Under the pieces are notes generated by a model, which did no database searches, was not told where the DNA came from, and saw only the letters and a list, made by a program, of their open reading frames with translations. From positions 124,001-188,000 of the forward strand of contig NZ_JNIY01000003.1 in the NCBI RefSeq assembly GCF_000701465.1: a DNA stretch of 64,000 bases. The letters are read 5' to 3'. Positions 1-64,000 of the stretch are shown here, piece after piece. Numbering within the stretch: position 1 is the first letter of the stretch; each line of letters starts with the position of its first letter. The translations under genes and the position numbers were made by a program. Origin of the DNA: Paraoerskovia marina DSM 21750. GTDB lineage: Bacteria > Actinomycetota > Actinomycetes > Actinomycetales > Cellulomonadaceae.

Positions 1-63
1 GCAGCGATGCGTTGTGGATCACTTAACCGCTTCGTTCAGTCAATGACGACAGGAGACATGGAA

Positions 64-1377
64 ATGAAGCTCAAGCACAGTGCCGGCTTCGCAGCCGCAG
101 GCGTGCTCGCGATGGCGCTCACGGCCTGCAGCAGCGGCAGCGACAGCGGTGACGACGCGGCGGAGAGCGGCGACGGCGCGATCAGCGGCGACATCACGGT
201 CCTGACCAACCGCACCGACCTGATCGACACGACGTTCCAGGACTACAAGAACACGTTCGAGTCCGAGTACCCGGACGTCAACGTCGAGTTCGAGGGCATC
301 ACGGACTACGAGGGTGACGTCTCGATCCGCCTCAACACGCAGGACTTCGGTGACGTCCTGCTGATCCCGAACACGGTCAGCAAGGACCAGCTCCCGAACT
401 TCTTCGCGCCCCTCGGCAGCGTGGACGAGGTCTCCGAGACCTACCGGTTCGTCTCCGAGCAGGCTTATGAGGACCAGGCCTACGGCGTCGCCATCACCGG
501 CAACGCCCAGGGCTACGTCATCAACAAGAAGGTGTGGGAGGAGGCCGGGATCACCGAGGCCCCGACCACGCCCGAGGAGTTCGTCGACGCGCTCCAGGCG
601 ATCGCCGACTCCACCGACGCGACCCCGTACTACACCAACTACGCGGACGGCTGGCCGCTCAGCCAGTGGCAGGGCAACCGCGGCGTGATGGCGGGCCCCG
701 AGACCGAGCAGATCCTCGCCGACACGGACGAACCCTGGACGGAGGGTGAGGAGCAGTACGCGATCGACTCGCTGCTCTACGACGTCGTGGACGCCGGCCT
801 GAGCGAGGACGACCCGACCACCACCAACTGGGAGGAGTCGAAGACCCTGCTGGGCTCCGGCGAGGTCGCCACGATGGTGCTCGGATCCTGGGCCGTGACC
901 CAGGTCCAGGACGCGGCCGAGGCCGCCGGCGGCAGCCCCGACGACATCGCCTACTGGCCGATGCCGTTCCAGGTCGACGGGTCGTTCCACTCCACGATCG
1001 GCGGCGACTACAAGAACGCCGTCAGCAAGTACTCGGAGAACCCCGAGGCTGCGCGCGCCTGGGTCGACTGGTTCGCCCAGGAGTCCGGCTACGCCGAGTC
1101 GCAGGGCGGCCTCGCGCCGACCGTCGAGGGCGAGCTTCCGTCGACGCTCTCCGAGTTCGAGTCGCTCGGTGTCGAGTTCGTCGAGATCGACCCGGCCCCG
1201 GCCGGCGAGGAGACCGCGCTCTCGGACATCTACGACACGGCCGAGATCGACCTGTGGGGCAACGTCTACCGCCAGAAGATGATCGACACCGCCCGCGGTG
1301 CCGCCGACGGCGACAAGGCCTCGTACTTCGACAGCCTCAACGAGCGCTGGTCGGCAGCACGCGCCGAGGTCGGCTGA
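64..1377 (+). CDS. ABC transporter sugar-binding lipoprotein (family 1 solute-binding protein)
   Basis: This 437-residue protein has a lipoprotein signal: a short basic start, a hydrophobic stretch and the lipobox LTAC with Cys22, followed by a Ser/Gly/Asp-rich linker. It should be anchored outside the membrane and capture an oligosaccharide for the two permeases downstream. The body looks like a family 1 carbohydrate-binding protein. I chose ATG 64 because AGGAG at 51-55 is correctly spaced from it; ATG 58 lies too close. Given the beta-mannosidase and GH113-like genes in the same operon, the ligand is probably a manno-oligosaccharide (inference). No ATPase gene is present, so a shared MsiK/UgpC-type ATPase elsewhere is likely. 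Confidence 0.9.
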   Translation: MKLKHSAGFAAAGVLAMALTACSSGSDSGDDAAESGDGAISGDITVLTNRTDLIDTTFQDYKNTFESEYPDVNVEFEGITDYEGDVSIRLNTQDFGDVLLIPNTVSKDQLPNFFAPLGSVDEVSETYRFVSEQAYEDQAYGVAITGNAQGYVINKKVWEEAGITEAPTTPEEFVDALQAIADSTDATPYYTNYADGWPLSQWQGNRGVMAGPETEQILADTDEPWTEGEEQYAIDSLLYDVVDAGLSEDDPTTTNWEESKTLLGSGEVATMVLGSWAVTQVQDAAEAAGGSPDDIAYWPMPFQVDGSFHSTIGGDYKNAVSKYSENPEAARAWVDWFAQESGYAESQGGLAPTVEGELPSTLSEFESLGVEFVEIDPAPAGEETALSDIYDTAEIDLWGNVYRQKMIDTARGAADGDKASYFDSLNERWSAARAEVG

Positions 1378-1394
1378 CCTTCCGCTCCGACCAC

Positions 1395-1425
1395 GGGTGG
1401 CCCCCGCAGCATCCGGGGGCCACCC
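1395..1425 (+). terminator. Intercistronic stem-loop after the binding-protein gene
   Basis: A perfect 12-bp stem (1395-1406 pairing with 1414-1425) with a 7-base loop sits between the binding protein and the first permease. There is no T-run. Such hairpins commonly act as partial terminators or 3' stabilisers that let the binding protein be made in excess over the permeases. That role is inferred from position. Confidence 0.7.
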
Positions 1426-1447
1426 ACCCTTCGTGAAAGGACCACTG

Positions 1448-2398
1448 ATGTCAGTGTCGACCGGTGCCGACGTGCGGATGCGGCAGGGAACCAACCGCCG
1501 AGGGCTCCAGCCCCGCAGGCGTGGCGCCCGCAAGCCGCGTCAGGTCTTGACCCCGTGGCTGTTCCTCGTCGCGCCGGTCGTCCTGCTCGTGCTGTTCACC
1601 TACGTGCCGGTGACCAACATGGTCTGGTACAGCTTCACGAACTGGGACGGCCTGGACCCCGTCAAAGAGCCTGTCGGGTGGACGAACTACGTCGAGATCT
1701 TCACGCGGCCGGAGATCTTCCAGGTCTTCTTCGTCAGCCTCTACTACGTGCTCGGCGCGTTCGTCCAGCTCGCCCTCGCGCTCTACTTCGCCACGATCCT
1801 CAGCTTCTCGACGTGGTTCAAGAACTTCTTCAAGGGCATCCTCTTCTTCCCGTACCTGCTCAACGGCGTCGCGATCGGGCTCGTCTTCCTGTACTTCTTC
1901 CGGCCGGACGGCACGCTCGACGCACTGCTCTCGCTCGTCGGCGTGAACGAGCCGCCGCAGTGGCTCGGCAACCCCGACATCGTGAACGTCTCGCTCGCCT
2001 CGACGTCGGTCTGGCGCTACATGGGCCTGAACTTCGTGCTGTTCCTCGGCGCGATCCAGTCGATCCCCGAGGAGCTCTACGAGGCCGCAGAGCTCGACGG
2101 TGCCGGCAGCTGGGACAAGTTCCGCAGCATCATCCTGCCGGGCATCCGCCAGATCGTCGGGCTCTCCGTGATCCTGGCGATCTCGGGCGCACTGAGCGTC
2201 TTCGAGATCCCCTACATCATGACCGGCGGCGCCAACGGCACCGAGACCTTCGTGATCAAGACCGTCACGACAGCCTTCACCTTCTCCAAGGTCGGGCTCG
2301 CCTCCGCGATGGCTGTCGTCCTCCTCTTCATCGTGCTGGCGTTCACGTGGCTGCAGCGCACGATCTTCCCCGACGACAAGGTGGACCTGACATCATGA
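1448..2398 (+). CDS. ABC transporter sugar permease, MalF/UgpA type
   Basis: A 316-residue membrane protein with a basic N-terminus, about six hydrophobic segments and the EAA loop (EELYEAAELDGAG) that docks the ATPase. It is the first of two permeases importing the oligosaccharide caught by the upstream lipoprotein. ATG 1448 is preceded by GAAAGGA at 1435-1441. The stop overlaps the start of the next gene (ATGA), so the two permeases are translationally coupled. Confidence 0.92.
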   Translation: MSVSTGADVRMRQGTNRRGLQPRRRGARKPRQVLTPWLFLVAPVVLLVLFTYVPVTNMVWYSFTNWDGLDPVKEPVGWTNYVEIFTRPEIFQVFFVSLYYVLGAFVQLALALYFATILSFSTWFKNFFKGILFFPYLLNGVAIGLVFLYFFRPDGTLDALLSLVGVNEPPQWLGNPDIVNVSLASTSVWRYMGLNFVLFLGAIQSIPEELYEAAELDGAGSWDKFRSIILPGIRQIVGLSVILAISGALSVFEIPYIMTGGANGTETFVIKTVTTAFTFSKVGLASAMAVVLLFIVLAFTWLQRTIFPDDKVDLTS

Positions 2399-3318
2399 CC
2401 GCCCTGCACACGAGGCCACGTCCCGTGGCTGCCCCGAGCCGCTGGGAGTCCGCCCGGATCGGTGCGCGACGCCAGATCCGCGCCGCCTCACCCCTGCTGG
2501 GACCGATCGGGGCCGCGGCCAAGTACGCGAGTCTCTTCGTCGCCGTCGCGGTCGCCCTGATCCCCCTCGTCACCGTTCTCATGGCAGCGTTCAAGACGCC
2601 CGAGGAGTTCGCCACCACCTCGCCGCTGGACGCGCCGTCGAACTGGCTGAACTTCGACAACTTCGTCACGGCCTTCGTCAAGGGCGGGATGCTGACCGGG
2701 TTCGTCAACACCTCGATCATCCTGGTCGTCGCCGTCACGGGCACGGTCGTCATCGGGTCGATGACCGCCTACGCGCTCGACCGGTTCGACTTCCGAGGCC
2801 GCAAGCTCGTGCTGCTCGGCTTCCTGCTCGCCACCCTGGTGCCGGCCGTGACGACGCAGGTCGCGACCTTCCAGGTGATCAACGCCCTCGGGCTCTTCAA
2901 CACGCGTGGCGCCGCGATCGTCCTGTTCATGGGCACGGACATCGTCTCGATCTACATCTTCCTGCAGTTCATGCGGTCGATCCCGCGGTCGTTGGACGAG
3001 GCGGCGATGCTCGACGGCGCCAACCGCTTCTCGATCTACGCACGCATCGTCTTCCCACTGCTGAAGCCGGCGATCGCCACGGTCGTGATCATCAAGGGCC
3101 TGGCCATCTACAACGAGTTCTACATTCCCTTCCTCTACATGCCCTCCCGCGACCTCGGCGTCATCTCGACGTCCCTGTTCCGGTTCAAGGGCCCGTTCGG
3201 TGCGCAGTGGGAAGTCATCGCGGCCGGTGCCATGATCGTCATCATCCCGACGCTCATCGCGTTCCTCGTACTTCAGCGGCACATCTACAACGGCATGACC
3301 TCAGGAGCTACCAAGTGA
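2395..3318 (+). CDS. ABC transporter sugar permease, MalG/UgpE type
   Basis: A 307-residue permease with an extended cytoplasmic N-terminus, six hydrophobic segments and the EAA loop (SLDEAAMLDGANR). It should pair with the preceding permease to form the membrane channel. It starts at ATG 2395, overlapping the previous stop by four bases, and its own stop overlaps the GTG of the beta-mannosidase (GTGA). This run of overlaps ties import directly to hydrolysis. Confidence 0.92.
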   Translation: MTALHTRPRPVAAPSRWESARIGARRQIRAASPLLGPIGAAAKYASLFVAVAVALIPLVTVLMAAFKTPEEFATTSPLDAPSNWLNFDNFVTAFVKGGMLTGFVNTSIILVVAVTGTVVIGSMTAYALDRFDFRGRKLVLLGFLLATLVPAVTTQVATFQVINALGLFNTRGAAIVLFMGTDIVSIYIFLQFMRSIPRSLDEAAMLDGANRFSIYARIVFPLLKPAIATVVIIKGLAIYNEFYIPFLYMPSRDLGVISTSLFRFKGPFGAQWEVIAAGAMIVIIPTLIAFLVLQRHIYNGMTSGATK

Positions 3319-5867
3319 CGAGCACGACGGCGCCGACGGCGGCGCACACGACCACCCGTCCGACCGGCGTCCTGCGTCACGACCTGGTCACGGGGTGGAC
3401 CGTCACCCCGGTCGCCGGGCCCGCCCTGGGCCGGGTCACCGACCCGGTCCCCGCGACGGTCCCCGGCAGCGTGCACACCGACCTGCTCGCGGCCGGCGTG
3501 ATCGCCGACCCGTACCTGGACGACAACGAGTCGGCCCAGAAGTGGATCGCGCACAGCGACTGGCGCTACGAGACGACCTTCGAGTGGACGGCCGGCGGTC
3601 ACGACCGTCACGACCTGGTGCTCGAGGGGGTCGACACCGTCGCGACGGTCGAGGTCAACGGGGTCGTCGTCGTCGAGCCGCGCAACATGCACCGCAGCTA
3701 CCGGGTGGACGTGGGCGAGCACCTGCACGACGGCGAGAACCGGCTGGTCGTCACGTTCGCCTCGGCCGTCCGCTACGCAGACGCCCAGTCGCTGGCGCTC
3801 GGCTACCGCCCGCAGGTCAACCACCACCCGTTCAACGCGATCCGCAAGATGGCGTGCAGCTTCGGGTGGGACTGGGGGATCGACACGGCGACGAGCGGCC
3901 TGTGGAAGCCCGTCGCGATCGAGTCCTGGTCGACGGCCCGTCTCGCCTCGGTGCGCCCGGTGGTCACGGTCGACGTCCCCGACGGTGCCCGTGCGGGCGC
4001 CCGGGGTGACGGCGTCGTCGAGGTCCACGTCGAAATCGAGCGTGCGCCGTCGTCCACCGAGGCGCTCGACGTCGTCGCCCGGGTGGGTGAGGCCGCGACC
4101 ACGGTGACCGTCCCGGCCGGGGAGTCGTGCGCCGTCGTGCGCGTCGAGGTGCCGCAGGCCGAGCTGTGGTGGCCGCGCGGATACGGCGAGCAGCCGTTGT
4201 ACGACGCCGTGGTGTCGATCCGTACAGAGGCTGATCGGGACGAGTGGGCCGGGCGGCTGGGCTTCCGCGACGTCGGCCTGCGGATGGAGCCGGACGCCGA
4301 GGGGACGAGCTTCGACGTCGTCGTCAACGGGCGCACGATCTGGGTCAAGGGCGCCAACTGGATCCCGGACGACGCCTTCCCACACCGCGTCACCCGCGAG
4401 CGCTACGCCGCGCGGATCGCCCAGGCGGAGTCCGCCAACATGAACCTGCTCCGGGTCTGGGGCGGCGGCATCTACGAGGCTGACGACTTCTACGAGCTCT
4501 GCGACGAGCGCGGCATGCTCACGTGGCAGGACTTCCTCTTCGCCTGCGCGGCGTACGCCGAGGAGGACCCGCTGCGCTCGGAGGTCGAGGCCGAGGTCCG
4601 CGAGAACGTGACGCGCCTGGCGCACCACGCCTCCCTCGTGCTCTGGAACGGCAGCAACGAAAACATCTGGGGCTGGCACGACTGGGGCTGGCCCGCGCGC
4701 CTGGACGGCCGGACCTGGGGCCTCGGGTACTACACCGACCTGATCCCCGCGATCCTCGGCGAGCTGGACCCGCACCGCCCGTACACCCCGTCGTCCCCGT
4801 GGTCCGGCTCGCTCGACGTGCACCCCAACGACGTCGACCACGGCTCGATGCACTCGTGGGAGCTGTGGAACCGGCTCGACTGGCCGCACTACCGCGATCT
4901 CGTCCCGCGGTTCATGGCGGAGTTCGGGTGGCAGGGGCCGCCCACGTGGTCGACCCTGACGCGGTCGATCTCGGACCACCCGCTCACCCCCGAGTCCCCG
5001 GGCATGCAGGTGCACCAGAAGGCGATGACCGGCAACGACAAGCTCACCGACGGGCTCGTCGCGCACGTCCCGATGCCGGACGACATGGACGACTGGCACT
5101 GGGCGATGTCCTGGAACCAGGCGGTCGCGATCCGCACGGCGATCACGCACCTGCGCTCGTTCGGCGAGCGCTGCACGGGCTCCGTCGTCTGGCAGCTCAA
5201 CGACTGCTGGCCAGTCGTCTCCTGGGCGGCGGTCGACGGCGACGGGCACGCCAAGCCCCTGCTGCACGCGCTGCGTCAGGCCTATGCCGACCGGCTGGTG
5301 ACCGTCCAGCCGCGCTCCGCGGACGGCGGCCACGGCACCGGCTCGCTCGCCGTGGTGCTGCACAACGACACCGACGAGGCGTGGGGCGGCGAGCTCCTCC
5401 TGCGTCGCGTCCGTGGCGTGGCCGCCGGTGCCGGTGACGTCCTCGCGGAGAAGACGGTCGCGGTCGACGTCGGCCCGCGCGGGGTCGTGCAGGTCGAGGT
5501 CCCGGCCGAGGTCGTCGAGGCCGGTGACGCCGCGACCGAGGTCGTCGTCGCCACGCTCGACGGAGCGCGCGACGTCTGGTTCCACGTGGAACCACGCGAC
5601 GCGACCGCGGGGACGCTCGAGGCGACGGCCGAGCGCGACGGGCGCGACGTCGTCGTGCGCGTGACCGCCCACGGCCTCGTCCGTGACGTCACGCTGCTCG
5701 TGGACAAGGTGGTGCCGTCGGCGGAGGTCGACCGCGCGCTCGTGACGCTCCTGCCCGGCGAGACTGCGGAGTTCCGCGTCTCGGGGGCCGGCGACGCGGC
5801 ACCCGAGGCGTTCTGTGCGCCGACGGTGCTCCGCCACGTCGGTCAGCTCGTGGGCGGTGCCGCGTGA
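3315..5867 (+). CDS. Beta-mannosidase, glycoside hydrolase family 2
   Basis: An 850-residue GH2 enzyme with no signal peptide, so probably cytoplasmic, releasing mannose from the non-reducing end of imported beta-manno-oligosaccharides. The N-terminal galactose-binding-like domain, immunoglobulin-like domain and TIM barrel follow in order. The acid/base Glu449 lies in WNGSNENIWG and the nucleophile Glu536 in MAEFGWQGPP. The KGANWIPDDAFP segment is characteristic of beta-mannosidases rather than beta-galactosidases. The GTG start at 3315 overlaps the preceding stop, with AGGAG at 3303-3307. Length matches the family. Confidence 0.93.
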   Translation: MTSTTAPTAAHTTTRPTGVLRHDLVTGWTVTPVAGPALGRVTDPVPATVPGSVHTDLLAAGVIADPYLDDNESAQKWIAHSDWRYETTFEWTAGGHDRHDLVLEGVDTVATVEVNGVVVVEPRNMHRSYRVDVGEHLHDGENRLVVTFASAVRYADAQSLALGYRPQVNHHPFNAIRKMACSFGWDWGIDTATSGLWKPVAIESWSTARLASVRPVVTVDVPDGARAGARGDGVVEVHVEIERAPSSTEALDVVARVGEAATTVTVPAGESCAVVRVEVPQAELWWPRGYGEQPLYDAVVSIRTEADRDEWAGRLGFRDVGLRMEPDAEGTSFDVVVNGRTIWVKGANWIPDDAFPHRVTRERYAARIAQAESANMNLLRVWGGGIYEADDFYELCDERGMLTWQDFLFACAAYAEEDPLRSEVEAEVRENVTRLAHHASLVLWNGSNENIWGWHDWGWPARLDGRTWGLGYYTDLIPAILGELDPHRPYTPSSPWSGSLDVHPNDVDHGSMHSWELWNRLDWPHYRDLVPRFMAEFGWQGPPTWSTLTRSISDHPLTPESPGMQVHQKAMTGNDKLTDGLVAHVPMPDDMDDWHWAMSWNQAVAIRTAITHLRSFGERCTGSVVWQLNDCWPVVSWAAVDGDGHAKPLLHALRQAYADRLVTVQPRSADGGHGTGSLAVVLHNDTDEAWGGELLLRRVRGVAAGAGDVLAEKTVAVDVGPRGVVQVEVPAEVVEAGDAATEVVVATLDGARDVWFHVEPRDATAGTLEATAERDGRDVVVRVTAHGLVRDVTLLVDKVVPSAEVDRALVTLLPGETAEFRVSGAGDAAPEAFCAPTVLRHVGQLVGGAA

Positions 5868-6832
5868 CCGCCGTCGTGCCCCTGCCGGGCGGACCGGTGC
5901 TGGGGATGACCTGGGGATGGCCCGGCGTCCGGGGGACGTGGGCGACCGAGGCCGCCGAGGCGTCGATGACCGCGATGGTGGACGACCTGGCTACGACCTG
6001 GACCGCCGTCACGTACGCCACCGAGCAGCAGACGGTGTACTCGACGCAGATCCCGTTCACCGAGGCGCCGACACTCACCGACGACGAGGTCCGGTGGGGG
6101 ATCCGGGCCGCCAAGGAACGCGGCCAGAAAGTCTGCCTCAAGCCGGTCGTCAACGTCGCCGACGGAACCTGGCGCGCCTACATCGGATTCCTCGAGCCGG
6201 ACGTGCCCAACGAGCCGACCTGGGGCCAGTGGTTCGACTCCTACCGCGCGTTCATCGTGCACCACGCACGGATCGCGGAGGAGGAGGGTGCGGAAATGTT
6301 CTGCGTCGGCTGCGAGATGGTCCGCTCCGACAAGTACGACGACGAGTGGCGCCGTACCGTCGCCGCCGTGCGCGAGGTGTACACCGGCCTGGTCACGTAC
6401 AACTGCGACAAGTACCAGGAGGACCGCGTCACCTGGTGGGACGCCGTCGACGTGATGAGCGCGTCCGGCTACTACCCGGAGGGCGGCTGGGAGGCGCAGC
6501 TCGACCGGGTCGAGGCCGTCGTGGAGCGCGAGGGCAAGCCGTTCTTCTTCATGGAGACCGGGTGCCCGAGCCGCACCGGCTCGGCACGGGTCCCCAACGA
6601 CTGGACCCTGGTGGGGGAGCCCGACGTCGGCGAGCAGGAGCGGTGGTACGCCGACATGCTCGCCGCAACGGCCGCACGCCCCTGGGTGCAGGGCTGGGTG
6701 CTGTGGGACTGGCCCGCCACGCTGTACTCCTCGCAGGACGCGGCGCAGGACGACGACTATTGTCCGTACGCCAAGCCTGCCGCCGCCGTCATCGCCGAGC
6801 GGTACAGGGCACTCGCCACCCCGGAGGACTGA
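5864..6832 (+). CDS. GH113-like clan GH-A glycoside hydrolase (probable mannan/oligomannan hydrolase)
   Basis: A 322-residue protein without a signal peptide. It begins with LGMTWGWPGVRG, contains KPVVNVADGTWR, and ends in a WVLWDWPA segment, a pattern like GH113 beta-mannanases of clan GH-A. The proposed acid/base Glu151 is in VGCEM and the proposed nucleophile Glu231 in FMETGCPS. It could cut manno-oligosaccharides internally after import, complementing the exo-acting beta-mannosidase whose stop overlaps its GTG start. The family assignment rests on motif recall, so a related GH5 or unclassified GH-A enzyme remains possible. Confidence 0.75.
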   Translation: MTAVVPLPGGPVLGMTWGWPGVRGTWATEAAEASMTAMVDDLATTWTAVTYATEQQTVYSTQIPFTEAPTLTDDEVRWGIRAAKERGQKVCLKPVVNVADGTWRAYIGFLEPDVPNEPTWGQWFDSYRAFIVHHARIAEEEGAEMFCVGCEMVRSDKYDDEWRRTVAAVREVYTGLVTYNCDKYQEDRVTWWDAVDVMSASGYYPEGGWEAQLDRVEAVVEREGKPFFFMETGCPSRTGSARVPNDWTLVGEPDVGEQERWYADMLAATAARPWVQGWVLWDWPATLYSSQDAAQDDDYCPYAKPAAAVIAERYRALATPED

Positions 6833-7818
6833 TGCCGTTCCTCGACCTGCCGCTCGCCGACCTCGAGTCGTACGTCGCCGACACCCGCGAACCCGACGAC
6901 CTGGACGCCTTCTGGCGGCGCACGCTGGCGGACTCTCGGGCGGCGGGCGGGGCCGTGCAGGTCAGTCCCGTCGATACCGGACTGACTGCGGTGACGGTCG
7001 ACGACGTCATCTTCCCCGGGTTCGCAGGAGACCCGGTCCGGGCCTGGCTCACCCGACCGGCCGGTGCCACGGGCGCCCTGCCCGTCATCGTCGAGCTCGT
7101 GGGGTACGGCGGTGGTCGCGGGATGCCGCACGAGCACACGCTCTGGGCCACCGCCGGGTTCGCGCACCTCGTGATGGACACCCGCGGGCAGGGCAGCGCG
7201 TGGGGCAACGGGGGTGCGACCCCCGACCCCCACGGCTCCGGACCCGCGACCCCGGGGTACCTCACCCGCGGGCTCGAGTCGCCCGAGCAGCACTACTACC
7301 GCCGGGTCGTCACCGACGGGGTGCGCGCCGTCGACGCCGTCGCACAGATCGAGGGCCTCGACGCCTCGCGCGTCGTGGTCAAGGGCATCAGCCAGGGCGG
7401 CGGGCTGGCGCTCGGGGTCGCCGGGCTGGCTCGTGGACTCTGCGGGGTCCTCGCCGACGTGCCGTTCCTGGCCGCGTTCGAGCGCGCCGTCGCGATCACG
7501 GACGAACGCCCGTACGGCGAGCTCCGGCAGTGGCTGTCCGTCCACCGCGACGGCGCAGCCCAGGCGCTCGCGACGCTCGCCTACGTGGACGCGGCCAACC
7601 TCGGTACCCGCGCGGACGCCCCGGCGCTGATGTCCGTCGCGCTGATGGACAACGTCTGCCCGCCGTCGACGGTGTACACGGCGTACAACCGGTACGCAGG
7701 ACCCAAGGAGATCGACGTCTACCCCTACAACGGGCACGAGGGCGGCCAGCAGCACCGGTTCCCGCGCCAGCTCGCCGCCGTGCGCCGGTGGGTGGGGCCC
7801 GACCGGCACGCCCGCTGA
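6832..7818 (+). CDS. Acetyl esterase, carbohydrate esterase family 7 (acetyl xylan esterase/cephalosporin-C deacetylase type)
   Basis: A 328-residue alpha/beta hydrolase with the CE7 markers: DTRGQG, the nucleophile elbow GISQGG (Ser187), the Asp273 region MDNVCPPST, and His302 in YNGHEGG. CE7 enzymes remove acetyl groups from short oligosaccharides in the cytoplasm. In this operon it probably deacetylates imported acetylated manno-oligosaccharides so that the two hydrolases can act. ATG 6832 shares one base with the preceding stop (TGATG), and GGAGG lies just upstream. It is the last gene of the operon. Confidence 0.9.
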   Translation: MPFLDLPLADLESYVADTREPDDLDAFWRRTLADSRAAGGAVQVSPVDTGLTAVTVDDVIFPGFAGDPVRAWLTRPAGATGALPVIVELVGYGGGRGMPHEHTLWATAGFAHLVMDTRGQGSAWGNGGATPDPHGSGPATPGYLTRGLESPEQHYYRRVVTDGVRAVDAVAQIEGLDASRVVVKGISQGGGLALGVAGLARGLCGVLADVPFLAAFERAVAITDERPYGELRQWLSVHRDGAAQALATLAYVDAANLGTRADAPALMSVALMDNVCPPSTVYTAYNRYAGPKEIDVYPYNGHEGGQQHRFPRQLAAVRRWVGPDRHAR

Positions 7819-7822
7819 CCCC

Positions 7823-7870
7823 CACGTCGGTCGAGCCTGCCCGCACGTCGGTCGAGCCCGTCGAGACCCC
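7823..7870. repeat. Duplicated 15-bp GGTCGAGCC-type intergenic repeat
   Basis: CACGTCGGTCGAGCC occurs at 7823-7837 and again at 7844-7858, and the second copy continues into CGTCGAGACCCC. The reverse complement resembles the GTCTCGAC-GGGCTCGACC repeats scattered between genes in many actinobacteria. It lies between two convergent genes and may help end transcription. The wider family membership is from memory. Confidence 0.5.
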
Positions 7871-8170
7871 CTATGCCGCGAACCGCGGACGCCGGCGGTT
7901 CGCCCGCTTGCGCTGACTCGCCGTCATGCCGCCCCAGACGCCCTTCTCCCGGACGTGGGCGAGGCCGTAGGCCCGGCACTCGGCGAGGACGGGGCACGAC
8001 TCGCACCGTGACGCCGCCTCGAGCTGCTCGTCGGCGTCGTCGGAGGTCCAGATCGCCGTCGCCGCGACCGACCCGCTCCGGCAGGGGATCCGGTCGCCGC
8101 TGCCCTCCGTGGCGTCGATGGCGTCGATCAGGTCGGCGAGGTCGACGTCCCGCTTCTCGTCGATGAACAT
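7871..8170 (-). CDS. WhiB-family iron-sulfur transcriptional regulator
   Basis: A 99-residue WhiB protein. It has the four-cysteine arrangement that binds a 4Fe-4S cluster: one Cys in IPCRSG, then CESCPVLAEC giving CxxC and a fourth Cys six residues later. The GVWGG turn and the basic tail (KRANRRRPR) follow. WhiB proteins act with a sigma factor and respond to redox or nitric oxide. The start at 8170 follows AGGAGG at 8175-8180. It is transcribed away from vapBC. Which WhiB subclass this is cannot be told from sequence alone. Confidence 0.9.
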   Translation of the reverse strand: MFIDEKRDVDLADLIDAIDATEGSGDRIPCRSGSVAATAIWTSDDADEQLEAASRCESCPVLAECRAYGLAHVREKGVWGGMTASQRKRANRRRPRFAA

Positions 8171-8266
8171 GGTGCCTCCTTCGGTTACCGGTAGTTCGGA
8201 GCGAAGGGGGCGATCGGATGCAGACCGGAGACTCGCATCGTCGGGACGCGAGGGGAAGAGCGTCAT

Positions 8267-8283
8267 GTCTACCCGGGGTAGAC
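8267..8283. promoter_or_regulatory. Palindromic operator candidate between whiB and vapBC
   Basis: GTCTACCC-G-GGGTAGAC is a perfect 17-bp palindrome. It lies about 28 bases upstream of the vapB -10 box TATCGT (8311-8316), near the expected -35 position. VapB antitoxins usually repress their own operon through such palindromes, so this is the likely VapBC operator. It could also serve the divergent whiB gene. Confidence 0.5.
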
Positions 8284-8324
8284 GGTCTGATGTCCACGGT
8301 AGAAGCCGAGTATCGTGAGCGGGT

Positions 8325-8603
8325 ATGAGCCTGAACATCAAGAACGAACGGACGCACGCGCTCGTCCGACAGCTCGCAGAGCTCACCGGCACGTCCCAGA
8401 CGAGCGCCGTGGAGGGCGCGGTGCGGCGGCAGCTGGAGGCCGTGCTCGCAGAGCGAGAGCGGTCGGACGAGGCCGCCGACGCGCGACGACGCCGGGCAGG
8501 CGCCCTTATTGCGAGCCTTCGGGCCGACCTGACGGATGCGGACCGTGCGGCGTTGCGCGTCGCCGACGGTGATCTGTTCGACGAGTCGGGCCTGCCGGCA
8601 TGA
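8325..8603 (+). CDS. vapB: VapB-type antitoxin
   Basis: A 92-residue protein opening with MSLNIKNERTHALVRQLA and TGTSQTSAVEGA, the ribbon-helix-helix-like DNA-binding start of the PF07704 VapB/PSK antitoxins. The rest is charged and helical and should wrap the toxin. It neutralises VapC and represses the operon. ATG 8325 lies 8 bases after the -10 box TATCGT (8311-8316) with no Shine-Dalgarno sequence, so it is probably leaderless. It overlaps vapC by four bases. Confidence 0.88.
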   Translation: MSLNIKNERTHALVRQLAELTGTSQTSAVEGAVRRQLEAVLAERERSDEAADARRRRAGALIASLRADLTDADRAALRVADGDLFDESGLPA

Positions 8604-8995
8604 TCGTCGACACCTCCGCGATCGTCGCGGTGCTGCTCGACGAACCTGCGGCACCGGCGATCGCCGAGCTGCTCCTCACGGAGACATCGGCGATGTCCGC
8701 GGCCACGCTCGTCGAGCTCGGTGCCGTCGTCGGGGGTCGCCTCCCGCCGCAGCAACGTCGCCGTCTTGACGCGTTGATGGAGCTCTGGGAGATCGAGATC
8801 GTCCCGTGCGACGCGGTCCAGGCCGAGATCGCGCGCGCGGCCTACCGCGACTTCGGGCGGGGGAGCGGACACGCTGCACGGCTCAACCTCGGGGACTGCT
8901 ACGCGTACGCGCTCGCGTCGGACCGTGGTGAACCGCTGCTGTTCGTCGGCGACGACTTCTCGCACACGGATCTCACCCCGGCGCTCGTGGGCTGA
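8600..8995 (+). CDS. vapC: VapC ribonuclease toxin (PIN domain)
   Basis: A 131-residue PIN-domain protein. The acidic metal-binding residues are visible: Asp4 in MIVDTSA, Glu39 in LVELG, Asp99 in NLGDC and Asp118 in FVGDDF. VapC toxins are Mg-dependent endoribonucleases that cut tRNA or rRNA until VapB blocks them. The start overlaps the vapB stop (ATGA), the usual toxin-antitoxin layout. All catalytic residues are present, so the toxin looks intact. Its RNA target cannot be read from sequence. Confidence 0.88.
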   Translation: MIVDTSAIVAVLLDEPAAPAIAELLLTETSAMSAATLVELGAVVGGRLPPQQRRRLDALMELWEIEIVPCDAVQAEIARAAYRDFGRGSGHAARLNLGDCYAYALASDRGEPLLFVGDDFSHTDLTPALVG

Positions 8996-9071
8996 GGAAG
9001 TATCTTGGCCTCCGCCGCGTTACGCGTGCGGCCGCACCCCGCGGCAGTGAGGGAACGAGGAGACCGCATCC

Positions 9072-9746
9072 GTGGACGCCATTCGTTGGTTGTTCGACGC
9101 CCAGCTCGTCATCGGTGACCAGACGATCCTCTGGCGCGAGATCGTCGGCAACGTCTTCGGTCTTGCCTCGGCCCTCGGCGGAATGCGTCGCAAGGTCTGG
9201 GCCTGGCCCGTCGGGATCGCCGGCAACCTGCTGCTCTTCACCGTCTTCATGGGCGCCGTCTTCGACACCCCGAACCCGGTGAACCTGCTGGGGCAGGCCG
9301 GGCGGCAGGTCATGTTCATCGCCGTCTCGGTCTACGGGTGGAGGCAGTGGCGCACCCGCGGGGACGCTCCCGCCGTGACCCCGCGCTGGGCGTCCGCCCG
9401 GCAGCGCACCGGGCTGATCGTCGCGCTGGTCGCCGGGACGGTGCTGCTCACGCCGATCTTCCGTGCGCTCGGCTCGTTCGAGCCCGTCTGGGCCGACGCC
9501 TGGATCTTCGTCGGCTCGATGCTCGCGACCTACGGCATGGCGCGCGGGTGGACGGAGTTCTGGCTGATCTGGGTCGCGGTCGACCTCGTCGGGGTTCCTC
9601 TCCTCGTCTCCGCCGGGTACTACGCGTCCGCTTTCATGTACGTCTTCTACGGCGCGTTCACGCTGGTGGGCTTCTTCGTGTGGCGTCGCGTGCAGCGGCG
9701 GGGTCCCGGGTTGGACTCGCCGGAGATCGAGACCCTGGGCGGTTGA
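9072..9746 (+). CDS. pnuC: Nicotinamide riboside transporter PnuC
   Basis: A 224-residue membrane protein with about seven hydrophobic segments and the PnuC-type features GNVFGLASALGGMRRKVWAWPVGI and WVAVDLVGVPL. PnuC proteins take up nicotinamide riboside by facilitated diffusion for NAD synthesis. The GTG start at 9072 follows GAGGAGA. It is a single-gene unit between vapC and a PAP2 phosphatase. No NAD-synthesis gene is near it, and I could not identify a riboswitch in the 76-base upstream gap. Confidence 0.87.
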   Translation: MDAIRWLFDAQLVIGDQTILWREIVGNVFGLASALGGMRRKVWAWPVGIAGNLLLFTVFMGAVFDTPNPVNLLGQAGRQVMFIAVSVYGWRQWRTRGDAPAVTPRWASARQRTGLIVALVAGTVLLTPIFRALGSFEPVWADAWIFVGSMLATYGMARGWTEFWLIWVAVDLVGVPLLVSAGYYASAFMYVFYGAFTLVGFFVWRRVQRRGPGLDSPEIETLGG

Positions 9747-9791
9747 CGCCTGCGACGGGCGAGTTCTGCCCGTCCGGTCTAATCTCCCGGG

Positions 9792-10508
9792 ATGTCCGTG
9801 ACGTCTTTTGTCCACAGGTACGAGATCGACCAGAGCGCGCCCACCGTGCGGGAGGCCGCTCGCGACCTCGCCGTACGTGCGCTCCTGCCCGCCGCCGGGC
9901 TGTGGCTCGTCATCGTGGGGGCAGGGTTCCTGATCACCGGCCCGCTCGACGACCTGCCGGGGGAGCAGGGCGTCAACGACTGGTTCGTCGACCACCGCGT
10001 GCCGTGGCTGGACACGTTCACGTCCGTCTTCTCGCAGATCGGCACGACGGAGTTCATCATCGGCGGCACGACGGTCGCCGTCGTCCTCATCCTGTGGAGG
10101 ACGCGGCAGTGGTGGCTCGCCGTCGTGCCGGCGCTCGCCGTCGCGATCCAGGCCGCGATCTTCCTGTCCTCGTCACTCGTGGTCGGGCGTGAGCGCCCCG
10201 AGGTCGAGAAGCTCGACGACGTGCCGCCGACGTCGAGCTTCCCGAGCGGCCACACGGGCGCCTCGTTCGCCTTCTACCTGACCCTGATGATGTTCGCGCA
10301 GCGGATCGGCAACCCGGCGCTGCGGACCACCGTCTCCGTGCTGTGCCTCCTGGTGCCCGTGCTGGTGGGCGTCGCCCGCCTGTACCGCGGGCTGCACTCG
10401 CTGACGGACGTCGTCTTCGGCATGGTCAACGGCGTCGTCTGCATGGTGCTGGCCTGGGGGTATCTGCGGCGTGACACCGCCGGGGACGGGCGGACGATCG
10501 CGCGCTGA
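9792..10508 (+). CDS. PAP2-family membrane phosphatase
   Basis: A 238-residue membrane protein with the three PAP2 motifs: VVGRERP, FPSGH, and ARLYRGLHSLTDV with the catalytic His and Asp. Such enzymes dephosphorylate phosphatidate, undecaprenyl diphosphate or similar lipids at the outer membrane face. The substrate here is unknown. ATG 9792 lies exactly 6 bases after a -10-like TAATCT (9780-9785) with no ribosome-binding site, suggesting leaderless expression. Confidence 0.88.
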   Translation: MSVTSFVHRYEIDQSAPTVREAARDLAVRALLPAAGLWLVIVGAGFLITGPLDDLPGEQGVNDWFVDHRVPWLDTFTSVFSQIGTTEFIIGGTTVAVVLILWRTRQWWLAVVPALAVAIQAAIFLSSSLVVGRERPEVEKLDDVPPTSSFPSGHTGASFAFYLTLMMFAQRIGNPALRTTVSVLCLLVPVLVGVARLYRGLHSLTDVVFGMVNGVVCMVLAWGYLRRDTAGDGRTIAR

Positions 10509-10512
10509 CCAG

Positions 10513-10545
10513 CCGTGGTGTGCGGCGCGCGGCCGCACACCACGG
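10513..10545. terminator. Bidirectional terminator hairpin
   Basis: A perfect 14-bp stem (10513-10526 with 10532-10545) and a 5-base loop lie between the convergent PAP2 and beta-helix genes. The stem is very GC-rich and lacks a T-run, as is usual in actinobacteria. Confidence 0.85.
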
Positions 10546-10550
10546 TGACG

Positions 10551-12671
10551 TCACCAGGCAGACGGGGCAGGGGGTGGGACGACCTCGGGCCGGTCGTTGC
10601 AGCTGATCACGTTGGGGGTGTAGCGGCCGAGCCAGTTCGCCGGCCCGTCGCCCCACGGGGTGATCGTCGCGCCGTCGTTCCCGCCGAGGTCCTCGAGGGA
10701 GAACTCCGAGCCGGCTGCAGGGAAGCCGAATGCTCCGCAGTTGTTGACCCCTGCCCAGCCCACGTTGCGCGCGTCGACGTTCTCGAACGACGCTGACCCG
10801 CGGACCCGTGCGCTGACCACTGACGTCCCGGTGCCGTCCACCCGCACGTCCCGGAACGAGACGCCTTCGATCACGTTGGCGTCCTTGTGCTCCCAGTCCG
10901 TGATCAGCAGGATCGCGTTGTAGGCACTGTCGAGATAGTGGTCGCCCGTTACCTGGATGTCGGCGTCGATGCTCTGGTCGAGTGCATAGATCCAGAGCGA
11001 GCCGAGTCCGAACTGCCAGTTCAGGTCCTCGACCCCGCCACGGACGGTCGTGTTGTCCGTGAACGCGATCGTTCCGTCGAACGCTGTCGCGCCGAACCGT
11101 GCACCGGCATGGAGGGCGCTGCCCTCGCGCAAGGGATCGGCGACGAGGTTCCTCTCGACCGTGATGTCCTTCCCGCCGTAGATCGCGATCCCGTTGGCGA
11201 GCGTCGGCGTCTGGACGGTGTTGTTCCGGAACGTGTTGCCCTCGTTCTGCGGACCCGGGTCGTCGAGGTCGCCGCCGGCGTCCGACCACATGGCCATCGC
11301 GTCGTCGCCCGTGTTCCGGAAGAAGTTGTTGCTGGCCTCCGAGTTCGTGACGCCGAGGTGGAAGTTTATGCCGTCTGCGATCTGGTCGACGATGATGTTG
11401 TCGCGGATCGTGACGCCGTCCATCGGCCCGTCAAGCCACAGCCCGACCTTGGTGTGCTGGATGTACAGGTCTTCGAAGGATGAGTCAGAGAAGGCCCCGC
11501 CGATTCCGTTCACCTGATCGGTGTCGATGCGCTCTCGGACGTCGCCACGGATCGCGAATCCGGAGAGATGGACGTTCGAGCTGCCACCGTCTTCGGCCCA
11601 CCTGCCGTAGAACCCGACCCCGGTGTGGACCGAGCCGTCCTCGGTCGGCTCGTCGAGCTCGACCTCTGAGCCCTCAAAGCTCGTGTACCAGTTCCCCGCT
11701 CCGACGATCGTCACGTCATCGACGAGGATGTGCCGGTCGACGCGGTAGTGCCCCGGCGGGACGTAGACCGGGCGGCCGTGCGACTTTGCCCTGGCGATCG
11801 CGGCGTCCATCGCGGGCGCCGAGTCCTTCTTGCCACGGGGGTCGGCGCCGAAGTGGAGGACGTTCACGCCACGGGCCTCGACATGGGGCGGAGCGACCAG
11901 CTCGGTGTCGAGCAGATCGATCGTCGTGAGGTCGGCCGTCGCGTTCTTCGGGACCTCGAGCCGGACGACTGCCCCTGCCTCGTAGGTACGTCCCAGGAGC
12001 ATGCGCTGCTCGTTGTAAAAGTGCATGGGGCGGAACGGAGTCGTGATCTCCCGGGACTCCCGGTCACATCCTTCGGCTCCCAGCGGGCCGTCGCACTCGA
12101 CCGTCCACCATTCCGGGTGCAGAAGCTGGGCGTTCGGGTCGTTGGTGAACTGATACTGGTTGTAGAGCCACGAGTACTCGGACGTGAGGTCCATCTTCTG
12201 CAGGTGGCCGCCGTCGACCCGAACGTTCAGCCGGGACGTGATACCCCCACCCTCGGGCGCATCAGGAACGGAGTACCGGACGGTGATGGCGTTGGTCTCG
12301 GCAGGGAGTGTGAACTCCACGAACTGACCCGGCTCGAGCTGGACCGCCGATCGGCCCGAGGCCTCCGCGGCGAGATCGTAGGCCTGGCGGGACGAGATGA
12401 CGGTCCCGTCCGTCGTCGAGTTCTCTGCCTCCTGCTCGAGAAACGCGACATCGGCTCCTCGGCCCTCGACAAGTGCGGGGTCGAGCCCTGCGCGGGTCAG
12501 AACCGGGGCGACGCTGTCACTGTCACTGTCGCGGTGCGCCGCAGAACTGGCTGCCCCCGCGGTGAGGAGGAGCGTGCAGGCGCCGAGCGCTGCGGCTGCT
12601 CGGACCAGTGGGGTGACGCGGTACTGCGGCGCGCTCGTCGGCGCGGGCCTTGGGCTGTCGGTGCGTCTCAT
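10551..12671 (-). CDS. Secreted beta-helix glycoside hydrolase, GH87-like (mycodextranase/alpha-1,3-glucanase type)
   Basis: A 706-residue exported protein with a long Sec-type signal (basic start, hydrophobic core, then AGAASSAAHR). A CBM6/35-like domain follows (AENSTTDGTVI, then SGRSAVQLEPGQFVEF). From about residue 265 comes a right-handed beta-helix opening with VLHFGADPRGKKDS and VYVPPGHYRVD. The NTGDDAMAMWS motif places paired Asp456-Asp457 where GH87 alpha-1,3-glucanases carry catalytic aspartates. It probably attacks fungal or bacterial alpha-glucan outside the cell. The start has GGAAGGA 13 bases upstream, a long spacing. A GH55- or pectinase-like activity is not excluded. Confidence 0.75.
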   Translation of the reverse strand: MRRTDSPRPAPTSAPQYRVTPLVRAAAALGACTLLLTAGAASSAAHRDSDSDSVAPVLTRAGLDPALVEGRGADVAFLEQEAENSTTDGTVISSRQAYDLAAEASGRSAVQLEPGQFVEFTLPAETNAITVRYSVPDAPEGGGITSRLNVRVDGGHLQKMDLTSEYSWLYNQYQFTNDPNAQLLHPEWWTVECDGPLGAEGCDRESREITTPFRPMHFYNEQRMLLGRTYEAGAVVRLEVPKNATADLTTIDLLDTELVAPPHVEARGVNVLHFGADPRGKKDSAPAMDAAIARAKSHGRPVYVPPGHYRVDRHILVDDVTIVGAGNWYTSFEGSEVELDEPTEDGSVHTGVGFYGRWAEDGGSSNVHLSGFAIRGDVRERIDTDQVNGIGGAFSDSSFEDLYIQHTKVGLWLDGPMDGVTIRDNIIVDQIADGINFHLGVTNSEASNNFFRNTGDDAMAMWSDAGGDLDDPGPQNEGNTFRNNTVQTPTLANGIAIYGGKDITVERNLVADPLREGSALHAGARFGATAFDGTIAFTDNTTVRGGVEDLNWQFGLGSLWIYALDQSIDADIQVTGDHYLDSAYNAILLITDWEHKDANVIEGVSFRDVRVDGTGTSVVSARVRGSASFENVDARNVGWAGVNNCGAFGFPAAGSEFSLEDLGGNDGATITPWGDGPANWLGRYTPNVISCNDRPEVVPPPAPSAW

Positions 12672-12796
12672 CGTCGACTCGTCGTCCTTCCGGGAGTAAG
12701 GCGCACGGCGTCGTTGCCCTGCGCCTCACTGACCGTAGGCCGCTTCGCGAGCCGCCACAAGAGTAAAAGGCAAGTTTATGCATCATCGCGTCTTGT

Positions 12797-12817
12797 TCTT
12801 GCGTTATATACGCAAGA
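12797..12817. promoter_or_regulatory. 21-bp palindromic operator candidate upstream of the beta-helix hydrolase
   Basis: Two perfect 8-bp arms (TCTTGCGT at 12797-12804, ACGCAAGA at 12810-12817) flank the 5-base centre TATAT. The element lies in an unusually AT-rich patch about 126 bases before the hydrolase start and just behind the DUF427 gene. Size and symmetry suit a dimeric repressor site controlling the hydrolase. The regulator is not in the neighbourhood. Confidence 0.55.
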
Positions 12818-12834
12818 TGCCAGCAGGCGCTGTG

Positions 12835-13116
12835 CTATGCCATGACGCGAAATCCGCTCCCGAAGGCGGCGTGGCCGGAGATCTCCGCCGCGGCCTCCAT
12901 CGGCTCCGGGTACGCCCAGACGCTGTCGACGCCGTCGGGGCCCGCTCCTGCGAGGCTCCAGTAGTGCGCCTCGCCCTTCCACGGGCACGTCGTCCGGGTC
13001 CTCGACGACTCCAGCAGGTCCCAGCGCACGGCCTCGGGCGGAAAGTAGTGGTTTCCCTCGACGACGACGGTGGCCTCGCTCTCGGCGACGACGACGTCGT
13101 TCCAGATCGCTTGCAT
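12835..13116 (-). CDS. DUF427 domain protein
   Basis: A 93-residue protein with the DUF427 pattern: MQAIWNDVVVAES, then GNHYFPPEAV, TTCPWKGEAHYW and a final VWAYPEP. DUF427 proteins are small cytosolic beta-rich proteins of unknown function. The start at 13116 is set by a clear AAGGAG 8 bases upstream; a longer frame to 13182 exists but lacks family similarity. It is divergent from the antiporter gene. Confidence 0.85.
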   Translation of the reverse strand: MQAIWNDVVVAESEATVVVEGNHYFPPEAVRWDLLESSRTRTTCPWKGEAHYWSLAGAGPDGVDSVWAYPEPMEAAAEISGHAAFGSGFRVMA

Positions 13117-13265
13117 CACGGTGCTCCTTCGCTCGGTGGTCTGGAGAGAACCCCGCGCGCGGCCCGGGGATTCCCCGGACACCCCGCCGTCCTCCGTCGC
13201 GCCGTCGTCGAGGCGGCGTGGTAGTCAAGGTCTAGATCCGTGCGGTCGGCAGAGGGAGACGGTTG

Positions 13266-14999
13266 ATGGACTACGCGCTCGTGGCGGTGGTCGGGGTGCT
13301 CGCGATCGTCGGCGTCTCGGTCCTCGGCCCCCGGGTCGGCGTGGCGCCCCCGCTCCTCCTCGTGCTCTTCGGCGTCGGGCTCAGCCTCGTGCCCGGCGTG
13401 CCGCCGGTCGAGGTCGAGCCGGAGATCGTGCTCGCCGGTGTGCTGCCCCCGCTGCTCTACTCCTCGGCCGTCTCCATGCCGACGATGGACTTCCGCCGCG
13501 ACTTCCGCTCCATCGCGGGTCTGTCCGTGGTGCTGGTCGTGCTCACGTCGTTCGTCCTCGGGGCGATCTTCAGCTGGCTGATCCCCGGGGTCGACCTCGC
13601 GACGGGCGTCGCGCTCGGCGCGGTCGTCAGCCCCACCGACGCCGTCGCGACGTCCATCGTCCGTCGCCTGGGGGTCTCGCCCCGGATCGTCACGATCCTG
13701 GAGGGAGAGGGGTTGCTCAACGACGCCTCGGCCCTCGTCCTGCTGCGCACCGCGATCGCGGCCACCGCCATCTCCGTCTCGTTCTGGGAGGTGCTGGGCG
13801 ACTTCGTCCTCGCCGTCGGGATCGCCGGGGTGGTCGGCTACCTCGTGGGCAACGTCAGCCTGCGCATCCGCAGCCGCCTGACAGAGCCGGCGTCGAGCAC
13901 CGTCATCTCCTTCGCGACGCCGTTCGTCGCCTACTTCCCGTCCGAGGCGCTCGAGGCCTCGGGTCTTGTCGCGGCGGTCACGGCCGGACTCGTCGTGGGG
14001 CAGGGGGCTCCAAGGTTCCTGACGCCCACGGACCGTCTCTCGGAGCGCACCAACTGGCAGACCGTCGAGATTCTGCTCGAGGGCGCCGTCTTCCTGATCC
14101 TGGGGCTCGAGCTGCTGGAGACGGTCGAGGACGTCCGGCAGACGCACGGGAGCATCGCGAGCGCGATCGGCCTCGCCGCGCTCGCGGCGCTCGTCATCGT
14201 CCTCGTCCGGGCCGCGTACGTCGCGCCGCTGCTGCTGGGGGCGTCGCGACGGGCGCGCAAGAGCCGTGCCGAACGACCCCGGGTCGAGGAGTTCGGGGTC
14301 GAGCTGGAGCGCAGGGTCGAGCAGATGCGGGCGGACGAGCGGTTCGACGACGAGCGCACGGGGCGGCGCATCGACCACGGCCGACGTCGGCTCAGCCGCC
14401 GGCTCGCCGACATCGACTACGTCACCGCGGCCCCGCTCGGCTGGCGGGAGGGCACCGTCCTGGTGTGGGCAGGGATGCGCGGTGCCGTGACCGTGGCCGC
14501 CGCCCAGACGCTGCCCTCCGACACCGTTCAGCGGCCCCTGCTCCTGCTGATCGCGTTCGCCGTGGCGATCAGCACGCTGTTCGTCCAGGGCGGGACCCTG
14601 CCCTGGGTGGTCCACCGGCTCGGGCTCGGTGGCGCTGCAGACGGTGACGGCGACGAGCGCGACGCGCTCATGCAGGTCATGAACCGGGCGGTGGCCGACG
14701 TGCTCGAGGACGAGAACCTTCGTCGGGCGGACGGAAGCGAGTTCAACCCTGCGGTGCTCGGCAAGATCCGCGCCCGCGTCGCGCGCCGCACGGCCGAGGG
14801 TGCGGAGATCGTCCCGCGGGAGATCTCCGCACAGATCTTCGAGCTGCAGATCCGCGTCATCCAGGCGCAGCGCGAGGCTCTGCTCGAGGCACGGTCGCTC
14901 GGCACCTTCGACTCCTCCGGGCTCTCGGCGGCCCTCGCGGTGCTCGACGCGAACGAGATCAGCGCGCGGCTCACCGCGGGGCCCGACGGCCCGGAGTGA
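13266..14999 (+). CDS. Na+/H+ antiporter, CPA1 family
   Basis: A 577-residue protein with about twelve membrane segments followed by a long cytoplasmic tail. Ion-exchange motifs are visible: GAVVSPTDAVATS with the paired Thr-Asp, and GEGLLNDASALVL with Asn-Asp. These residues are typical of NhaP-type CPA1 antiporters that export Na+ or other cations in exchange for protons. The tail (about residues 460-577) is charged and helical and may be regulatory. ATG 13266 follows AGGGAG at 13253-13258; an in-frame TTG three bases earlier is less likely. Confidence 0.9.
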   Translation: MDYALVAVVGVLAIVGVSVLGPRVGVAPPLLLVLFGVGLSLVPGVPPVEVEPEIVLAGVLPPLLYSSAVSMPTMDFRRDFRSIAGLSVVLVVLTSFVLGAIFSWLIPGVDLATGVALGAVVSPTDAVATSIVRRLGVSPRIVTILEGEGLLNDASALVLLRTAIAATAISVSFWEVLGDFVLAVGIAGVVGYLVGNVSLRIRSRLTEPASSTVISFATPFVAYFPSEALEASGLVAAVTAGLVVGQGAPRFLTPTDRLSERTNWQTVEILLEGAVFLILGLELLETVEDVRQTHGSIASAIGLAALAALVIVLVRAAYVAPLLLGASRRARKSRAERPRVEEFGVELERRVEQMRADERFDDERTGRRIDHGRRRLSRRLADIDYVTAAPLGWREGTVLVWAGMRGAVTVAAAQTLPSDTVQRPLLLLIAFAVAISTLFVQGGTLPWVVHRLGLGGAADGDGDERDALMQVMNRAVADVLEDENLRRADGSEFNPAVLGKIRARVARRTAEGAEIVPREISAQIFELQIRVIQAQREALLEARSLGTFDSSGLSAALAVLDANEISARLTAGPDGPE

Positions 15000-15183
15000 C
15001 CGACGTCGCCCTGTTCACGCGCCGCCCTGATCGATACGCTGGCCAGGATCTGTTGTCGCCCGCTGGTGTGCTGCCCGTTGATCCAGGGTTCCCGGTCCGT
15101 GCTGACAGCACCTTCGCTCGTCGCCCCGGCGTCCGGCCGCCCTGGTCCGTGCAGCCTCTCGTGGGCCGAGCCTGAGGAGCCAC

Positions 15184-15456
15184 GTGCCCAACGCACTCTC
15201 GACCCTGTCCGTCGTCTTCGGAGCCGCACTCGTGACGGTGGGAGCCGTCCTGGGGATGTCCGTCTCCGGCGGGTCCGAGATCGGGAGCGTCTTCGCCGAC
15301 GCCGGGCTCGGGGGAGTCGCCGTCGCCGCGGCAGCGACCGCGGTGCTGGCCCTCGTCGTCTCCGGTGTCTGTGCGCTCATCGCTGCCGGCTGCGACGCGG
15401 CGGGCACCCGGGGGACCGGACGCGAGCTCGAGGCGCAGGTCGAGCTCGTCGCCTGA
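15184..15456 (+). CDS. Small two-helix membrane protein, unknown function
   Basis: A 90-residue protein with two hydrophobic helices (about residues 6-30 and 42-70) and a short charged tail. I do not recognise a family. The GTG start has an excellent GAGGAG at 15175-15180, which supports it as a real gene. The 184-base gap before it holds a possible promoter (TTCACG at 15014-15019 and TACGCT at 15035-15040, a slightly short 15-base spacer). A hairpin follows the stop, so it is probably a single-gene unit. Confidence 0.65.
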   Translation: MPNALSTLSVVFGAALVTVGAVLGMSVSGGSEIGSVFADAGLGGVAVAAAATAVLALVVSGVCALIAAGCDAAGTRGTGRELEAQVELVA

Positions 15457-15460
15457 CGTC

Positions 15461-15488
15461 CGACGCCCGCGGGGGTGCCCGCGCGTCG
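15461..15488 (+). terminator. Hairpin terminator after the small membrane protein
   Basis: An outer 6-bp stem (CGACGC/GCGTCG) and an inner 5-bp stem (GCGGG/CCCGC), separated by a two-base bulge, begin five bases after the stop codon. It separates the gene from the two-component system. Confidence 0.6.
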
Positions 15489-15529
15489 TGCCGGAGGCGC
15501 GTCGGGCCCGGCGCACGTAGCGTGCAGCC

Positions 15530-16699
15530 GTGAACACGTTCACGCGCCTCCGGCACGTCTGGCGGACCCACGTGGTGGCCGCGGACGCCGTGCTCGCGGT
15601 CGCCGTCCTCCTCGTGGTCGGCCTTCCCCGCGCGCTCGCTCCGCCATTCGTCGACCCGGTGACGGCGGCTGAGCTGACCGCCCTCGCGATCGGCTGTGCC
15701 GCGCTGGTGCTGCGTCGGACGGCACCCGTGGCCGTCCTGGTCGTGACGACCCTGATCGCGGCCGCGTCGGTCGTCGTCGGCGGCGGGATCGCGACCCCCG
15801 TGGGCCCGGCCTTCGTCGCGCTGTTCACCGTCGCGAGCCGTGTGACCTGGGGACGGGCGGTCGCCGCCGCGCTGGCGCAGGTCGGCGTCCTCACGCTCGC
15901 GCTCGCGACGGCGGGCCTGGAACCCTGGGGAGATGTCCAGGTGGTCGGCCTGTTCGGGTGGTGCGGGATGGTGACGGCCGTCGGGATCGCCGTCCGGGCC
16001 CAGCGGGCGGTCGTGGAGTCCGCGGAGGAGCGGGCTGCTCGCGCCGAGCACACTCGCGAGGAGGAGGCGGCGCGCCGGGTCGGCGAGGAACGACTGCGGA
16101 TCGCGCGCGAGCTCCACGACGTGCTCGCGCACCACGTCGCCGTCGTCGGGGTCCAGGCAGGGGTCGCCGAGGTCCTGATGGAGTCACGTCCGGACGCGGC
16201 GCGCACCGCGCTCGGCCACGTGCAGTCGGCCACCGAGACCGCGCTCGCCGAGCTGGGAGACCTGCTCGAGGTCCTGCGGGACGCCGCGGACGACGACGCG
16301 GCGACGCGCCCTGCGCCGGGACTGGCGAACCTCGACGAGCTCGTGGACCGGAGCCGGGCGACCGGGCTGCTCGTGAACCTGCATCGGGGCGGTGCGCGTG
16401 AACAGCTCCCGGCGCTCGCCGACCACGCCGCCTACCGGATCGTCCAGGAAGGGCTGACCAACGCGCACAAGCACGGCACGGGGCGCGCCGAGCTCCTCGT
16501 CGAGCAGTCGCCCGTCGAGCTCCGGGTGCGCGTGGAGAACCCGGACCCGACCGGTGCTGGTCGTACGGGCGGGTCCGGGTACGGTCTGGTCGGGATCCGT
16601 GAGCGCGTGACCGCGGTGGGCGGCACGATGCGCGCGGAGTCCGTCGCGGGGACGTTCGTCCTCGAGGCGTACCTGCCGATACGGAGGGGGTCTGGATGA
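15530..16699 (+). CDS. Two-component sensor histidine kinase (NarL-partner type)
   Basis: A 389-residue kinase. The first ~150 residues form several membrane helices with almost no extracellular loop, then a coiled linker. The HisKA_3 box RIARELHDVLAHHVAVVGVQ carries the phospho-acceptor His196. The ATPase domain has RIVQEGLTNAHKHG and the G-box GSGYGLVGIRERV. The lack of a sensor loop suggests it detects signals in or at the membrane, as LiaS-like kinases do. GTG 15530 lies 6 bases after a TAGCGT box (15518-15523), so it is probably leaderless. It overlaps its response regulator. Confidence 0.92.
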   Translation: MNTFTRLRHVWRTHVVAADAVLAVAVLLVVGLPRALAPPFVDPVTAAELTALAIGCAALVLRRTAPVAVLVVTTLIAAASVVVGGGIATPVGPAFVALFTVASRVTWGRAVAAALAQVGVLTLALATAGLEPWGDVQVVGLFGWCGMVTAVGIAVRAQRAVVESAEERAARAEHTREEEAARRVGEERLRIARELHDVLAHHVAVVGVQAGVAEVLMESRPDAARTALGHVQSATETALAELGDLLEVLRDAADDDAATRPAPGLANLDELVDRSRATGLLVNLHRGGAREQLPALADHAAYRIVQEGLTNAHKHGTGRAELLVEQSPVELRVRVENPDPTGAGRTGGSGYGLVGIRERVTAVGGTMRAESVAGTFVLEAYLPIRRGSG

Positions 16700-17364
16700 C
16701 GACGGTCCTGATCGTGGACGACCAGGAGCTGATCCGGGCGGGCTTCGCCGCGCTCGTCGACAGCACGGACGACCTGCAGGTCGTCGGGCAGGCGTCCGAC
16801 GGCGCCGAGGCGGTTCGTCTGGCGCGTGCCGCCCGGCCCGACGTGGTCCTGATGGACATCCGGATGCCCGGGACCGACGGCCTCGAGGCGACCGAGCAGA
16901 TCTGCACCCTGCCGGAGCTGGCCGGCACCCGCGTCGTCGTGCTCACGACCGTCGAGGCGGACGAACAGGTCCTGCACGCGCTCCGCGTCGGGGCGAGCGG
17001 GTTCCTGGGCAAGGGGGTGCGGCCCCAGACGCTGCTCGACGGCATCCGGACGGTCGCCGCGGGGGAGTCCCTGCTGTCGCCGACGGCGACACGCGCCCTG
17101 GTCGCCAACTACCGCCGACGTGCGGACGAGCCGCGGCCCGACACCGCGGCGCTGGACGCGCTGACGCCGCGCGAACGTGAGGTCGTCGCACTCGTCGCCG
17201 AGGGGCTGAGCAACGAGCAGATCGCGGAGCGGCTCGTGGTCTCCCCGCACACCGCCAAGACGCACGTCAACCGCGCGATGGTGAAAGTGGGGGCGCGGGA
17301 CCGTGCCCAGCTCGTCGTCGTCGCGTTCCGGGGCGGGCTCGGCGGAGACGTACCGCAGCCGTAG
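16696..17364 (+). CDS. NarL/FixJ-family response regulator
   Basis: A 222-residue regulator with a receiver domain (phosphorylatable Asp54 in VVLMDIRMPG) and a C-terminal LuxR helix-turn-helix (LTPREREVVALVAEGLSNEQ, then SPHTAKTHVNRAMVKVGARD). It should be phosphorylated by the overlapping upstream kinase. The ABC exporter genes that follow after about 90 bases are its most likely target. Confidence 0.93.
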   Translation: MTTVLIVDDQELIRAGFAALVDSTDDLQVVGQASDGAEAVRLARAARPDVVLMDIRMPGTDGLEATEQICTLPELAGTRVVVLTTVEADEQVLHALRVGASGFLGKGVRPQTLLDGIRTVAAGESLLSPTATRALVANYRRRADEPRPDTAALDALTPREREVVALVAEGLSNEQIAERLVVSPHTAKTHVNRAMVKVGARDRAQLVVVAFRGGLGGDVPQP

Positions 17365-17455
17365 TACGTCCACAGTTGCTCCCCGGGGGTGACGACACGG
17401 CGCGGGCGTGGCGAGATGCTGTTCGCAGCACCACTTCCCACCGACCGGAGCAGCC

Positions 17456-18376
17456 ATGATCGAGGTCCAGAACCTCACCAAGACCTACGGGGACGTCGTC
17501 GCGGTCGACGACGTCACGTTCACCGTCCGCCCCGGTGTCGTCACCGGGTTCCTCGGCCCCAACGGGGCGGGGAAGTCCACGACGATGCGCATGATCCTGG
17601 GACTCGACCGCCCGACGTCCGGGACGGTCGCCGTCAACGGCCGTCCGTACCAGGACGCCGTGGCGCCCATCGCCGAGGTCGGCGCACTCGTCGAGGCGCG
17701 GGCCGTCGACGGGCGGCGGTCGGCACGCAACCACCTGCGCGCGATCGCCGCGACCGTCGGCATCGGTGACGGCCGCGTCGACCAGGTGCTCGAGCTCGTC
17801 GGACTGACGGACGTCGCCCGCAAGCCCGCGGGCGGATTCTCGCTCGGCATGGGTCAGCGCCTGGGTATCGCCTCGGCACTGCTCGCGGACCCCGACGTCG
17901 TGATGCTCGACGAGCCTGTGAACGGCCTTGACCCGGACGGGATCCTCTGGATCCGCGGGCTGCTCAAGCAGCTTGCCGCCGAAGGACGGACGGTGTTCCT
18001 CTCCTCGCACCTGATGAGCGAGATGCAGATGACCGCCGAGCACCTGATCGTGATCGGGCAGGGGCGCATCCTGGCCGACGAACCGCTGCACGCCATGATC
18101 GACCGGGCCGCGGGCGAGCGCGTCGACGTCGTCTCGCCCGACGGCGGGCGGCTCGCGGAGCTGCTCGCCGACGACGGCGTGGTCGTGACGTCGGCGGAGC
18201 CAGGAGTCCTGCAGGTCACGGGCGTCGCGGCGGAGCGGATCGGTGACGTGGCCGCGGAGAACGGCGTGCGCCTGCACCAGCTCCACACCGTGGAGCCGTC
18301 GCTCGAACAGGCATTCATGGACATGACCGCGGGAGCAGTGACGTACCGCGGAGGACGAGAGGACACACCCCGATGA
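17456..18376 (+). CDS. ABC transporter ATP-binding protein (drug/peptide exporter type)
   Basis: A 306-residue ATPase with Walker A GPNGAGKS, signature FSLGMGQRLG, Walker B VVMLDEPVNGLD and the switch His in FLSSHLMSEM. The C-terminal extension of about 90 residues is common in actinobacterial BcrA/DrrA-like ATPases. ATG 17456 follows GGAG at 17447-17450. It overlaps the permease gene by four bases. With the two-component system upstream, the set resembles envelope-stress or antibiotic-response exporters. Confidence 0.92.
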   Translation: MIEVQNLTKTYGDVVAVDDVTFTVRPGVVTGFLGPNGAGKSTTMRMILGLDRPTSGTVAVNGRPYQDAVAPIAEVGALVEARAVDGRRSARNHLRAIAATVGIGDGRVDQVLELVGLTDVARKPAGGFSLGMGQRLGIASALLADPDVVMLDEPVNGLDPDGILWIRGLLKQLAAEGRTVFLSSHLMSEMQMTAEHLIVIGQGRILADEPLHAMIDRAAGERVDVVSPDGGRLAELLADDGVVVTSAEPGVLQVTGVAAERIGDVAAENGVRLHQLHTVEPSLEQAFMDMTAGAVTYRGGREDTPR

Positions 18377-19209
18377 GCGCCGCCACGACCTCCCCCCGCG
18401 CCGTCGACCACGCGTCCCTACGCCTGACGTTCGGCCATGTGGTGCGCCACGAGTGGATCAAGCTCACGTCGATCCGGTCGATCTGGTGGTTCCTCGTGGC
18501 GACCGTCGGGTCGATGGTCGTCTTCGGCGTCGTCGCCTCGTCCGTCGTCGCGGGCGCAGAGGAGATCCCGGAGACCCTCCCGCCAGGAGCTCCGAACCTC
18601 TCCGACCCGCTGTCCGTCGTGCTCGGCGGGTCCGGGCTGGCGCTGCTGATCATCGGCGTGCTCGGCGCGATGATCGGCGCGCGCGAGTACGGGTCCGGCA
18701 TGGTCCGGACGACGTTGACCGTGGTTCCACGACGGCTGTGGACGCTCGGCGCGAAGGTCCTGTGCTTCGTCGCCGTCCTGACACCGACGGTGCTGCTCTC
18801 CTGCGCCATGGCGTTCACCGCCGGGATGCCGGTGCTGGACGCCGCCGGCAAGGAGACCGTCGCCATCACCGACGACGGCGTGCTCGGTGCGGTGCTCGGG
18901 ACGGCCGGCTATCTCGTGGGCGTCGGGGTGCTGGGCCTGTGCCTGGGTGTCGCGTTCCGCAGTGTCGCCGCCTCGATCGGCACGCTCGTCGGCGTCGTGA
19001 TCGTGCTCCCGCAGCTCGCGTCGATGATCATCCCGGAGGAGTGGGACGGCGTGCTCGCATACCTTCCGTCCAACGCCGCGAGCTCGTTCACCGCGGTCGT
19101 GCCGCCGGACGGGATGCTGTCGGCCGCCGGCGGGGTCGCGGTCTTCGTCGCATGGGTCGTCGCGGCGCTCGTGTGGGCGGCGGTCGGTCTGGTCCGACGG
19201 GACGCCTGA
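18373..19209 (+). CDS. ABC-2 type transporter permease
   Basis: A 278-residue protein with six hydrophobic segments and the pattern of ABC-2 permeases: a charged N-terminus (RHEWIKLTSIRSIWWF), then GAREYGSGMVRTTL between helices two and three. It forms the membrane half of the exporter with the overlapping ATPase. The substrate is unknown. Confidence 0.9.
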   Translation: MSAATTSPRAVDHASLRLTFGHVVRHEWIKLTSIRSIWWFLVATVGSMVVFGVVASSVVAGAEEIPETLPPGAPNLSDPLSVVLGGSGLALLIIGVLGAMIGAREYGSGMVRTTLTVVPRRLWTLGAKVLCFVAVLTPTVLLSCAMAFTAGMPVLDAAGKETVAITDDGVLGAVLGTAGYLVGVGVLGLCLGVAFRSVAASIGTLVGVVIVLPQLASMIIPEEWDGVLAYLPSNAASSFTAVVPPDGMLSAAGGVAVFVAWVVAALVWAAVGLVRRDA

Positions 19210-19211
19210 AC

Positions 19212-19249
19212 CCGGGGAGTCAGGGCGGCGAGCCGTCCTGACTCCCCGG
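19212..19249. terminator. Bidirectional terminator between the exporter permease and tetR
   Basis: A perfect 13-bp stem (19212-19224 with 19237-19249) with a 12-base loop. The stem overlaps the last codons and stop of the convergent TetR gene, so the same DNA ends transcription from both sides. Confidence 0.8.
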
Positions 19250-19852
19250 AGCCCCCGCGTCGTCGGGCGGACGGACCGGCCCCGTCAGGTAGTGCTGCAG
19301 CGCGGGGGCGACGGACGCGGCGACCGACCGCGGGTCGGCCGACGCGAGCGGCTCGATCCGGACGATGGCGCGCGCGAGCGTCAGCCCGACGATCTGCGAC
19401 ATCAGGAGCGAGCCGCGGTACTCGGGATGGTCCGCCCCGATCGCGCGGGCGAGGGGGGCGAGGAGCTCGGCGGTGAGGCGCTCGCGGATGATCGCGGCCG
19501 ACTCGGGTGCCGAGGTCACGGAGCGGACGATCGAGACGATGCGGGTCCTCTTGGCCTCGTCGGTCAGCAGGTCGAGGGCAAAGACGGCCAGTCGTTCTCC
19601 TGCGGTGCCCGGGTCGCCGGCGACGATCCGCGGGATGACGACCGACGGGTCGACGGGGAGGTCGACGACGGTCGCGAAGAGCTCGGCCTTCGATCCGAAG
19701 TAGTGGCTGATCAGTGCCGGGTCCACCCCGGCGTCGGTGGCGACGGAGCGCAGGGTGGTGCGGTCGAACCCGAGCTCGGCGAAGCGGAGCCGAGCGGCCT
19801 CGGCGATCTGCTCCCGGGTGTCGGCGTCGCCGGGTCGTCTGCCTCGTGCCAT
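19220..19852 (-). CDS. TetR-family transcriptional regulator
   Basis: A 210-residue repressor with an N-terminal helix-turn-helix (TREQIAEAARLRFAELGF, then SVATDAGVDPALISHYFGSK) and a variable ligand-binding C-terminal half. It is convergent with the ABC exporter. The start codon at 19852 lies 6 bases after a -10 box TAGCCT (complement of 19859-19864), suggesting leaderless expression. A palindrome at 19864-19881 adjoins that box and may be its own operator. Confidence 0.88.
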   Translation of the reverse strand: MARGRRPGDADTREQIAEAARLRFAELGFDRTTLRSVATDAGVDPALISHYFGSKAELFATVVDLPVDPSVVIPRIVAGDPGTAGERLAVFALDLLTDEAKRTRIVSIVRSVTSAPESAAIIRERLTAELLAPLARAIGADHPEYRGSLLMSQIVGLTLARAIVRIEPLASADPRSVAASVAPALQHYLTGPVRPPDDAGAPGSQDGSPP

Positions 19853-19863
19853 GCGGTGAGGCT

Positions 19864-19881
19864 ACCCCCGATGCCGGGGGT
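19864..19881. promoter_or_regulatory. Palindrome behind the tetR promoter: operator or terminator
   Basis: ACCCCCG and CGGGGGT arms flank a 4-base centre. The element sits seven bases past the stop of the 60-residue upstream gene, where a terminator would lie, and touches the putative -10 box of tetR, where an autoregulatory operator would lie. Sequence alone cannot separate the two roles. Confidence 0.5.
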
Positions 19882-19888
19882 GACGAGG

Positions 19889-20071
19889 TCAGGCGGAGCA
19901 GAGGCGGTGGCCGGGCCAGCGCTCGACGAGGTCCTCGTCGGCGGCGAGGCGTGCGGAGTCGGTCCGGGCGAGGTGGTGGGCGGTGCGGTGGCGTACGAGC
20001 GCGCGGTGGTCGTTGTCGATCGCCCACATCAGAGCTTCGCGAACCTCGTCGTGGGTCGGTGCGGTGTTCAT
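19889..20071 (-). CDS. Small soluble protein, unknown function
   Basis: A 60-residue His/Arg/Asp-rich protein with no membrane segment and no family I recognise. It is likely real because the start at 20071 follows a near-ideal AAGGAGG and because it fills the gap between two genes on the same strand with suitable flanking signals. It could be a small regulator or stress protein, but nothing in it shows a function. Confidence 0.6.
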   Translation of the reverse strand: MNTAPTHDEVREALMWAIDNDHRALVRHRTAHHLARTDSARLAADEDLVERWPGHRLCSA

Positions 20072-20155
20072 GCCGTCCTCCTTGTTCAGGACCGAGCTGC
20101 TGCGGCCTCTATGAACTAGGACGTTCGGGCAGCACGATTCGCACGCGACTTTACA

Positions 20156-21802
20156 TCACGGTTTGGTAACGACTTCTCGCCGGGACGCGCGGACCACGAG
20201 CCCCGAGCCCGCGAGGCCCAGGAACAGGAACGCGGCGGCCACCAGCAAGGACGCCCGGGTCGCGTCGGCGAAGCCCTCGGAGAGCGCGTCGACCACCTGG
20301 GGAGTGGCGTCCCCGGCAGGGCTGTCGGTCCCCTCGGAGCGCAGCTCGCTGATGACGCTGCCCGCGGAGTCCGTCGTCGCCGTCGTGAGCTGCTCGCTGA
20401 CGCCGGCGGGGACGTCGGCGACCTCGTCGATCGCGGCCGGGACCGCCGTCGCGAGCCCGACGGCGAGGGCGGCCCCGACGAACGCCGTCCCCAGCGCGGA
20501 CCCGACCTGGCGTGCCGTGGACTGGGTGGCCGACCCCTGGCCGGAGAGCTCGGCCGGGACCTCCGAGAGGGTGGTCCCGGTGAGCTGCGCGGACGCCAGG
20601 CCCAGGCCGAGGCCGTAGACGGCGAGGAGCGCGGCCAGCAGCCACGCGGACGTCGTGGGCGTGACCGTGAAGGCCACGGCGATCACGCCGACGACCTCGA
20701 GCAGCAGCCCGATCACGACGACCATCGGCGCGCCGACCGCCGCGGCCAGGTGCCGCGCCATGGCGCCGGAGAAGAAGGCGCCGAGCGCCATCGCGGCGAG
20801 CACGAGTCCTGCCCCCATCGTGGACAGGCCCAGCACGTTCACGAGGAAGAGCGGGAGGACGAAGATGATGCCGAACTCGCCGACGGCAACCGTCATCGCG
20901 GTCAGGTTGCCCCACCGGAACGTCGGGATCGAGAACAGGGAGAGGTCCAGGAGCGCGGACCGCCCGACGCGGGCACGGTGCCGCTCCCAGGCCACGAAGC
21001 CCACCAGCATGATCACGGCCAGCGCGAGAACCACCGGGACGACCGAGACCGGTGCGTCGGCGGACCAGGTCAGGCCGAAGATGCTCAGCGCGGTGTCCGG
21101 CGTCCACCAGCCGAGGGTCTGGCCCTCGATCAGCCCGAAGACGAGAGCGCCGAAGCCACCTGCGGAGAGCAGGAGGCCGACGACGTCGAGCCCCGGCTCG
21201 GAGATGTGAGCACGGGTCTCGGGGACCCACAGGAAGGTCCCGACGAGCACGAGCGCGCCGATCGGGAGGTTGACCAGGAAGATCCACGGCCAGGTGAACG
21301 ACGTCGTGAGCCACCCGCCGAGGAGCGGCCCGACGGCGGCCATGCCGGAGATGACGGCGCCCCAGATGGCGAACGCGGTGACGCGGTCCTTGCCGCGGAA
21401 CGTCGCGTTGACGGTCGAGAGGGTGGCGGGCAGGACGAGCGCACCGCCGAGACCCTGGACGACGCGGGCGCCGATCAGCGCCTCTGCTCCGCCCGCGACG
21501 GCGGCCAGGAGCGAGCCGACCGTGAAGAGCAGCACGCCGATCACGAGCATCTTGCGGCGGCCGAGGCGGTCGCCGAGCCGTCCGGTGGTCAGCAGGAGTG
21601 CCGCGAACACGACGGCGTAGGAGGCGTTGACCCACTGCGCGTCGATCAGGTCGAGCCCGAGGTCGTCGATGATGACCGGCAGCGCGACGCTGACGATGGT
21701 CCCGTCGATCACGATCATCGACAAGGCGGTCGCGAGGACCAGCAGGGCGCGCCAGCGGTGGTCGGGCCGGGCGGTGGCTTCCGGGTCGTGCGGTGGCGTC
21801 AT
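20156..21802 (-). CDS. MFS exporter, DHA2 (14-helix) family, linked to an arsR gene
   Basis: A 548-residue drug:H+ antiporter-2 type protein. Visible motifs include GRLGDRLGRRK (motif A), GARVVQGLGGALVLPATLS (motif C region) and WGAVISGMAAVGPLLGG. A large extracytoplasmic loop lies before the last helix (about residues 440-515). It sits 8 bases downstream of an arsenic-type arsR and has GAGGAG before its start at 21802. It resembles the transporter at 36558-38216 in the second arsenic locus along its whole length, including the unusual last loop. This suggests export of an arsenic or antimony compound, though a drug exporter is also possible. Confidence 0.88.
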   Translation of the reverse strand: MTPPHDPEATARPDHRWRALLVLATALSMIVIDGTIVSVALPVIIDDLGLDLIDAQWVNASYAVVFAALLLTTGRLGDRLGRRKMLVIGVLLFTVGSLLAAVAGGAEALIGARVVQGLGGALVLPATLSTVNATFRGKDRVTAFAIWGAVISGMAAVGPLLGGWLTTSFTWPWIFLVNLPIGALVLVGTFLWVPETRAHISEPGLDVVGLLLSAGGFGALVFGLIEGQTLGWWTPDTALSIFGLTWSADAPVSVVPVVLALAVIMLVGFVAWERHRARVGRSALLDLSLFSIPTFRWGNLTAMTVAVGEFGIIFVLPLFLVNVLGLSTMGAGLVLAAMALGAFFSGAMARHLAAAVGAPMVVVIGLLLEVVGVIAVAFTVTPTTSAWLLAALLAVYGLGLGLASAQLTGTTLSEVPAELSGQGSATQSTARQVGSALGTAFVGAALAVGLATAVPAAIDEVADVPAGVSEQLTTATTDSAGSVISELRSEGTDSPAGDATPQVVDALSEGFADATRASLLVAAAFLFLGLAGSGLVVRASRREVVTKP

Positions 21803-21810
21803 GCGACTCC

Positions 21811-22158
21811 TCAGGTCGCCTCGACGGTACCTCTCAGGGCGGCGGAGAGCCGTTCGAGGCCCGCGGGGGCGAGCGAGTAGTACGCCCAGCGTCCGCGCTG
21901 CTCGCGCTCCAGGAGCCCGGCGCCGACCAGGATCTTGAGGTGGTGGCTCACGGTCGGTTGGGCGAGCCCGAGCGGGCCGGTGAGGTCGCACGCGCAGATC
22001 TCGCCCTCGTCGGCCGTGGCGACCAGGGCGAGGAGCTGGACGCGCGCGGGGTCGGCGAGCGCCTTGAAGCCCTGGGCGAGGTCCTGGGCGGCCGCCGGGT
22101 CGACGGCCCCCACGACGCCGCGGCACACGCGGGGCGTGCGGGGCGGAGCAGCGGTCAT
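21811..22158 (-). CDS. arsR: ArsR-family repressor with arsenic-type cysteines
   Basis: A 115-residue winged-helix regulator: FKALADPARVQLLALV, then the recognition region LGLAQPTVSHHLKILVGAGL. From ATG 22158 it carries Cys12, Cys55 and Cys57 (VCRG and EICACDL). This matches the Cys12, Cys57 and Cys59 of the ArsR domain at 38731-39732, which favours this start over the in-frame ATG at 22203. Actinobacterial arsenite sensors use an N-terminal Cys plus a Cys near the recognition helix. It probably represses the MFS gene 8 bases downstream and the divergent flavoprotein. No good ribosome-binding site is visible. Confidence 0.85.
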   Translation of the reverse strand: MTAAPPRTPRVCRGVVGAVDPAAAQDLAQGFKALADPARVQLLALVATADEGEICACDLTGPLGLAQPTVSHHLKILVGAGLLEREQRGRWAYYSLAPAGLERLSAALRGTVEAT

Positions 22159-22237
22159 CCCTTCATCTTGCCACGCATCGACATCTATGGATACGTTGGC
22201 CATGTCAGATTGACGGTTTTCAATACGAGGAGCTCAG

Positions 22238-23554
22238 ATGAGCACGCCCCAGGACCTTCCCGTCGTCGTGATCGGTGGTGGCCCGGTCGGTCTCGCCGCG
22301 GCCGCCCACCTCGTCGAGCGAGGGATCGAACCCCTCGTCCTCGAGAGCGGGCCCGACGTCGGCGCGGCGGTCGCCGCCTGGGGTCACGTCCGGCTCTTCT
22401 CGCCCTGGCAGTACGACGTCGACGCCGCCGCCCGTCGGCTCCTCGCCCCGACGGGGTGGGTCGAGCCCGAGGCCGACGTGCTGCCGACCGGCGCCGAGCT
22501 CGTGGATCGGTATCTGCGGCCCCTGGCGCAGACCCCGGCGATCGCCCCGCACGTCCGCACGGGCGTCCGCGTCCTCGCCGTGACCCGCGACGGCGCCGAC
22601 CGGTCCCGTTCCCTCGGGCGCGAGCGCCGGCCCTTCCGTCTGCGTGTCCGCGACGCCGACGGCGAGCGCGACCTGCTCGCCCGCGCCGTCGTCGACGCGA
22701 CCGGCACCTGGGGGCAGTCCAACCCGTTGGGCGCGAGCGGGATCCCCGCCGTCGGCGAGCAGGAGGCCTCCGCGTTCGTCACCGGACCGCTGCCCGACGT
22801 CCTCGGGCGCGACCGTGAGCGCTTCGCCGGACGGCGCACCCTCGTCGTCGGACGCGGGCACTCGGCGGCGAACACCCTGCTCAGTCTCGTCGAGCTCGCG
22901 GAGTCCGAGCCCGACACCGAGATCACCTGGGCGATCCGTGGCGGGTCCGCCCGACGCCTCTACGGTGGTGGCGGTGCGGACGAGCTGCCGGCCCGCGGCC
23001 ACCTCGGGGAGCGGCTGCGCGCCGCGGTCGAGTCCGGCGCGATCACCCTGGCCACCCACGTGACGATCGACGAGCTCGTCCCCGCAGGTGACGGGGTGCT
23101 CGTGCGCGGGCGCCGCCGCGACGAGGAGACCTCCGTCGAGGTTGACGCGATCGTGAACGCGACCGGGTTCCGGCCCGACCTCGCCATGCTCCGGGAGGTC
23201 CGCCTCGACCTGGACCCCGTGGTCGAGGCGCCACGTGGCCTGGCGACGCTCATCGACCCGAACGAGCACTCGTGCGGCACCGTCCGGCCGCACGGGGAGG
23301 CGCTCCTGCGCCACCCCGACGAGGGCTTCTACGTCGTCGGCTCCAAGTCGTACGGCCGTGCGCCGACCTTCCTGCTCGCCACCGGGTACGAGCAGGTGCG
23401 GTCCGTCGTCGCCGCGCTCGCCGGGGACCGGCAGGCGGCCGACGCCGTCGAGCTCAACCTGCCGTCGACCGGGGTCTGCTCCGCCGACGGCCCGGTCGAC
23501 GACGACAAGGACGTCCCGGTCCCCGCAGGAGCGGCGTCCTCGAGCTGCTGCTGA
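22238..23554 (+). CDS. arsO: ArsO-like FAD-dependent monooxygenase with C-terminal Cys-Cys
   Basis: A 438-residue flavoprotein with an N-terminal FAD-binding motif (VVIGGGPVGLAAAAHL), the segment FSPWQYDVDAAARRLL, a second nucleotide-binding motif (LVVGRGHSAANTLLS) and the ATGFRPD signature. It resembles the ArsO-type monooxygenases reported from Streptomyces arsenic gene clusters. It ends in SSSCC, with a further Cys414 shortly before, which could bind As(III). ATG 22238 follows ACGAGGAG. It is divergent from arsR and should be derepressed with it. The reaction and substrate of ArsO proteins are not settled. Confidence 0.78.
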   Translation: MSTPQDLPVVVIGGGPVGLAAAAHLVERGIEPLVLESGPDVGAAVAAWGHVRLFSPWQYDVDAAARRLLAPTGWVEPEADVLPTGAELVDRYLRPLAQTPAIAPHVRTGVRVLAVTRDGADRSRSLGRERRPFRLRVRDADGERDLLARAVVDATGTWGQSNPLGASGIPAVGEQEASAFVTGPLPDVLGRDRERFAGRRTLVVGRGHSAANTLLSLVELAESEPDTEITWAIRGGSARRLYGGGGADELPARGHLGERLRAAVESGAITLATHVTIDELVPAGDGVLVRGRRRDEETSVEVDAIVNATGFRPDLAMLREVRLDLDPVVEAPRGLATLIDPNEHSCGTVRPHGEALLRHPDEGFYVVGSKSYGRAPTFLLATGYEQVRSVVAALAGDRQAADAVELNLPSTGVCSADGPVDDDKDVPVPAGAASSSCC

Positions 23555-23653
23555 ACCCGACCCTGGCCGTGCCCCGGGTCGCGCCCCCGCGCGGTCCGGG
23601 GCACAGTGCTGCTCGGGAGCGGGCGGCCGAGCGCCCGCCAGAAGGAGGAGATC

Positions 23654-24142
23654 GTGGCCCGATTCACTGCCTGGACGTTCGAGACGGTCGACGGCGCGGA
23701 CGACGCCAACGCCATCGTCCGCGACGCCGCGAGCGAGAAGCTGGTGACCGTCATCGACCACGCCGTCGTGCGCTGGCCCGAGGGCGCCGACAAGCCGGAG
23801 ACGGACGTCCGGCACGACGACGCGAAGCGCGGCACCGGGTGGGGTGCCTTCTGGGGCCTCCTTCTCGGCGGCCTGTTCTTCGTCCCGCTCGTCGGAGCCG
23901 CGGCAGGCGCAGCGGTGGGAGGGCTGAGCAGGCTCTTCAGCGGCATCGGGCTGCGCTCCGAGGACATCGAGCGGATCCGTGAGGGAGTGAAGCCCGGCAC
24001 GTCCGCGCTGTTCCTCGTGACCGAGCAGGGCGACGTCGACCGGTTCGCCGAGCGGCTGCACGGGGTCGGGGCGACCCTCGTGGACGCCAACCTCACCGAG
24101 GAGGAGAAGGCGCTCCTGCTGCAGTCGTTCGGCGGTCGCTGA
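23654..24142 (+). CDS. DUF1269-type membrane-associated protein
   Basis: A 162-residue protein: a soluble start (FTAWTFETVDGADDANAIV), a glycine-rich membrane hairpin (GWGAFWGLLLGGLFFVPLVG and AAAGAAVGGL), then an acidic tail. The pattern matches DUF1269 proteins, whose function is unknown. GTG 23654 has an almost perfect GAAGGAGGAG directly upstream, which excludes the longer frame beginning at 23606. Confidence 0.82.
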   Translation: MARFTAWTFETVDGADDANAIVRDAASEKLVTVIDHAVVRWPEGADKPETDVRHDDAKRGTGWGAFWGLLLGGLFFVPLVGAAAGAAVGGLSRLFSGIGLRSEDIERIREGVKPGTSALFLVTEQGDVDRFAERLHGVGATLVDANLTEEEKALLLQSFGGR

Positions 24143-24183
24143 ACCGCGGGGTCGCCGTGGCCGCGGGGGGGCTGAGCGCGGCG

Positions 24184-24417
24184 TCAGCCGGCGTAGCGGT
24201 CGCCGGCACCGTGCCCGGGTCGCTGGCTGCGTCGGCTCCGGCGTGGCAGGTGCGCTCGCTCGACCGCCGTCGAGTAGCTCACGGCGCTGACCTGCGTCGT
24301 GGACAAGGGGTCGCCGAGCGCGTCGCCCCCGAGTGCACGGGCGACGTGGAGCAGGGGACGCTGTGCCTCGAACTCGTGGGCGAGGGCGTCGAAGATAGGG
24401 GTCTCGGTGTCGCGCAC
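24184..24417 (-). CDS. Possible small protein, unknown function
   Basis: A 77-residue frame starting at GTG 24417 (MRDTETPIFDALAHEFEAQRP). The opening looks like short actinobacterial proteins that begin with an Asp-Thr-Pro-x-Phe-Asp motif, and the second half is basic. It lacks a convincing ribosome-binding site. It occupies an otherwise empty 350-base interval between a plus-strand gene and a minus-strand tetR. It may be real but is uncertain. Confidence 0.45.
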   Translation of the reverse strand: MRDTETPIFDALAHEFEAQRPLLHVARALGGDALGDPLSTTQVSAVSYSTAVERAHLPRRSRRSQRPGHGAGDRYAG

Positions 24418-24496
24418 CGGACCATTGTCCGTCGCCGCGGGGCCGGACTCGCCCCGGGGCGCCGGTCTTCACAGGACCCCTACACGGTCGGGTGGG

Positions 24497-25120
24497 TCAC
24501 GGCACCGAGGGGTCGGCCGCGTCGTCCGAGGTCACGGGGTTCGCGCGGGCGGCCAGGGTCGTGAAGAGCGGCAGGAGGACGTCGTCGAGCACGTCGTCCA
24601 GGTAGCTGTCGGGGATCGGCCCGCCCTTGATGATGGCGAACCTCAGGAGGGCGACCGGCGTGAGCAGCGCGGTGTCCGGGACCGGGGTGGGGCCGATCTC
24701 GCCGCGTTCCGCCGCCGCCGCGAGCGCCGACCGGATCGAGGAGCGCGCCACCTCCCCGTTCAGCTCGGCGACCTCGGAGAGCAGCTCCTGGTCGGCCTCG
24801 CCGAGCAGCGCGCGCAGCGTCGCGGACCCGACCGCACTGACCTGTGTCAGCAGCGGGCCGAGCGTCCGGCGGAGGTCGGCCCGCAGGTCGCCCGACGTCT
24901 CGGTCGTGAACGACGACCGCAGGGCTGAGCCGAGGGCGTCGGAGACGAGGTGTGCCCGGGAGCGGTAGCGGCGGTAGAGGACGGGCTTGCTGGTCCGCGC
25001 CCGGCGCGCGACCCCCTCGAACGTGACTCCGGCGTACCCGTGGTCGTCGAGCTCGGCGCGCGTCGCCTCGCGGATGGCCGCCGTCAGGACCTCGTCCCGT
25101 CGGCGCTTCTGCTCGACCAC
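24497..25120 (-). CDS. TetR-family regulator of the adjacent membrane protein
   Basis: A 207-residue repressor: RRDEVLTAAIREATRAEL, then the helix-turn-helix FEGVARRARTSKPVLYRRYR. The C-terminal half is typical of TetR dimers with a large ligand pocket. GTG 25120 follows AGGAG at good spacing. It is divergent from the gene at 25206, and a 17-bp palindrome at 25168-25184 lies between them. The likely role is local repression of the neighbour and itself. Confidence 0.9.
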   Translation of the reverse strand: MVEQKRRRDEVLTAAIREATRAELDDHGYAGVTFEGVARRARTSKPVLYRRYRSRAHLVSDALGSALRSSFTTETSGDLRADLRRTLGPLLTQVSAVGSATLRALLGEADQELLSEVAELNGEVARSSIRSALAAAAERGEIGPTPVPDTALLTPVALLRFAIIKGGPIPDSYLDDVLDDVLLPLFTTLAARANPVTSDDAADPSVP

Positions 25121-25167
25121 CTGGTCTCCTCTGCCTCGTACTCCTTGTGTACCGTACCGGGCGTGTA

Positions 25168-25189
25168 AGATACGGGGCGTATCTATAAT
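25168..25189. promoter_or_regulatory. TetR operator overlapping a consensus -10 box
   Basis: AGATACG-GGG-CGTATCT is a perfect 17-bp palindrome (25168-25184). A consensus -10 hexamer TATAAT (25184-25189) begins on its last base and reads toward the gene at 25206. A repressor bound here would block RNA polymerase. I see no good -35 element. Confidence 0.7.
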
Positions 25190-25205
25190 TCTTCATGGAG
25201 GCTCG

Positions 25206-26219
25206 ATGTCAACGGCTGAAACCACCGCCACCCCCGTCCCCGACCCGGCTGGCCGCCCCGCGCCGTCCCGCTGGTCCCGCGTCGCCCTCGTGGTGGGCGG
25301 GCTCTGCGCCGTCCTCCTCGTGATGCTCACGGCGTTCGCCCTCCCCTCGGTGAAGTCCTCGCCGCAGGACGTCCCCGTCGCGATCGTGGGTCCCGACCAG
25401 CAGGTCGCGACGATCGAGGACTCGATCGACCAGGCCGCCCCGGGTGCGCTCGACCTCGTCACGGCCGCCGACGCCGACGCCGCCGAGCAGATGATCCTGG
25501 ATCGAGAGGTGTACGGGGCGTTCGTGCTCGGGCAGGACGGAGTCACCGTCCAGACCGCCTCCGCGGCGAGCTACAGCGTGGCCTCGATGCTGACGCAGGC
25601 GAGCCAGCAGCTGGGTGCCTCCGCCGGTGTGCAGGTCACGGTCGAGGACGTCGTCCCGCTGCCGGAGGACGACCCGCGGGGCGTCGGCCTGACGGCCGGC
25701 TCGCTCCCGCTCGCGATCGGCGGGCTCCTCGCGGCCGCTGCCTGCATCGCGCTCCTGCACGGGCCCACCCGTCGCATCGCGGGTGCGGCTGGCTTTGCCC
25801 TCGTCGGTGGATTCGCGCTGACCGCCGTGCTCCAGTACGGCTTCGGGACCTTCGACGGTCCGTACGCGCTCACGGCGCTCGCGGCCAGCCTCGGGATCGG
25901 CGCCACGAGCATGCTCGTGCTCGGCCTGGAGCGACTGCTCGGAGCCCCGGGGATCGCCGTCGGTGCCGTGATCGTCGTGCTGCTCGGCAACCCGCTCTCC
26001 GGGATCATGACCGCTCCTGAGTACCTCCCCGAGCCCTGGGGTGCGGTCGGCCAGCTCCTGCCACCGGGTGCCATGGACACGCTGCTGCGGAACGTCGCCT
26101 ACTTCGACGGCGCCGCGAGCCTGGGGCCGATCCTGGTCCTGTGCGGGTGGATCGTCATCGGCCTCGTGCTCTTCGCGGCCGGCGTCGCGCGCTCGCGACG
26201 GAGCGGCACCGAGCTCTGA
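25206..26219 (+). CDS. YhgE/ABC-2-like membrane transporter subunit
   Basis: A 337-residue protein with one N-terminal helix, an extracellular domain of about 120 residues (VPVAIVGPDQQVATIEDSI, then AYGAFVLGQD-like segments), and five further C-terminal helices. This is the layout of DUF3533/YhgE-like and ABC-2 permease-like proteins involved in export. No ATPase is nearby. It is controlled by the divergent TetR gene and has GGAG upstream of ATG 25206. The substrate is unknown. Confidence 0.75.
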   Translation: MSTAETTATPVPDPAGRPAPSRWSRVALVVGGLCAVLLVMLTAFALPSVKSSPQDVPVAIVGPDQQVATIEDSIDQAAPGALDLVTAADADAAEQMILDREVYGAFVLGQDGVTVQTASAASYSVASMLTQASQQLGASAGVQVTVEDVVPLPEDDPRGVGLTAGSLPLAIGGLLAAAACIALLHGPTRRIAGAAGFALVGGFALTAVLQYGFGTFDGPYALTALAASLGIGATSMLVLGLERLLGAPGIAVGAVIVVLLGNPLSGIMTAPEYLPEPWGAVGQLLPPGAMDTLLRNVAYFDGAASLGPILVLCGWIVIGLVLFAAGVARSRRSGTEL

Positions 26220-26299
26220 TCCCACCGTTCCCGGCGGCCTGTGTGGACCTGCCCCCGCACGCACGGCAGGATGGTCGGCACCCGACCCTGGAGGACCTG

Positions 26300-26602
26300 A
26301 TGAGTGCTGAGAAGACCCGCAAGAAGAGCGGCGTCGCCCGCCTGTACAAGACCGTCGCGTTCGCACTGGTCGTCGCAGCCGTCACCAAGGAGCTGCAGAA
26401 GGACCCGCAGGACCGCACCTGGCACGGGACGGTCGCCGGGTTCGTGCCGTACGAGTTCCGGATGCCGACCGTCGAGCGGGTCAAGAGCCGGGTCTGGGAC
26501 CCGGACAACGCCCACATCCTCAGCCCGCACGTGTTCGGCGTCGGGTGGACCGTGAACGTCGGGCGCGTCGTCGCCGTGGCCAAGAACGTCGTCGACGGCT
26601 GA
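26300..26602 (+). CDS. Small protein resembling DUF5808
   Basis: A 100-residue protein with one N-terminal hydrophobic segment and a C-terminal motif (WDPDNAHILSPHVFGVGWTVNVGR) like the short DUF5808 module. That module is common at protein ends in actinobacteria and has no known function. ATG 26300 follows GGAGGA. It is followed by a strong hairpin. The family name is from memory of the motif. Confidence 0.65.
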   Translation: MSAEKTRKKSGVARLYKTVAFALVVAAVTKELQKDPQDRTWHGTVAGFVPYEFRMPTVERVKSRVWDPDNAHILSPHVFGVGWTVNVGRVVAVAKNVVDG

Positions 26603-26620
26603 CCAGATGCTCGACGACGC

Positions 26621-26653
26621 GCCTGCCGGGCCGGGACTCCCGGCCCGGCAGGC
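26621..26653. terminator. Strong bidirectional terminator
   Basis: A perfect 15-bp GC-rich stem (26621-26635 with 26639-26653) closed by the 3-base loop ACT lies between the DUF5808-like gene and the convergent alcohol dehydrogenase. Confidence 0.88.
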
Positions 26654-26658
26654 GTGCG

Positions 26659-27681
26659 TCACGGCCGCACGAGCACCTTGAGCGCCTCGCGCGAGTCCAT
26701 GAGGCGGTAGCCCTCGGCCGCGTCGTCGAGCGAGACCTCGGCGTCGAAGACGACGCCCGGGTCGATCGTCCCGTCGAGCACGAGCCGGATCGCCTCCTCC
26801 AGGTAGGCGCGCACCGGCGCCGGACCACCGTTGAGGGTGATGTTCCGGCCCCAGAGGGACGCGGAGCCGACGGGTGCGTCGGTGTACTGCGGGACGCCGA
26901 CGCGTGAGATGACGCCGCCCGAGCGGACCACGCCGTACGCCTGCTCGTACGCAGGCATGTGGCCGACGGCCTCGAGGACGACGTGCGTCCCCGCGCCACC
27001 CGTCAGCTCGCGGACCCGGGCCACCCCGGCCTCGCCGCGCTCCGCGACGACGTCGGAGGCGCCGAAACGCCGGCCCAGGTCGGTGCGGACCTCGTGACGG
27101 CCCATGAGGATGATCCGCTCGGCACCCATCTGCTTCGCCGCCAGCACGGCGGAGAGGCCGACCGCGCCGTCGCCGATCACGGTGACGGTCTTGCCGGGGC
27201 CGACCTGGCCGACGACCGCTGCGTGGTACCCGGTGAGGTACACGTCCGAGAGCGTCAGCAGAGCGGGCAGGAGAGCCGGGTCCGCGTCGGCCGGGAACGG
27301 CACGAGCGTGCCCGAGGCCTGCGGGACGCGCAGCAGCTCGGCCTGCGCACCGGAGATGAAGCCGCCGTGGGGGCAGGCGGTGTGGAACCCGTCCGCGCAG
27401 ATGTCGCAGGTGTTGTCCGAGAACCCGAACGGGACGACGACGTGGTCGCCGACGTCCACGCCGGTCACCGCCGAGCCGATCTGCTCGACGACGCCGATCG
27501 CCTCGTGGCCCATCGGGCTGCCCTTCTGCGAGGCGGGCTTCGACCGGTACGGGTGCAGGTCCGAGCCGCAGACGCAGGCCAGGGTCACGCGCACGACGGC
27601 GTCGGTCGGCTCCTGGACGGTGGCATCGGGTCGTTCCTCGACGCGGACGTCGCCGGCGCCGTACATGACTGTTGCTCGCAA
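26659..27681 (-). CDS. Zinc-dependent alcohol dehydrogenase (MDR superfamily)
   Basis: A 340-residue medium-chain dehydrogenase. Catalytic zinc ligands are visible in CVCGSDLHPY and GHEAIGVVEQIG. A partly kept structural-zinc lobe (NTCDICADGFHTACPHGG) follows, then the Rossmann motif VIGDGAVGLSAVLAAK. The substrate is unknown; the absence of clustered pathway genes leaves a general alcohol, polyol or aldehyde role. The start is taken as TTG 27681 because MRATVMYGAGDVRVEE matches the usual beginning of the family; ATG 27666 is the alternative. A perfect 14-bp palindrome lies upstream at 27833-27846. Confidence 0.88.
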   Translation of the reverse strand: MRATVMYGAGDVRVEERPDATVQEPTDAVVRVTLACVCGSDLHPYRSKPASQKGSPMGHEAIGVVEQIGSAVTGVDVGDHVVVPFGFSDNTCDICADGFHTACPHGGFISGAQAELLRVPQASGTLVPFPADADPALLPALLTLSDVYLTGYHAAVVGQVGPGKTVTVIGDGAVGLSAVLAAKQMGAERIILMGRHEVRTDLGRRFGASDVVAERGEAGVARVRELTGGAGTHVVLEAVGHMPAYEQAYGVVRSGGVISRVGVPQYTDAPVGSASLWGRNITLNGGPAPVRAYLEEAIRLVLDGTIDPGVVFDAEVSLDDAAEGYRLMDSREALKVLVRP

Positions 27682-27832
27682 GGATCTCTCGTCTCTGTCG
27701 TGCGGTCTCGGGTGGAGACCGGGGTCGGGCCACGGGGATCGGCCCGCCGAACCTGCCTAGCCTGACATCTCCGCGGGCTGTTCGGGTGCGGCGCTGCCGA
27801 CGAAAAGGGCCTGGACCTCGCCGACCGCAGAT

Positions 27833-27846
27833 GCGGAACGTTCCGC
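27833..27846. promoter_or_regulatory. 14-bp palindrome, operator candidate
   Basis: GCGGAAC-GTTCCGC is perfectly symmetric with a central CG, a shape typical of LacI-family sites. It lies 152 bases upstream of the dehydrogenase start and 114 bases upstream of the promoter of the secreted isomerase-like gene, so either could be its target. Confidence 0.45.
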
Positions 27847-27959
27847 GGGCTGGATCAGCGTCACGGTGATGCGTGATTCAGCATCGTCGCCAGGCTGCGG
27901 TAGCGAATGTCGAGGAGCAAAAGATAAGCGCAATGCAGCAAAAGGGTGCATACATTTGA

Positions 27960-27987
27960 TTGACAGAAAGTAAAAGTGGCGTAGCGT
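27960..27987 (+). promoter_or_regulatory. Promoter for the secreted isomerase-like gene
   Basis: A consensus -35 TTGACA (27960-27965) and a -10 TAGCGT (27982-27987) are separated by 16 bases. Transcription should begin near 27994, exactly where an ATG lies. The 13 bases GTAGCGTGCAGCC before that ATG are identical to those before the kinase GTG at 15530. Confidence 0.75.
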
Positions 27988-28166
27988 GCAGCCATGGTCA
28001 ATGACGACAGCGTCAACAGGCCGACGTCCCGCGCCGGCGTTTGGTTGACCGGCGCCCGTGGGGCCGTCGGCACCGCAGTCACGATCGGCGCACGCGCACT
28101 GCTCCGCGCTCCCGGACGTCCGGGACCTGCTCGTCCGACTGGCGTCGGAGTGACGAGCCCACAGAC

Positions 28167-28217
28167 TCCTGGTGCGCTCCACCAGGAAGGGACCCCCGCA
28201 GGGGGGCACCCGCACCA
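28167..28217 (+). promoter_or_regulatory. Structured leader hairpins before the secreted isomerase-like gene
   Basis: TCCTGGTG (28167-28174) pairs with CACCAGGA (28180-28187) around a 5-base loop. CCCCC (28193-28197) pairs with GGGGG (28201-28205). As an alternative to the first stem, TGGTGCG (28170-28176) can pair with CGCACCA (28211-28217). Mutually exclusive stems just before a start codon could allow attenuation or translational control. Confidence 0.4.
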
Positions 28218-28242
28218 CACCGCACAACGACGTGGAGGAATG

Positions 28243-29172
28243 ATGCAGAGCAACACGAAGTTCCGTCGCACCCTCGGCGCGACCGCCGCCGCGGCCGTCC
28301 TGGCCGGCACCGTGCTCGCAGGGGCCGGTGCAGCCGCTGCCCCGCCCGGGAAGTCCGACGAGGGGCGGAGCGTGCCGGCCAGCAAGATCTCGATCCAGCT
28401 CTACAGCTACCTGAGCTGGCAGGGGCAGGTCGGCATCGACGGCGTGCTCGCCGAGCTCGACGAGATCGGGTACCGCAACGTCGAGCCGTTCGGGGCCCCG
28501 GGCGGGTTCGGGTCGTACGAGGACTACTCCGCGGCCGAGTTCCGGGACGTGCTGAAGGGGTACGGCCTCAAGGCTCCGTCGTCCCACGGCGGGACGTCGG
28601 AGGCGACCTTCGAGGCGACGCTCGACGACGCCAAGGACCTCGGGCAGAAGTACGTCGGGTCCGGAGGGTTCGCGGCTCCGGGCATCGGTGGCGGCTACGA
28701 GAACGTCCTCGCCACCGCGGAGACGATGAACCGGCTCGGGGAGCGGTCGAAAAAGAACGGCACCGGCAAGTTCTTCGGGCACAACCACCAGTCGGAGTTC
28801 ACCACGCAGTACGCCGACCCGGTGACGGGCGAGATGAAGAGCGCCTGGGAGATCCTCGTCGAGAACACCGACCCCCGCTGGGTGACCTTCGAGCTCGACA
28901 CCTTCTGGGCCGCCGACGCCGGCGTCGACGTGGCGGCCCTGCTGGAGGAGCACGGCGACCGCGTCGAGCTCCTGCACATCAAGGACGGCGACCTCAACGG
29001 CGATGCGCGCGGGATCCCGGGCGACGTCGGTGAGGGGGACATGGACTGGGCCCCGATCCTGGAGGCCGCGCACGGCAAGGTGAAGCTGTACGTCGTCGAG
29101 CGGGACGGAGCTCCCGCCGATGCCGAGTTCGCGCAGGACAGCTTCGACTTCCTGACGTCGTTCACCTACTGA
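28243..29172 (+). CDS. Secreted sugar phosphate isomerase/epimerase-like TIM-barrel protein
   Basis: A 309-residue protein with a clear signal peptide (MQSNTKFRRTLGA, hydrophobic core, cleavage near AGAAAAPP). The mature part is an AP-endonuclease-2/xylose-isomerase-like barrel: ISIQLYSYLSW, DEIGYRNVEPFG, GHNHQSEF, FELDTFWAADAG and LLHIKDGD carry the usual metal-binding residues. Secreted members are known in actinobacteria, but their substrates are not. ATG 28243 follows GGAGGA at 28234-28239; ATG 28240 is too close. The same frame is open back to an apparently leaderless ATG at 27994, which would add 83 residues. Confidence 0.82.
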   Translation: MQSNTKFRRTLGATAAAAVLAGTVLAGAGAAAAPPGKSDEGRSVPASKISIQLYSYLSWQGQVGIDGVLAELDEIGYRNVEPFGAPGGFGSYEDYSAAEFRDVLKGYGLKAPSSHGGTSEATFEATLDDAKDLGQKYVGSGGFAAPGIGGGYENVLATAETMNRLGERSKKNGTGKFFGHNHQSEFTTQYADPVTGEMKSAWEILVENTDPRWVTFELDTFWAADAGVDVAALLEEHGDRVELLHIKDGDLNGDARGIPGDVGEGDMDWAPILEAAHGKVKLYVVERDGAPADAEFAQDSFDFLTSFTY

Positions 29173-29186
29173 CGGCCCGACCGCCC

Positions 29187-29219
29187 GACGGCCCCGCACG
29201 CTCGGTGTGCGGGGCCGTC
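29187..29219 (+). terminator. Hairpin terminator after the isomerase-like gene
   Basis: A perfect 13-bp stem (29187-29199 with 29207-29219) and a 7-base loop begin 14 bases after the stop codon. Confidence 0.85.
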
Positions 29220-29351
29220 GTCCCATGGTTCGGCCCATGGCTCGTCGGGCGGGGCTCCGGCCAGCGGATTCACCACCGGCCCCCGGGATCAGGCACTATT
29301 GGTGCGGCTGTGAAGACAGCGCAGCCTCAGAATCGTGCAAAAAAGGTGACG

Positions 29352-29666
29352 ATGAACGACAACAAGACTTTTGGCGGCGTCCGGGTCGACCCGACCCGCG
29401 CCCACTGGGAGATGTGGGGCGAGGTGGACGCCGCCGTGCAGAGCGAGGTCGCCCACGTGCTGACCGACCACCTCCTCGAGACCGCCGACGAGCCACTGAC
29501 CGTGGACCTGAGCGGCGTGACCTTCATCGACTCCGGCGGCCTGCGGCTGCTGTACACCGCTGCGGAGCACAAGCCGACGCCGCCGGTGCTCGTCGGAGCA
29601 CCCGCGCGAGTCGTCGACCTGCTGCGACTGAGCGGAGTCGATACGCTGTTCATCCTGAACGACTGA
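29352..29666 (+). CDS. STAS-domain anti-sigma factor antagonist
   Basis: A 104-residue STAS protein of the RsbV/SpoIIAA kind. The phosphorylation site is Ser61 in VTFIDSGGLRLL. In its unphosphorylated form such a protein captures an RsbW-like kinase and frees a sigma factor. ATG 29352 has AAAAGG at proper spacing; an in-frame GTG at 29346 is too close to it. The kinase-like partner follows 12 bases later, and a PP2C phosphatase that could dephosphorylate Ser61 is encoded at 31311-33563. Confidence 0.9.
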   Translation: MNDNKTFGGVRVDPTRAHWEMWGEVDAAVQSEVAHVLTDHLLETADEPLTVDLSGVTFIDSGGLRLLYTAAEHKPTPPVLVGAPARVVDLLRLSGVDTLFILND

Positions 29667-29678
29667 GGAGGGGTAGGC

Positions 29679-30125
29679 GTGGATCAGACGATGACACTCG
29701 GCCCGACTCCTGCGGGCTTCCGCGAGTTGCGCTCGTGGCCGCTCCTGAGCGTCGACGACCTTGCCGTCGTCCGCCAGGATCTGGCGTCGACGCTGCCGCA
29801 GAGTCCCGGAGCCAGTCTGGAAGAGGTACCGGAGTCCGTGGTGCTCGTGGTCAGCGAGCTCGCGACCAACGCGCTGCGGCACGGCGGGGGCCCGGTCTCC
29901 GTCCATCTGTCCGAGCGGAGCGGTGAGGTGCTCGTCGACGTCGTCGACCGTGCGCCCGACGTCGCGCCGCAGTTCGTCGACGGGCGACCCGTCGGTGGTG
30001 GCGGGTTCGGTCTCCGGCTCGCCGCGCGGCTCGCCGACCAGCTCGGCTGGTACGCGACGGACACCGGCAAGCACGTCTGGGCACAGTTCAGCGTGTCCTC
30101 CAAGATGCCGAGTCTTTCCGCCTAG
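29679..30125 (+). CDS. RsbW-like ATP-binding anti-sigma/serine kinase protein
   Basis: A 148-residue HATPase_c_2 protein. The N-box ELATNALRHGGG, the segment VDVVDRAPDV and the glycine loop GGGGFGLRLAARLAD are all visible, so it should bind ATP. Proteins of this type phosphorylate the STAS partner and may hold a sigma factor. GTG 29679 follows GAGGAGGGG. It forms a two-gene unit with the STAS gene. No sigma-factor gene is in the window, so the final target is unknown. Confidence 0.88.
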   Translation: MDQTMTLGPTPAGFRELRSWPLLSVDDLAVVRQDLASTLPQSPGASLEEVPESVVLVVSELATNALRHGGGPVSVHLSERSGEVLVDVVDRAPDVAPQFVDGRPVGGGGFGLRLAARLADQLGWYATDTGKHVWAQFSVSSKMPSLSA

Positions 30126-30152
30126 CTCCCTCACCCGTCGGAGCACGTGGGC

Positions 30153-31220
30153 CTACGACCCGTCGACGTCGACCTCGATGATCTGGTCGTCCTCCGGTCG
30201 TGGGGTCCCGCGTCCGTCCGTGTTGTTCGTCAGCGCCCAGAGCTCGCCGGTGGGCGTCACGACGGCGTCGCGGAGCCGACCCTCGTCGTCGACGACCACG
30301 CTCGAGGTCGCGGGGTCGTCCACCGGGACGGCACGGAGCACCTCGCCGCCGAGGTTCGCGACGTAGAGGGTCCCGTCGAGGTGCGCCATCCCGGACGGGC
30401 TGGCCTCCCCGGGCTCCCACTGCTGGACCGGGTCGACGAAGCCGTCGACGTCGGCGATGCCCTCGACGTCGGGCCAGCCGTAGTTCGCACCCGCCGTGAC
30501 GACGTTGAGCTCGTCCCACGTGTTCTGGCCGAACTCCGTGGCGAACATCGTGCCGTCGTCGGACCAGGCCAGCCCCTGGACGTTGCGGTGCCCCAGGCTG
30601 TACACCAACGAGCCGGGGACGGGGTTGTCCTCCGGGGCGTCGCCGTCGGGTGTCATGCGCAGGATCTTGCCCGCCAGGGACGCCGGGTCCTGGGCGCGCT
30701 CCGGCTCGCCGGCGTCGCCCGTGGTGGCGTAGAGCATCCCGTCGGGACCGACCGCGAGGCGCCCGCCGTTGTGGTTCGACGCCGCGGGGATCTCGGCGAC
30801 GACCGTGGTCCGTTCACCCAGGGCCAGTGCGCCGGGATCCCCGGTCAGGGGGTAGCGCTGGATGCGGTTGCCGTCCGCGGCCGTCGAGTAGACGTAGAGG
30901 TTCCGCTCCGCGTCCACCGCCAGCCCGAGCAGGCCTCCCTCGCCGCCGTGCACGACGCCGTCGACCGTCGCGACGGTCCGGGCTCCGCCCTCCGTCACCT
31001 CGAGGATGCGCCCGCTGTCCCGCTCGCTGACGAGGGCGACGTCGTCGACGAACGCGACGGACCACGGAGCCTGCAGGCCGGTCGCCGCACCCGTGGCCGT
31101 CCCGTCCGGCGTGGCGGTCTCGTCCGACGTCGTCGTGGTGCACGCCGTGAGCGGGCCGAGTACGAGGAACGCCGCGAGGCCGATCCGCGCCGACGTCCGT
31201 CGTCGGGTCTTCGTCCGCAT
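30153..31220 (-). CDS. PQQ-dependent glucose/sorbosone dehydrogenase-like lipoprotein
   Basis: A 355-residue lipoprotein (lipobox LTAC, Cys27) with the six-bladed propeller of the GSDH family: LQAPWSVAF, HGGEGGLLGLA, SNHNGGRLAVG, GHRNVQGLAW and NYGWPDVEG. These enzymes oxidise sugars outside the cell using PQQ, though many actinobacterial members lack proven activity. The start at 31220 follows AGGAGG. It lies between the two halves of the partner-switch module with no obvious functional tie. Confidence 0.88.
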   Translation of the reverse strand: MRTKTRRRTSARIGLAAFLVLGPLTACTTTTSDETATPDGTATGAATGLQAPWSVAFVDDVALVSERDSGRILEVTEGGARTVATVDGVVHGGEGGLLGLAVDAERNLYVYSTAADGNRIQRYPLTGDPGALALGERTTVVAEIPAASNHNGGRLAVGPDGMLYATTGDAGEPERAQDPASLAGKILRMTPDGDAPEDNPVPGSLVYSLGHRNVQGLAWSDDGTMFATEFGQNTWDELNVVTAGANYGWPDVEGIADVDGFVDPVQQWEPGEASPSGMAHLDGTLYVANLGGEVLRAVPVDDPATSSVVVDDEGRLRDAVVTPTGELWALTNNTDGRGTPRPEDDQIIEVDVDGS

Positions 31221-31310
31221 GCGTCCTCCTGATCGCGGGGCCGTCCGCCCACGATAGGTGGCTCGCGCCGGTGCCGCAGTCGGCGGGCGAGCGGCGGGGC
31301 GGCCGGGCGG

Positions 31311-33563
31311 TCAGTGCCGCCGCAGCACCAGCACCGTGGCGTCGTCGTCGGACTCGGGGTCGCGCACGGTCGCCACGAGACGTTGGGGGTCGACGGAGTG
31401 CTCGGCCGCGCTGCGGAGACGCTCGAGCGCCTCGACGATCGACTCGTCGCGATGCTCGACGAGTCCGTCGCTGAAGAGGACGAGGGAGCCACCGGTCGGC
31501 ACCTGCGCGGTGCCGACCGCCTCGACCCGGAGGCCGACACCGAGCGGCGGAGCGCCGAGGATCTCGCCGACGAACGCGCCGTCGGTGCCGACCATCACGG
31601 GCGGCGGGTGCCCGGCCGTGACGTACTCGACCTCGCCCGTGGACGGGTCGAGGACGGCGACCACGAGGGTCGCGACCTGGCCGGGCAGGGTGGTGCGCAG
31701 CAGGTGGTCGACCTGCGAGACGGCCTGGACGGCGGAGCTGCCGGTGACGAGCAGCGCGCGCAAGGCGTTGCGGAGCTGGCCCATCGTGGCCGCCGCGGGC
31801 AGGCCGTGACCCGTCACGTCTCCGACGACGGCGGCCAGGCGGCCGTCGCCGAGCGGCAGGGCGTCGTACCAGTCGCCGCCGGCATGCCCGCCGCCGGACG
31901 GTTCGTAGACCGCCTCCAGTGACCACCCCTCGACGTCGGGCAGCGACGTGGGGAGCAGGCTCTGCTGCAGTGTCGACGCGGCCCGGATGTCGCGCCGACC
32001 GCGCATCAGCAGGCCCTCGGCCACGTAGGAGCGCAGCGACGTCGCGACGTCGACCTGGTCGTCGGTCCACGGCTCGCTCTTGTCCCGGACCACCTCGCGC
32101 CAGCGGGCGAACGACTTGCGGGGCGAGAGGCGGACGGAGTCGCCCTCGCTGCGCGCGATGGCCTTGTTCCGCGGGTCGCCGCCCCAGTCCACGCTCTGCA
32201 CGACCTCCTCGCGCAGCCAGACCGCGACCGCGTCGCCCGGGACCAGGAGGGCCAGGAGTCCTGCGGACCCGGGGACGAGCTCGGCGAGCTCGGGGTGGTC
32301 CTGCTTCAGGTGGTGCGTGACCAGGACCTCGACGCCGAGATCGGCGATGCGTCGACCGAGGGCCGTGCACGTCGCGTCGTCGGGCGTGGTGCCCACGCTG
32401 GCCAGGCGACCTTCGGCGATGACGAAGGCCCCGTCGGCGGGGATCAGGTCGAGGAGGCCGGGGGCTCCGGTGAGGGCCGCGGTGAGGGGGAGGTCGTCGT
32501 CGCGTGTGGCCGAGACGAGGTCCGCGAGCACACCCGCGGACCGTCGGGCCGCCGACGCGCGGTCGTCCTCGGCCTGCCTGACGAGCCGGGCGGAGAGGGT
32601 CGATCCCAGGAACTCCGCGGCGGCACGTGCCGCGTACGGCGGTGCGTGCGTCCCGGAGTAGTGATGGCACGCGATCAGGCCCCAGAGCCGACCGTCCCGC
32701 AGGAGCGAGATCGACATCGAGGCGCCGACACCCATGTTCTGCAGGTACTCGACGTGGATGGGCGAGACGCTGCGAAGGTTGCCGTAGGTCAGATCGAGCG
32801 GCCGGCCCGTGACCGGGTCGTCCGTCGGGACGATCTCCGAGGGGACGTAGTCGATGTCCGAGATCAGCCGGATCCAGTTCTTCTCGTACAGCGCGCGTGC
32901 CTGCGGCGGGATGTCCGACGCCGGGTAGTGCAGTCCGAGGAACGGGTTGAGGTCGTCCCGTCTGGCCTCGGCCACGACCTCGCCGTTGTAGTCGGCGTCG
33001 AAGTGGTAGAGCATCACTCGGTCGAACCCGGTCAGCTCGCGCACCCGCCGCACCGCGACGTCGTAGAGCTCCGCCAGGGACGTCGCCCGGTCGAGCTCGG
33101 CGAGCGCGTCGCGCACCGGCTCGAACGTGGAGCGATAGGTCAGCTCGGGAGGGCTGGAGAACGGTTCGACCTCGACGACGAGGACCGGTGGTCGTCCGTC
33201 GGTCTCGGTGTCCGGTGCGTGGTGCAGGACCACCTCGAACCTCCGTGAGCTACCCCGGACGACGATGTCGACGTCGACGGGGTTGCGCAGCCGGGGGTTC
33301 TCGACGCGGGCGACGTGGTCGAGGATCGTGGTGGCAGCGTCCGTGCCGATCGCACTGGCGAGCGTGCCGCCGACGACGTCGCGGACGTCGACACCGAGTA
33401 CCTCGGCGGTGCTCTCGGAGGCCTGCGTGACGACGCCGTCGTCCGTGCGCAGGGCCAGGAGGGCACCACGCGGCTGGACGCGGCCCGGGATGTGGATCGG
33501 CTCGCGGGCGCAGTTGTCGAGGTCGACGATCTCGTCGGGGGCAAGGAATCCCTGCTCGGTCAC
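31311..33563 (-). CDS. Bacteriophytochrome fused to a PP2C/SpoIIE-type serine phosphatase
   Basis: A 750-residue light sensor. Order of parts: PAS (about 20-125) with the biliverdin-attaching Cys18 in DLDNCAREPIHIPGRVQP; GAF (about 150-325) with PASDIPPQARALY and WGLIACHHY; PHY (about 335-510) with the tongue motif PRKSFARW; then a PP2C domain (about 545-748) with GGDWYD, GDVTGHGL, TAGHPPP and FSDGLVEHRD. All chromophore and metal-binding signatures look intact. It should convert red/far-red light into dephosphorylation of a STAS protein, very likely the one at 29352. GTG 33563 follows GGAGGG. No heme oxygenase gene is nearby to supply biliverdin. Confidence 0.93.
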   Translation of the reverse strand: MTEQGFLAPDEIVDLDNCAREPIHIPGRVQPRGALLALRTDDGVVTQASESTAEVLGVDVRDVVGGTLASAIGTDAATTILDHVARVENPRLRNPVDVDIVVRGSSRRFEVVLHHAPDTETDGRPPVLVVEVEPFSSPPELTYRSTFEPVRDALAELDRATSLAELYDVAVRRVRELTGFDRVMLYHFDADYNGEVVAEARRDDLNPFLGLHYPASDIPPQARALYEKNWIRLISDIDYVPSEIVPTDDPVTGRPLDLTYGNLRSVSPIHVEYLQNMGVGASMSISLLRDGRLWGLIACHHYSGTHAPPYAARAAAEFLGSTLSARLVRQAEDDRASAARRSAGVLADLVSATRDDDLPLTAALTGAPGLLDLIPADGAFVIAEGRLASVGTTPDDATCTALGRRIADLGVEVLVTHHLKQDHPELAELVPGSAGLLALLVPGDAVAVWLREEVVQSVDWGGDPRNKAIARSEGDSVRLSPRKSFARWREVVRDKSEPWTDDQVDVATSLRSYVAEGLLMRGRRDIRAASTLQQSLLPTSLPDVEGWSLEAVYEPSGGGHAGGDWYDALPLGDGRLAAVVGDVTGHGLPAAATMGQLRNALRALLVTGSSAVQAVSQVDHLLRTTLPGQVATLVVAVLDPSTGEVEYVTAGHPPPVMVGTDGAFVGEILGAPPLGVGLRVEAVGTAQVPTGGSLVLFSDGLVEHRDESIVEALERLRSAAEHSVDPQRLVATVRDPESDDDATVLVLRRH

Positions 33564-33674
33564 GCGTCCCTCCTGCCTGGTTCGTCCCGTCGTGCAGGTG
33601 CCAGGATACGGGTGCGAGGCGCTCCCTGCGTCAGGAGGGGTGCGGCAGCGCGACCGGGTGTTGCCGCGGGCGGT

Positions 33675-34805
33675 TCAGAGGTTGCGCGACCCGAGCCACG
33701 GCTCCAGGAGGTCGCGCTCGCCCAGCCAGGCAGCGCCGCCGTCGGCCATCTCGATGCCGGTGGTCAGAGCCTCGCCGAACGCGTCGAGAATCCGGTCCCG
33801 CGTGTGCCGTGACTCCGCCCGTTCACCGGCCCCGACGACGAGGATGCGGGTCACGGGGCTGTGGCTTCCCGCGACCTCGGCCCAGGACCCGAGGTCGGCG
33901 ACGCAGAGCGCCCCGCCGGCACCGTCCCACAGGCAGAGCGAGTCGGGTCGGTCGGGGACGTGGAACACCCCGCGGCTGCGGACGGGGCCCGTGCCCAGGT
34001 GCTCGATGTGCTCGAGCAGCCGCCCGGGGTGGAACGGTCGCTCGGAGCTGAGCAGCAGGCTCCAGCTTCGATCATTCGGGTCAGTTCCGCTGCGGTGCGG
34101 GTTGCGGGCGCCGAGCGGGTGCGCCCGCCGTTCGGCCGCGACCGTGTCGTGCCGGCACGCCGAGAGGTCCTCGACCCCGAGCTCGTGCAGTCCGTGCAGC
34201 CGTCGGCTGTCGCGTGCCCGGAGCCTGTCCACCAGGCCGGCACCCGTAGCGTCCTCGCCGACCGTCACCACCACGTCGACCTGCTCGAGCTGGGCGGCGA
34301 GGGCCTCGCCGAGCGGGCGCTCGTCGTCCGGGGTGAGGGCGACGCCCCGCTCGTCGACCAGGTCGTCGCCCAGCAGGTCCGCCTCGAGCGTGTCGAGGTC
34401 GACGAGGGCCACCGTGGCCGTGAGGCGCAGTCCCTCGAGCGCCTCTCCGGCGCGGACGTGCGTGGCCAGGGCCCGGGAGGCGGGGAGGGGCTCGGCGCTG
34501 ACGGGGAGTGCGAGGACGAGGGCACTCCACCGGCCGGTCGCGGCGAGTCGAGCGAGCGCAGGGACGGCGTCCTCGCGCACGCTGCACGAGACACACGCGT
34601 GCTCGAGCTCGGCGGTGGCGTCCTCGACGACCCCGGAGGCGTCGAGGACGACGCGGCGCATGGTGTGCCCGTCCGCCGCCAGGTCGTGGCGGAGGACCGC
34701 GACGTCGGGCGAGCCGAGCGTCAGCGCGACGGTCGCGGTGTCGCGGAGCACGGGATCGACGGTCACGAGCACGCTGAGCTCGACGGCAGACGGGTGGGGG
34801 TGCAC
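33675..34805 (-). CDS. mrf: MRF-type COG0523/CobW-like zinc-stress protein
   Basis: A 376-residue COG0523 relative with the metal-site motif CVSCSVRED, the SAEPLP segment and a C-terminal CobW domain (about 245-350). The normal P-loop GxxGxGKT is replaced by [15 protein letters not shown], so GTP binding by the usual route is doubtful. This matches what I recall of MRF, the mycobacterial protein that recruits the hibernation factor Mpy to zinc-free ribosomes. It is divergent from a zinc-free ribosomal protein operon with Zur-like boxes between. GTG 34805 follows AGGAGG. Confidence 0.82.
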
Positions 34806-34819
34806 AGGGCCTCCTGGTT

Positions 34820-34832
34820 GATAATGATTCTC
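34820..34832. promoter_or_regulatory. Zur-like box 1
   Basis: GATAATGATTCTC is a near-palindrome resembling actinobacterial Zur sites. It lies close to the mrf start and should repress mrf when zinc is plentiful. Confidence 0.7.
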
Positions 34833-34857
34833 GTTTCTGTAACACTCTACCCCGAAA

Positions 34858-34872
34858 TGAGAACGCTTCTCA
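34858..34872. promoter_or_regulatory. Zur-like box 2
   Basis: TGAGAA-CGC-TTCTCA is a perfect 15-bp palindrome of the same class, 33 bases before the rpmB start codon. With box 1 it gives each divergent unit its own site. Confidence 0.75.
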
Positions 34873-34904
34873 ATCATCGCCCGTCGCGGGCGGAAAGGAA
34901 GGTC

Positions 34905-35141
34905 ATGTCCGCCCGTTGCCAGGTACTCGGCACCGCCCCCGGGTTCGGCCACTCGATCTCGCACTCCCACGTGCGGACCAAGCGGCGCTTCAACCCGAAC
35001 ATCCAGAAGAAGAGGTACTGGGTGCCCACGCTCGGCCGCACGGTGACGCTGCGGGTCAGCACCCGCGGGATCAAGACGATCGACCGGGACGGGATCGACG
35101 TCGTCGTCGCCCGGATCCGTGCCCGAGGGGAGAAGGTCTGA
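34905..35141 (+). CDS. rpmB: Ribosomal protein L28, zinc-independent paralogue
   Basis: A 78-residue L28 ([20 protein letters not shown], then [15 protein letters not shown]). The CxxC pairs of the zinc form are absent; only one Cys remains near the start. In zinc starvation such paralogues replace the zinc-bearing protein and free its metal. AAGGAAGG precedes ATG 34905. It is the first gene of a six-gene unit under a Zur-like box. Confidence 0.93.
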
Positions 35142-35308
35142 TGGCCTCCCGGACCGAGCTCCGCCCGATCATCCGGCTCGTCTCCACCGCCGGGACGGGC
35201 TTCACCTACGTCACGCGCAAGAACCGGCGCACCACCCCCGACCGCATGGTGCTGCGCAAGTACGACCCCGTCGTACGCCGGCACGTCGACTTCAAGGAGT
35301 CCCGCTGA
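35141..35308 (+). CDS. rpmG: Ribosomal protein L33, zinc-independent paralogue
   Basis: A 55-residue L33 ([20 protein letters not shown], then [20 protein letters not shown]). None of the four zinc cysteines of the zinc form is present. It shares one base with the end of rpmB and one with the start of rpsN, so the three are translated together. Confidence 0.93.
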
Positions 35309-35613
35309 TGGCCAAGACCTCCAAGATCACCGCCGACGAGCGCCGCCGCCAGCTCGTCGCTCGCTACGCCGAGCGTCGCGCAGAGCTCAAGCGCGTCGTC
35401 TCCGCCCCGACGAGCACGCCGGAGGAGCGGCACGCCGCCGTCGTCGAGCTGCAGCGCCAGCCCCGCGACGCGAGCCGGACGCGCGTCCGCAACCGCGACG
35501 TCGTCGACGGTCGCCCGCGCGGGTACGTCGGCGCGTTCGGCCTCTCGCGCATCCGTCTGCTGGAGATGGCCCACCGCGGCGAGCTGCCCGGCGTGACCAA
35601 GTCCAGTTGGTAG
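35308..35613 (+). CDS. rpsN: Ribosomal protein S14, zinc-independent long form
   Basis: A 101-residue S14 with the conserved C-terminal half ([20 protein letters not shown], then [21 protein letters not shown] in part). It is the long form without the CxxC zinc site found in the short zinc type. It follows rpmG with a one-base overlap. Confidence 0.94.
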
Positions 35614-35629
35614 ACCTGAGGAGAACCGT

Positions 35630-35926
35630 ATGAAGAAGAGCATCCACCCCGAGTACGGACCCGTCGTCTTCCGCGACGCGAGCGCCGGCGTCGCGTTCCT
35701 GACGCGGTCGACGCTCGCCGGGCGAACGGCGTCCGGTCCGGACCGTCCGCTCGCCACGGTCGAGTGGGAGGACGGGCGCACCTACCCCGTCGTCGACGTC
35801 GACGTGTCCAGCGCCAGCCACCCCTTCTGGACCGGCGCGAACCGTGTCGTCGACACCGCCGGCCGGGTCGAGAAGTTCCACCGCCGGTACGGGACCGGCC
35901 CCGCGACGTCGGGCGCGGCCCGGTGA
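35630..35926 (+). CDS. rpmE2: Ribosomal protein L31 type B, zinc-independent
   Basis: A 98-residue type B L31 ([20 protein letters not shown], then [20 protein letters not shown] and FHRRYG). It lacks the zinc-binding cysteines of type A. TGAGGAGAA lies just upstream of ATG 35630. It overlaps rpmJ by four bases. Confidence 0.94.
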
Positions 35927-36045
35927 AGGTCCGCGCGTCCCTGCGCTCTCTGAAGAACAAGCCCGGCGCGAAGGTCGTGCGGCGCCGGGGCAAGACCTAC
36001 GTCATCAACAGGCAGAACCCGCGCTGGAAGGCGCGGCAGGGCTGA
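35923..36045 (+). CDS. rpmJ: Ribosomal protein L36, zinc-independent type
   Basis: A 40-residue L36 of the cysteine-free (YkgO-like) type: [20 protein letters not shown], then [18 protein letters not shown]. The usual L36 zinc ligands are missing. GTG 35923 overlaps the rpmE2 stop (GTGA). Confidence 0.93.
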
Positions 36046-36058
36046 GGAGGCCGACACC

Positions 36059-36226
36059 ATGGCAGTTCCCAAGCGCAAGAAGTCCCGGTCGCGGACCCGG
36101 AGCCGACGGGCGCAGTGGAGGGCAGACGTCCCCGCGCTCGTCCCGGTGAGCGTTGACGGGGAGCGGGTGCTCGTCCCGCCGCACCTCGTCCGCGCCGTCA
36201 GGGACGGCATGATCGACCTGCGCTGA
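36059..36226 (+). CDS. rpmF: Ribosomal protein L32, zinc-independent form
   Basis: A 55-residue protein that is easy to miss because of its length. It opens with [20 protein letters not shown], the standard L32 start, but has no cysteine where zinc-type L32 carries its ribbon. GAGGAGG at 36044-36050 precedes ATG 36059. It closes the zinc-starvation ribosomal operon. Confidence 0.92.
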
Positions 36227-36251
36227 CGACGACGGTGGCGGTCCGGGGCGG

Positions 36252-36548
36252 TCAGACGTCCCGGATCGTCAGGGTGACGTGCGCCGTCGCCCCCTCGTCG
36301 AGCTCCTCGGCGGTCCGGACGGCCTTCTTCAGGGGCAGGAGGTAGCAACCGCTGGCGCTGTCCGGGAAGAGCGACGTCTCCCAGCGGGAGGCTCCGACCT
36401 CGACGCGGACCCGGACGGACCCGAACCCCTTCGGCGGCAGCGGGAGCGAGCGGATCGCGTCCGTCACGTCCTCGGGAACGGTGGCGAAGTACCAGGCCTG
36501 GTCCGGCTTCCACCGGAAGACCGCGGACGCAAACGTGAAGTGCACCAT
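36252..36548 (-). CDS. DUF1905 domain protein
   Basis: A 98-residue protein with the DUF1905 pattern: FRWKPDQAWYFATVPEDV, then GFGSVRVRVEVGASRWETSL and the end GCYLLPLKKAVR. DUF1905 proteins are small beta-barrel-like proteins of unknown function, often fused to YdeI-type domains. The start at 36548 lies 6 bases after TAGCGT (complement of 36555-36560), so it has its own leaderless-type promoter despite lying just behind the MFS gene. Confidence 0.85.
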   Translation of the reverse strand: MVHFTFASAVFRWKPDQAWYFATVPEDVTDAIRSLPLPPKGFGSVRVRVEVGASRWETSLFPDSASGCYLLPLKKAVRTAEELDEGATAHVTLTIRDV

Positions 36549-36557
36549 GCCGCGACG

Positions 36558-38216
36558 CTAGTGCGGCGACGTCGGCGGCGCCTCTCCGCCCTCGACCGTC
36601 GTCCGGTCCCCCGCGGAGCCCTGGCCAGGGTCCGTCTCCCCGTCCTCCTCGCGACGCCCCAGCGAGAGGGTCGCGAGCAGGCCGAGGACGAGGAACCCTG
36701 ACGCGGCCCACGCCGAGTACTGGGTGCCCCGCGTCAGGGACTCGCGGGCGTCGTCGGCGACGTCGGCCGTCGCGGGGTCGGCCGCGAGTCCGGCGATCGC
36801 CCCGCCGGAGCTGTCGACGACGGCGCTGACCACCTCGTCCCGTTGAGCCGCCGGCACGCCCTGGTCGGCGAGGCGTGCGTCGAGGTCCGCGGACGTCCCG
36901 GCGAACAGCACCGTCCCGAGGATCGCGATTCCGAGCGCCGAGCCGATCTGTCGCGACGTCGACTGGGTCCCCGAGGCGGCGCCGGACTCCTCCACCGGGA
37001 CGTCCTGCAGGACGACACCGGTCAGCTGCGCCGTCGCGAGACCGACGCCGAACCCGTACACGAAGAGGAACGGCACCACGGTCGTCCACGTGGACTCGGG
37101 CGTGATCGCGAACCCCAGCCCGCCGACACCGACGATCTCTGCCGCGATGCCGACCCGGACGGTCGCCACCGCGCCGATCCGCTGCGTCAGAGCCTGGGCC
37201 GCGCCGCTCGCCACGAACGACCCGCCCGCGAGCGCGACGAGCACCCAGCCGGTCTGCAGCGCGTCGTAGCCGAGCACGTTCTGCAGCCAGATCGGCAGCG
37301 AGAGCAGGAGGCCGAACTCGCCGAGCGAGACCACGAGCGCCGCCACGTTGCCGTTGCGGAACGACGTGATGGTGAAGAGCTCGAACGGGATCAGGGTCGG
37401 CAGGCCGCGGGCCTCGCGCCGTCGTCCACGACGCACGAACGCCGCGGCCGAGAGTACCGAGACGGCCAGCGAGACCGGCACGGGGGAGAGGGCGAACGGC
37501 CACCAGTCGGCGGCTCCGTCGAGAGTCGTCCACCAGCCGAGGGAGCGCCCCTCGATGAGGCCGAAGACCAGCGTGCCGAACGTCACGACGGACAGCGCGG
37601 CCGAGACCAGGTCGGTGCGTCGCGCGCCCTCGGACCGGGACTCGTCGACCCACAGGAGCGCACCGACGACCATGAGCACTGCGATCGGGGGGTTGATGCC
37701 GAACGCCCAGCGCCAGGAGAAGGAGTCCGTGAGCCAACCGCCGAGCAGCGGGCCGAGGGCCGCCATCCCGCCGATCGTCGATCCCCAGACGGCAAAGGCG
37801 ATGCCGCGCTCGCGGCCGCGGAACGTCGCGTTGATGATCGACAGCGTCGTCGGCAGGATCATCGCGCCGCCGAGTCCCTGCAGGAGTCGGGCGCCGATCA
37901 GCGCCGCACCGCTGGGCGCGAGCGCCGCGAGCAGCGAGGCGGCGGCGAAGGTGACGATCCCGATCAGCATCGTGCGACGTCGGCCCCACCGGTCGGCGGC
38001 GACGCCGAACACGAGCAGGAGCGACGCGAAGACGAGCGTGTACGACTCCTGGACCCACTGGACCTGGGTCGAGTCGATGCCGAGGTCGGCGACGATCGAG
38101 GGGATCGCGACGTTGACGATGGTCGCGTCGACGATGATGAGGGAGACCGCGACGGACACCACGGCGAGGGCGAGCCACCGCCGTCGGTCGCCACCGCGTG
38201 CCGGTGAAGACGTCAT
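36558..38216 (-). CDS. MFS exporter, DHA2 family, adjoining the acr3-arsC locus
   Basis: A 552-residue 14-helix exporter: VDATIVNVAIPSIVADLG, ADRWGRRRTMLIG, GARLLQGLGGAMILP and WGSTIGGMAALGPLLGG. A large loop precedes the last helix. It resembles the transporter at 20156-21802 along its full length. It follows arsC by 30 bases on the same strand and could be read with it. It also has a TACGGT box 6 bases before its start at 38216, so separate transcription is likely too. Its place beside a second arsenic locus suggests metalloid export, but drug export is possible. Confidence 0.88.
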   Translation of the reverse strand: MTSSPARGGDRRRWLALAVVSVAVSLIIVDATIVNVAIPSIVADLGIDSTQVQWVQESYTLVFASLLLVFGVAADRWGRRRTMLIGIVTFAAASLLAALAPSGAALIGARLLQGLGGAMILPTTLSIINATFRGRERGIAFAVWGSTIGGMAALGPLLGGWLTDSFSWRWAFGINPPIAVLMVVGALLWVDESRSEGARRTDLVSAALSVVTFGTLVFGLIEGRSLGWWTTLDGAADWWPFALSPVPVSLAVSVLSAAAFVRRGRRREARGLPTLIPFELFTITSFRNGNVAALVVSLGEFGLLLSLPIWLQNVLGYDALQTGWVLVALAGGSFVASGAAQALTQRIGAVATVRVGIAAEIVGVGGLGFAITPESTWTTVVPFLFVYGFGVGLATAQLTGVVLQDVPVEESGAASGTQSTSRQIGSALGIAILGTVLFAGTSADLDARLADQGVPAAQRDEVVSAVVDSSGGAIAGLAADPATADVADDARESLTRGTQYSAWAASGFLVLGLLATLSLGRREEDGETDPGQGSAGDRTTVEGGEAPPTSPH

Positions 38217-38246
38217 GACTTCACCGTACGCGATGACGACACCGCG

Positions 38247-38684
38247 TCAGTTCGCCTGCGCGGTGACGGGCGTCACGCCCAGCTGCTCGATCAGGGCGAG
38301 GACGCGGCCGCGGATCTCGTCGCGGATCGGGCGGACGGCCTCGATCCCCTGACCGGCCGGGTCCTCGAGCGCCCAGTCCTCGTAGCGCTTGCCGGGGAAG
38401 ACGGGGCAGACGTCGCCGCAGCCCATGGTGATGACGGCGTCGGACGCCTGGACGGCGTCGGTGGTCAGCACCTTCGGCTGCTCGTCACGAATGTCGATGC
38501 CGACCTCCAGCATCGCCTCGACGGCGGTCGGGTTGATCTGGTCGGCGGGCATGGAGCCTGCGGAGCGTACCTCGACGGCGCCGCCGGAGAGCGCGCGGAG
38601 GAAGCCCGCGGCCATCTGGGAGCGGCCGGCGTTGTGGACGCAGACGAAGAGTGCGGACGGTCGGTTCTGGGCGTTCGCGGTCAT
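38247..38684 (-). CDS. arsC: Arsenate reductase ArsC, low-molecular-weight phosphatase fold
   Basis: A 145-residue reductase converting arsenate to arsenite. It has the phosphatase-like loop FVCVHNAGRSQ with nucleophile Cys15, and the relay region MGCGDVCPVFPGKRYEDW with Cys89 and Cys93. The start at 38684 follows GGAG at correct spacing; the in-frame ATG at 38711 lacks one. It lies downstream of acr3 and the ArsR-ArsC fusion on the same strand. The fusion gene carries a second reductase domain. Confidence 0.92.
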   Translation of the reverse strand: MTANAQNRPSALFVCVHNAGRSQMAAGFLRALSGGAVEVRSAGSMPADQINPTAVEAMLEVGIDIRDEQPKVLTTDAVQASDAVITMGCGDVCPVFPGKRYEDWALEDPAGQGIEAVRPIRDEIRGRVLALIEQLGVTPVTAQAN

Positions 38685-38730
38685 GTGTGTTCTCCGTGGG
38701 GTCGGTTCCAACAGGGTCGGGAGTGCGTGG

Positions 38731-39732
38731 TCAGGCGGTGAAGTCGGGCAGGAGGTCGGCCAGCAGCGCGCGGACGTGACCGTCGATCTCGTCGCGGATG
38801 GCCTCGACGCCCGCGGGTGACGCCAGTGCGGGGTCGCCGACGGCCCAGTCCTCGTACCGCTTGCCCGGCAGGACGGGGCAGACGTCGCCGCAGCCCATGG
38901 TGACGACGACGTCGGACGCGCGGACGGCGTCGTCGGTCAGCGGCTTCGGGAAGGGTGCGTCGGCGTCGAGCGCCTCCAGCGGGGGTCGGACGCCCGTGTG
39001 GACGTCGCTCGCGGGGGTGGAGCCCGCGGACCGCACGACGACCCGGTCGCCGACGTAGTGCCGGACGAGCGCCGCGGCGAGCTGCGAGCGTCCCGCGTTG
39101 GCGACGCACAGGAACAGGACCTGCGGGCGGGTGTCCGTCGCGGCCTCGGTGCGCTCCACGTCGGCGACGCGCTGCCGGGCGAACCGCTCGGTCAGCGTCA
39201 GCAGGTGCACCGAGATGCGGGCGGTGCGCGCGAGCGCCGTGTAGGACTCGCGGACGATCCGGCGCGCGGTGTCGGCGTCGACGTGCTCGTACGTCTCTGC
39301 GAGCTGGTCGGCCAGCGCGGTGAGCGCGGTGTCGGTGTCCGTGAGCCCCGTCATGGTGCGTGCCGGGGCCTGGCCGGCGAGCGCGGCCGGTGCGAACGAG
39401 TCGAGGAGCGTGCTGACGGCGCCGCGGTACTCGCTGTTGATCCGGTACCAGACCCAGGTCCCGCGTCGCTCCGAGGTCAGCACACCGACGTCGCGCATCA
39501 CCTTGAGGTGGTGGGACACCGTGGGCTGGGAGACGTCGGTCAGGGCGCTGAGGTCGCAGACGCACGCCTCGCCCGACGGGGTGGTCGCGATGAACGACAG
39601 GATCCGCAGTCGGAGGGGGTCGGCGAGCGCCTTGAGCGTGGTGGCGACCACGGCGGCGACGTCGGTGCCGATGGCGTGGGAGTCGGTCTGCGGCGTGCAG
39701 GCCTCGGCGGGCTCGGTGGTTTCGGTGGTCAT
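38731..39732 (-). CDS. ArsR repressor fused to an ArsC arsenate reductase
   Basis: A 333-residue three-part protein. Residues 20-110 form an ArsR winged helix (LKALADPLRLRILSFI, SQPTVSHHLKVMRDVG) with sensor cysteines Cys12, Cys57 and Cys59. Residues about 130-190 form a helical bundle (TDTALTALADQLAETYEHV, then RRIVRESYTALARTARI) found in front of many actinobacterial phosphatase-fold reductases. Residues 203-333 are ArsC with Cys209, Cys281 and Cys285. Sensing and reduction are thus in one chain. AAGGA precedes the start at 39732, which overlaps the acr3 stop. Confidence 0.92.
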   Translation of the reverse strand: MTTETTEPAEACTPQTDSHAIGTDVAAVVATTLKALADPLRLRILSFIATTPSGEACVCDLSALTDVSQPTVSHHLKVMRDVGVLTSERRGTWVWYRINSEYRGAVSTLLDSFAPAALAGQAPARTMTGLTDTDTALTALADQLAETYEHVDADTARRIVRESYTALARTARISVHLLTLTERFARQRVADVERTEAATDTRPQVLFLCVANAGRSQLAAALVRHYVGDRVVVRSAGSTPASDVHTGVRPPLEALDADAPFPKPLTDDAVRASDVVVTMGCGDVCPVLPGKRYEDWAVGDPALASPAGVEAIRDEIDGHVRALLADLLPDFTA

Positions 39733-40859
39733 GACCGGTCCTTCGTCGGGATGGAGGCTGCTGGTGACGTGCTGCTGTCCGGTTCGACGACGGGCTGTGC
39801 GTACGGGTCGACGCCGAACCAGCGCGGTGCGAGCCAGAGGCTCACGTAGACGAGGCCGACGAGCACCGGGACCTCGATCAGCGGTCCGACGACGCCGGCG
39901 AGCGCCTCGCCGGACGTGGCGCCGAAGGTCCCGATCGCCACGGCGATCGCGAGCTCGAAGTTGTTGCCGGCGGCGGTGAACGCGAGCGTCGTGGTCCGGG
40001 CGTACCCGAGGCCGAGGATCTTCCCGGTGACCATGCCGATGCCCCACATGATCGCGAAGTAGCACAGCAGGGGCAGCGCGATCCGGGCGACGTCCGTCGG
40101 GTTCGAGGTCACGGCCTCGCCCTGGAGGGCGAAGAGCAGGACGATCGTGAACAGCAGCCCGTACAGGGCCCACGGGCCGATCTTCGGCAGGAACGTCTCC
40201 TCGTACCACTCGCGACCCTTGGCGCGCTCGCCGATCCGGCGCGAGAGGAATCCCGCGATCAGCGGTATCCCGAGGAACACGAGGACGTTGAGCGCGATCT
40301 CACCCATGGAGATGTCGAGCCCGGCCGTGTCGAGGCCCAGCCAGCCGGGCAGCACGGTGAGGTAGAAGTATCCCAGGACCGAGAAGGCGAAGACCTGGAA
40401 GACCGAGTTGATGGCGACGAGGATGGCGGCGGCCTCGCGGTCGCCGCAGGCGAGGTCGTTCCAGATCACGACCATCGCGATGCACCGTGCCAGGCCCACG
40501 ATGATCAGGCCGGTGCGGTACTCCGGCAGGTCGGGCAGGAACAGCCAGGCGAGCGTGAACATCAGCGCGGGGCCGACCACCCAGTTGAGGACGAGCGAGC
40601 TGGTCAAGAGCTTCTTGTCCCCGGTGACCGAGGCGACCTTGTCGTACCGCACCTTCGCGAGGACGGGGTACATCATGATCAGCAGGCCGAGCGCGATGGG
40701 GATCGAGATCCCGCCGACCTCCATGGCCGCGAGCGCGTCCGAGAGGCCCGGGATGAAGCGGCCGATCAGGATGCCGCCGACCATCGCGAGGCCGATCCAG
40801 AGCGGGAGCCAGCGGTCGAGGGTCGAGAGATGGGGGCGCTGCGCCTGCTGTATTGACAT
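39729..40859 (-). CDS. acr3: Arsenite efflux transporter Acr3
   Basis: A 376-residue, ten-helix transporter. The conserved Cys in VGLARCIAMVVIWNDLACGD and the FTAAGNNFELAIAVA segment identify Acr3 rather than ArsB. It expels As(III) made by the two ArsC activities encoded downstream. It is first in the operon. The start at 40859 lies about 7 bases after a CAATAT box, so the mRNA may begin at the start codon. Direct TATTGAC repeats cover this promoter. Confidence 0.94.
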   Translation of the reverse strand: MSIQQAQRPHLSTLDRWLPLWIGLAMVGGILIGRFIPGLSDALAAMEVGGISIPIALGLLIMMYPVLAKVRYDKVASVTGDKKLLTSSLVLNWVVGPALMFTLAWLFLPDLPEYRTGLIIVGLARCIAMVVIWNDLACGDREAAAILVAINSVFQVFAFSVLGYFYLTVLPGWLGLDTAGLDISMGEIALNVLVFLGIPLIAGFLSRRIGERAKGREWYEETFLPKIGPWALYGLLFTIVLLFALQGEAVTSNPTDVARIALPLLCYFAIMWGIGMVTGKILGLGYARTTTLAFTAAGNNFELAIAVAIGTFGATSGEALAGVVGPLIEVPVLVGLVYVSLWLAPRWFGVDPYAQPVVEPDSSTSPAASIPTKDRS

Positions 40860-40894
40860 ACTTCTATATTGACGGATCTCGATTCAAGGGTCAA
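40851..40894 (-). promoter_or_regulatory. acr3 promoter with TATTGAC direct repeats
   Basis: On the minus strand, TTGACC (complement of 40889-40894) and CAATAT (complement of 40866-40871) are 17 bases apart, placing the start of transcription at or next to the acr3 ATG. TATTGAC occurs on the plus strand at 40851-40857 and 40867-40873, 16 bases apart, overlapping the -10 box and start codon. This is a likely site for the ArsR domain encoded downstream. Confidence 0.6.
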
Positions 40895-40935
40895 GCGAGC
40901 GGGCCACCTGTGCGAGAACGTCCTAGCCTCGTCCC

Positions 40936-41931
40936 ATGACGAACCTCGAGGCGCGCCCGGACACCGAGACCTGCGCGGCCGGCTCGCACCCGCTCGGGGT
41001 CGAGATCCTGGCCGCCCGGGAGGTTCCCCTCGGAGGCCCTCGCGCGATGACCGTCCGGCGAACCATCCCGCAGCGCCGACGCTCGCTCGTCGGTGCCTGG
41101 TGCTTCGCCGACCACTACGGGCCCGACGACGTCTCCCGCTCCGCCGGGATGCAGGTTCCCCCGCACCCGCACACGGGGCTGCAGACGGTCACCTGGCTCT
41201 TCGAGGGCGAGATCGAGCACCGGGACTCCCTCGGCTCGCTCCAGCGCGTCCGGCCCGGCGAGCTCAACCTCATGACGGCCGGATTCGGGATCTCGCACTC
41301 CGAGGCCTCGCCCGCCACCCGGCCGGACACCCTGCACGGTGTCCAGCTGTGGACGGCGCTGCCCGGGCACGCGCTCGACGTCGGCCCGTCGTTCGAGCAC
41401 CACGCAGATCTCCCGGCCGCCGAGGTCGACGGCGCTCGCGTCCAGGTCATGATCGGCAGCCTCGGCGTCCGCGGGCAGCGCCTCACCTCCGCGGCGACCG
41501 CGTTCACCCCGCTCGTCGGTGCGCAGATCGACCTCGCACCCGGCGCGACGGTGGACCTCGAGGTCGACGGCGACCACGAGCACGGACTCCTCGTCGACGC
41601 AGGCGACGCCGGCGTGGCCGGGACCGCCGTGCCCGTCGGTGCACTCGGGTACGTGGCGCCCGGGCATCCCACGCTGCGGGTGACGGCCGGCCCCGACGCG
41701 CCGGTACGCGCCGTGCTGATCGGCGGAGAGCCGTTCGACGAGGAGATCGTCATGTGGTGGAACTTTGTCGGCCGCTCGCACGAGGACGTCGCCCGGGCGC
41801 GCGCGGACTGGGAGCGGGGCGGCCCCGACGGGCGATTCGGGCACGTCGAGGGATTCCCGGCCCCCGCCCTGCCCGCGCCGCCGATCCCGGACGTCCGTCT
41901 GCGGCCCCGACGGAGACCGTCCACCCCCTGA
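40936..41931 (+). CDS. Pirin-family bicupin protein
   Basis: A 331-residue pirin with the iron-binding motif VPPHPHTGLQTVTWLFEG, the HRDSLGS segment and the conserved AGFGISHSE. Bacterial pirins are iron-dependent, some with quercetinase activity, others modulating central enzymes. The role here is unknown. ATG 40936 lies 6 bases after TAGCCT (40924-40929) with no ribosome-binding site. It is divergent from acr3. Confidence 0.9.
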   Translation: MTNLEARPDTETCAAGSHPLGVEILAAREVPLGGPRAMTVRRTIPQRRRSLVGAWCFADHYGPDDVSRSAGMQVPPHPHTGLQTVTWLFEGEIEHRDSLGSLQRVRPGELNLMTAGFGISHSEASPATRPDTLHGVQLWTALPGHALDVGPSFEHHADLPAAEVDGARVQVMIGSLGVRGQRLTSAATAFTPLVGAQIDLAPGATVDLEVDGDHEHGLLVDAGDAGVAGTAVPVGALGYVAPGHPTLRVTAGPDAPVRAVLIGGEPFDEEIVMWWNFVGRSHEDVARARADWERGGPDGRFGHVEGFPAPALPAPPIPDVRLRPRRRPSTP

Positions 41932-41948
41932 CCCTCGTCCGGTCAGGG
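41926..41948 (+). terminator. Terminator overlapping the pirin stop codon
   Basis: CCCTGACC (41926-41933) pairs perfectly with GGTCAGGG (41941-41948) around a 7-base loop and is followed by TT. The stem includes the pirin stop codon. Confidence 0.65.
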
Positions 41949-42003
41949 TTAGGCTTTCGTGGCGGTGGGCGCACGGCTCGCCGCACGACGTGCGGAGGTC
42001 CGG

Positions 42004-42615
42004 GTGGAGCTGTCCCTGGTGCTCGGACCGATGAAGTCGGGCAAGTCCCTGGACCTGATCGCGCAGATGGCGCCGCTCGCGTACTCGCGGCTGAGCTGCG
42101 CCGTCGTGCAGTCGGCCCGGCACGTGCGCGACGCCCGGATCGTCTCGCGGACCGGCGCCTCGGTGCCCACGGTCAAGCTCGACTCCCTGCGCCCGCTGCT
42201 CGACACGGACGAGGACGTCGTCGCGATCGACGAGGTCCACATGTTCGCGCCCGCCGACGTGCGCGTCGTCGAGGAGCTGGTGCTGCGCGGCACCCGTGTG
42301 CTGGCGTGCGGGATCGACCTCGACCATCGCGGCGAGCTCTTCGCCACCGTCCGTGCCCTGCTCGAGCTCGGTCCCACCGAGGTCCGCTACCGTCGCGCGG
42401 TCTGCGACCGCTGTCAGGACCTGCACGCCGCGTTCACCCAGGTCCTCAGCGGCGGGCTGCCGTTCCTCGACCGGCTCGGCGCCTCGGAGCCGCTGCCCGA
42501 CGACGGCACGTTCACCTACGAGGCGCTGTGCCGCCGCTGCTTCGTCCTGCCGGAGACCGCGATCGTCACGGGCACGGCCGGTGTCGTCCGCGCGTCGGCC
42601 GACGCCGCGGAGTAG
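42004..42615 (+). CDS. tdk: Thymidine kinase
   Basis: A 203-residue type II thymidine kinase that phosphorylates thymidine for salvage. It has the P-loop GPMKSGKS at residues 8-15, the Walker B-like AIDEVHMF, and two cysteine pairs (CDRC and CRRC) forming the zinc site of the lasso domain. GTG 42004 follows GGAGG at 41994-41998 and begins with the usual family start MELSLVLGPM. The frame is open upstream to GTG 41959, near a TAGGCT box, so a slightly longer leaderless form is possible. Confidence 0.9.
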   Translation: MELSLVLGPMKSGKSLDLIAQMAPLAYSRLSCAVVQSARHVRDARIVSRTGASVPTVKLDSLRPLLDTDEDVVAIDEVHMFAPADVRVVEELVLRGTRVLACGIDLDHRGELFATVRALLELGPTEVRYRRAVCDRCQDLHAAFTQVLSGGLPFLDRLGASEPLPDDGTFTYEALCRRCFVLPETAIVTGTAGVVRASADAAE

Positions 42616-42627
42616 CAGAGCCCTCGG

Positions 42628-43827
42628 TCAGGAGCGGGGCGGGTCGGCCGGGAACGCCCGGCGGGCGAAGACCACGACGAGCACGGCGACGAGCACGATC
42701 GCCGCACCCACGAACGGCAGGACGGCGATCCCGCTGACCGCGAGCACGCCACCCCCGAGCGCGGCCCCGAGCCCGATCCCCGCGTTGGCGGTGGAGTTCA
42801 CGAGCGCCCCGGCGGTGTCGGGGGAGCCCTGGTGCGCGCGGATCGCGGCGGCCTGGATGATCGCGGGCAGGGACCCGAAGGCCGCGAGCCAGACCAGACC
42901 GACGGCGAGCAGGGGCCACAGGTGCGGGTAGGCGAGCCCGGCCCCGAGGAGTCCGACGGCGACGGTCCCGAGGGCCATCAGCGTCGCCCAGCGTGGCCGC
43001 CGGTCCACGAACGTCCCGGCGAACCAGACGCCGAGCAGCCCCACGGCACCGAACGCGAGCAGCACGGGCCCGACGGAGGACTCGGCCAGGCCCGCACCGA
43101 GCAGCATCACCGAGATGAAAGTGTAGACCGCGTAGTGGCCGAGGAACGCGAGGGTGTTGACCGCCCCGACGGTCGCCAGGGCGCCGACCGACCCGGTGGG
43201 CCGAGGTGCGTCGTCGGGCGAGGCGGCGAGCATCTCTACGGGCGGCAGGAGCCAGACCACCACCAGGGCCATCAGGGCGCACAGGAGCGCGAGGACCCAG
43301 AACGCCGCGCGCCAGCCCAGCGCCGTGCCGAGCGACGTCGTCAGGGGCACCCCGACCACGAACCCGGCGGAGCCGCCGAGCGTGGCGATCGTGAGCGCCC
43401 GGCCGGTGAACTCGGGGCGCACCAGCCGGGACGCGTACCCGATCGCGACGGAGAAGAAGAGGGCGTGCGCGATCCCGCCCAGTGCGCGTCCTGCGGCGAT
43501 CATCGCGAAGTTCGGTGCGACGGCGACGATCACGTTCGACGCCGCGTACCCGACCAGGGTCGCGACGATCAGCGGTTTGCGCGGCAGTGACCTCGTCCAC
43601 GCGGTCAGCGGGAAGGCGAGCGCCGCGACGAGGAGGGCGTAGACGGACACCAGCAGGCCGGCCGTCGACTCCGAGACCGAGACTCCGGAGGCGATCTGCG
43701 GCAGCAGCCCCACGGGGAGGAGCTCGGTCGTGATGGCGACGAAGGTCGAGAGGCTGAGCGCGACGAGCCCCGCGAAGGCTGCCCGGACGTCACCGGGGCG
43801 GTGGTACGCGCGACGAGGTTCCGTCAC
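42628..43827 (-). CDS. MFS exporter, DHA1 (AraJ/Cmx-like) family
   Basis: A 399-residue, twelve-helix transporter: TTELLPVGLLPQIASGVSVS near the start, then AWTRSLPRKPLIVATLVGY (motif A region) and AAGRALGGIAHALFFSVAIG. These are typical of AraJ-like and chloramphenicol or sugar-efflux proteins. The substrate is unknown. GTG 43827 lacks its own good ribosome-binding site but overlaps the stop of an 18-codon upstream ORF, so its translation is probably coupled to that ORF. Confidence 0.85.
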   Translation of the reverse strand: MTEPRRAYHRPGDVRAAFAGLVALSLSTFVAITTELLPVGLLPQIASGVSVSESTAGLLVSVYALLVAALAFPLTAWTRSLPRKPLIVATLVGYAASNVIVAVAPNFAMIAAGRALGGIAHALFFSVAIGYASRLVRPEFTGRALTIATLGGSAGFVVGVPLTTSLGTALGWRAAFWVLALLCALMALVVVWLLPPVEMLAASPDDAPRPTGSVGALATVGAVNTLAFLGHYAVYTFISVMLLGAGLAESSVGPVLLAFGAVGLLGVWFAGTFVDRRPRWATLMALGTVAVGLLGAGLAYPHLWPLLAVGLVWLAAFGSLPAIIQAAAIRAHQGSPDTAGALVNSTANAGIGLGAALGGGVLAVSGIAVLPFVGAAIVLVAVLVVVFARRAFPADPPRS

Positions 43828-43880
43828 AGCGGCGCGGTGGTGTCGGCGCAGGCGTGGCACGCGACGAGCAGGGGAGTCAT
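43824..43880 (-). CDS. Putative leaderless 18-residue leader peptide (uORF)
   Basis: MTPLLVACHACADTTAPL is encoded directly before the MFS gene, and its TGA overlaps the MFS GTG (GTGA). The ATG lies 6 bases after TACGCT (complement of 43887-43892), so it would be read as a leaderless message. The six bases between are GGAGGC, too close to act as a normal ribosome-binding site for it. The peptide has two Cys and a His in one cluster. Ribosome behaviour on it could set expression of the exporter. Confidence 0.5.
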   Translation of the reverse strand: MTPLLVACHACADTTAPL

Positions 43881-44057
43881 GCCTCCAGCGTAGGTGCATG
43901 CCGGCGCGTCGCGATCCCGGATACGCAGGGCTTCTACGTGTTTCCACGGATTCCGTGCGCCCCGGCGGATGGTTACGGTCCACGCCGTGGCGCGCGACGC
44001 CGCGGGTGCCCCGGGACGCGGGACTCCGACCACCGAGGCTCAGCGAGAGGACACCCG

Positions 44058-45518
44058 ATGGGCTCCACCGACGTCGCCGCACCGCCGCAGGCCTCGCCGC
44101 CGAGCCCGCCACGCCGTCCCGGTGCCTGGCAGGCCGTGCAGCCGGTGCTCGCCCGCCTGCACTTCTACGCCGGGATCCTGATCGGTCCGTTCCTGGTCGT
44201 CGCGGCGTCGACGGGCCTGCTCTACACGCTCGCCCCGACCATCGAGCGGGTGCTGCACGCGGACATCCTGACCGTCGAGCAGGTGGGGACGGACCGCACC
44301 TCGTTGGCCGACCAGGTCGCCTCGCTGCGCGACGCCGGGTTCACGGACCCGGTGGTCAGCGTCGCGGTGGCCGGTGACCCGGAGCTGACGACCCGTGTGG
44401 TGACGGCGCCCGACGACGTCCCGGTCGGCGCGACCCGGACGGTGTTCGTCGACCCGTACACCGCGACCGTCGTCGGCGACTCGGTCACGTACGACGACTG
44501 GCTCCCCGAGCGCGAGTGGATCGAGACCTTCCACTCGAGTCTCCACCTCGGCACGTTCGGCCTGTACTACTCCGAGCTCGCGGCGTCGTGGCTGTGGGTG
44601 GTGGCGCTCGGCGGGCTCGCGATGTGGGTCACGCGGACCGTGCGTCGGCGGCGGCTGCGACGCCTGGTCGTTCCCGAGAGGGGTCGACCCGGCCTGCGTC
44701 GCACGCTGTCCTGGCACGGCTCGGTCGGCACCCTCGTCGTCGCCGGGCTGCTGATCCTGTCCGTGACCGGGCTGACGTGGTCGACCATGGCGGGGGCAAA
44801 GCTGGGCGAGCTGCGGATGGCCGTGACGCCGGAGTCCCCGTCCCTCGACCGGTCCCTGGGGGCCGACGACGGAGGGAGCGGCGGGTACGTCGCCCACCAC
44901 CACGGTGGGTCGGGAGGGGCGGCGGGCGACCCGCTCCTCGTGGAGTGGAACCGGGCCGAGGGGGCCGCGGTCGACGCCGGGATCGACCCGCCGTACGTCG
45001 CCTCGCCCCCGTTCGCCCCCGGGCAGGCGTGGACGGTGACGCAGACGACGACGACGTGGCCGATGGCGAACGACGCGATCGCCGTCGACCCCGCGACCGG
45101 GTTCGTCGACGACCGGCTGGACTTCGAGGACAAGCCGCTCCTGGCCAAGATCACGGACTGGGGCATCTACTTCCATCTCGGGATGCTGTTCGGTCCGGCG
45201 AACGTCGTGTTCCTCGCCGTGACTGCGGCGGGGCTCGTGGTGCTGACGCTGCTCGGATACCGGATGTGGTGGCAGCGACGGCCTCCGCGGGTGATCGGTC
45301 ACCGGCCCGGTCCCCTCCCGCAGCGCGGTGCACTCCGTGCGGTGCCGTGGTGGGCGACGGCGTTGATCGTCGCGGGAGCGCTCGTCGCCGGGTGGTACGT
45401 GCCGCTCTTCGGCTACCCGCTCGCGGTCTTCGTCGTGGTCGACGTGCTGGTCGGGCTCGCCCGGCGCCGGCGCCCCGTGGCGACACCTGCGTCCGGTACG
45501 CCGTCGTCCCTAGGCTGA
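44058..45518 (+). CDS. PepSY-associated membrane protein, first copy
   Basis: A 486-residue PepSY_TM protein: RLHFYAGILIGPFLVVAAST in helix one, PEREWIETFHSSLHLG before helix two, LRRTLSWHGSVG before helix three, and a final WGIYFHLGMLFG with C-terminal helices. A His/Gly-rich stretch (YVAHHHGGSGG) lies in an extracellular loop. Relatives are often iron- or copper-regulated membrane proteins, some linked to reduction or uptake of metals. GAGAGGA precedes ATG 44058. A close paralogue lies at 48819-50324. Confidence 0.87.
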   Translation: MGSTDVAAPPQASPPSPPRRPGAWQAVQPVLARLHFYAGILIGPFLVVAASTGLLYTLAPTIERVLHADILTVEQVGTDRTSLADQVASLRDAGFTDPVVSVAVAGDPELTTRVVTAPDDVPVGATRTVFVDPYTATVVGDSVTYDDWLPEREWIETFHSSLHLGTFGLYYSELAASWLWVVALGGLAMWVTRTVRRRRLRRLVVPERGRPGLRRTLSWHGSVGTLVVAGLLILSVTGLTWSTMAGAKLGELRMAVTPESPSLDRSLGADDGGSGGYVAHHHGGSGGAAGDPLLVEWNRAEGAAVDAGIDPPYVASPPFAPGQAWTVTQTTTTWPMANDAIAVDPATGFVDDRLDFEDKPLLAKITDWGIYFHLGMLFGPANVVFLAVTAAGLVVLTLLGYRMWWQRRPPRVIGHRPGPLPQRGALRAVPWWATALIVAGALVAGWYVPLFGYPLAVFVVVDVLVGLARRRRPVATPASGTPSSLG

Positions 45519-45522
45519 CCGC

Positions 45523-46092
45523 ATGAGCGACGACACGAGGACCATGCACGCGCGGATGCTCGCGGGGGAGACCTACCACGCCGACGACCCGCAGATCACC
45601 GCGGACGTCGCCCGTGCGGGCGACCTCCAGCACCGCCTCAACCACCTGCACCCGGCGCAGACCGACGAGCGTCGTGCCCTGCTGTCGGAGCTCCTCGGGA
45701 CGCTGGGCGAGGGCGCCGACGTCCGGCCGCCCTTCTACTGCGACCTCGGCTACAACCTGCATCTCGGGGCGCGGTCGTTCGTCAACTACGGCTTGCAGTG
45801 CGCGGACGTCGGCGAGATCCGGATCGGGGAGGACGTGCTGATCGGCCCGTCGGTGAACCTCCTGACGCCGACGCACCCCGTGGACCCGGAGTCCCGTCGC
45901 GCGGGGTGGGAGGGCAGCGAGCCCATCACGATCGGCGACAACGTCTGGCTGGGCGGTGGGGTGACGGTCTGCCCGGGCGTGAGCATCGGGCGGAACTCGG
46001 TGGTCGGTGCCGGGTCGGTGGTCGTCCACGACGTGCCCGCCGACGTCGTCGTGGTCGGCAATCCGGCGCGGGTGGTGCGGCACCTCGCCTGA
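45523..46092 (+). CDS. Maltose/galactoside-type sugar O-acetyltransferase
   Basis: A 189-residue hexapeptide-repeat acetyltransferase with the N-terminal Mac helix region (TMHARMLAGETYHADDPQI), FYCDLGYNLHLG, the catalytic His in LLTPTHPVD, and repeats ending VVGNPARVVR. It acetylates sugars with acetyl-CoA, usually for detoxification. ATG 45523 lies 6 bases after TAGGCT (45511-45516), which overlaps the stop region of the PepSY gene, so it is probably leaderless. Confidence 0.9.
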   Translation: MSDDTRTMHARMLAGETYHADDPQITADVARAGDLQHRLNHLHPAQTDERRALLSELLGTLGEGADVRPPFYCDLGYNLHLGARSFVNYGLQCADVGEIRIGEDVLIGPSVNLLTPTHPVDPESRRAGWEGSEPITIGDNVWLGGGVTVCPGVSIGRNSVVGAGSVVVHDVPADVVVVGNPARVVRHLA

Positions 46093-46107
46093 GCGTGTTG
46101 CGCTGAT

Positions 46108-46136
46108 TTCACACGTTAGGCACAAATCGGTACATT
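46108..46136 (+). promoter_or_regulatory. Promoter upstream of a small membrane protein
   Basis: TTCACA (46108-46113) and TACATT (46131-46136) are 17 bases apart in an AT-richer patch. The transcript should begin near 46143. Confidence 0.5.
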
Positions 46137-46176
46137 GAACCCCGGTCAACCGCAACTTTTACGGACGGGGCAGGTC

Positions 46177-46356
46177 GTGCACGGGGAAATCGCGGAAGAG
46201 CGCCACGCCGGACCGATGGGCGTGGTCCTGGTGTCCGTGGTGACAGTGATGGGTCTGTGCGCGGTCGTCGCCGGGCTCTGGCCGGTCGAGCAGTCGGCGG
46301 AGGGCAGCGACCCGGTGTCTGTCTCGTTCGTGCACGACGACGCCGCTCGCCCGTAG
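46177..46356 (+). CDS. Possible small single-helix membrane protein
   Basis: A 59-residue frame with a charged start, one hydrophobic helix (MGVVLVSVVTVMGLCAVVAG) and a polar tail. No family is recognised. GTG 46177 follows GGGGCAGG; the frame is open from 46135. A plausible promoter precedes it and a hairpin follows, which together support a real transcription unit. It could be a small regulator of an envelope complex, but nothing shows this. Confidence 0.5.
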   Translation: MHGEIAEERHAGPMGVVLVSVVTVMGLCAVVAGLWPVEQSAEGSDPVSVSFVHDDAARP

Positions 46357-46372
46357 CCGGGCCGCTCGCGCC

Positions 46373-46396
46373 GCGGACGGGTCGCGTCCCGTCCGC
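46373..46396 (+). terminator. Hairpin after the small membrane protein
   Basis: GCGGACGGG (46373-46381) pairs perfectly with CCCGTCCGC (46388-46396) around a 6-base loop, 17 bases after the stop codon. Confidence 0.65.
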
Positions 46397-46416
46397 CGAC
46401 GCCGGAGAATCGAGCC

Positions 46417-47448
46417 ATGACGTACCTCGCCGACGACGCACGCTACGACTCGATGACCTACCGCCGCACCGGCGCGAGCGGCCTCGACCTTCCCGCCCTC
46501 TCGCTCGGGCTGTGGCACAACTTCGGGGACGACGTCCCGTTCGACCGCCAGCGCGACGTCCTGCGGCGGGCGTTCGACCTGGGCGTCACGCACTTCGACC
46601 TCGCCAACAACTACGGCCCGCCCTACGGCTCGGCGGAGGAGAACTTCGGGCGGCATCTCGCCCGTGACCTCCGGCCCTACCGTGACGAGCTGGTCATCTC
46701 GTCGAAGGCCGGGTACGACATGTGGCCGGGCCCGTACGGACAGGGCGGCGGGTCGCGCAAGTACGTGCTCGCCAGCCTCGACCAGTCGCTCGAGCGGATG
46801 GGCCTCGACTACGTCGACGTCTTCTACTCCCACCGCTACGACCCGAGCACCCCGCTCGAGGAGACGATGGGTGCGCTGCACACCGCCGTCCAGCAGGGCA
46901 AGGCGCTGTACGTGGGGATCTCGTCCTACGACCCCGAGCAGACGCAGCGCGCCGCGGCGCTCCTCGCAGACCTGGGTACGCCCCTGCTGATCCACCAGCC
47001 GAGCTACTCGATGCTCAACCGGTGGGTCGAGGAGGAGGGGCTGCTCGACACCCTCGAGGACGTCGGCGCCGGGTGCATCGCGTTCTCCCCGCTGGCGCAG
47101 GGCATGCTGACGGACAAGTACCTCGACGGCGTCCCGGAGGGCTCCCGCGCGGCCCAGGGCAAGTCGCTCGACCCTGCCATGCTCAGCGACGAGGCGATCC
47201 GCCGCGTCCGGGCGCTGAACGACATCGCCGCCGACCGCGGGCAGTCGCTCGCGCAGATGGCGCTCGCGTGGGTGCTGCGCGACCCCCGTGTCACCTCGGT
47301 GCTCGCCGGGGCGAGCTCGGTGCACCAGCTCGAGCAGAACGTCGGCGCCCTCGAGAACCTGGAGTTCTCCGACGGCGAGCTCGCCGCGATCGACGAGCAC
47401 GCCCAAGACGCGGGGATCGACCTGTGGAGCACGTTCCGCGGCAAGTAG
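46417..47448 (+). CDS. Aldo/keto reductase, YghZ/glyceraldehyde-3-phosphate reductase type
   Basis: A 343-residue NADPH-dependent reductase with the catalytic set Asp61, Tyr66 (FDLANNYGPPYG), Lys97 (SSKAGYDMWPGPYG) and His139 (YSHRYD). The GPPYGSAEENFG and WPGPYG segments are those of YghZ-like enzymes, which reduce L-glyceraldehyde-3-phosphate and methylglyoxal, with Kv-beta channel subunits as relatives. It stands alone. Confidence 0.9.
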   Translation: MTYLADDARYDSMTYRRTGASGLDLPALSLGLWHNFGDDVPFDRQRDVLRRAFDLGVTHFDLANNYGPPYGSAEENFGRHLARDLRPYRDELVISSKAGYDMWPGPYGQGGGSRKYVLASLDQSLERMGLDYVDVFYSHRYDPSTPLEETMGALHTAVQQGKALYVGISSYDPEQTQRAAALLADLGTPLLIHQPSYSMLNRWVEEEGLLDTLEDVGAGCIAFSPLAQGMLTDKYLDGVPEGSRAAQGKSLDPAMLSDEAIRRVRALNDIAADRGQSLAQMALAWVLRDPRVTSVLAGASSVHQLEQNVGALENLEFSDGELAAIDEHAQDAGIDLWSTFRGK

Positions 47449-47512
47449 CGCCGCACACCGCCAGGCGCGGTCGCCGCGCGGCCTCGTGAACCGCGACGCT
47501 GCGTCAGGCAGG

Positions 47513-47860
47513 TCAGGCGGCGAGCACCAGGAGGACGAGCGTGGCGGCGGCGACGAGCGTCAGCAGCACGGCGGGCTGGATCTTCTTGTCCCCGACGCGC
47601 AGGTGCGCGATCACGGCGCCGAGGAAGTAGAGGGTCAGTCCGGCCGCGGCGGCGATCCCGATCGGGGTCCACCAGATGCCGACCAGCAGGCCGACGCCGC
47701 CCGCGAGGAGCAAGAGGGCCAGGACGGAGAACATCCGCTCGGGGACGCCGACGTCGCGCAGTGGCGCGGTGGGCTGCTCCTTGCCGGACAGCTTGCCGGC
47801 GGCGGACGCGATCGAGGCGAGCCCGAGGAGGACGGAGAGGACGACGGCGGCGATGGTCAC
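47513..47860 (-). CDS. DoxX-like membrane protein
   Basis: A 115-residue protein with four hydrophobic helices and the DoxX_2 pattern (SIASAAGKLSGKEQ, RDVGVPERMFSVLALLLLAG, LTLYFLGAVIAHLRVGD). Relatives occur in membrane-bound oxidoreductase complexes, but most have no proven role. GTG 47860 follows AGGAGC. It is convergent with the aldo/keto reductase. Confidence 0.83.
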   Translation of the reverse strand: MTIAAVVLSVLLGLASIASAAGKLSGKEQPTAPLRDVGVPERMFSVLALLLLAGGVGLLVGIWWTPIGIAAAAGLTLYFLGAVIAHLRVGDKKIQPAVLLTLVAAATLVLLVLAA

Positions 47861-48024
47861 GGGAGCTCCTGGTGCTGGGGGGACGGGACGGCGGGCGCCG
47901 TCGTGCGCGATCCTGACCGATCGTCGGACACAAATCAATCACGGTTTCCGGGGCCCGCCCCCCGCGCGAAGAATTCCTGCGCAGACCCTTTCGGTCAAAC
48001 TGTCAGCATCGCTATAGTTTGGGG

Positions 48025-48687
48025 GTGAATTCGCCCGCCGCACGAAGGAGTGCCGACCAGGCAGTCCGTGTCGCGCGCGCGGTCGTCGTCGCCTCGACGA
48101 CCTTCGCCTTCGCGGCCGCGGCTCACACGACGGCGGGCGGAACGCTCCCGTCCGGGCTCGGTACCGCCACGCTGGCGTCGATCGCGCTCATGGTCGCCGC
48201 CGCCGTCGGACGGCGGCCTCTCGCCCCCGTCACGCTCGTCCCCGTCCTCGTCACCCTCCAGGCCGTGCTGCACCTGGGCTTCATGACCCTCTCCGGCCAC
48301 GGCGCCTCGACCGGCGGCACGCCCGACGCAGGCGGCCACGCCGCGCACGACCCGGCGCTCGCGGTCGAACTGGTCTCGGGCCTCGCGTCGGCGGCCGAGG
48401 CCGGGGCGCACGGCGGCGCGCACACCCACCCCACGATGCTCGGTGCGCACCTGCTTGCCGTGGTCGTCACCACGGTGCTGGCCGTCGGGAGCGACCGCGC
48501 GCTGCTGAGGATCGCCGCGCGCCTCTCGGGCCTGGTCCGGATCCTCGCCGGCACGACGGTGGTCGACGGCCGCGGTCGTGCCCGGCGGCCGCGCGACGTC
48601 GACGGCCCGGGCCGTCCGTTCGACCTCACCGTCCTCCTGGTGCGCCGGCCTCGTCGTGGCCCACCCGTCGCGGTCCGCACCGCCTGA
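48025..48687 (+). CDS. His-rich integral membrane protein upstream of the PepSY paralogue
   Basis: A 220-residue protein with about four helices and a His/Gly-rich loop (SGHGASTGGTPDAGGHAAHD, then GAHGGAHTHPTMLGAH). No family is recognised with certainty; similar proteins accompany copper or iron membrane genes in actinobacteria. The histidines suggest metal binding. GTG 48025 lies 6 bases after TATAGT (48013-48018). CAAACT (47996-48001) and AGTTTG (48016-48021) form an inverted repeat around the promoter. A PepSY gene follows after 131 bases. Confidence 0.7.
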   Translation: MNSPAARRSADQAVRVARAVVVASTTFAFAAAAHTTAGGTLPSGLGTATLASIALMVAAAVGRRPLAPVTLVPVLVTLQAVLHLGFMTLSGHGASTGGTPDAGGHAAHDPALAVELVSGLASAAEAGAHGGAHTHPTMLGAHLLAVVVTTVLAVGSDRALLRIAARLSGLVRILAGTTVVDGRGRARRPRDVDGPGRPFDLTVLLVRRPRRGPPVAVRTA

Positions 48688-48818
48688 CCCGTCTCAGACC
48701 CGTCGTCCTCGACGCCGGTCGCTGCGGTGCGCTCTCGCCCACCCCACCACGTGCTCCCCGGACGCCCCGCGCCCGGAGATCGAGCGCGCCCTCATGAAGA
48801 TCCGTGAAAGGCACTGCC

Positions 48819-50324
48819 ATGACCACCACGACCTCGACCACCCCGGCGGCCCCGCCGGGTGACGGCACCGCGCCCACACCCCCGCCGTCGACCCCTCGCC
48901 CCCGACGCCCGCGTTCGGCGATCTGGGCCACGCTGCAGCCGATCCTCGTCCGCCTGCACTTCTACGCCGGGATCCTCGTCGGGCCCTTCCTCGTCGTCGC
49001 GGCGACGACCGGACTTCTCTATACGCTCGCGCCGGCCATCGAGCAGGTCCAGCACCGCGACCTCCTCGTCGTCGACGAGGTCGGCACGACGACGGTCCCG
49101 CTCTCCGAGCAGGTGGCGTCGGCCCGGTCCACCGACCCGGACGGCACCGTGAGCACCGTCCAGGTCTCCGGCGACCCGGACGGCACCACCCGTGTGGTGC
49201 TCGCGCAGGAGGGGCTTCCGGAGGGGGCCGCGACGACGGTCTTCGTCGACCCGTACACGGGCGAGGTGCTCGGGGAGTCCTTGACCTACGGGCTGTGGTT
49301 GCCGGAACGCGAGTGGATCGAGACGCTGCACTCCTCGCTCCACCTCGGTACCGTCGGGCTCTACTACTCGGAGCTCGCCGCGTCCTGGCTCGGGATCGTC
49401 GTCCTCGGTGGCGTCGCGATGTGGATCGCCAAGGCCGTGCGGGCGCGCAAGGCCCGACGGCTGATCGTCCCCGAGACCTCCAAGAAGGGCCTGCGTCGCA
49501 CCCTGTCCTGGCACGGTGTCGTCGGGCTCGTCGCCGCCGCCGGGCTGATCATCCTGTCGATCACCGGCCTGACCTGGTCGGAGAGCTCCGGGGCGCAGAT
49601 CGGCGATCTCCGCGCCGCCGTCAGCCCTGTCGCCCCCGAGCTCGACACCACACTCGGCGAGGGTTCTGCGGGCGGGGGAGAGCACGACCACGACGCCGGA
49701 CCCGCGACAGGGCTCACGGACGCAGACCTCGCGCACGGCGCGTCCTGGGACGGCATGACGGCCGCGGCCGAGGCCGAAGGACTGGAGGCGCCGTACAAGG
49801 TCTCGCCGCCGCCGGCCGACGGTCAGGCCTGGACCGTCGCGGAGGCGTCGACGAGGTGGCCGGCGGCCAACGACTCGATCGCGGTGGACGGGCACTCGGG
49901 CGCGGTGGTCGACCGGGTCGACTTCTCGGAGAAGCCCTTCCTGACGAAGCTCACGGGGTGGGGCGTCCACTTCCACCTCGGAAACCTCTTCGGGGTGGCC
50001 AACCTCGTGTTCCTGGCCCTGACCGCGACGGCGCTGCTGTCGCTGATCGTGCTCGGGTACGTGATGTGGTGGCAGCGTCGTCCTCGCCGGTCGACCTCGG
50101 CCCGGCCCGGCCCCGCCCCGTCGCGCGGTGGACTGCGCGCAGCCCCGCTGTGGATCACGGGCCTGCTCTTCGCGGGGGCCGTGGTGTCCGCCTGGTACGT
50201 GCCGCTCTTCGGGATCTCGCTCGCAGCCTTCCTGGTGATCGACGTGCTGCTGGGACTTCTCGAGCGACGTCGACACCGTGCTGCGGACCGTGCGCGAGCG
50301 GAGGACCCGGAGACGGTCGGCTAG
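48819..50324 (+). CDS. PepSY-associated membrane protein, second copy
   Basis: A 501-residue paralogue of the protein at 44058-45518, with the same blocks in order: RLHFYAGILVGPFLVVAATT, PEREWIETLHSSLHLG, LRRTLSWHGVVG and WGVHFHLGNLFG. Its extracellular loop carries a different metal-like stretch (GGGEHDHDAG). ATG 48819 follows GAAAGG. The His-rich membrane protein upstream is a probable partner. The last four bases overlap the convergent FAD-hydroxylase gene. Confidence 0.88.
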   Translation: MTTTTSTTPAAPPGDGTAPTPPPSTPRPRRPRSAIWATLQPILVRLHFYAGILVGPFLVVAATTGLLYTLAPAIEQVQHRDLLVVDEVGTTTVPLSEQVASARSTDPDGTVSTVQVSGDPDGTTRVVLAQEGLPEGAATTVFVDPYTGEVLGESLTYGLWLPEREWIETLHSSLHLGTVGLYYSELAASWLGIVVLGGVAMWIAKAVRARKARRLIVPETSKKGLRRTLSWHGVVGLVAAAGLIILSITGLTWSESSGAQIGDLRAAVSPVAPELDTTLGEGSAGGGEHDHDAGPATGLTDADLAHGASWDGMTAAAEAEGLEAPYKVSPPPADGQAWTVAEASTRWPAANDSIAVDGHSGAVVDRVDFSEKPFLTKLTGWGVHFHLGNLFGVANLVFLALTATALLSLIVLGYVMWWQRRPRRSTSARPGPAPSRGGLRAAPLWITGLLFAGAVVSAWYVPLFGISLAAFLVIDVLLGLLERRRHRAADRARAEDPETVG

Positions 50325-51364
50325 CGCGCGAGGCGGTCGACGACCCAGCCGTAGAGCCCCGGTGCGGCGCCGGCGACGGGAACGATCCCGCGTCGCGCCG
50401 GGCTCTGCGCCCACGCGACGAGACCGCTGGTGAGCAGCCGGTAGTCGCGGGTCGCGGCGGACCAGGCGCGCTCGTACCCGGCGGGGTCCTCGAGACACGC
50501 GACCGCGGCCCGCGCCTGCGCGAGCCCGACGCGCAGGCCCTCGCCGGTCAGCGCGTCGACGTACCCGGAAGCGTCCCCGACCAGGCGCACCCGGCCGGCC
50601 GTGCGCCGTCGTGAGGCCTGCCGCAACGGCCCCGCCCCGCGGACGGCGCCGAGCGGCTCGGCGCCACGCAGGTGCTCCGAGATCTCGTGGAACCCGGCGA
50701 GAGACGCGGCGAAGTCGTTCCGGGGCGGGCCCAGCAGTGCGACGCCGACGACGTCGTCGGCCACGGGTGTCACGTACGCCTCGACCCCGTCGCCCCAGTG
50801 GACCTCGATGAGGTCGTTCCACGGTCGCACGCGAAAGTGCCGGCGCAGACCGAACCGGCGCCGGTCCGCGTCCCTGCGCCACGGCAGGGCCGACGGCGGC
50901 GTCGGGACGTCCAGCCCGACGATCCGGCGTACGGAGGAGTGCAGACCGTCGCAGGCGAGCAGCCAGCGGGCCTCGACGCCGGCCGCCGCGACGGTGTCCG
51001 CGGTCTCTTCCACGGCTGTCACGCGCTCGGTCACGTGCTCGACGCCGAGCGCCGCCGCACGCTCGCGCAGGGCGGCGTGCAGCGTGGTGCGGCGAACCCC
51101 GCGGCCGGGGCCCGCCGAGAAGAGGTGGTCGGCGTGCCGTCGGCCGGAGCGGTAGGAGACCCCGAGCAACGGGTGCCCGGCGGGGTCGACGCCGAGCCGG
51201 TGGACGGCGTCGAGCGCGCCGGGCATCAGGCCCTCGCCGCAGGCCTTGTCGATCTCTCCCTCCCGCGGTTCGACGACGACGACGCTCAGCCCGGCGAGCC
51301 GCGCCTCGACGGCCGCGGCCAGCCCGACGGGGCCGCCGCCGACGACCAGGACGTCCGTGGTCAC
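50321..51364 (-). CDS. FAD-dependent hydroxylase/reductase of the type III PKS cluster
   Basis: A 347-residue flavoprotein with GGGPVGLAAAVEARLAGLSV at the start, DKACGEGLMPGAL, and the FAD-contact motif VRLVGDASGYVDALTGEGL. These features fit geranylgeranyl-reductase-like and aromatic hydroxylase flavoproteins. In Streptomyces griseus the srs operon pairs a type III PKS, a methyltransferase and a flavoprotein hydroxylase (SrsC) that oxidises the phenolic lipid to a quinone; this gene holds the same place. GTG 51364 overlaps the stop of the methyltransferase gene (GTGA). Confidence 0.85.
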   Translation of the reverse strand: MTTDVLVVGGGPVGLAAAVEARLAGLSVVVVEPREGEIDKACGEGLMPGALDAVHRLGVDPAGHPLLGVSYRSGRRHADHLFSAGPGRGVRRTTLHAALRERAAALGVEHVTERVTAVEETADTVAAAGVEARWLLACDGLHSSVRRIVGLDVPTPPSALPWRRDADRRRFGLRRHFRVRPWNDLIEVHWGDGVEAYVTPVADDVVGVALLGPPRNDFAASLAGFHEISEHLRGAEPLGAVRGAGPLRQASRRRTAGRVRLVGDASGYVDALTGEGLRVGLAQARAAVACLEDPAGYERAWSAATRDYRLLTSGLVAWAQSPARRGIVPVAGAAPGLYGWVVDRLAR

Positions 51365-51885
51365 TGCTTCGCCGTGGCGATCCCGAGCGCACGCTCCTCG
51401 GCCGGGATGCGGAACCCGAGCAGGAGCCACGCGTTGAGCACCGTGAACACGAGCGCCGTCACCCAGGCGGTGTGCACGAGCGGCAGGGCGAAGCCCTCGA
51501 CGACGACCGCCACGTAGTTGGGGTGCGGGATCCACCGGTACGGGCCGCGGGCCACCAGGGGCAGGTCCGCGACCACGATCACGCGGGTGTTCCACCGCGG
51601 CCCCAGGGTGGCGATGCACCACCACCGCAGCGCCTGGCTCGCGAGGACGAGGGCGAGCATGGGCCAGCCCAGCCAGGGGATGAACGGCCGGTCGGCCACG
51701 ACGACCTCGACGACGCACGCCACCAGCAGCCCGGTGTGCAGCAGCACCATCGCGGGGAAGTGTCCGCGCCCGGACTCGACGCCACCGCGCGCGAACGACC
51801 AGGCGGCGTTGCGGCTCGAGACGACGAGCTCGACCAGCCGCTCGACCGCGGTCAGGGCGACGAGCACCACGTAGAGCGTCAGCAC
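51361..51885 (-). CDS. Isoprenylcysteine carboxyl methyltransferase (ICMT)-family protein
   Basis: A 174-residue membrane methyltransferase with about five hydrophobic helices and the ICMT-type AdoMet motif LVARGPYRWIPHPNYVAV. Relatives beside type III PKS genes (SrsB of S. griseus, BpsB of Bacillus) methylate the polyketide ring hydroxyl. GTG 51885 overlaps the PKS gene by seven bases, so the two proteins are likely made together. Confidence 0.9.
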   Translation of the reverse strand: MLTLYVVLVALTAVERLVELVVSSRNAAWSFARGGVESGRGHFPAMVLLHTGLLVACVVEVVVADRPFIPWLGWPMLALVLASQALRWWCIATLGPRWNTRVIVVADLPLVARGPYRWIPHPNYVAVVVEGFALPLVHTAWVTALVFTVLNAWLLLGFRIPAEERALGIATAKQ

Positions 51886-52937
51886 CCTGCCTCCAGGAGG
51901 ACGAGCTCGGCGGTCACGCCGGGGCCGAAGGCCATGACGACGGCGTGGCCGCCCGGCTCGGGCGCGCCGTCGGCCATCGTCGCGGCCAGGACGTGCAGGA
52001 CGGACGACGACGACAGGTTGCCGGTGGCGGCCAGGCTCGCCCGGCTGCGCGCGAGAGCGGACTCCTCGAGGCCGAGCGAGTCCCGGACCGCGTCGAGGAT
52101 CTTGGGGCCGCCGGCGTGCACCACCCAGGTCCCGACGTCCGGCACGTCGACGCCGTGCTCGGTGAGGAGGATCTTGACGTCCTCGGCCAGGTTCGCCCGC
52201 AGGAGGTCAGGCAGCCCGGGGGAGAGGACGATCCCGAACCCGGAGTCGCGCACGTCCCACCCGAGCTGGTGCGCGGTGTCGGGGTAGAGGCGGCTGCGGG
52301 TGCCGACGACGGCGGGGCCCGTGGCGGGATGGTCGTCACCGACCATGACCACGGCCGCCGCGCCGTCGCCGAACAGCCCCGAGCTCACCAGGTTGGCGGT
52401 CGAGGAGTCGCTGTGCTGGATCGTGAGGGAGCAGAGCTCGACGGAGACCAGGAGCGCGACGCCCGTCGGGCGTCCTGCGAGCAGGTCGTGCGTGCGGGCC
52501 AGGCCTGCTGCACCCCCGGCGCATCCGAGCCCGAACGAGGGGAACCGGACGACGTCGGACCGCAGGCCCAGCCGTTCGGCGAGAGCGGCGTCGAGGGACG
52601 GGGCCCCCACGCCGGTCACGGTCGTGAAGACGAGCAGGTCGACGTCGTCGGGCCGCAGTCCCGCGTCGGCGAGCGCCCGCGCGCACGCCTCCGCCGCGAG
52701 GGGCAATCCCTGCTCGACGAACGCGGCGTTCGCCGCGGCGAACGACCGCAGGCTCGCGTACTCCTCGAGCGGGAGGGCGAGATGGCGGGTGCGGACGCCC
52801 GACCCGGCGTGCAGCCTGTCCAGCAGTGCGCGGCGTGGTCCGGGCGAGGCGACGAGCGGCCCGATGGTCTCGGCGATCCGCTGCTGCGGGTGGGGCGGAC
52901 CAGGGGCCGTGGGGGCGACGGAGACGACGCGCGACAT
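51879..52937 (-). CDS. Type III polyketide synthase (chalcone synthase-like)
   Basis: A 352-residue synthase with the Cys-His-Asn triad visible: Cys139 in FGLGCAGGAAG, His274 in WVVHAGGPK and Asn307 in GNLSSSS. The end GPGVTAELVLLEA is also typical. It probably extends a fatty acyl starter with malonyl units to an alkylresorcinol or alkylpyrone. The methyltransferase and FAD hydroxylase genes that follow with overlaps would then modify the ring, as in the srsABC phenolic-lipid pathway. The starter and product cannot be read from sequence. Confidence 0.92.
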   Translation of the reverse strand: MSRVVSVAPTAPGPPHPQQRIAETIGPLVASPGPRRALLDRLHAGSGVRTRHLALPLEEYASLRSFAAANAAFVEQGLPLAAEACARALADAGLRPDDVDLLVFTTVTGVGAPSLDAALAERLGLRSDVVRFPSFGLGCAGGAAGLARTHDLLAGRPTGVALLVSVELCSLTIQHSDSSTANLVSSGLFGDGAAAVVMVGDDHPATGPAVVGTRSRLYPDTAHQLGWDVRDSGFGIVLSPGLPDLLRANLAEDVKILLTEHGVDVPDVGTWVVHAGGPKILDAVRDSLGLEESALARSRASLAATGNLSSSSVLHVLAATMADGAPEPGGHAVVMAFGPGVTAELVLLEAGC

Positions 52938-52989
52938 GTGGGAATCGTCGCATCAGGGCGGGACACTCGCAGGACCGATCGACAGGTTC

Positions 52990-53000
52990 TTGCCAGGCAA
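52990..53000. promoter_or_regulatory. Palindrome between the PKS operon and the UbiA gene
   Basis: TTGCC-A-GGCAA is a perfect 11-bp palindrome with partly matching flanks (GGTT on the left). It lies in the 83-base divergent gap, just upstream of the TAGCGT box (53007-53012) of the UbiA gene, and could coordinate both directions. Confidence 0.35.
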
Positions 53001-53020
53001 ACCCGATAGCGTCACCGGCT

Positions 53021-53857
53021 ATGAGTCGCCGCGCACAGCTGCAGGGTCTCGTCGTGGCGAGCCACGCGGGCCCGACCACCGTCGTCACCCTGCTCGCCCT
53101 GTCCCTCGCGGCGGGCGTCGGGGAGTCGATGGCACGGGTGGCCCTCGTGGGGGCCGCGGTGCTTGCCGGCCAGCTCTCCGTGGGGTGGTCGAACGACTGG
53201 CTCGACGCGAACCGCGACCGACTCAACCACCGCACCGACAAGCCGGCGGTGGTCGGCGCGGTCACGGTCCCGGTGCTCCGGCGTGCGGCGCTCGGGGCTC
53301 TCGGCGTCTGCGTCCTGCTGTCGTTCGCGGCGGGCTGGTGGGCCGGCGCGTTGCACGTGTCGGCCGTCCTGAGCGCGTGGGCGTACAACCTGTGGGCCAA
53401 GCGGACCGTGTGGTCGTGGCTGCCGTACGCGGTCTCGTTCGGTCTTCTGCCGGCCTTCGTCGTCGCGGCCGGCGGCGACGGCCGCACCGTGGCCCCGTGG
53501 ACGGTCCTGGCTGCCGCCCTCCTTGGCGTCGGGGCACACATCGCGAACGCCCTCCCGGACTTCGAGGACGACCACCGCACCGGGATCCGCGGACTGCCGC
53601 ACCGTATCGGCCCGCTCGCGTCCAGCGTCCTCTCGCCGGCACTGCTCGTCGTCGCGACCTTCGTGATCATCGCCAACGGCTCGCTGCCCACCGAGATCGC
53701 CGTCGGGGGCGCGGTTGCCTCCGTGGCGCTCGCGGCGGGGGCGGGCGTGATCGCGCTCGTGCGGCCGACGAGCCGCCTCCCGTTCCCGCTCAGCATGGCG
53801 GTTGCGGTGGTCTGTGTGGTTCTGCTCGTCTTTGCCGCACCCTCCGTCGTCCGGTAA
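53021..53857 (+). CDS. UbiA-family prenyltransferase
   Basis: A 278-residue membrane prenyltransferase. The first Asp-rich motif NDWLDANRDRLNHRTDKP and the second DFEDDHRTGIRGLPHRIG bind magnesium-diphosphate. UbiA enzymes attach isoprenoid chains to aromatic acceptors. Placed back to back with a phenolic-lipid-type PKS operon, it may prenylate that product, though a menaquinone- or hopanoid-unrelated acceptor is possible. ATG 53021 lies 8 bases after TAGCGT (53007-53012) with no ribosome-binding site. Confidence 0.9.
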   Translation: MSRRAQLQGLVVASHAGPTTVVTLLALSLAAGVGESMARVALVGAAVLAGQLSVGWSNDWLDANRDRLNHRTDKPAVVGAVTVPVLRRAALGALGVCVLLSFAAGWWAGALHVSAVLSAWAYNLWAKRTVWSWLPYAVSFGLLPAFVVAAGGDGRTVAPWTVLAAALLGVGAHIANALPDFEDDHRTGIRGLPHRIGPLASSVLSPALLVVATFVIIANGSLPTEIAVGGAVASVALAAGAGVIALVRPTSRLPFPLSMAVAVVCVVLLVFAAPSVVR

Positions 53858-53893
53858 CGCGCGCTGTGCCGCTCGTCGGGGCACGATCGACGG

Positions 53894-55183
53894 ATGGACG
53901 AACGCACCGAGCTGGACCGACCCCATGCACCCCACCGGCTTCGTCCGATGCGTGCGCGCGACGCGAGCGAGACGCATCGCGCCGCGACCCCGCTCGAGCT
54001 GCTGTTCGACCTCACGCTCGTCGTCGCGTTCGGCGCCGCCAGCGACGAGCTCGCCCACCTTCTCGCGCAGGGCCACGTCGCCGCCGCGCTGACCGGGTTC
54101 ACGGTCGCGATCTTCGCGACGTGCTGGGCGTGGATCAACTACACGTGGTTCGCCTCCGCCTACGACAACGACGACTGGTTCTTCCGCGTCGCGACGATGG
54201 TGCAGATGTTCGGCGTCCTGCTGCTCTCGCTCGGGCTGCCGCAGTTCTTCGAGTCGCTCGAGGCGGGCGAGAGCCCCGACCTCCGGGTGATGGTGGCCGG
54301 GTACGTGGTCATGCGAGTCTCGATGGTCGTGCTCTGGATCCGAGCCGCCCGGGGCGACCCGCGACGTCGTCGGGTGTGCCTCACCTATGCTGGCCTGATC
54401 GCTCTCGCCCAGGTCGGTTGGGTGGCGGTCGCGGTCTTCCACCCGCCGCTCGTCGCCGGGCTGGTGCTCGCCGGACTGCTGATCGTCGCCGAGATGGCGA
54501 CGCCCGTCGTCGCCGAGCGTCAGGGCCCGCAGACACCGTGGCACCCCCACCACGTCGCCGAGCGGTACGGCCTGCTCGCCATCATCGCGTTCGGAGAAGG
54601 GATTCTCGGGACGACGGCGTCGATCTCGGCGGTCGTCCAGGAGCAGGGGTGGTCGGTCGAGGCGCTCACAGTCGGCTTCGCAGGGGTCGCGCTCATCTTC
54701 GGGATGTGGTGGGTGTACTTCATGCCGGACCAGGGCGTCGTCCTCGAGCGGAGGGCGGAGCGGGCGTTCGTCTGGGGGTACGGTCACATCCTCGTGTACG
54801 GGTCGATCGCGGCGGTCGGGGCGGGGCTGCACGTGGCTGCTCTCTCGGTCGAGGGCGAGTCGGTCCTGGGCGTGGTCCCGACCCTTCTCGCAGTCGCGAT
54901 CCCGGTCCTGCTCTTCGTCCTGCTGACGTTCGGCCTCTACGCGCTGCTCGTCGGCACGGTCGACCGCCTCCACCTCGTCCTCGTGGTCGGGACGGTCGCC
55001 TGCCTCGCCGCGGGTGTCCTGCTCGGTGCAGCCGGCGCCTCCCTGGGAGTGGCGCTCGCCGTCGTGGCGCTGGCGCCGTGGGTGAGCGTCGTCGGTTACG
55101 AGACCGTGGGGCACCGCCACGGAGTGGTCCATATGGAACACCTCGCCCAGCGCCGACGTGCGAGTACCCCACCCGCTCCGTAG
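53894..55183 (+). CDS. LtrA-family (low temperature requirement A) membrane protein
   Basis: A 429-residue protein with about eleven helices and the LtrA motifs ATPLELLFDLTLVVAFG near the start and HHVAERYGLLAIIAFGEGIL in the middle. LtrA was named for growth of Listeria at low temperature; the biochemical function is unknown. It follows the UbiA gene by 36 bases and may be co-transcribed. Confidence 0.88.
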   Translation: MDERTELDRPHAPHRLRPMRARDASETHRAATPLELLFDLTLVVAFGAASDELAHLLAQGHVAAALTGFTVAIFATCWAWINYTWFASAYDNDDWFFRVATMVQMFGVLLLSLGLPQFFESLEAGESPDLRVMVAGYVVMRVSMVVLWIRAARGDPRRRRVCLTYAGLIALAQVGWVAVAVFHPPLVAGLVLAGLLIVAEMATPVVAERQGPQTPWHPHHVAERYGLLAIIAFGEGILGTTASISAVVQEQGWSVEALTVGFAGVALIFGMWWVYFMPDQGVVLERRAERAFVWGYGHILVYGSIAAVGAGLHVAALSVEGESVLGVVPTLLAVAIPVLLFVLLTFGLYALLVGTVDRLHLVLVVGTVACLAAGVLLGAAGASLGVALAVVALAPWVSVVGYETVGHRHGVVHMEHLAQRRRASTPPAP

Positions 55184-55218
55184 CGTCGGTCCGTCATCGA
55201 CTCTTCGGGGGAGGACCC

Positions 55219-56010
55219 ATGGATCTCGGCATTGCAGGACGGATCGCGCTTGTGACCGGGGGCGACTCCGGGATCGGTCTCGCGTCGGCGCAGGAGTTGC
55301 TGGCGGAGGGCGCCCGCGTCGTCCTGACGGACAGGGATCAGGACGCGCTCGACGACGCGGTGTCCCGCCTGGACGGGGACGTGACCGCGGTGGTCGCCGA
55401 CCTCACGGTTCCCGACGACGTCGCGCGGCTGGCCAGGACGGCCCGCGAAACCGTGGGGGACCCGGAGATCCTGGTCCACGCGGCGGGGATCACCGGACCG
55501 CAGGGTCCGTTCCACGAGCTCGACGACGACGCGTGGTCGACGACGCTGGACGTCGACCTGATGGCCGCGGTCCGGGTGACCCGGGAGCTCGTCCCGGCCA
55601 TGCGCGCCGCCGGGCGCGGTCGTGTGGTGCTCGTCGCCTCGGAGGACGCCGTGCAGCCCTACGTCGACGAGCTGCCGTACTGCGTGGCGAAGGCCGGTAT
55701 CCGCGTCCTGGCCAAGGGGCTGTCGAAGGCCTACGGTCCGGACGGCGTTCTCGTCAACACCGTCTCGCCGGCCTTCGTCGAGACGCCGATGACCGACGCG
55801 ATGATGGACGCGCGGGCCGAGGAGCGGGGGACCGACCGGGACGAGGCGGTCGAGTCGTTCCTGGACGAGATGCGTCCGGGGATCGCCCTGGGACGCCGGG
55901 GCCGCGTCGAGGAGGTCGCGGCCGTCGTCGCGCTCCTGTGCTCGGAGCGGGCGTCGTTCGTCAACGGGTCGGACTACCGGGTCGACGCCGGCTCGGTCAT
56001 CACCATCTGA
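55219..56010 (+). CDS. Short-chain dehydrogenase/reductase (SDR)
   Basis: A 263-residue classical SDR with the cofactor motif VTGGDSGIGLAS and the catalytic set Ser141, Tyr154 and Lys158 (VASEDAVQPYVDELPYCVAK). Asp in the VVLTDRD segment suggests NAD preference. The substrate is unknown. ATG 55219 follows GGGGGAGGA; a TAGCGT box at 55181-55186 overlaps the LtrA stop codon and may drive it. It is followed 16 bases later by an FAD reductase gene, so the two may share a pathway. Confidence 0.9.
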   Translation: MDLGIAGRIALVTGGDSGIGLASAQELLAEGARVVLTDRDQDALDDAVSRLDGDVTAVVADLTVPDDVARLARTARETVGDPEILVHAAGITGPQGPFHELDDDAWSTTLDVDLMAAVRVTRELVPAMRAAGRGRVVLVASEDAVQPYVDELPYCVAKAGIRVLAKGLSKAYGPDGVLVNTVSPAFVETPMTDAMMDARAEERGTDRDEAVESFLDEMRPGIALGRRGRVEEVAAVVALLCSERASFVNGSDYRVDAGSVITI

Positions 56011-56026
56011 CGGCAGGGGAGAACAC

Positions 56027-57256
56027 GTGAGCGAGAAGCGGTACGACTATCTGATCCTGGGTGCCGGGATGGCGGCCGACGCCGCGGCCCGCGGGATCCG
56101 CGAGGTCGACCCCGACGGCACCATCGGCATCCTCGGGCGGGAGACCACCGAGCCGGTGGCCCGCCCGGCGTTGTCCAAGAAGCTGTGGACGGACCCGGAG
56201 TTCACGCTCGACCAGGTGTGGCTCGGCACGGCCGAGGCGACGGGCGCCGAGCTGGTCCTCGGGGAGGCCGCGGACGACGTCGACCTGGCCGCGCGGGTCG
56301 TCACCACCGAGGGTGGGCGCGAGGTCGGGTACGAGCGGCTGCTCGTCACGACGGGCGGTGACCCGCGGACCCTCGAGGTCGACGACTGGTACGACTCCGG
56401 TCGCGTGATCGCGTTCCGGACCATCCACGACTACTGGCGCCTGCGCGAGTATGCCGCGGCCGGTGCGCGGGTGGCCGTGGTCGGCGGGAGCTTTATCGCC
56501 GCCGAGATCGCGGCGGCACTGGCCCAGCAGGACGTCGAGGCGCACCTGATCTGCCGGGGCCCGGCACCGATGGCGTCGATCCTCCCGCCCCGGGTCACGG
56601 GTCGTCTCACGGAGGCGATGGAGCGCCACGGCGTCCGTGTGGTCACGGACGCCGAGGTCCGTGCCGGCGAGGTCGAGGGGTCGGAGGGGCCGGTCCGGCT
56701 GGACATGGCGGACGGCCGCGAGGCGCGCTACGACCTCGTCGTGACCGGGCTCGGCGTCGACCCGGCGACCGGCCCGCTCGCGGACGCGGGGCTCAAGGTC
56801 GTCGACGACGGCGGGATCGTCGTCGACGAGCGGCTGCGCACCAGCGACCCGGCGGTGTGGGCCGCGGGTGACGTCGCCGTCTACCCCGACCAGATCCTGG
56901 GCCGGACGCGGATCGAGCACGTCGACCACGCCCAGGAGTCCGGGAAGGCCGCCGGACGCTCGATGGCCGGTGCCGACGAGTCGTACACGCACACGCCCTA
57001 CTTCTACTCGGTGCTCTTCGACGACTTCTTCGAGGCGGTCGGCGCCCTCGACCCGGACGGTGGCCTCGTCGAGGACTGGCAAGGCGAGGGCGACCCGCTG
57101 GACCGCGGCGTCGTGTATTACGGCACGCGCGACGGCGACACCCTCGACGTCACCGGGGTGCTGCTCTGGAACGTCGAGGAGGCCCGGGACGCGGCGCGCG
57201 CCGTGATCGCGGACGGTCCCGTCCCGGTGGGCGCGCTGCGCGGTCGCATCACGTAG
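56027..57256 (+). CDS. FAD/NAD(P)-dependent ferredoxin reductase-like protein
   Basis: A 409-residue pyridine-nucleotide disulfide oxidoreductase-fold protein: LILGAGMAADAAARGIREVD binds FAD, VAVVGGSFIAAEIAAAL binds NAD(P)H, and VWAAGDVAVYPD is the final FAD contact. The ARPALSKKLW segment and C-terminal domain resemble ferredoxin/rubredoxin and AIF-like reductases. The electron acceptor is not evident. GTG 56027 follows AGGGGAGAA, close behind the SDR gene. Confidence 0.88.
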   Translation: MSEKRYDYLILGAGMAADAAARGIREVDPDGTIGILGRETTEPVARPALSKKLWTDPEFTLDQVWLGTAEATGAELVLGEAADDVDLAARVVTTEGGREVGYERLLVTTGGDPRTLEVDDWYDSGRVIAFRTIHDYWRLREYAAAGARVAVVGGSFIAAEIAAALAQQDVEAHLICRGPAPMASILPPRVTGRLTEAMERHGVRVVTDAEVRAGEVEGSEGPVRLDMADGREARYDLVVTGLGVDPATGPLADAGLKVVDDGGIVVDERLRTSDPAVWAAGDVAVYPDQILGRTRIEHVDHAQESGKAAGRSMAGADESYTHTPYFYSVLFDDFFEAVGALDPDGGLVEDWQGEGDPLDRGVVYYGTRDGDTLDVTGVLLWNVEEARDAARAVIADGPVPVGALRGRIT

Positions 57257-57281
57257 ACGGGCGTGATGGGAGGATGGCGGC

Positions 57282-57821
57282 GTGCAGCATCCCGCCATCA
57301 GCCCCGACGAGCAGGTCCTGCCCGGGCTGTACATCCGACCCGGCCGCTTCGACCCGGCCGCGCTGCTCTTTCTGCGCGTGTTCCGGCGCGCCGTCTGGCC
57401 GCTGCTGTTCATCGGGGCCGCGATCGCGTGGGTGAGCGGCGAGTTCACCGCGCAGTCGCTCGAGCGACTGACCAGCCCGGCGGAGTTCCTCGGCGCCATC
57501 CTGTCCCCGCTCGTCACCCTCGCCGTCGCGATCGCGCTGCGGATCGTCGTCAACTTCCTCGCTCTGCTCCTGGCGACCCCGCTCGCCCGCTCCGCCTGGG
57601 TCCCCGGTCACGAGGCGCGCACCTGGGGCAAGCGGATGTACGACCTCGGCTACCTCTCCTCCGGCTACCGGGCCGTGCGGTGGTCGTGGGCCGTGCAGGC
57701 GGAGGCTGTGCAGCGGCTCGGTTCGGTCGGGCTGCAGCTCGCGTTCGTCGAGCTGCTCGGCCGCATCTTGACGCCGATCGCGGCCGCGGGGTTCGTCCTC
57801 GTCGTGATCTTCTACCACTGA
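57282..57821 (+). CDS. Membrane protein, unknown function (DUF4282-like)
   Basis: A 179-residue protein with two N-terminal helices (LRVFRRAVWPLLFIGAAIAW and a second at about 68-95), a polar middle and a C-terminal helix. The layout resembles DUF4282-type small membrane proteins, but I am not certain of the family. GTG 57282 follows GGAGG at 57270-57274. It is convergent with the K+ channel gene. Confidence 0.65.
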   Translation: MQHPAISPDEQVLPGLYIRPGRFDPAALLFLRVFRRAVWPLLFIGAAIAWVSGEFTAQSLERLTSPAEFLGAILSPLVTLAVAIALRIVVNFLALLLATPLARSAWVPGHEARTWGKRMYDLGYLSSGYRAVRWSWAVQAEAVQRLGSVGLQLAFVELLGRILTPIAAAGFVLVVIFYH

Positions 57822-57833
57822 CGGGCGGCGAGG

Positions 57834-58526
57834 CTACTGGTCGCTCACCCGCGCCGAGGCGAGGCCGACGATGAACGCCACGAACGTCACGAGGTAGAGC
57901 TGGCCGACGACGCCCTCGCCGACCGCGAGCAGGCGCCCGAGCGGGGTGACCGCCGCGAAGTCGCCGTACCCGATGGTCGTGATCGTCGTGAGGCTGAAGT
58001 ACATGAAGACCGTGGTCGGCTGGTCGCTGCCGAAGAAGGGCGTCCCGGAGAGCTGCTCGACGGTCAGGAACGCGTAGTAGAACGCCAGCGGGATCAGCAG
58101 GTACGCCGCCACGGCGCCCGTCAGCGTCGGCATGCCGACCGAGCGGTGCCGCAGCAGCCGCCGCACGACGACGATCGGGGCCAGCATCCCGAGCAGCGCG
58201 AGGATCGGGGAGGTGGCGTCCGCGCTGACGTTGCCCGGGAGGTCGACGAGTGATCCACCGACGACGAGGGCGACGACCGTCGCGACCGCGAGGTCGGTGG
58301 CCCGCTGCCACCGTCGTGACAGGCCCGCGGAGCGGAGTGCGACCAGCAGCGTTGCCCCGACGACCACCGCGGTCGCGGTGGTGGCGAGCTCGGTACCGCG
58401 GCCACCGAGAGGGCCGCCGACGTCGACGAGCGCGAGCAGCGCCGTCGTCCCGGCGGTCATGACGAGGAGGATCCCGAACCGGTCGACGAAGGGGCCTGAG
58501 TCGTCGAAGATCCGCTTCTCGGGCAC
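57834..58526 (-). CDS. Two-pore-type ion channel protein (K+ channel)
   Basis: A 230-residue protein with several N-terminal helices and a C-terminal pore module of the Ion_trans_2 kind. The potassium selectivity filter is TTITTIGYGDFAAVTP. No cytoplasmic regulatory (RCK) domain is present. GTG 58526 follows AAGGAGG. It probably sets membrane potential or potassium balance. Confidence 0.9.
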   Translation of the reverse strand: MPEKRIFDDSGPFVDRFGILLVMTAGTTALLALVDVGGPLGGRGTELATTATAVVVGATLLVALRSAGLSRRWQRATDLAVATVVALVVGGSLVDLPGNVSADATSPILALLGMLAPIVVVRRLLRHRSVGMPTLTGAVAAYLLIPLAFYYAFLTVEQLSGTPFFGSDQPTTVFMYFSLTTITTIGYGDFAAVTPLGRLLAVGEGVVGQLYLVTFVAFIVGLASARVSDQ

Positions 58527-58670
58527 TCGTCCTCCTTCGGTCGCCTGGTGGACAAATCATCCCAGTCCGCGGCCCATGCTGCGAGTAGAGCGCCGAGCGG
58601 AGAGGATCGGGAGCGTCGGGCCCCGGGATGGGCCTGGCGAGAGCCGAACATGCGTACACATGACGGCTTG

Positions 58671-58701
58671 CCTGCGCGGGCCGGTCTCCGGTCCGCGCAG
58701 G
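58671..58701. other. Hairpin inside a divergent intergenic region
   Basis: A 14-bp stem with one G-T wobble (58671-58684 with 58688-58701) and a 3-base loop TCT lies 13 bases before the -10 box of the acetyltransferase gene. It looks like a terminator, yet both flanking genes are transcribed away from the region. It may end a short unannotated transcript or act as a regulatory site. Confidence 0.5.
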
Positions 58702-58725
58702 TCCTCTCGTGGATATCCTTCCGCG

Positions 58726-59292
58726 ATGACCTCCGTACGCATCCGCCCCCTGGCCGTGGACGACCTGTCCCAGGCGCGCGCCGTGCAGGACGACCTCGCG
58801 CGCGACCGGTTCGACTTCCTGCTCGGGCTCCCCGCGCCGCTCGCGGAGATCTCCGACGATGCCTGGATCCGCTTTGTCGCCGATCTCTCCGCCCACGAGG
58901 TCGGCGAGGGTCTGCCGGACGGCTGGGTGCCGGAGACGTTCCGCGTGGCGGAGGTCGACGGCGTGCTCGTCGGACGGGTCTCCGCCCGCCACACGATCGA
59001 GGGCTCGGAGTTCCTGTCCCGCTACGGCGGGCACGTCGGCTACGGCGTGCGGTCCGGGTTCCGGCGGCAGGGTGTCGCGTCGGCGTTGCTGCGGTTCGCG
59101 CTCGAGGACCTGCGCGGGCGCGACGTCGACCGTGCACTCGTCACCTGCGACGACGCGAACGTCGCCTCGGCCGCGACGATCGAGCGAGGCGGCGGAGTTC
59201 TCGAGGAGGTCGTGGAGGTGCCTCTGGTCGAGCACTTTCCGAGCGGCCGACTGCGCCGCTACTGGGTCGAGCTCGGCGGCTCAGCGCTCTGA
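58726..59292 (+). CDS. GNAT-family N-acetyltransferase
   Basis: A 188-residue acetyltransferase. The acetyl-CoA loop is GYGVRSGFRRQGVASALL (RxxGxA type), followed by LVTCDDANVASAATIERGGG, typical of GNAT enzymes. The substrate is unknown. ATG 58726 lies 6 bases after TATCCT (58714-58719) without a ribosome-binding site. Its 3' end overlaps the convergent RDD gene by 12 bases. Confidence 0.88.
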   Translation: MTSVRIRPLAVDDLSQARAVQDDLARDRFDFLLGLPAPLAEISDDAWIRFVADLSAHEVGEGLPDGWVPETFRVAEVDGVLVGRVSARHTIEGSEFLSRYGGHVGYGVRSGFRRQGVASALLRFALEDLRGRDVDRALVTCDDANVASAATIERGGGVLEEVVEVPLVEHFPSGRLRRYWVELGGSAL

Positions 59293-60441
59293 CGCGCCCG
59301 GCACCCGGCCGGTGCACGTCGCCTGGACCACGCCGTCCGGCGCGGTGACCTGCGAGGTCACGATCCACCCGGCCAGCGGCTCATTCGACTCGATCCACAG
59401 GTCGACGCCGACGTAGTCGTCGTCGGTCTCGCCGCCGATCACCGCCGAGTAGGTCTCGGAGTACCCGCCCGCGCCGTCCGCGGTGGCCGAGGCCGACGCA
59501 TAGGTCCCGGTCGGCGACCGCACGTCGATCTCCGTCGTGCTCCCCGCCGGCAGCGCCCTGTCCAGTGCCGGCTCCCATCGGCCCTCGAGATGCCACGACG
59601 TGTCGGTGACACGGTCGATGCCCAGCCGGGACTCGATCGTCCTGGTCTCCACGGCGTTGATCTCGACGACGTCGCCGGGCCCGTCGACGTGGACGTCCAC
59701 GGGGCACGGGACGGCATGGTGCCGTTCGTCCTCCGCGGCGCCCTGGACGAGGCTCATCGCGGCGGCGCCCGCGCAGACCACCAGCGCGACCCCGCCCGTG
59801 ACCGCCGTCGGCCAGCGCAGCGACGGCGCGAGGTCGTCGCGTGCCGTCGCGAGGCGCGCCACCCACGGGTGCGGGACGGGCGCCGTCGTGCGGACGGCCA
59901 CCGTGCTGAGCAGGGAGTCGGCGAAGGTCCTGCCCTCGGCGTTGAACGCAGCACGGACGTAGCCCACGAGCAGGATCGAGTCGAGGACGTGGGCGACGAA
60001 CCGCAGCACCGTCCGCAGCAGACCGACGGGCCGCCCCGTGCGGTCGTCGACCACCGCGATGCCGCAGACCCGCTTGCCGACGCTCCGGCCGGTGTACGCC
60101 TGGAAGAGGCCGAGGACGAGGAGCGTCCCGCCCGTCCAGGCCTGCGCGCCGCCGGACGTGCCACCGGAGGTGTCGAGCGAAGGTCGGAGCTCGCCGTCGA
60201 CGAAGAGCGTCACGTCGAGGCTGGGGATCGCGGCGAGAGGGACGGACGCGCCCGTCGCGAGGAACGCCACCGACGAGACGATCGCGGAGTCGAGCAGCAC
60301 CGCGATCACGCGTGCTCCCCAGCTCGCGCGCTGCCTCTCGGGCGTGAACGGCGGGTCGAGGTCGTTCTCCATGTCGACAGGCCCCCCTGCCATCCCGCTG
60401 CCCCGCGGGATCGTCTGTGTCATGGACTGCGATACTTCCAT
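59281..60441 (-). CDS. RDD-family membrane protein with extracytoplasmic C-terminal domain
   Basis: A 386-residue protein. The RDD domain (about 35-190) has ASWGARVIAVLLDSAIVSS and the signature FQAYTGRSVGKRVCGIAVVD. A further helix near residue 215 leads into a C-terminal region of about 150 residues that is probably outside the cell and not recognised. RDD proteins have been linked to small-molecule or ion transport. The start is uncertain: ATG 60441 or ATG 60423. Confidence 0.78.
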   Translation of the reverse strand: MEVSQSMTQTIPRGSGMAGGPVDMENDLDPPFTPERQRASWGARVIAVLLDSAIVSSVAFLATGASVPLAAIPSLDVTLFVDGELRPSLDTSGGTSGGAQAWTGGTLLVLGLFQAYTGRSVGKRVCGIAVVDDRTGRPVGLLRTVLRFVAHVLDSILLVGYVRAAFNAEGRTFADSLLSTVAVRTTAPVPHPWVARLATARDDLAPSLRWPTAVTGGVALVVCAGAAAMSLVQGAAEDERHHAVPCPVDVHVDGPGDVVEINAVETRTIESRLGIDRVTDTSWHLEGRWEPALDRALPAGSTTEIDVRSPTGTYASASATADGAGGYSETYSAVIGGETDDDYVGVDLWIESNEPLAGWIVTSQVTAPDGVVQATCTGRVPGASER

Positions 60442-60518
60442 CGCCCGTCCACCCTGTCCAGGGTCGTATGCTCGACGACGGCCACCGCCGCACCCGCCCG
60501 CAACCCCTGGAGAAACCG

Positions 60519-61268
60519 ATGCACCCGCACCCCGTCGCCGTCGTCACCGGAGCGAGCAGCGGGATCGGTGCGGCCAGCGCCCGGGCGCTCTCGGACGCGG
60601 GGTACCACGTGGTGCTCGGCGCGCGTCGGGCGGACAAGCTGGCCGAGGTCGCCTCCGCCGTGGGCGGGACGGCGGTCGCACTCGACGTGACCGACCAGGC
60701 CTCGGTGGACGCCTTCGTCGCCCGCGTCCGCGAGGATCTCGGCCGCTGCGACGTGCTCGTCAACAACGCCGGCGGGGCGCTCGGCGCCGACTCGGTGGCC
60801 GAGGCGAACCTGGACGACTGGCAGTGGATGTACGACGTCAACGTGCTCGGGACGGTCCGGGTCACCCAGGCCCTGCTGCCGCTCCTGATCGGCTCCGGGG
60901 ACGGGCAGGTCATCACCATCGGCTCGGTCGCCGCCCGCGAGGCCTACGAGGGAGGTGCCGGGTACAACGCGGCGAAGTTCGGGGTCGCCGCGCTGTCCCG
61001 CGTGCTGCGGATCGAGCTGCTCGGCCAGCCGGTGCGTGTCTGCGAGATCGACCCCGGGATGGTCGAGACCGAGTTCTCCCTCGTCCGGTTCAAGGGCGAC
61101 GCCCAGAAGGCCGCGGCGGTCTACGACGGCGTCACGCCGCTGTCGGCCGAGGACGTCGCCGAGACCGTGCGCTGGGTGGCGACCCGTCCGGCCCACGTCA
61201 ACATCGACCAGATCCTGATGCTCGCGCGGGACCAGTCGTCCGCCAAGGTCGTCCACCGCCAGGCCTGA
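60519..61268 (+). CDS. Short-chain dehydrogenase, YdfG-like NADP type
   Basis: A 249-residue SDR with VTGASSGIGAASARALSDAG, Arg residues in LGARRADK that favour NADP, VNNAGGALG, and the catalytic set Ser136, Tyr149 and Lys153 (YNAAKFG). The overall pattern is like YdfG/serine 3-dehydrogenase. ATG 60519 follows TGGAGAAA. A TSUP transporter gene follows after eight bases. Confidence 0.9.
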   Translation: MHPHPVAVVTGASSGIGAASARALSDAGYHVVLGARRADKLAEVASAVGGTAVALDVTDQASVDAFVARVREDLGRCDVLVNNAGGALGADSVAEANLDDWQWMYDVNVLGTVRVTQALLPLLIGSGDGQVITIGSVAAREAYEGGAGYNAAKFGVAALSRVLRIELLGQPVRVCEIDPGMVETEFSLVRFKGDAQKAAAVYDGVTPLSAEDVAETVRWVATRPAHVNIDQILMLARDQSSAKVVHRQA

Positions 61269-61276
61269 GCGGCACC

Positions 61277-62002
61277 GTGGACCTCGCCGCAAGCACCGTC
61301 GCGCTCGCCCTGGCGGCCGTCACCCTCTCGACCTTCATCCAGTTCGCCACCGGGTCCGGGTTCGGGATCCTCGGCGGCCCCCTGCTGCTCATGATCGACC
61401 CGGGGCTCGTCCCGGGTCCGCTGCTCCTGCTCACCGTCGTCGTGATGCTCGCCGTCGTCTGGACCGAGCGTCGCGGCCTGCGCCACGTCGACCTCGGGTG
61501 GGCCGCCCTGGGTGCCGTTCCTGCGGGGATCGGGGCGCTGTGGCTCGTCCGGCTGATGGACGAGCGCGTCACCGAGATCGTCGTCGGGGTCGCGATCGCG
61601 GTCGGGGTGATCGCCGGGCTCGCGGGGTGGAAGGTCCGCCAGACGCGGCCCGCACTGGTCGTCGCCGGAGTGCTCGGCGGGGCGCTCTCGACGATCGCCG
61701 CCACGCCCGGGCCGCCCGTCGTCGTCGTGTACCGGACGGCCGACGTCTCGCGCTACCGGGCCAACCTCTCGCTGTTCTTCGTCGCGACGTCGGTCGTCTC
61801 GCTCAGCACCCTGATCGTCTCGGGCGAGCTCGACTCGACGGACGTCACCGCCGCGGCATGGCTTCTGCCGGCGGTTGTGCTCGGGGCGCTCGTCGCGCAC
61901 TTCCTCGTCCGCCTGATCCCGCCGCGATCGATCCGACCGGCCGCCCTCGCGATGTGCCTGATCTCGGCGGTCAGCCTGATCGTGAGCGCGCTCGCGGGCT
62001 GA
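61277..62002 (+). CDS. TSUP (TauE/SafE) family membrane transporter
   Basis: A 241-residue protein with about eight helices and the duplicated TauE/SafE pattern: FIQFATGSGFGILGGPLLLM in the first half and GGALSTIAATPGPPVVVVY in the second. TSUP proteins export sulfite, sulfoacetate or related anions. GTG 61277 lies directly behind the SDR gene, suggesting a shared transcript, but no sulfur-metabolism gene is adjacent. Confidence 0.85.
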   Translation: MDLAASTVALALAAVTLSTFIQFATGSGFGILGGPLLLMIDPGLVPGPLLLLTVVVMLAVVWTERRGLRHVDLGWAALGAVPAGIGALWLVRLMDERVTEIVVGVAIAVGVIAGLAGWKVRQTRPALVVAGVLGGALSTIAATPGPPVVVVYRTADVSRYRANLSLFFVATSVVSLSTLIVSGELDSTDVTAAAWLLPAVVLGALVAHFLVRLIPPRSIRPAALAMCLISAVSLIVSALAG

Positions 62003-62021
62003 CCCCCCAGCCGCCGCCGGG

Positions 62022-62084
62022 TGCCGAGCACGCGGTTGTGGATACCACCGGCGACCGGAAGCAGCCACAACCGCGTGGTCGGCA
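62022..62084. repeat. Large inverted repeat, 20-bp arms
   Basis: The arms at 62022-62041 and 62065-62084 are complementary at 19 of 20 positions, with a 23-base centre that itself contains CCGG...CCGG. It lies between convergent genes. It can serve as a bidirectional terminator, but the arms are longer and the loop bigger than for the other terminators here, so it may be a dispersed palindromic repeat element. Confidence 0.75.
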
Positions 62085-62109
62085 TCGAGTGTTCCGGGAG
62101 CAGGAGCCC

Positions 62110-62592
62110 TCAGTCGGAGAGCTCGGCCAGTACGCCGTCGAGCTTGGCGTACCCCTCGGTGAGGCCGGACTCCATGCCGGAGTCGACCATCCCGTCCCGG
62201 TCCTGGACCGATTGGTAGACGGCGTGGTTCTCGATCCGCGTGCGCCCGCCGGGGAGGGCGATCAGGCGCATCGACTCGAGGCTGACGTGCCCGGACCACC
62301 CGTCGAACTCGAAGGTCTGGACGATCAGCTCGTCCTCGACGAGGTGGAACGAGCCGCGGAACCCGTACCGACCGCCTCCGGGGTCGATGTTGGTGTACGC
62401 GTACGAGCCGCCGGTGCGGGCGTCGTAGTGGTCGAACTCGATCGCCAGCCCGTCGGGCCCGAGCCACCGCTCGACCAGGCTCGCGTCGGTGTGCGCGCGG
62501 TGGACGAGTGCGGGCGGGGCGTCGAACTCCCGCACGATGTCGATGTACGGCTGCCCCTCGGGGGCGGTGACCTGCGTGGGGTTGCTGCTCAT
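62110..62592 (-). CDS. SRPBCC/AHSA1-domain protein
   Basis: A 160-residue START-like protein: VREFDAPPALVHRAHTDASL, RWLGPDGLAIEFDHYDARTG and GGSYAYTNIDPGG are typical of the AHSA1 group. These bind hydrophobic ligands or act as stress factors. In many actinobacteria such genes form a pair with an ArsR-type regulator, as here: the start at 62592 overlaps the regulator stop (ATGA) and is preceded by GGAGGA. Confidence 0.9.
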   Translation of the reverse strand: MSSNPTQVTAPEGQPYIDIVREFDAPPALVHRAHTDASLVERWLGPDGLAIEFDHYDARTGGSYAYTNIDPGGGRYGFRGSFHLVEDELIVQTFEFDGWSGHVSLESMRLIALPGGRTRIENHAVYQSVQDRDGMVDSGMESGLTEGYAKLDGVLAELSD

Positions 62593-62936
62593 GATTCCTC
62601 CGTGGTGAGTGACTCGAGCACCGTGTCGAGGCTGCGGAACCGGCGTTCTGCGGCCAGTCGGTACCCGTCGATCCATCCCGTCAGCGCCTCGAGCGCGGCA
62701 GGGTCCAGGTGGCACGGGCGGGTCTGGCCCTCGCGGGTGCGGGTGATCAGACCCGCGCGCTCGAGCACCTGCACGTGCCGGGAGACGGCCTGCACCGTGA
62801 TCGGGAACGGCTCTGCGAGCTCGTTGACCGTGGCGGGGCCGCGAGACAGCCGGGCGACGATCGCGCGGCGGACCGGGTCGGCCAGGGCGAGGAACGCCTG
62901 GTCGAGCCGGTCCTCCGACGTGCCGTTCGGCATCAT
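62589..62936 (-). CDS. ArsR-family regulator paired with an SRPBCC gene
   Basis: A 115-residue winged-helix protein (FLALADPVRRAIVARLSRGP, then FPITVQAVSRHVQVLERAGL). It lacks the cysteine motif of arsenic sensors and ends in a helical tail typical of the SRPBCC-linked subgroup. It probably represses its own two-gene operon. The start is 62936 or the next ATG at 62933; no ribosome-binding site is clear. An AACTAGTT-centred element lies just upstream. Confidence 0.88.
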   Translation of the reverse strand: MMPNGTSEDRLDQAFLALADPVRRAIVARLSRGPATVNELAEPFPITVQAVSRHVQVLERAGLITRTREGQTRPCHLDPAALEALTGWIDGYRLAAERRFRSLDTVLESLTTEES

Positions 62937-62946
62937 CAACCAATCT

Positions 62947-62972
62947 GTTGAACAACTAGTTCGTTGAATATA
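62947..62972 (-). promoter_or_regulatory. Promoter and operator candidate of the ArsR/SRPBCC pair
   Basis: The AT-rich gap contains the 8-bp palindrome AACTAGTT (62954-62961), direct GTTGAA repeats (62947-62952 and 62963-62968), and a minus-strand -10 box TATATT (complement of 62967-62972). Binding of the encoded ArsR protein here would block its own promoter. Confidence 0.5.
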
Positions 62973-63065
62973 CGTCGGCACTCGGGTCCGCGCAAGAGGT
63001 TCTGTCAGGTGATCGTTCGGCTCTGCGCGCCCCGATGTGCCCGGGCGCCTCGTACCGTCGAACGC

Positions 63066-63455
63066 ATGGAGAACCTCTCGCGCGTCACCTGCCTCGTCGG
63101 TGTCTACGACGCCGACGGCGGACTCCGGGGTGAGCTGCGGTACGTCGTCGGCCACCTGCTGGGCCGGACGGAGTGCGCGCTCTGCGATGTGACCCACTCG
63201 CCCCTGCGGCGCAAGCGGGCGTGGGACGCGATGGTCGTCCGCCTCGGCATCCCCGTCGAGCTCGTGCACCGCAACGAGATCCCGTCCGACGTCGCGGCGT
63301 GCGTCCGCGAGGCCGGGTTGCCGTGCGTCGTGGCGCGGCGTGCCGACGGCGGGGTCGAGACCCTGCTGGACAGGGCGGCCCTCGAGGCGCTCGACGGGTC
63401 CGTCGAGGCGTTCGAGCGCGGCGTGGGCGAGGTCCTCGCTGCCCGATCCGTCTAG
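63066..63455 (+). CDS. Conserved-looking protein with an ECALCDVTH motif, unknown function
   Basis: A 129-residue soluble protein. The core GELRYVVGHLLGRTECALCD followed by VTHSPLRRKRAW places a CxxC pair and a His in a likely metal- or redox-active site. I have seen similar hypothetical proteins in actinobacteria but know no function. The second half predicts a beta-alpha fold (MVVRLGIPVELVHRNEIP, then LPCVVARRADGG). ATG 63066 lies 7 bases after TACCGT (63053-63058), so it is probably leaderless. Confidence 0.75.
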   Translation: MENLSRVTCLVGVYDADGGLRGELRYVVGHLLGRTECALCDVTHSPLRRKRAWDAMVVRLGIPVELVHRNEIPSDVAACVREAGLPCVVARRADGGVETLLDRAALEALDGSVEAFERGVGEVLAARSV

Positions 63456-63486
63456 ACCCGCCGCCCCGGTCCGTCCGTCGGCGCTA

Positions 63487-63506
63487 TCATCGTTGGATGA
63501 CGATGA
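63487..63506. promoter_or_regulatory. Inverted repeat over the start of the metal-sensing arsR gene
   Basis: TCATCG (63487-63492) and CGATGA (63501-63506) form an inverted repeat that covers the end of the TATCAT -10 box (63485-63490) and the start codon at 63497. An ArsR dimer bound here would shut off its own leaderless promoter. Confidence 0.45.
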
Positions 63507-63856
63507 ATGCGGCGGTCGTCGCCGATGCCGAGCCCGGTACTGTCGCCGCGCTGTTCCGCGCGCTCGGCGAGCCCGCTCGGCTGACGATCATGCGCCACCT
63601 CTTCACGGGCGAGCACAGGGTCCGCGACCTGACCGACCACCTCGGTCTCGCCCAGTCGACCGTGAGCGCCCACCTGAGCTGCCTGCGCGAGTGCGGGCTC
63701 GTCGTCGTGCGGGCCGAGGGCCGGGCGTCGCTCTACCGGCTCGCCGACCCTGCGGGGCTGCGGGGGCTGCTCGCCGCGGCAGAAGATGCCCTCGCCACGA
63801 CGGGGGCCGCCGTCGCGCGCTGCCCCTCCGTGCCCGAGCCGCAGAGCGCGCCATGA
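63497..63856 (+). CDS. ArsR/SmtB-family metal-sensing regulator
   Basis: A 119-residue repressor: FRALGEPARLTIMRHLFTGE, then HLGLAQSTVSAHLSCLRECG. Cysteines in the recognition region (LSCLREC) and one near the C-terminus could bind metal, as in CmtR-like sensors. Its stop overlaps the start of a cation-diffusion-facilitator gene (ATGA), so it likely senses the metal that this transporter exports. ATG 63497 lies 6 bases after TATCAT (63485-63490). Confidence 0.88.
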   Translation: MTMNAAVVADAEPGTVAALFRALGEPARLTIMRHLFTGEHRVRDLTDHLGLAQSTVSAHLSCLRECGLVVVRAEGRASLYRLADPAGLRGLLAAAEDALATTGAAVARCPSVPEPQSAP

Positions 63857-64000
63857 GTGCCGGACACTCGCACGGCCACGCGGCGGATGCGACGCCCGAC
63901 CATCGCCGCCGCCTGGCGATCGCGTTCGGCATCACCGCGACCCTGTTCGTCGCGCAGGCCGTCGGGGCGGTCCTCACCGGGTCGCTCGCGCTCCTCGTCG
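63853..64000 (+). CDS. Cation diffusion facilitator (CzcD-like) transporter, 5' part
   Basis: The first 49 residues of a transporter cut off by the window end. It opens with a His-rich stretch (MSAGHSHGHAADATPDHRRR) and the first helix (IAFGITATLFVAQAVGAVLT, then GSLALLV), typical of CDF proteins that export zinc, cadmium or cobalt. The start overlaps the ArsR stop by four bases. Confidence 0.85.
   Translation, partial: MSAGHSHGHAADATPDHRRRLAIAFGITATLFVAQAVGAVLTGSLALLV

Follow-up and report, generated by a model that had tools for sequence, protein, structure and literature searches.

Non-photosynthetic actinobacteria often carry phytochromes of unknown purpose. In the window, the whole stretch of 64,000 nucleotides analysed here, a gene for a bacteriophytochrome fused to a PP2C phosphatase lies close to genes for a STAS antagonist and an RsbW-like kinase (Table 1), which raises the question of whether the three form a light-operated switch and, if so, what that switch controls. 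We addressed both points in the host genome (2.95 Mb in 11 contigs, 99.98% complete) and in 222 genomes of the family. The locus probably encodes a partner switch with red/far-red light input, whose kinase, phosphatase and light steps we infer from sequence and whose target would be something other than a SigB/F/G factor.

Table 1. Features of the locus, in window coordinates
Feature	Position	Strand	Details
STAS antagonist, RsbV/SpoIIAA-like	29352..29666	+	104 aa; predicted phospho-acceptor Ser61; STAS_2 PF13466, E = 1e-11
RsbW/SpoIIAB-like switch kinase	29691..30125	+	144 aa; HATPase_c_2 PF13581, E = 7e-11
GSDH, glucose/sorbosone dehydrogenase-like	30153..31220	-	PF07995; bystander between the switch parts
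Bacteriophytochrome-PP2C fusion	31311..33563	-	750 aa, GTG start; PAS-GAF-PHY-helix-SpoIIE

A phytochrome with a phosphatase output

Pfam placed four domains in the phytochrome-PP2C protein above curated cut-offs: PAS_2 (PF08446), GAF (PF01590), PHY (PF00360) and SpoIIE/PP2C (PF07228, E = 2e-39). The biliverdin-binding Cys18, PASDIP at residues 214-219 (with Asp217), ACHHY at 298-302 (with His300) and the PRKSF tongue at 481-485, all described in an earlier note on this DNA, were present as it had said, together with SPIH (His270) and intact PP2C metal-site aspartates. The photosensory core matched solved bacteriophytochrome structures with E values down to 4e-109 and Cys18 is present in 78 of 81 family homologues, which rules out chance as the source of this domain and motif pattern. 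The protein thus has, by its sequence, a biliverdin-binding-competent photosensory core and an intact SpoIIE-type PP2C.

The NCBIfam BphP model aligned to residues 11-527 at 351 bits, well below its equivalog cut-off of 1040 bits, because the histidine kinase is absent. In domain content, the protein is a phytochrome whose usual histidine kinase output is replaced by SpoIIE/PP2C, as the earlier note had recognized. In the predicted structure (mean pLDDT 76.8, pTM 0.50, with low confidence for the chromophore pocket and tongue), a continuous helix spanning residues 501-536 joins PHY to PP2C. Activation through a helical linker has been documented for related GSR phosphatases (PMC12143880); the modelled helix fits this published coiled-coil linker mechanism, and we infer that the window protein may use it.

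Two partners on the opposite strand

The profile of the small STAS protein matched structures of TM1442, SpoIIAA and RsbV. It is a stand-alone STAS domain with a predicted phospho-acceptor serine, as expected of an RsbV/SpoIIAA-type antagonist, and scored 39.8 bits against the NCBIfam ant_ant_sig model, below the cut-off of 53.45. For the RsbW-like HATPase, a profile search by sequence against PDB chains gave no match at E 0.01, and the predicted fold was therefore used for classification. Foldseek ranked structures of SpoIIAB, RsbW and mycobacterial anti-SigF as its top matches (mean pLDDT 79.5); by this predicted fold, and by its N, G1 and G2 boxes in a stand-alone domain, the HATPase is of the RsbW/SpoIIAB type.

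The two genes are probably co-transcribed, since they share a strand and 25 bp separate the STAS stop from the start of the RsbW-like gene. The pair stands tail to tail with the GSDH and phytochrome genes, and the 3' ends of the RsbW-like and phytochrome genes are 1.19 kb apart. The spacing of about 1.2 kb given by the earlier note was therefore accurate, and Pfam matches bear out both partners; they lie on the strand opposite the phytochrome-PP2C gene, so the trio is not one operon in this genome. Proximity in this genome alone is weak evidence for a single unit.

Linkage of the trio across the family

A phytochrome match was found in 119 of the 222 family genomes. We compared 80 phytochrome-PP2C loci (79 relatives plus the window) and scored a locus as linked when STAS and RsbW genes both lay within 3 kb, which was the case at 42 of the 80. 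On the phytochrome-PP2C tree, presence or absence of the pair changes state only three times: the pair is kept in all 37 members of the clade that contains the window (seven genera, SH-aLRT 96), where phytochrome identity falls to about 41%, and in all four members of a separate, Sanguibacter-type clade.

Three gene orders occur within the 37-member clade and a fourth in the four-member clade. Counted over all linked loci, the order phytochrome>RsbW<STAS< was seen at 34 loci (one with an extra RsbW gene upstream), phytochrome>STAS<RsbW> at five, STAS>RsbW>phytochrome> at two, and the order interrupted by GSDH only in the window. The pair directly adjoins the phytochrome gene, with no GSDH gene, in four Isoptericola, Cellulomonas sp. 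PhB143 and Sediminihabitans, and adjoins it in a different orientation in Sanguibacter. The phospho-acceptor serine of STAS, the N-box Glu/Asn, G1 Asp and G2 glycines of the HATPase and the metal-site aspartates of PP2C were each invariant in all 42 linked sets. Distances covaried between phytochrome and RsbW (r = 0.92) and between phytochrome and STAS (r = 0.81), a co-divergence that vertical inheritance explains in part.

Clustering of all neighbouring genes served as a built-in control for the linkage. Only the phytochrome, RsbW and STAS families recur together in more than five genera; a generic ABC ATPase family ranked next in breadth, and this clustering revealed no fourth conserved partner or output gene at phytochrome-PP2C loci. 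The earlier note was right that a GSDH gene lies between the parts, a position that is found only in the window and marks the gene as a bystander. We rejected GSDH as a switch component: its gene lies beyond STAS in the Isoptericola relatives and is missing near most other loci. A search of plasmid records gave no match.

Alternatively, the phytochrome gene and the pair might be neighbours by inheritance only, with the phosphatase acting on some other STAS protein, encoded away from the locus, and the pair answering to other phosphatases. The separate transcription units are compatible with such an arrangement, and the host genome encodes eight other PP2C and five other STAS_2 proteins over cut-off, so crosstalk is possible. 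In addition, most Cellulomonas phytochrome-PP2C genes have no STAS/RsbW genes nearby, and pairs without an adjacent phytochrome-PP2C gene occur at three loci (L234, L235 and L249, in genomes G142, G147 and G208, respectively); neither therefore strictly needs the other as a neighbour. We nevertheless regard inheritance alone as an unlikely explanation, given that the linkage persists throughout the 37-member clade at such low phytochrome identity and in several gene orders, that no other neighbour is conserved, and that the linkage may have been re-made with divergent partners in one Cellulomonas. Comparative genomics thus supports reading the phytochrome-PP2C, STAS and RsbW-like proteins as one functional unit.

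The Cellulomonas locus in question (L203) carries a divergent STAS and RsbW pair beside its phytochrome-PP2C gene, which hints at independent recruitment, a reading made uncertain by long branches. Gene trees of STAS and RsbW rest on sequences too short for firm branching and have paralogues mixed in, and we do not claim orthology across all gene orders. Near mycobacterial and Geodermatophilus phytochrome-PP2C genes, no STAS/RsbW-type partners were detected within 10 kb by profiles of close relatives, which could miss remote ones. In G142, the CobW and ribosomal-protein genes that accompany the locus in the window still lie close to the phytochrome-less pair. Elsewhere in the host genome, outside the window (L231, C3:380000-395000), there is a second partner-switch cluster: within about 8 kb lie genes for a PP2C, a STAS protein and a PAS-PP2C-HATPase fusion, along with a longer frame that contains STAS.

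Candidate targets of the switch kinase

The earlier note had called the three-part switch complete and expected a cognate sigma factor. The sensor, antagonist and kinase are indeed there, whereas a search for a sigma factor of the usual partner-switch type found none, so that "complete" overstates the case. With the SigB/F/G model TIGR02980, matches in the host genome were limited to SigA (130 bits, against a cut-off of 234) and weakly scoring ECF factors, and the sigma-70 region 2 model recovered SigA and seven ECF-like proteins. None of the 222 family genomes encodes a SigB/F/G factor over the model cut-off; the nearest were three genomes of genus g15 (213-221 bits), none of which has a phytochrome match. 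No sigma gene lies at the locus itself. We therefore rejected a SigB/F/G target, the type usual for partner switches: the RsbW-like protein cannot be an anti-SigB/F factor here. Judging from the gene content, this would leave SigA, any of the roughly seven ECF factors and proteins other than sigma factors as candidates. A SigA target has a precedent in Chlamydia, whose RsbW binds sigma-66, the primary sigma factor (PMC4552016), and a non-sigma target has one in certain STAS outputs that have no link to any known sigma factor (PMC8256260).

The absence of a SigB-type sigma factor over cut-off from both genome and family would also suit a pair of the RsbS-RsbT kind, in which the HATPase kinase binds no sigma factor and additionally binds and activates the PP2C, so that light and kinase jointly set the phosphatase. 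Activation of a PP2C by RsbT through its linker has been documented (PMC12143880), and the HATPase is too divergent for a PDB profile match. However, the closest matches to its predicted fold are SpoIIAB, RsbW and anti-SigF (few RsbT structures may exist for comparison), and Pfam detected no RsbU-type N-terminal RsbT-binding domain in the phytochrome-PP2C protein. We consider an RsbS-RsbT-like pair quite improbable and favour an RsbW-like kinase that holds a target of its own.

Chromophore supply and blind relatives

A search of the genome for heme oxygenase, suggested by the earlier note, found one gene, unlinked to the phytochrome-PP2C locus. Across the family, the enzyme tracks light-competent receptors: it was present in 107 of the 112 genomes that encode a sighted phytochrome versus 45 of the 103 that encode no phytochrome at all, and Fisher p-values on this association ignore relatedness and are descriptive only. 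Heme oxygenase genes adjoin the phytochrome-PP2C gene at five mycobacterial loci (L052, L053, L054, L064 and L068), three family loci and one Geodermatophilus locus (L056); STAS/RsbW genes were not detected near the mycobacterial and Geodermatophilus loci.

Seven genomes in two genera encode blind phytochrome-PP2C proteins, which have lost the biliverdin cysteine, His270 and the PRxSF tongue and have kept the PP2C domain (L222, L223, L225, L250, L251, L252 and L253, in G020, G139, G152, G142, G147, G150 and G151, respectively). The STAS/RsbW genes are still adjacent at the six blind loci that are complete enough to see. The three blind proteins included in the tree were all nested inside the linked clade and therefore descended from sighted ancestors, and the blindness is probably a single evolutionary loss, one event rather than seven. 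As far as gene content can tell, these relatives show that the partner switch can outlive light sensing. The Rhodopseudomonas bacteriophytochrome RpBphP4, reportedly found by Vuillet in 2007 to have evolved from a light sensor into a redox sensor, is a precedent for such proteins; its output is a histidine kinase, whereas that of the blind relatives is a PP2C with a partner switch.

That blind derivatives retain the switch raises the possibility that the window protein, too, is a light-independent phosphatase and that this species' phytochrome is blind. We consider this extremely improbable: the window protein retains every chromophore residue that was checked, and heme oxygenase is present here, unlike in six of the seven blind genomes. 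We lean towards a conserved, light-driven switch that controls a target other than SigB/F (SigA, an ECF factor or a non-sigma protein), whose sensor has been repeatedly kept and, in one lineage, blinded while the switch stayed.

Proposed mechanism and relation to known systems

In the light-driven switch that we favour, the RsbW-like kinase would phosphorylate STAS on Ser61 and the phytochrome-PP2C phosphatase would remove that phosphate. Photoconversion would re-pack the dimeric helix that links PHY to PP2C, turning the phosphatase on or off. Unphosphorylated STAS would then capture the RsbW-like protein, freeing its target.

The closest parallel is the general stress switch of Bacillus subtilis (RsbU/RsbP-RsbV-RsbW-SigB), which likewise combines a sensor-PP2C, a STAS antagonist and a HATPase kinase with the same catalytic residues, and whose sensor is joined to PP2C by a helical linker, as predicted in the window protein (PMC12143880). 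The window switch differs in its red/far-red phytochrome sensor and in that no SigB/F/G factor is found at the locus, in the genome or in the family. In Chlamydia, which lacks SigB, the RsbU-RsbV1-RsbW partner switch acts on the housekeeping sigma factor and so offers a precedent for the candidate target SigA; unlike the window switch, it has no light sensor (PMC4552016). Light input to a STAS/RsbW/SigB-type pathway, as proposed here, is known from the LOV-STAS proteins YtvA and Lmo0799 (PMC3019169). Those systems use a blue-light LOV domain and a stressosome with SigB present, whereas the window encodes a red-light receptor that doubles as the phosphatase, in a genome without SigB.

Phytochrome-SpoIIE/PPM is listed among bacteriophytochrome effector types (PMC9587094), in keeping with the earlier note's remark that phytochrome-PP2C fusions are known as domain architectures. 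The listed architecture is identical to that of the window protein, and linked STAS/RsbW partners are not described in the passages of that paper that were consulted. In a search that covered few subscription papers, we found no literature on the substrate of a phytochrome-SpoIIE protein, on its STAS/RsbW linkage or on a phytochrome-controlled partner switch; this absence is weak evidence. The architecture itself is already known, and the conserved linkage and the missing target are new to us.

From the conserved linkage one can name a sensor, the protein that is probably its direct substrate and the kinase that would work against it, so that the first steps of the pathway can be tested in vitro with three proteins. 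The blind relatives are ready-made controls for telling light sensing apart from the switch, and the absence of a SigB/F/G factor gives particular interest to what the switch controls. A further possible use of the trio is as an optogenetic phosphatase switch that responds to red light.

Other genes near the locus

A gap of 111 bp separates the phytochrome gene from a CobW/COG0523 gene upstream of it (CobW by Pfam; window 33675-36045). Divergent from the CobW gene are small ORFs that by eye resemble the ribosomal proteins L28, L33, S14, L31 and L36, and together with CobW these look like a zinc-starvation paralogue cluster. Further along (window 38247-40209), inspection of the ORF list by eye showed two arsenate-reductase-like low-molecular-weight phosphatase ORFs and an ArsR-like regulator, which probably constitute an ordinary arsenic resistance cluster.
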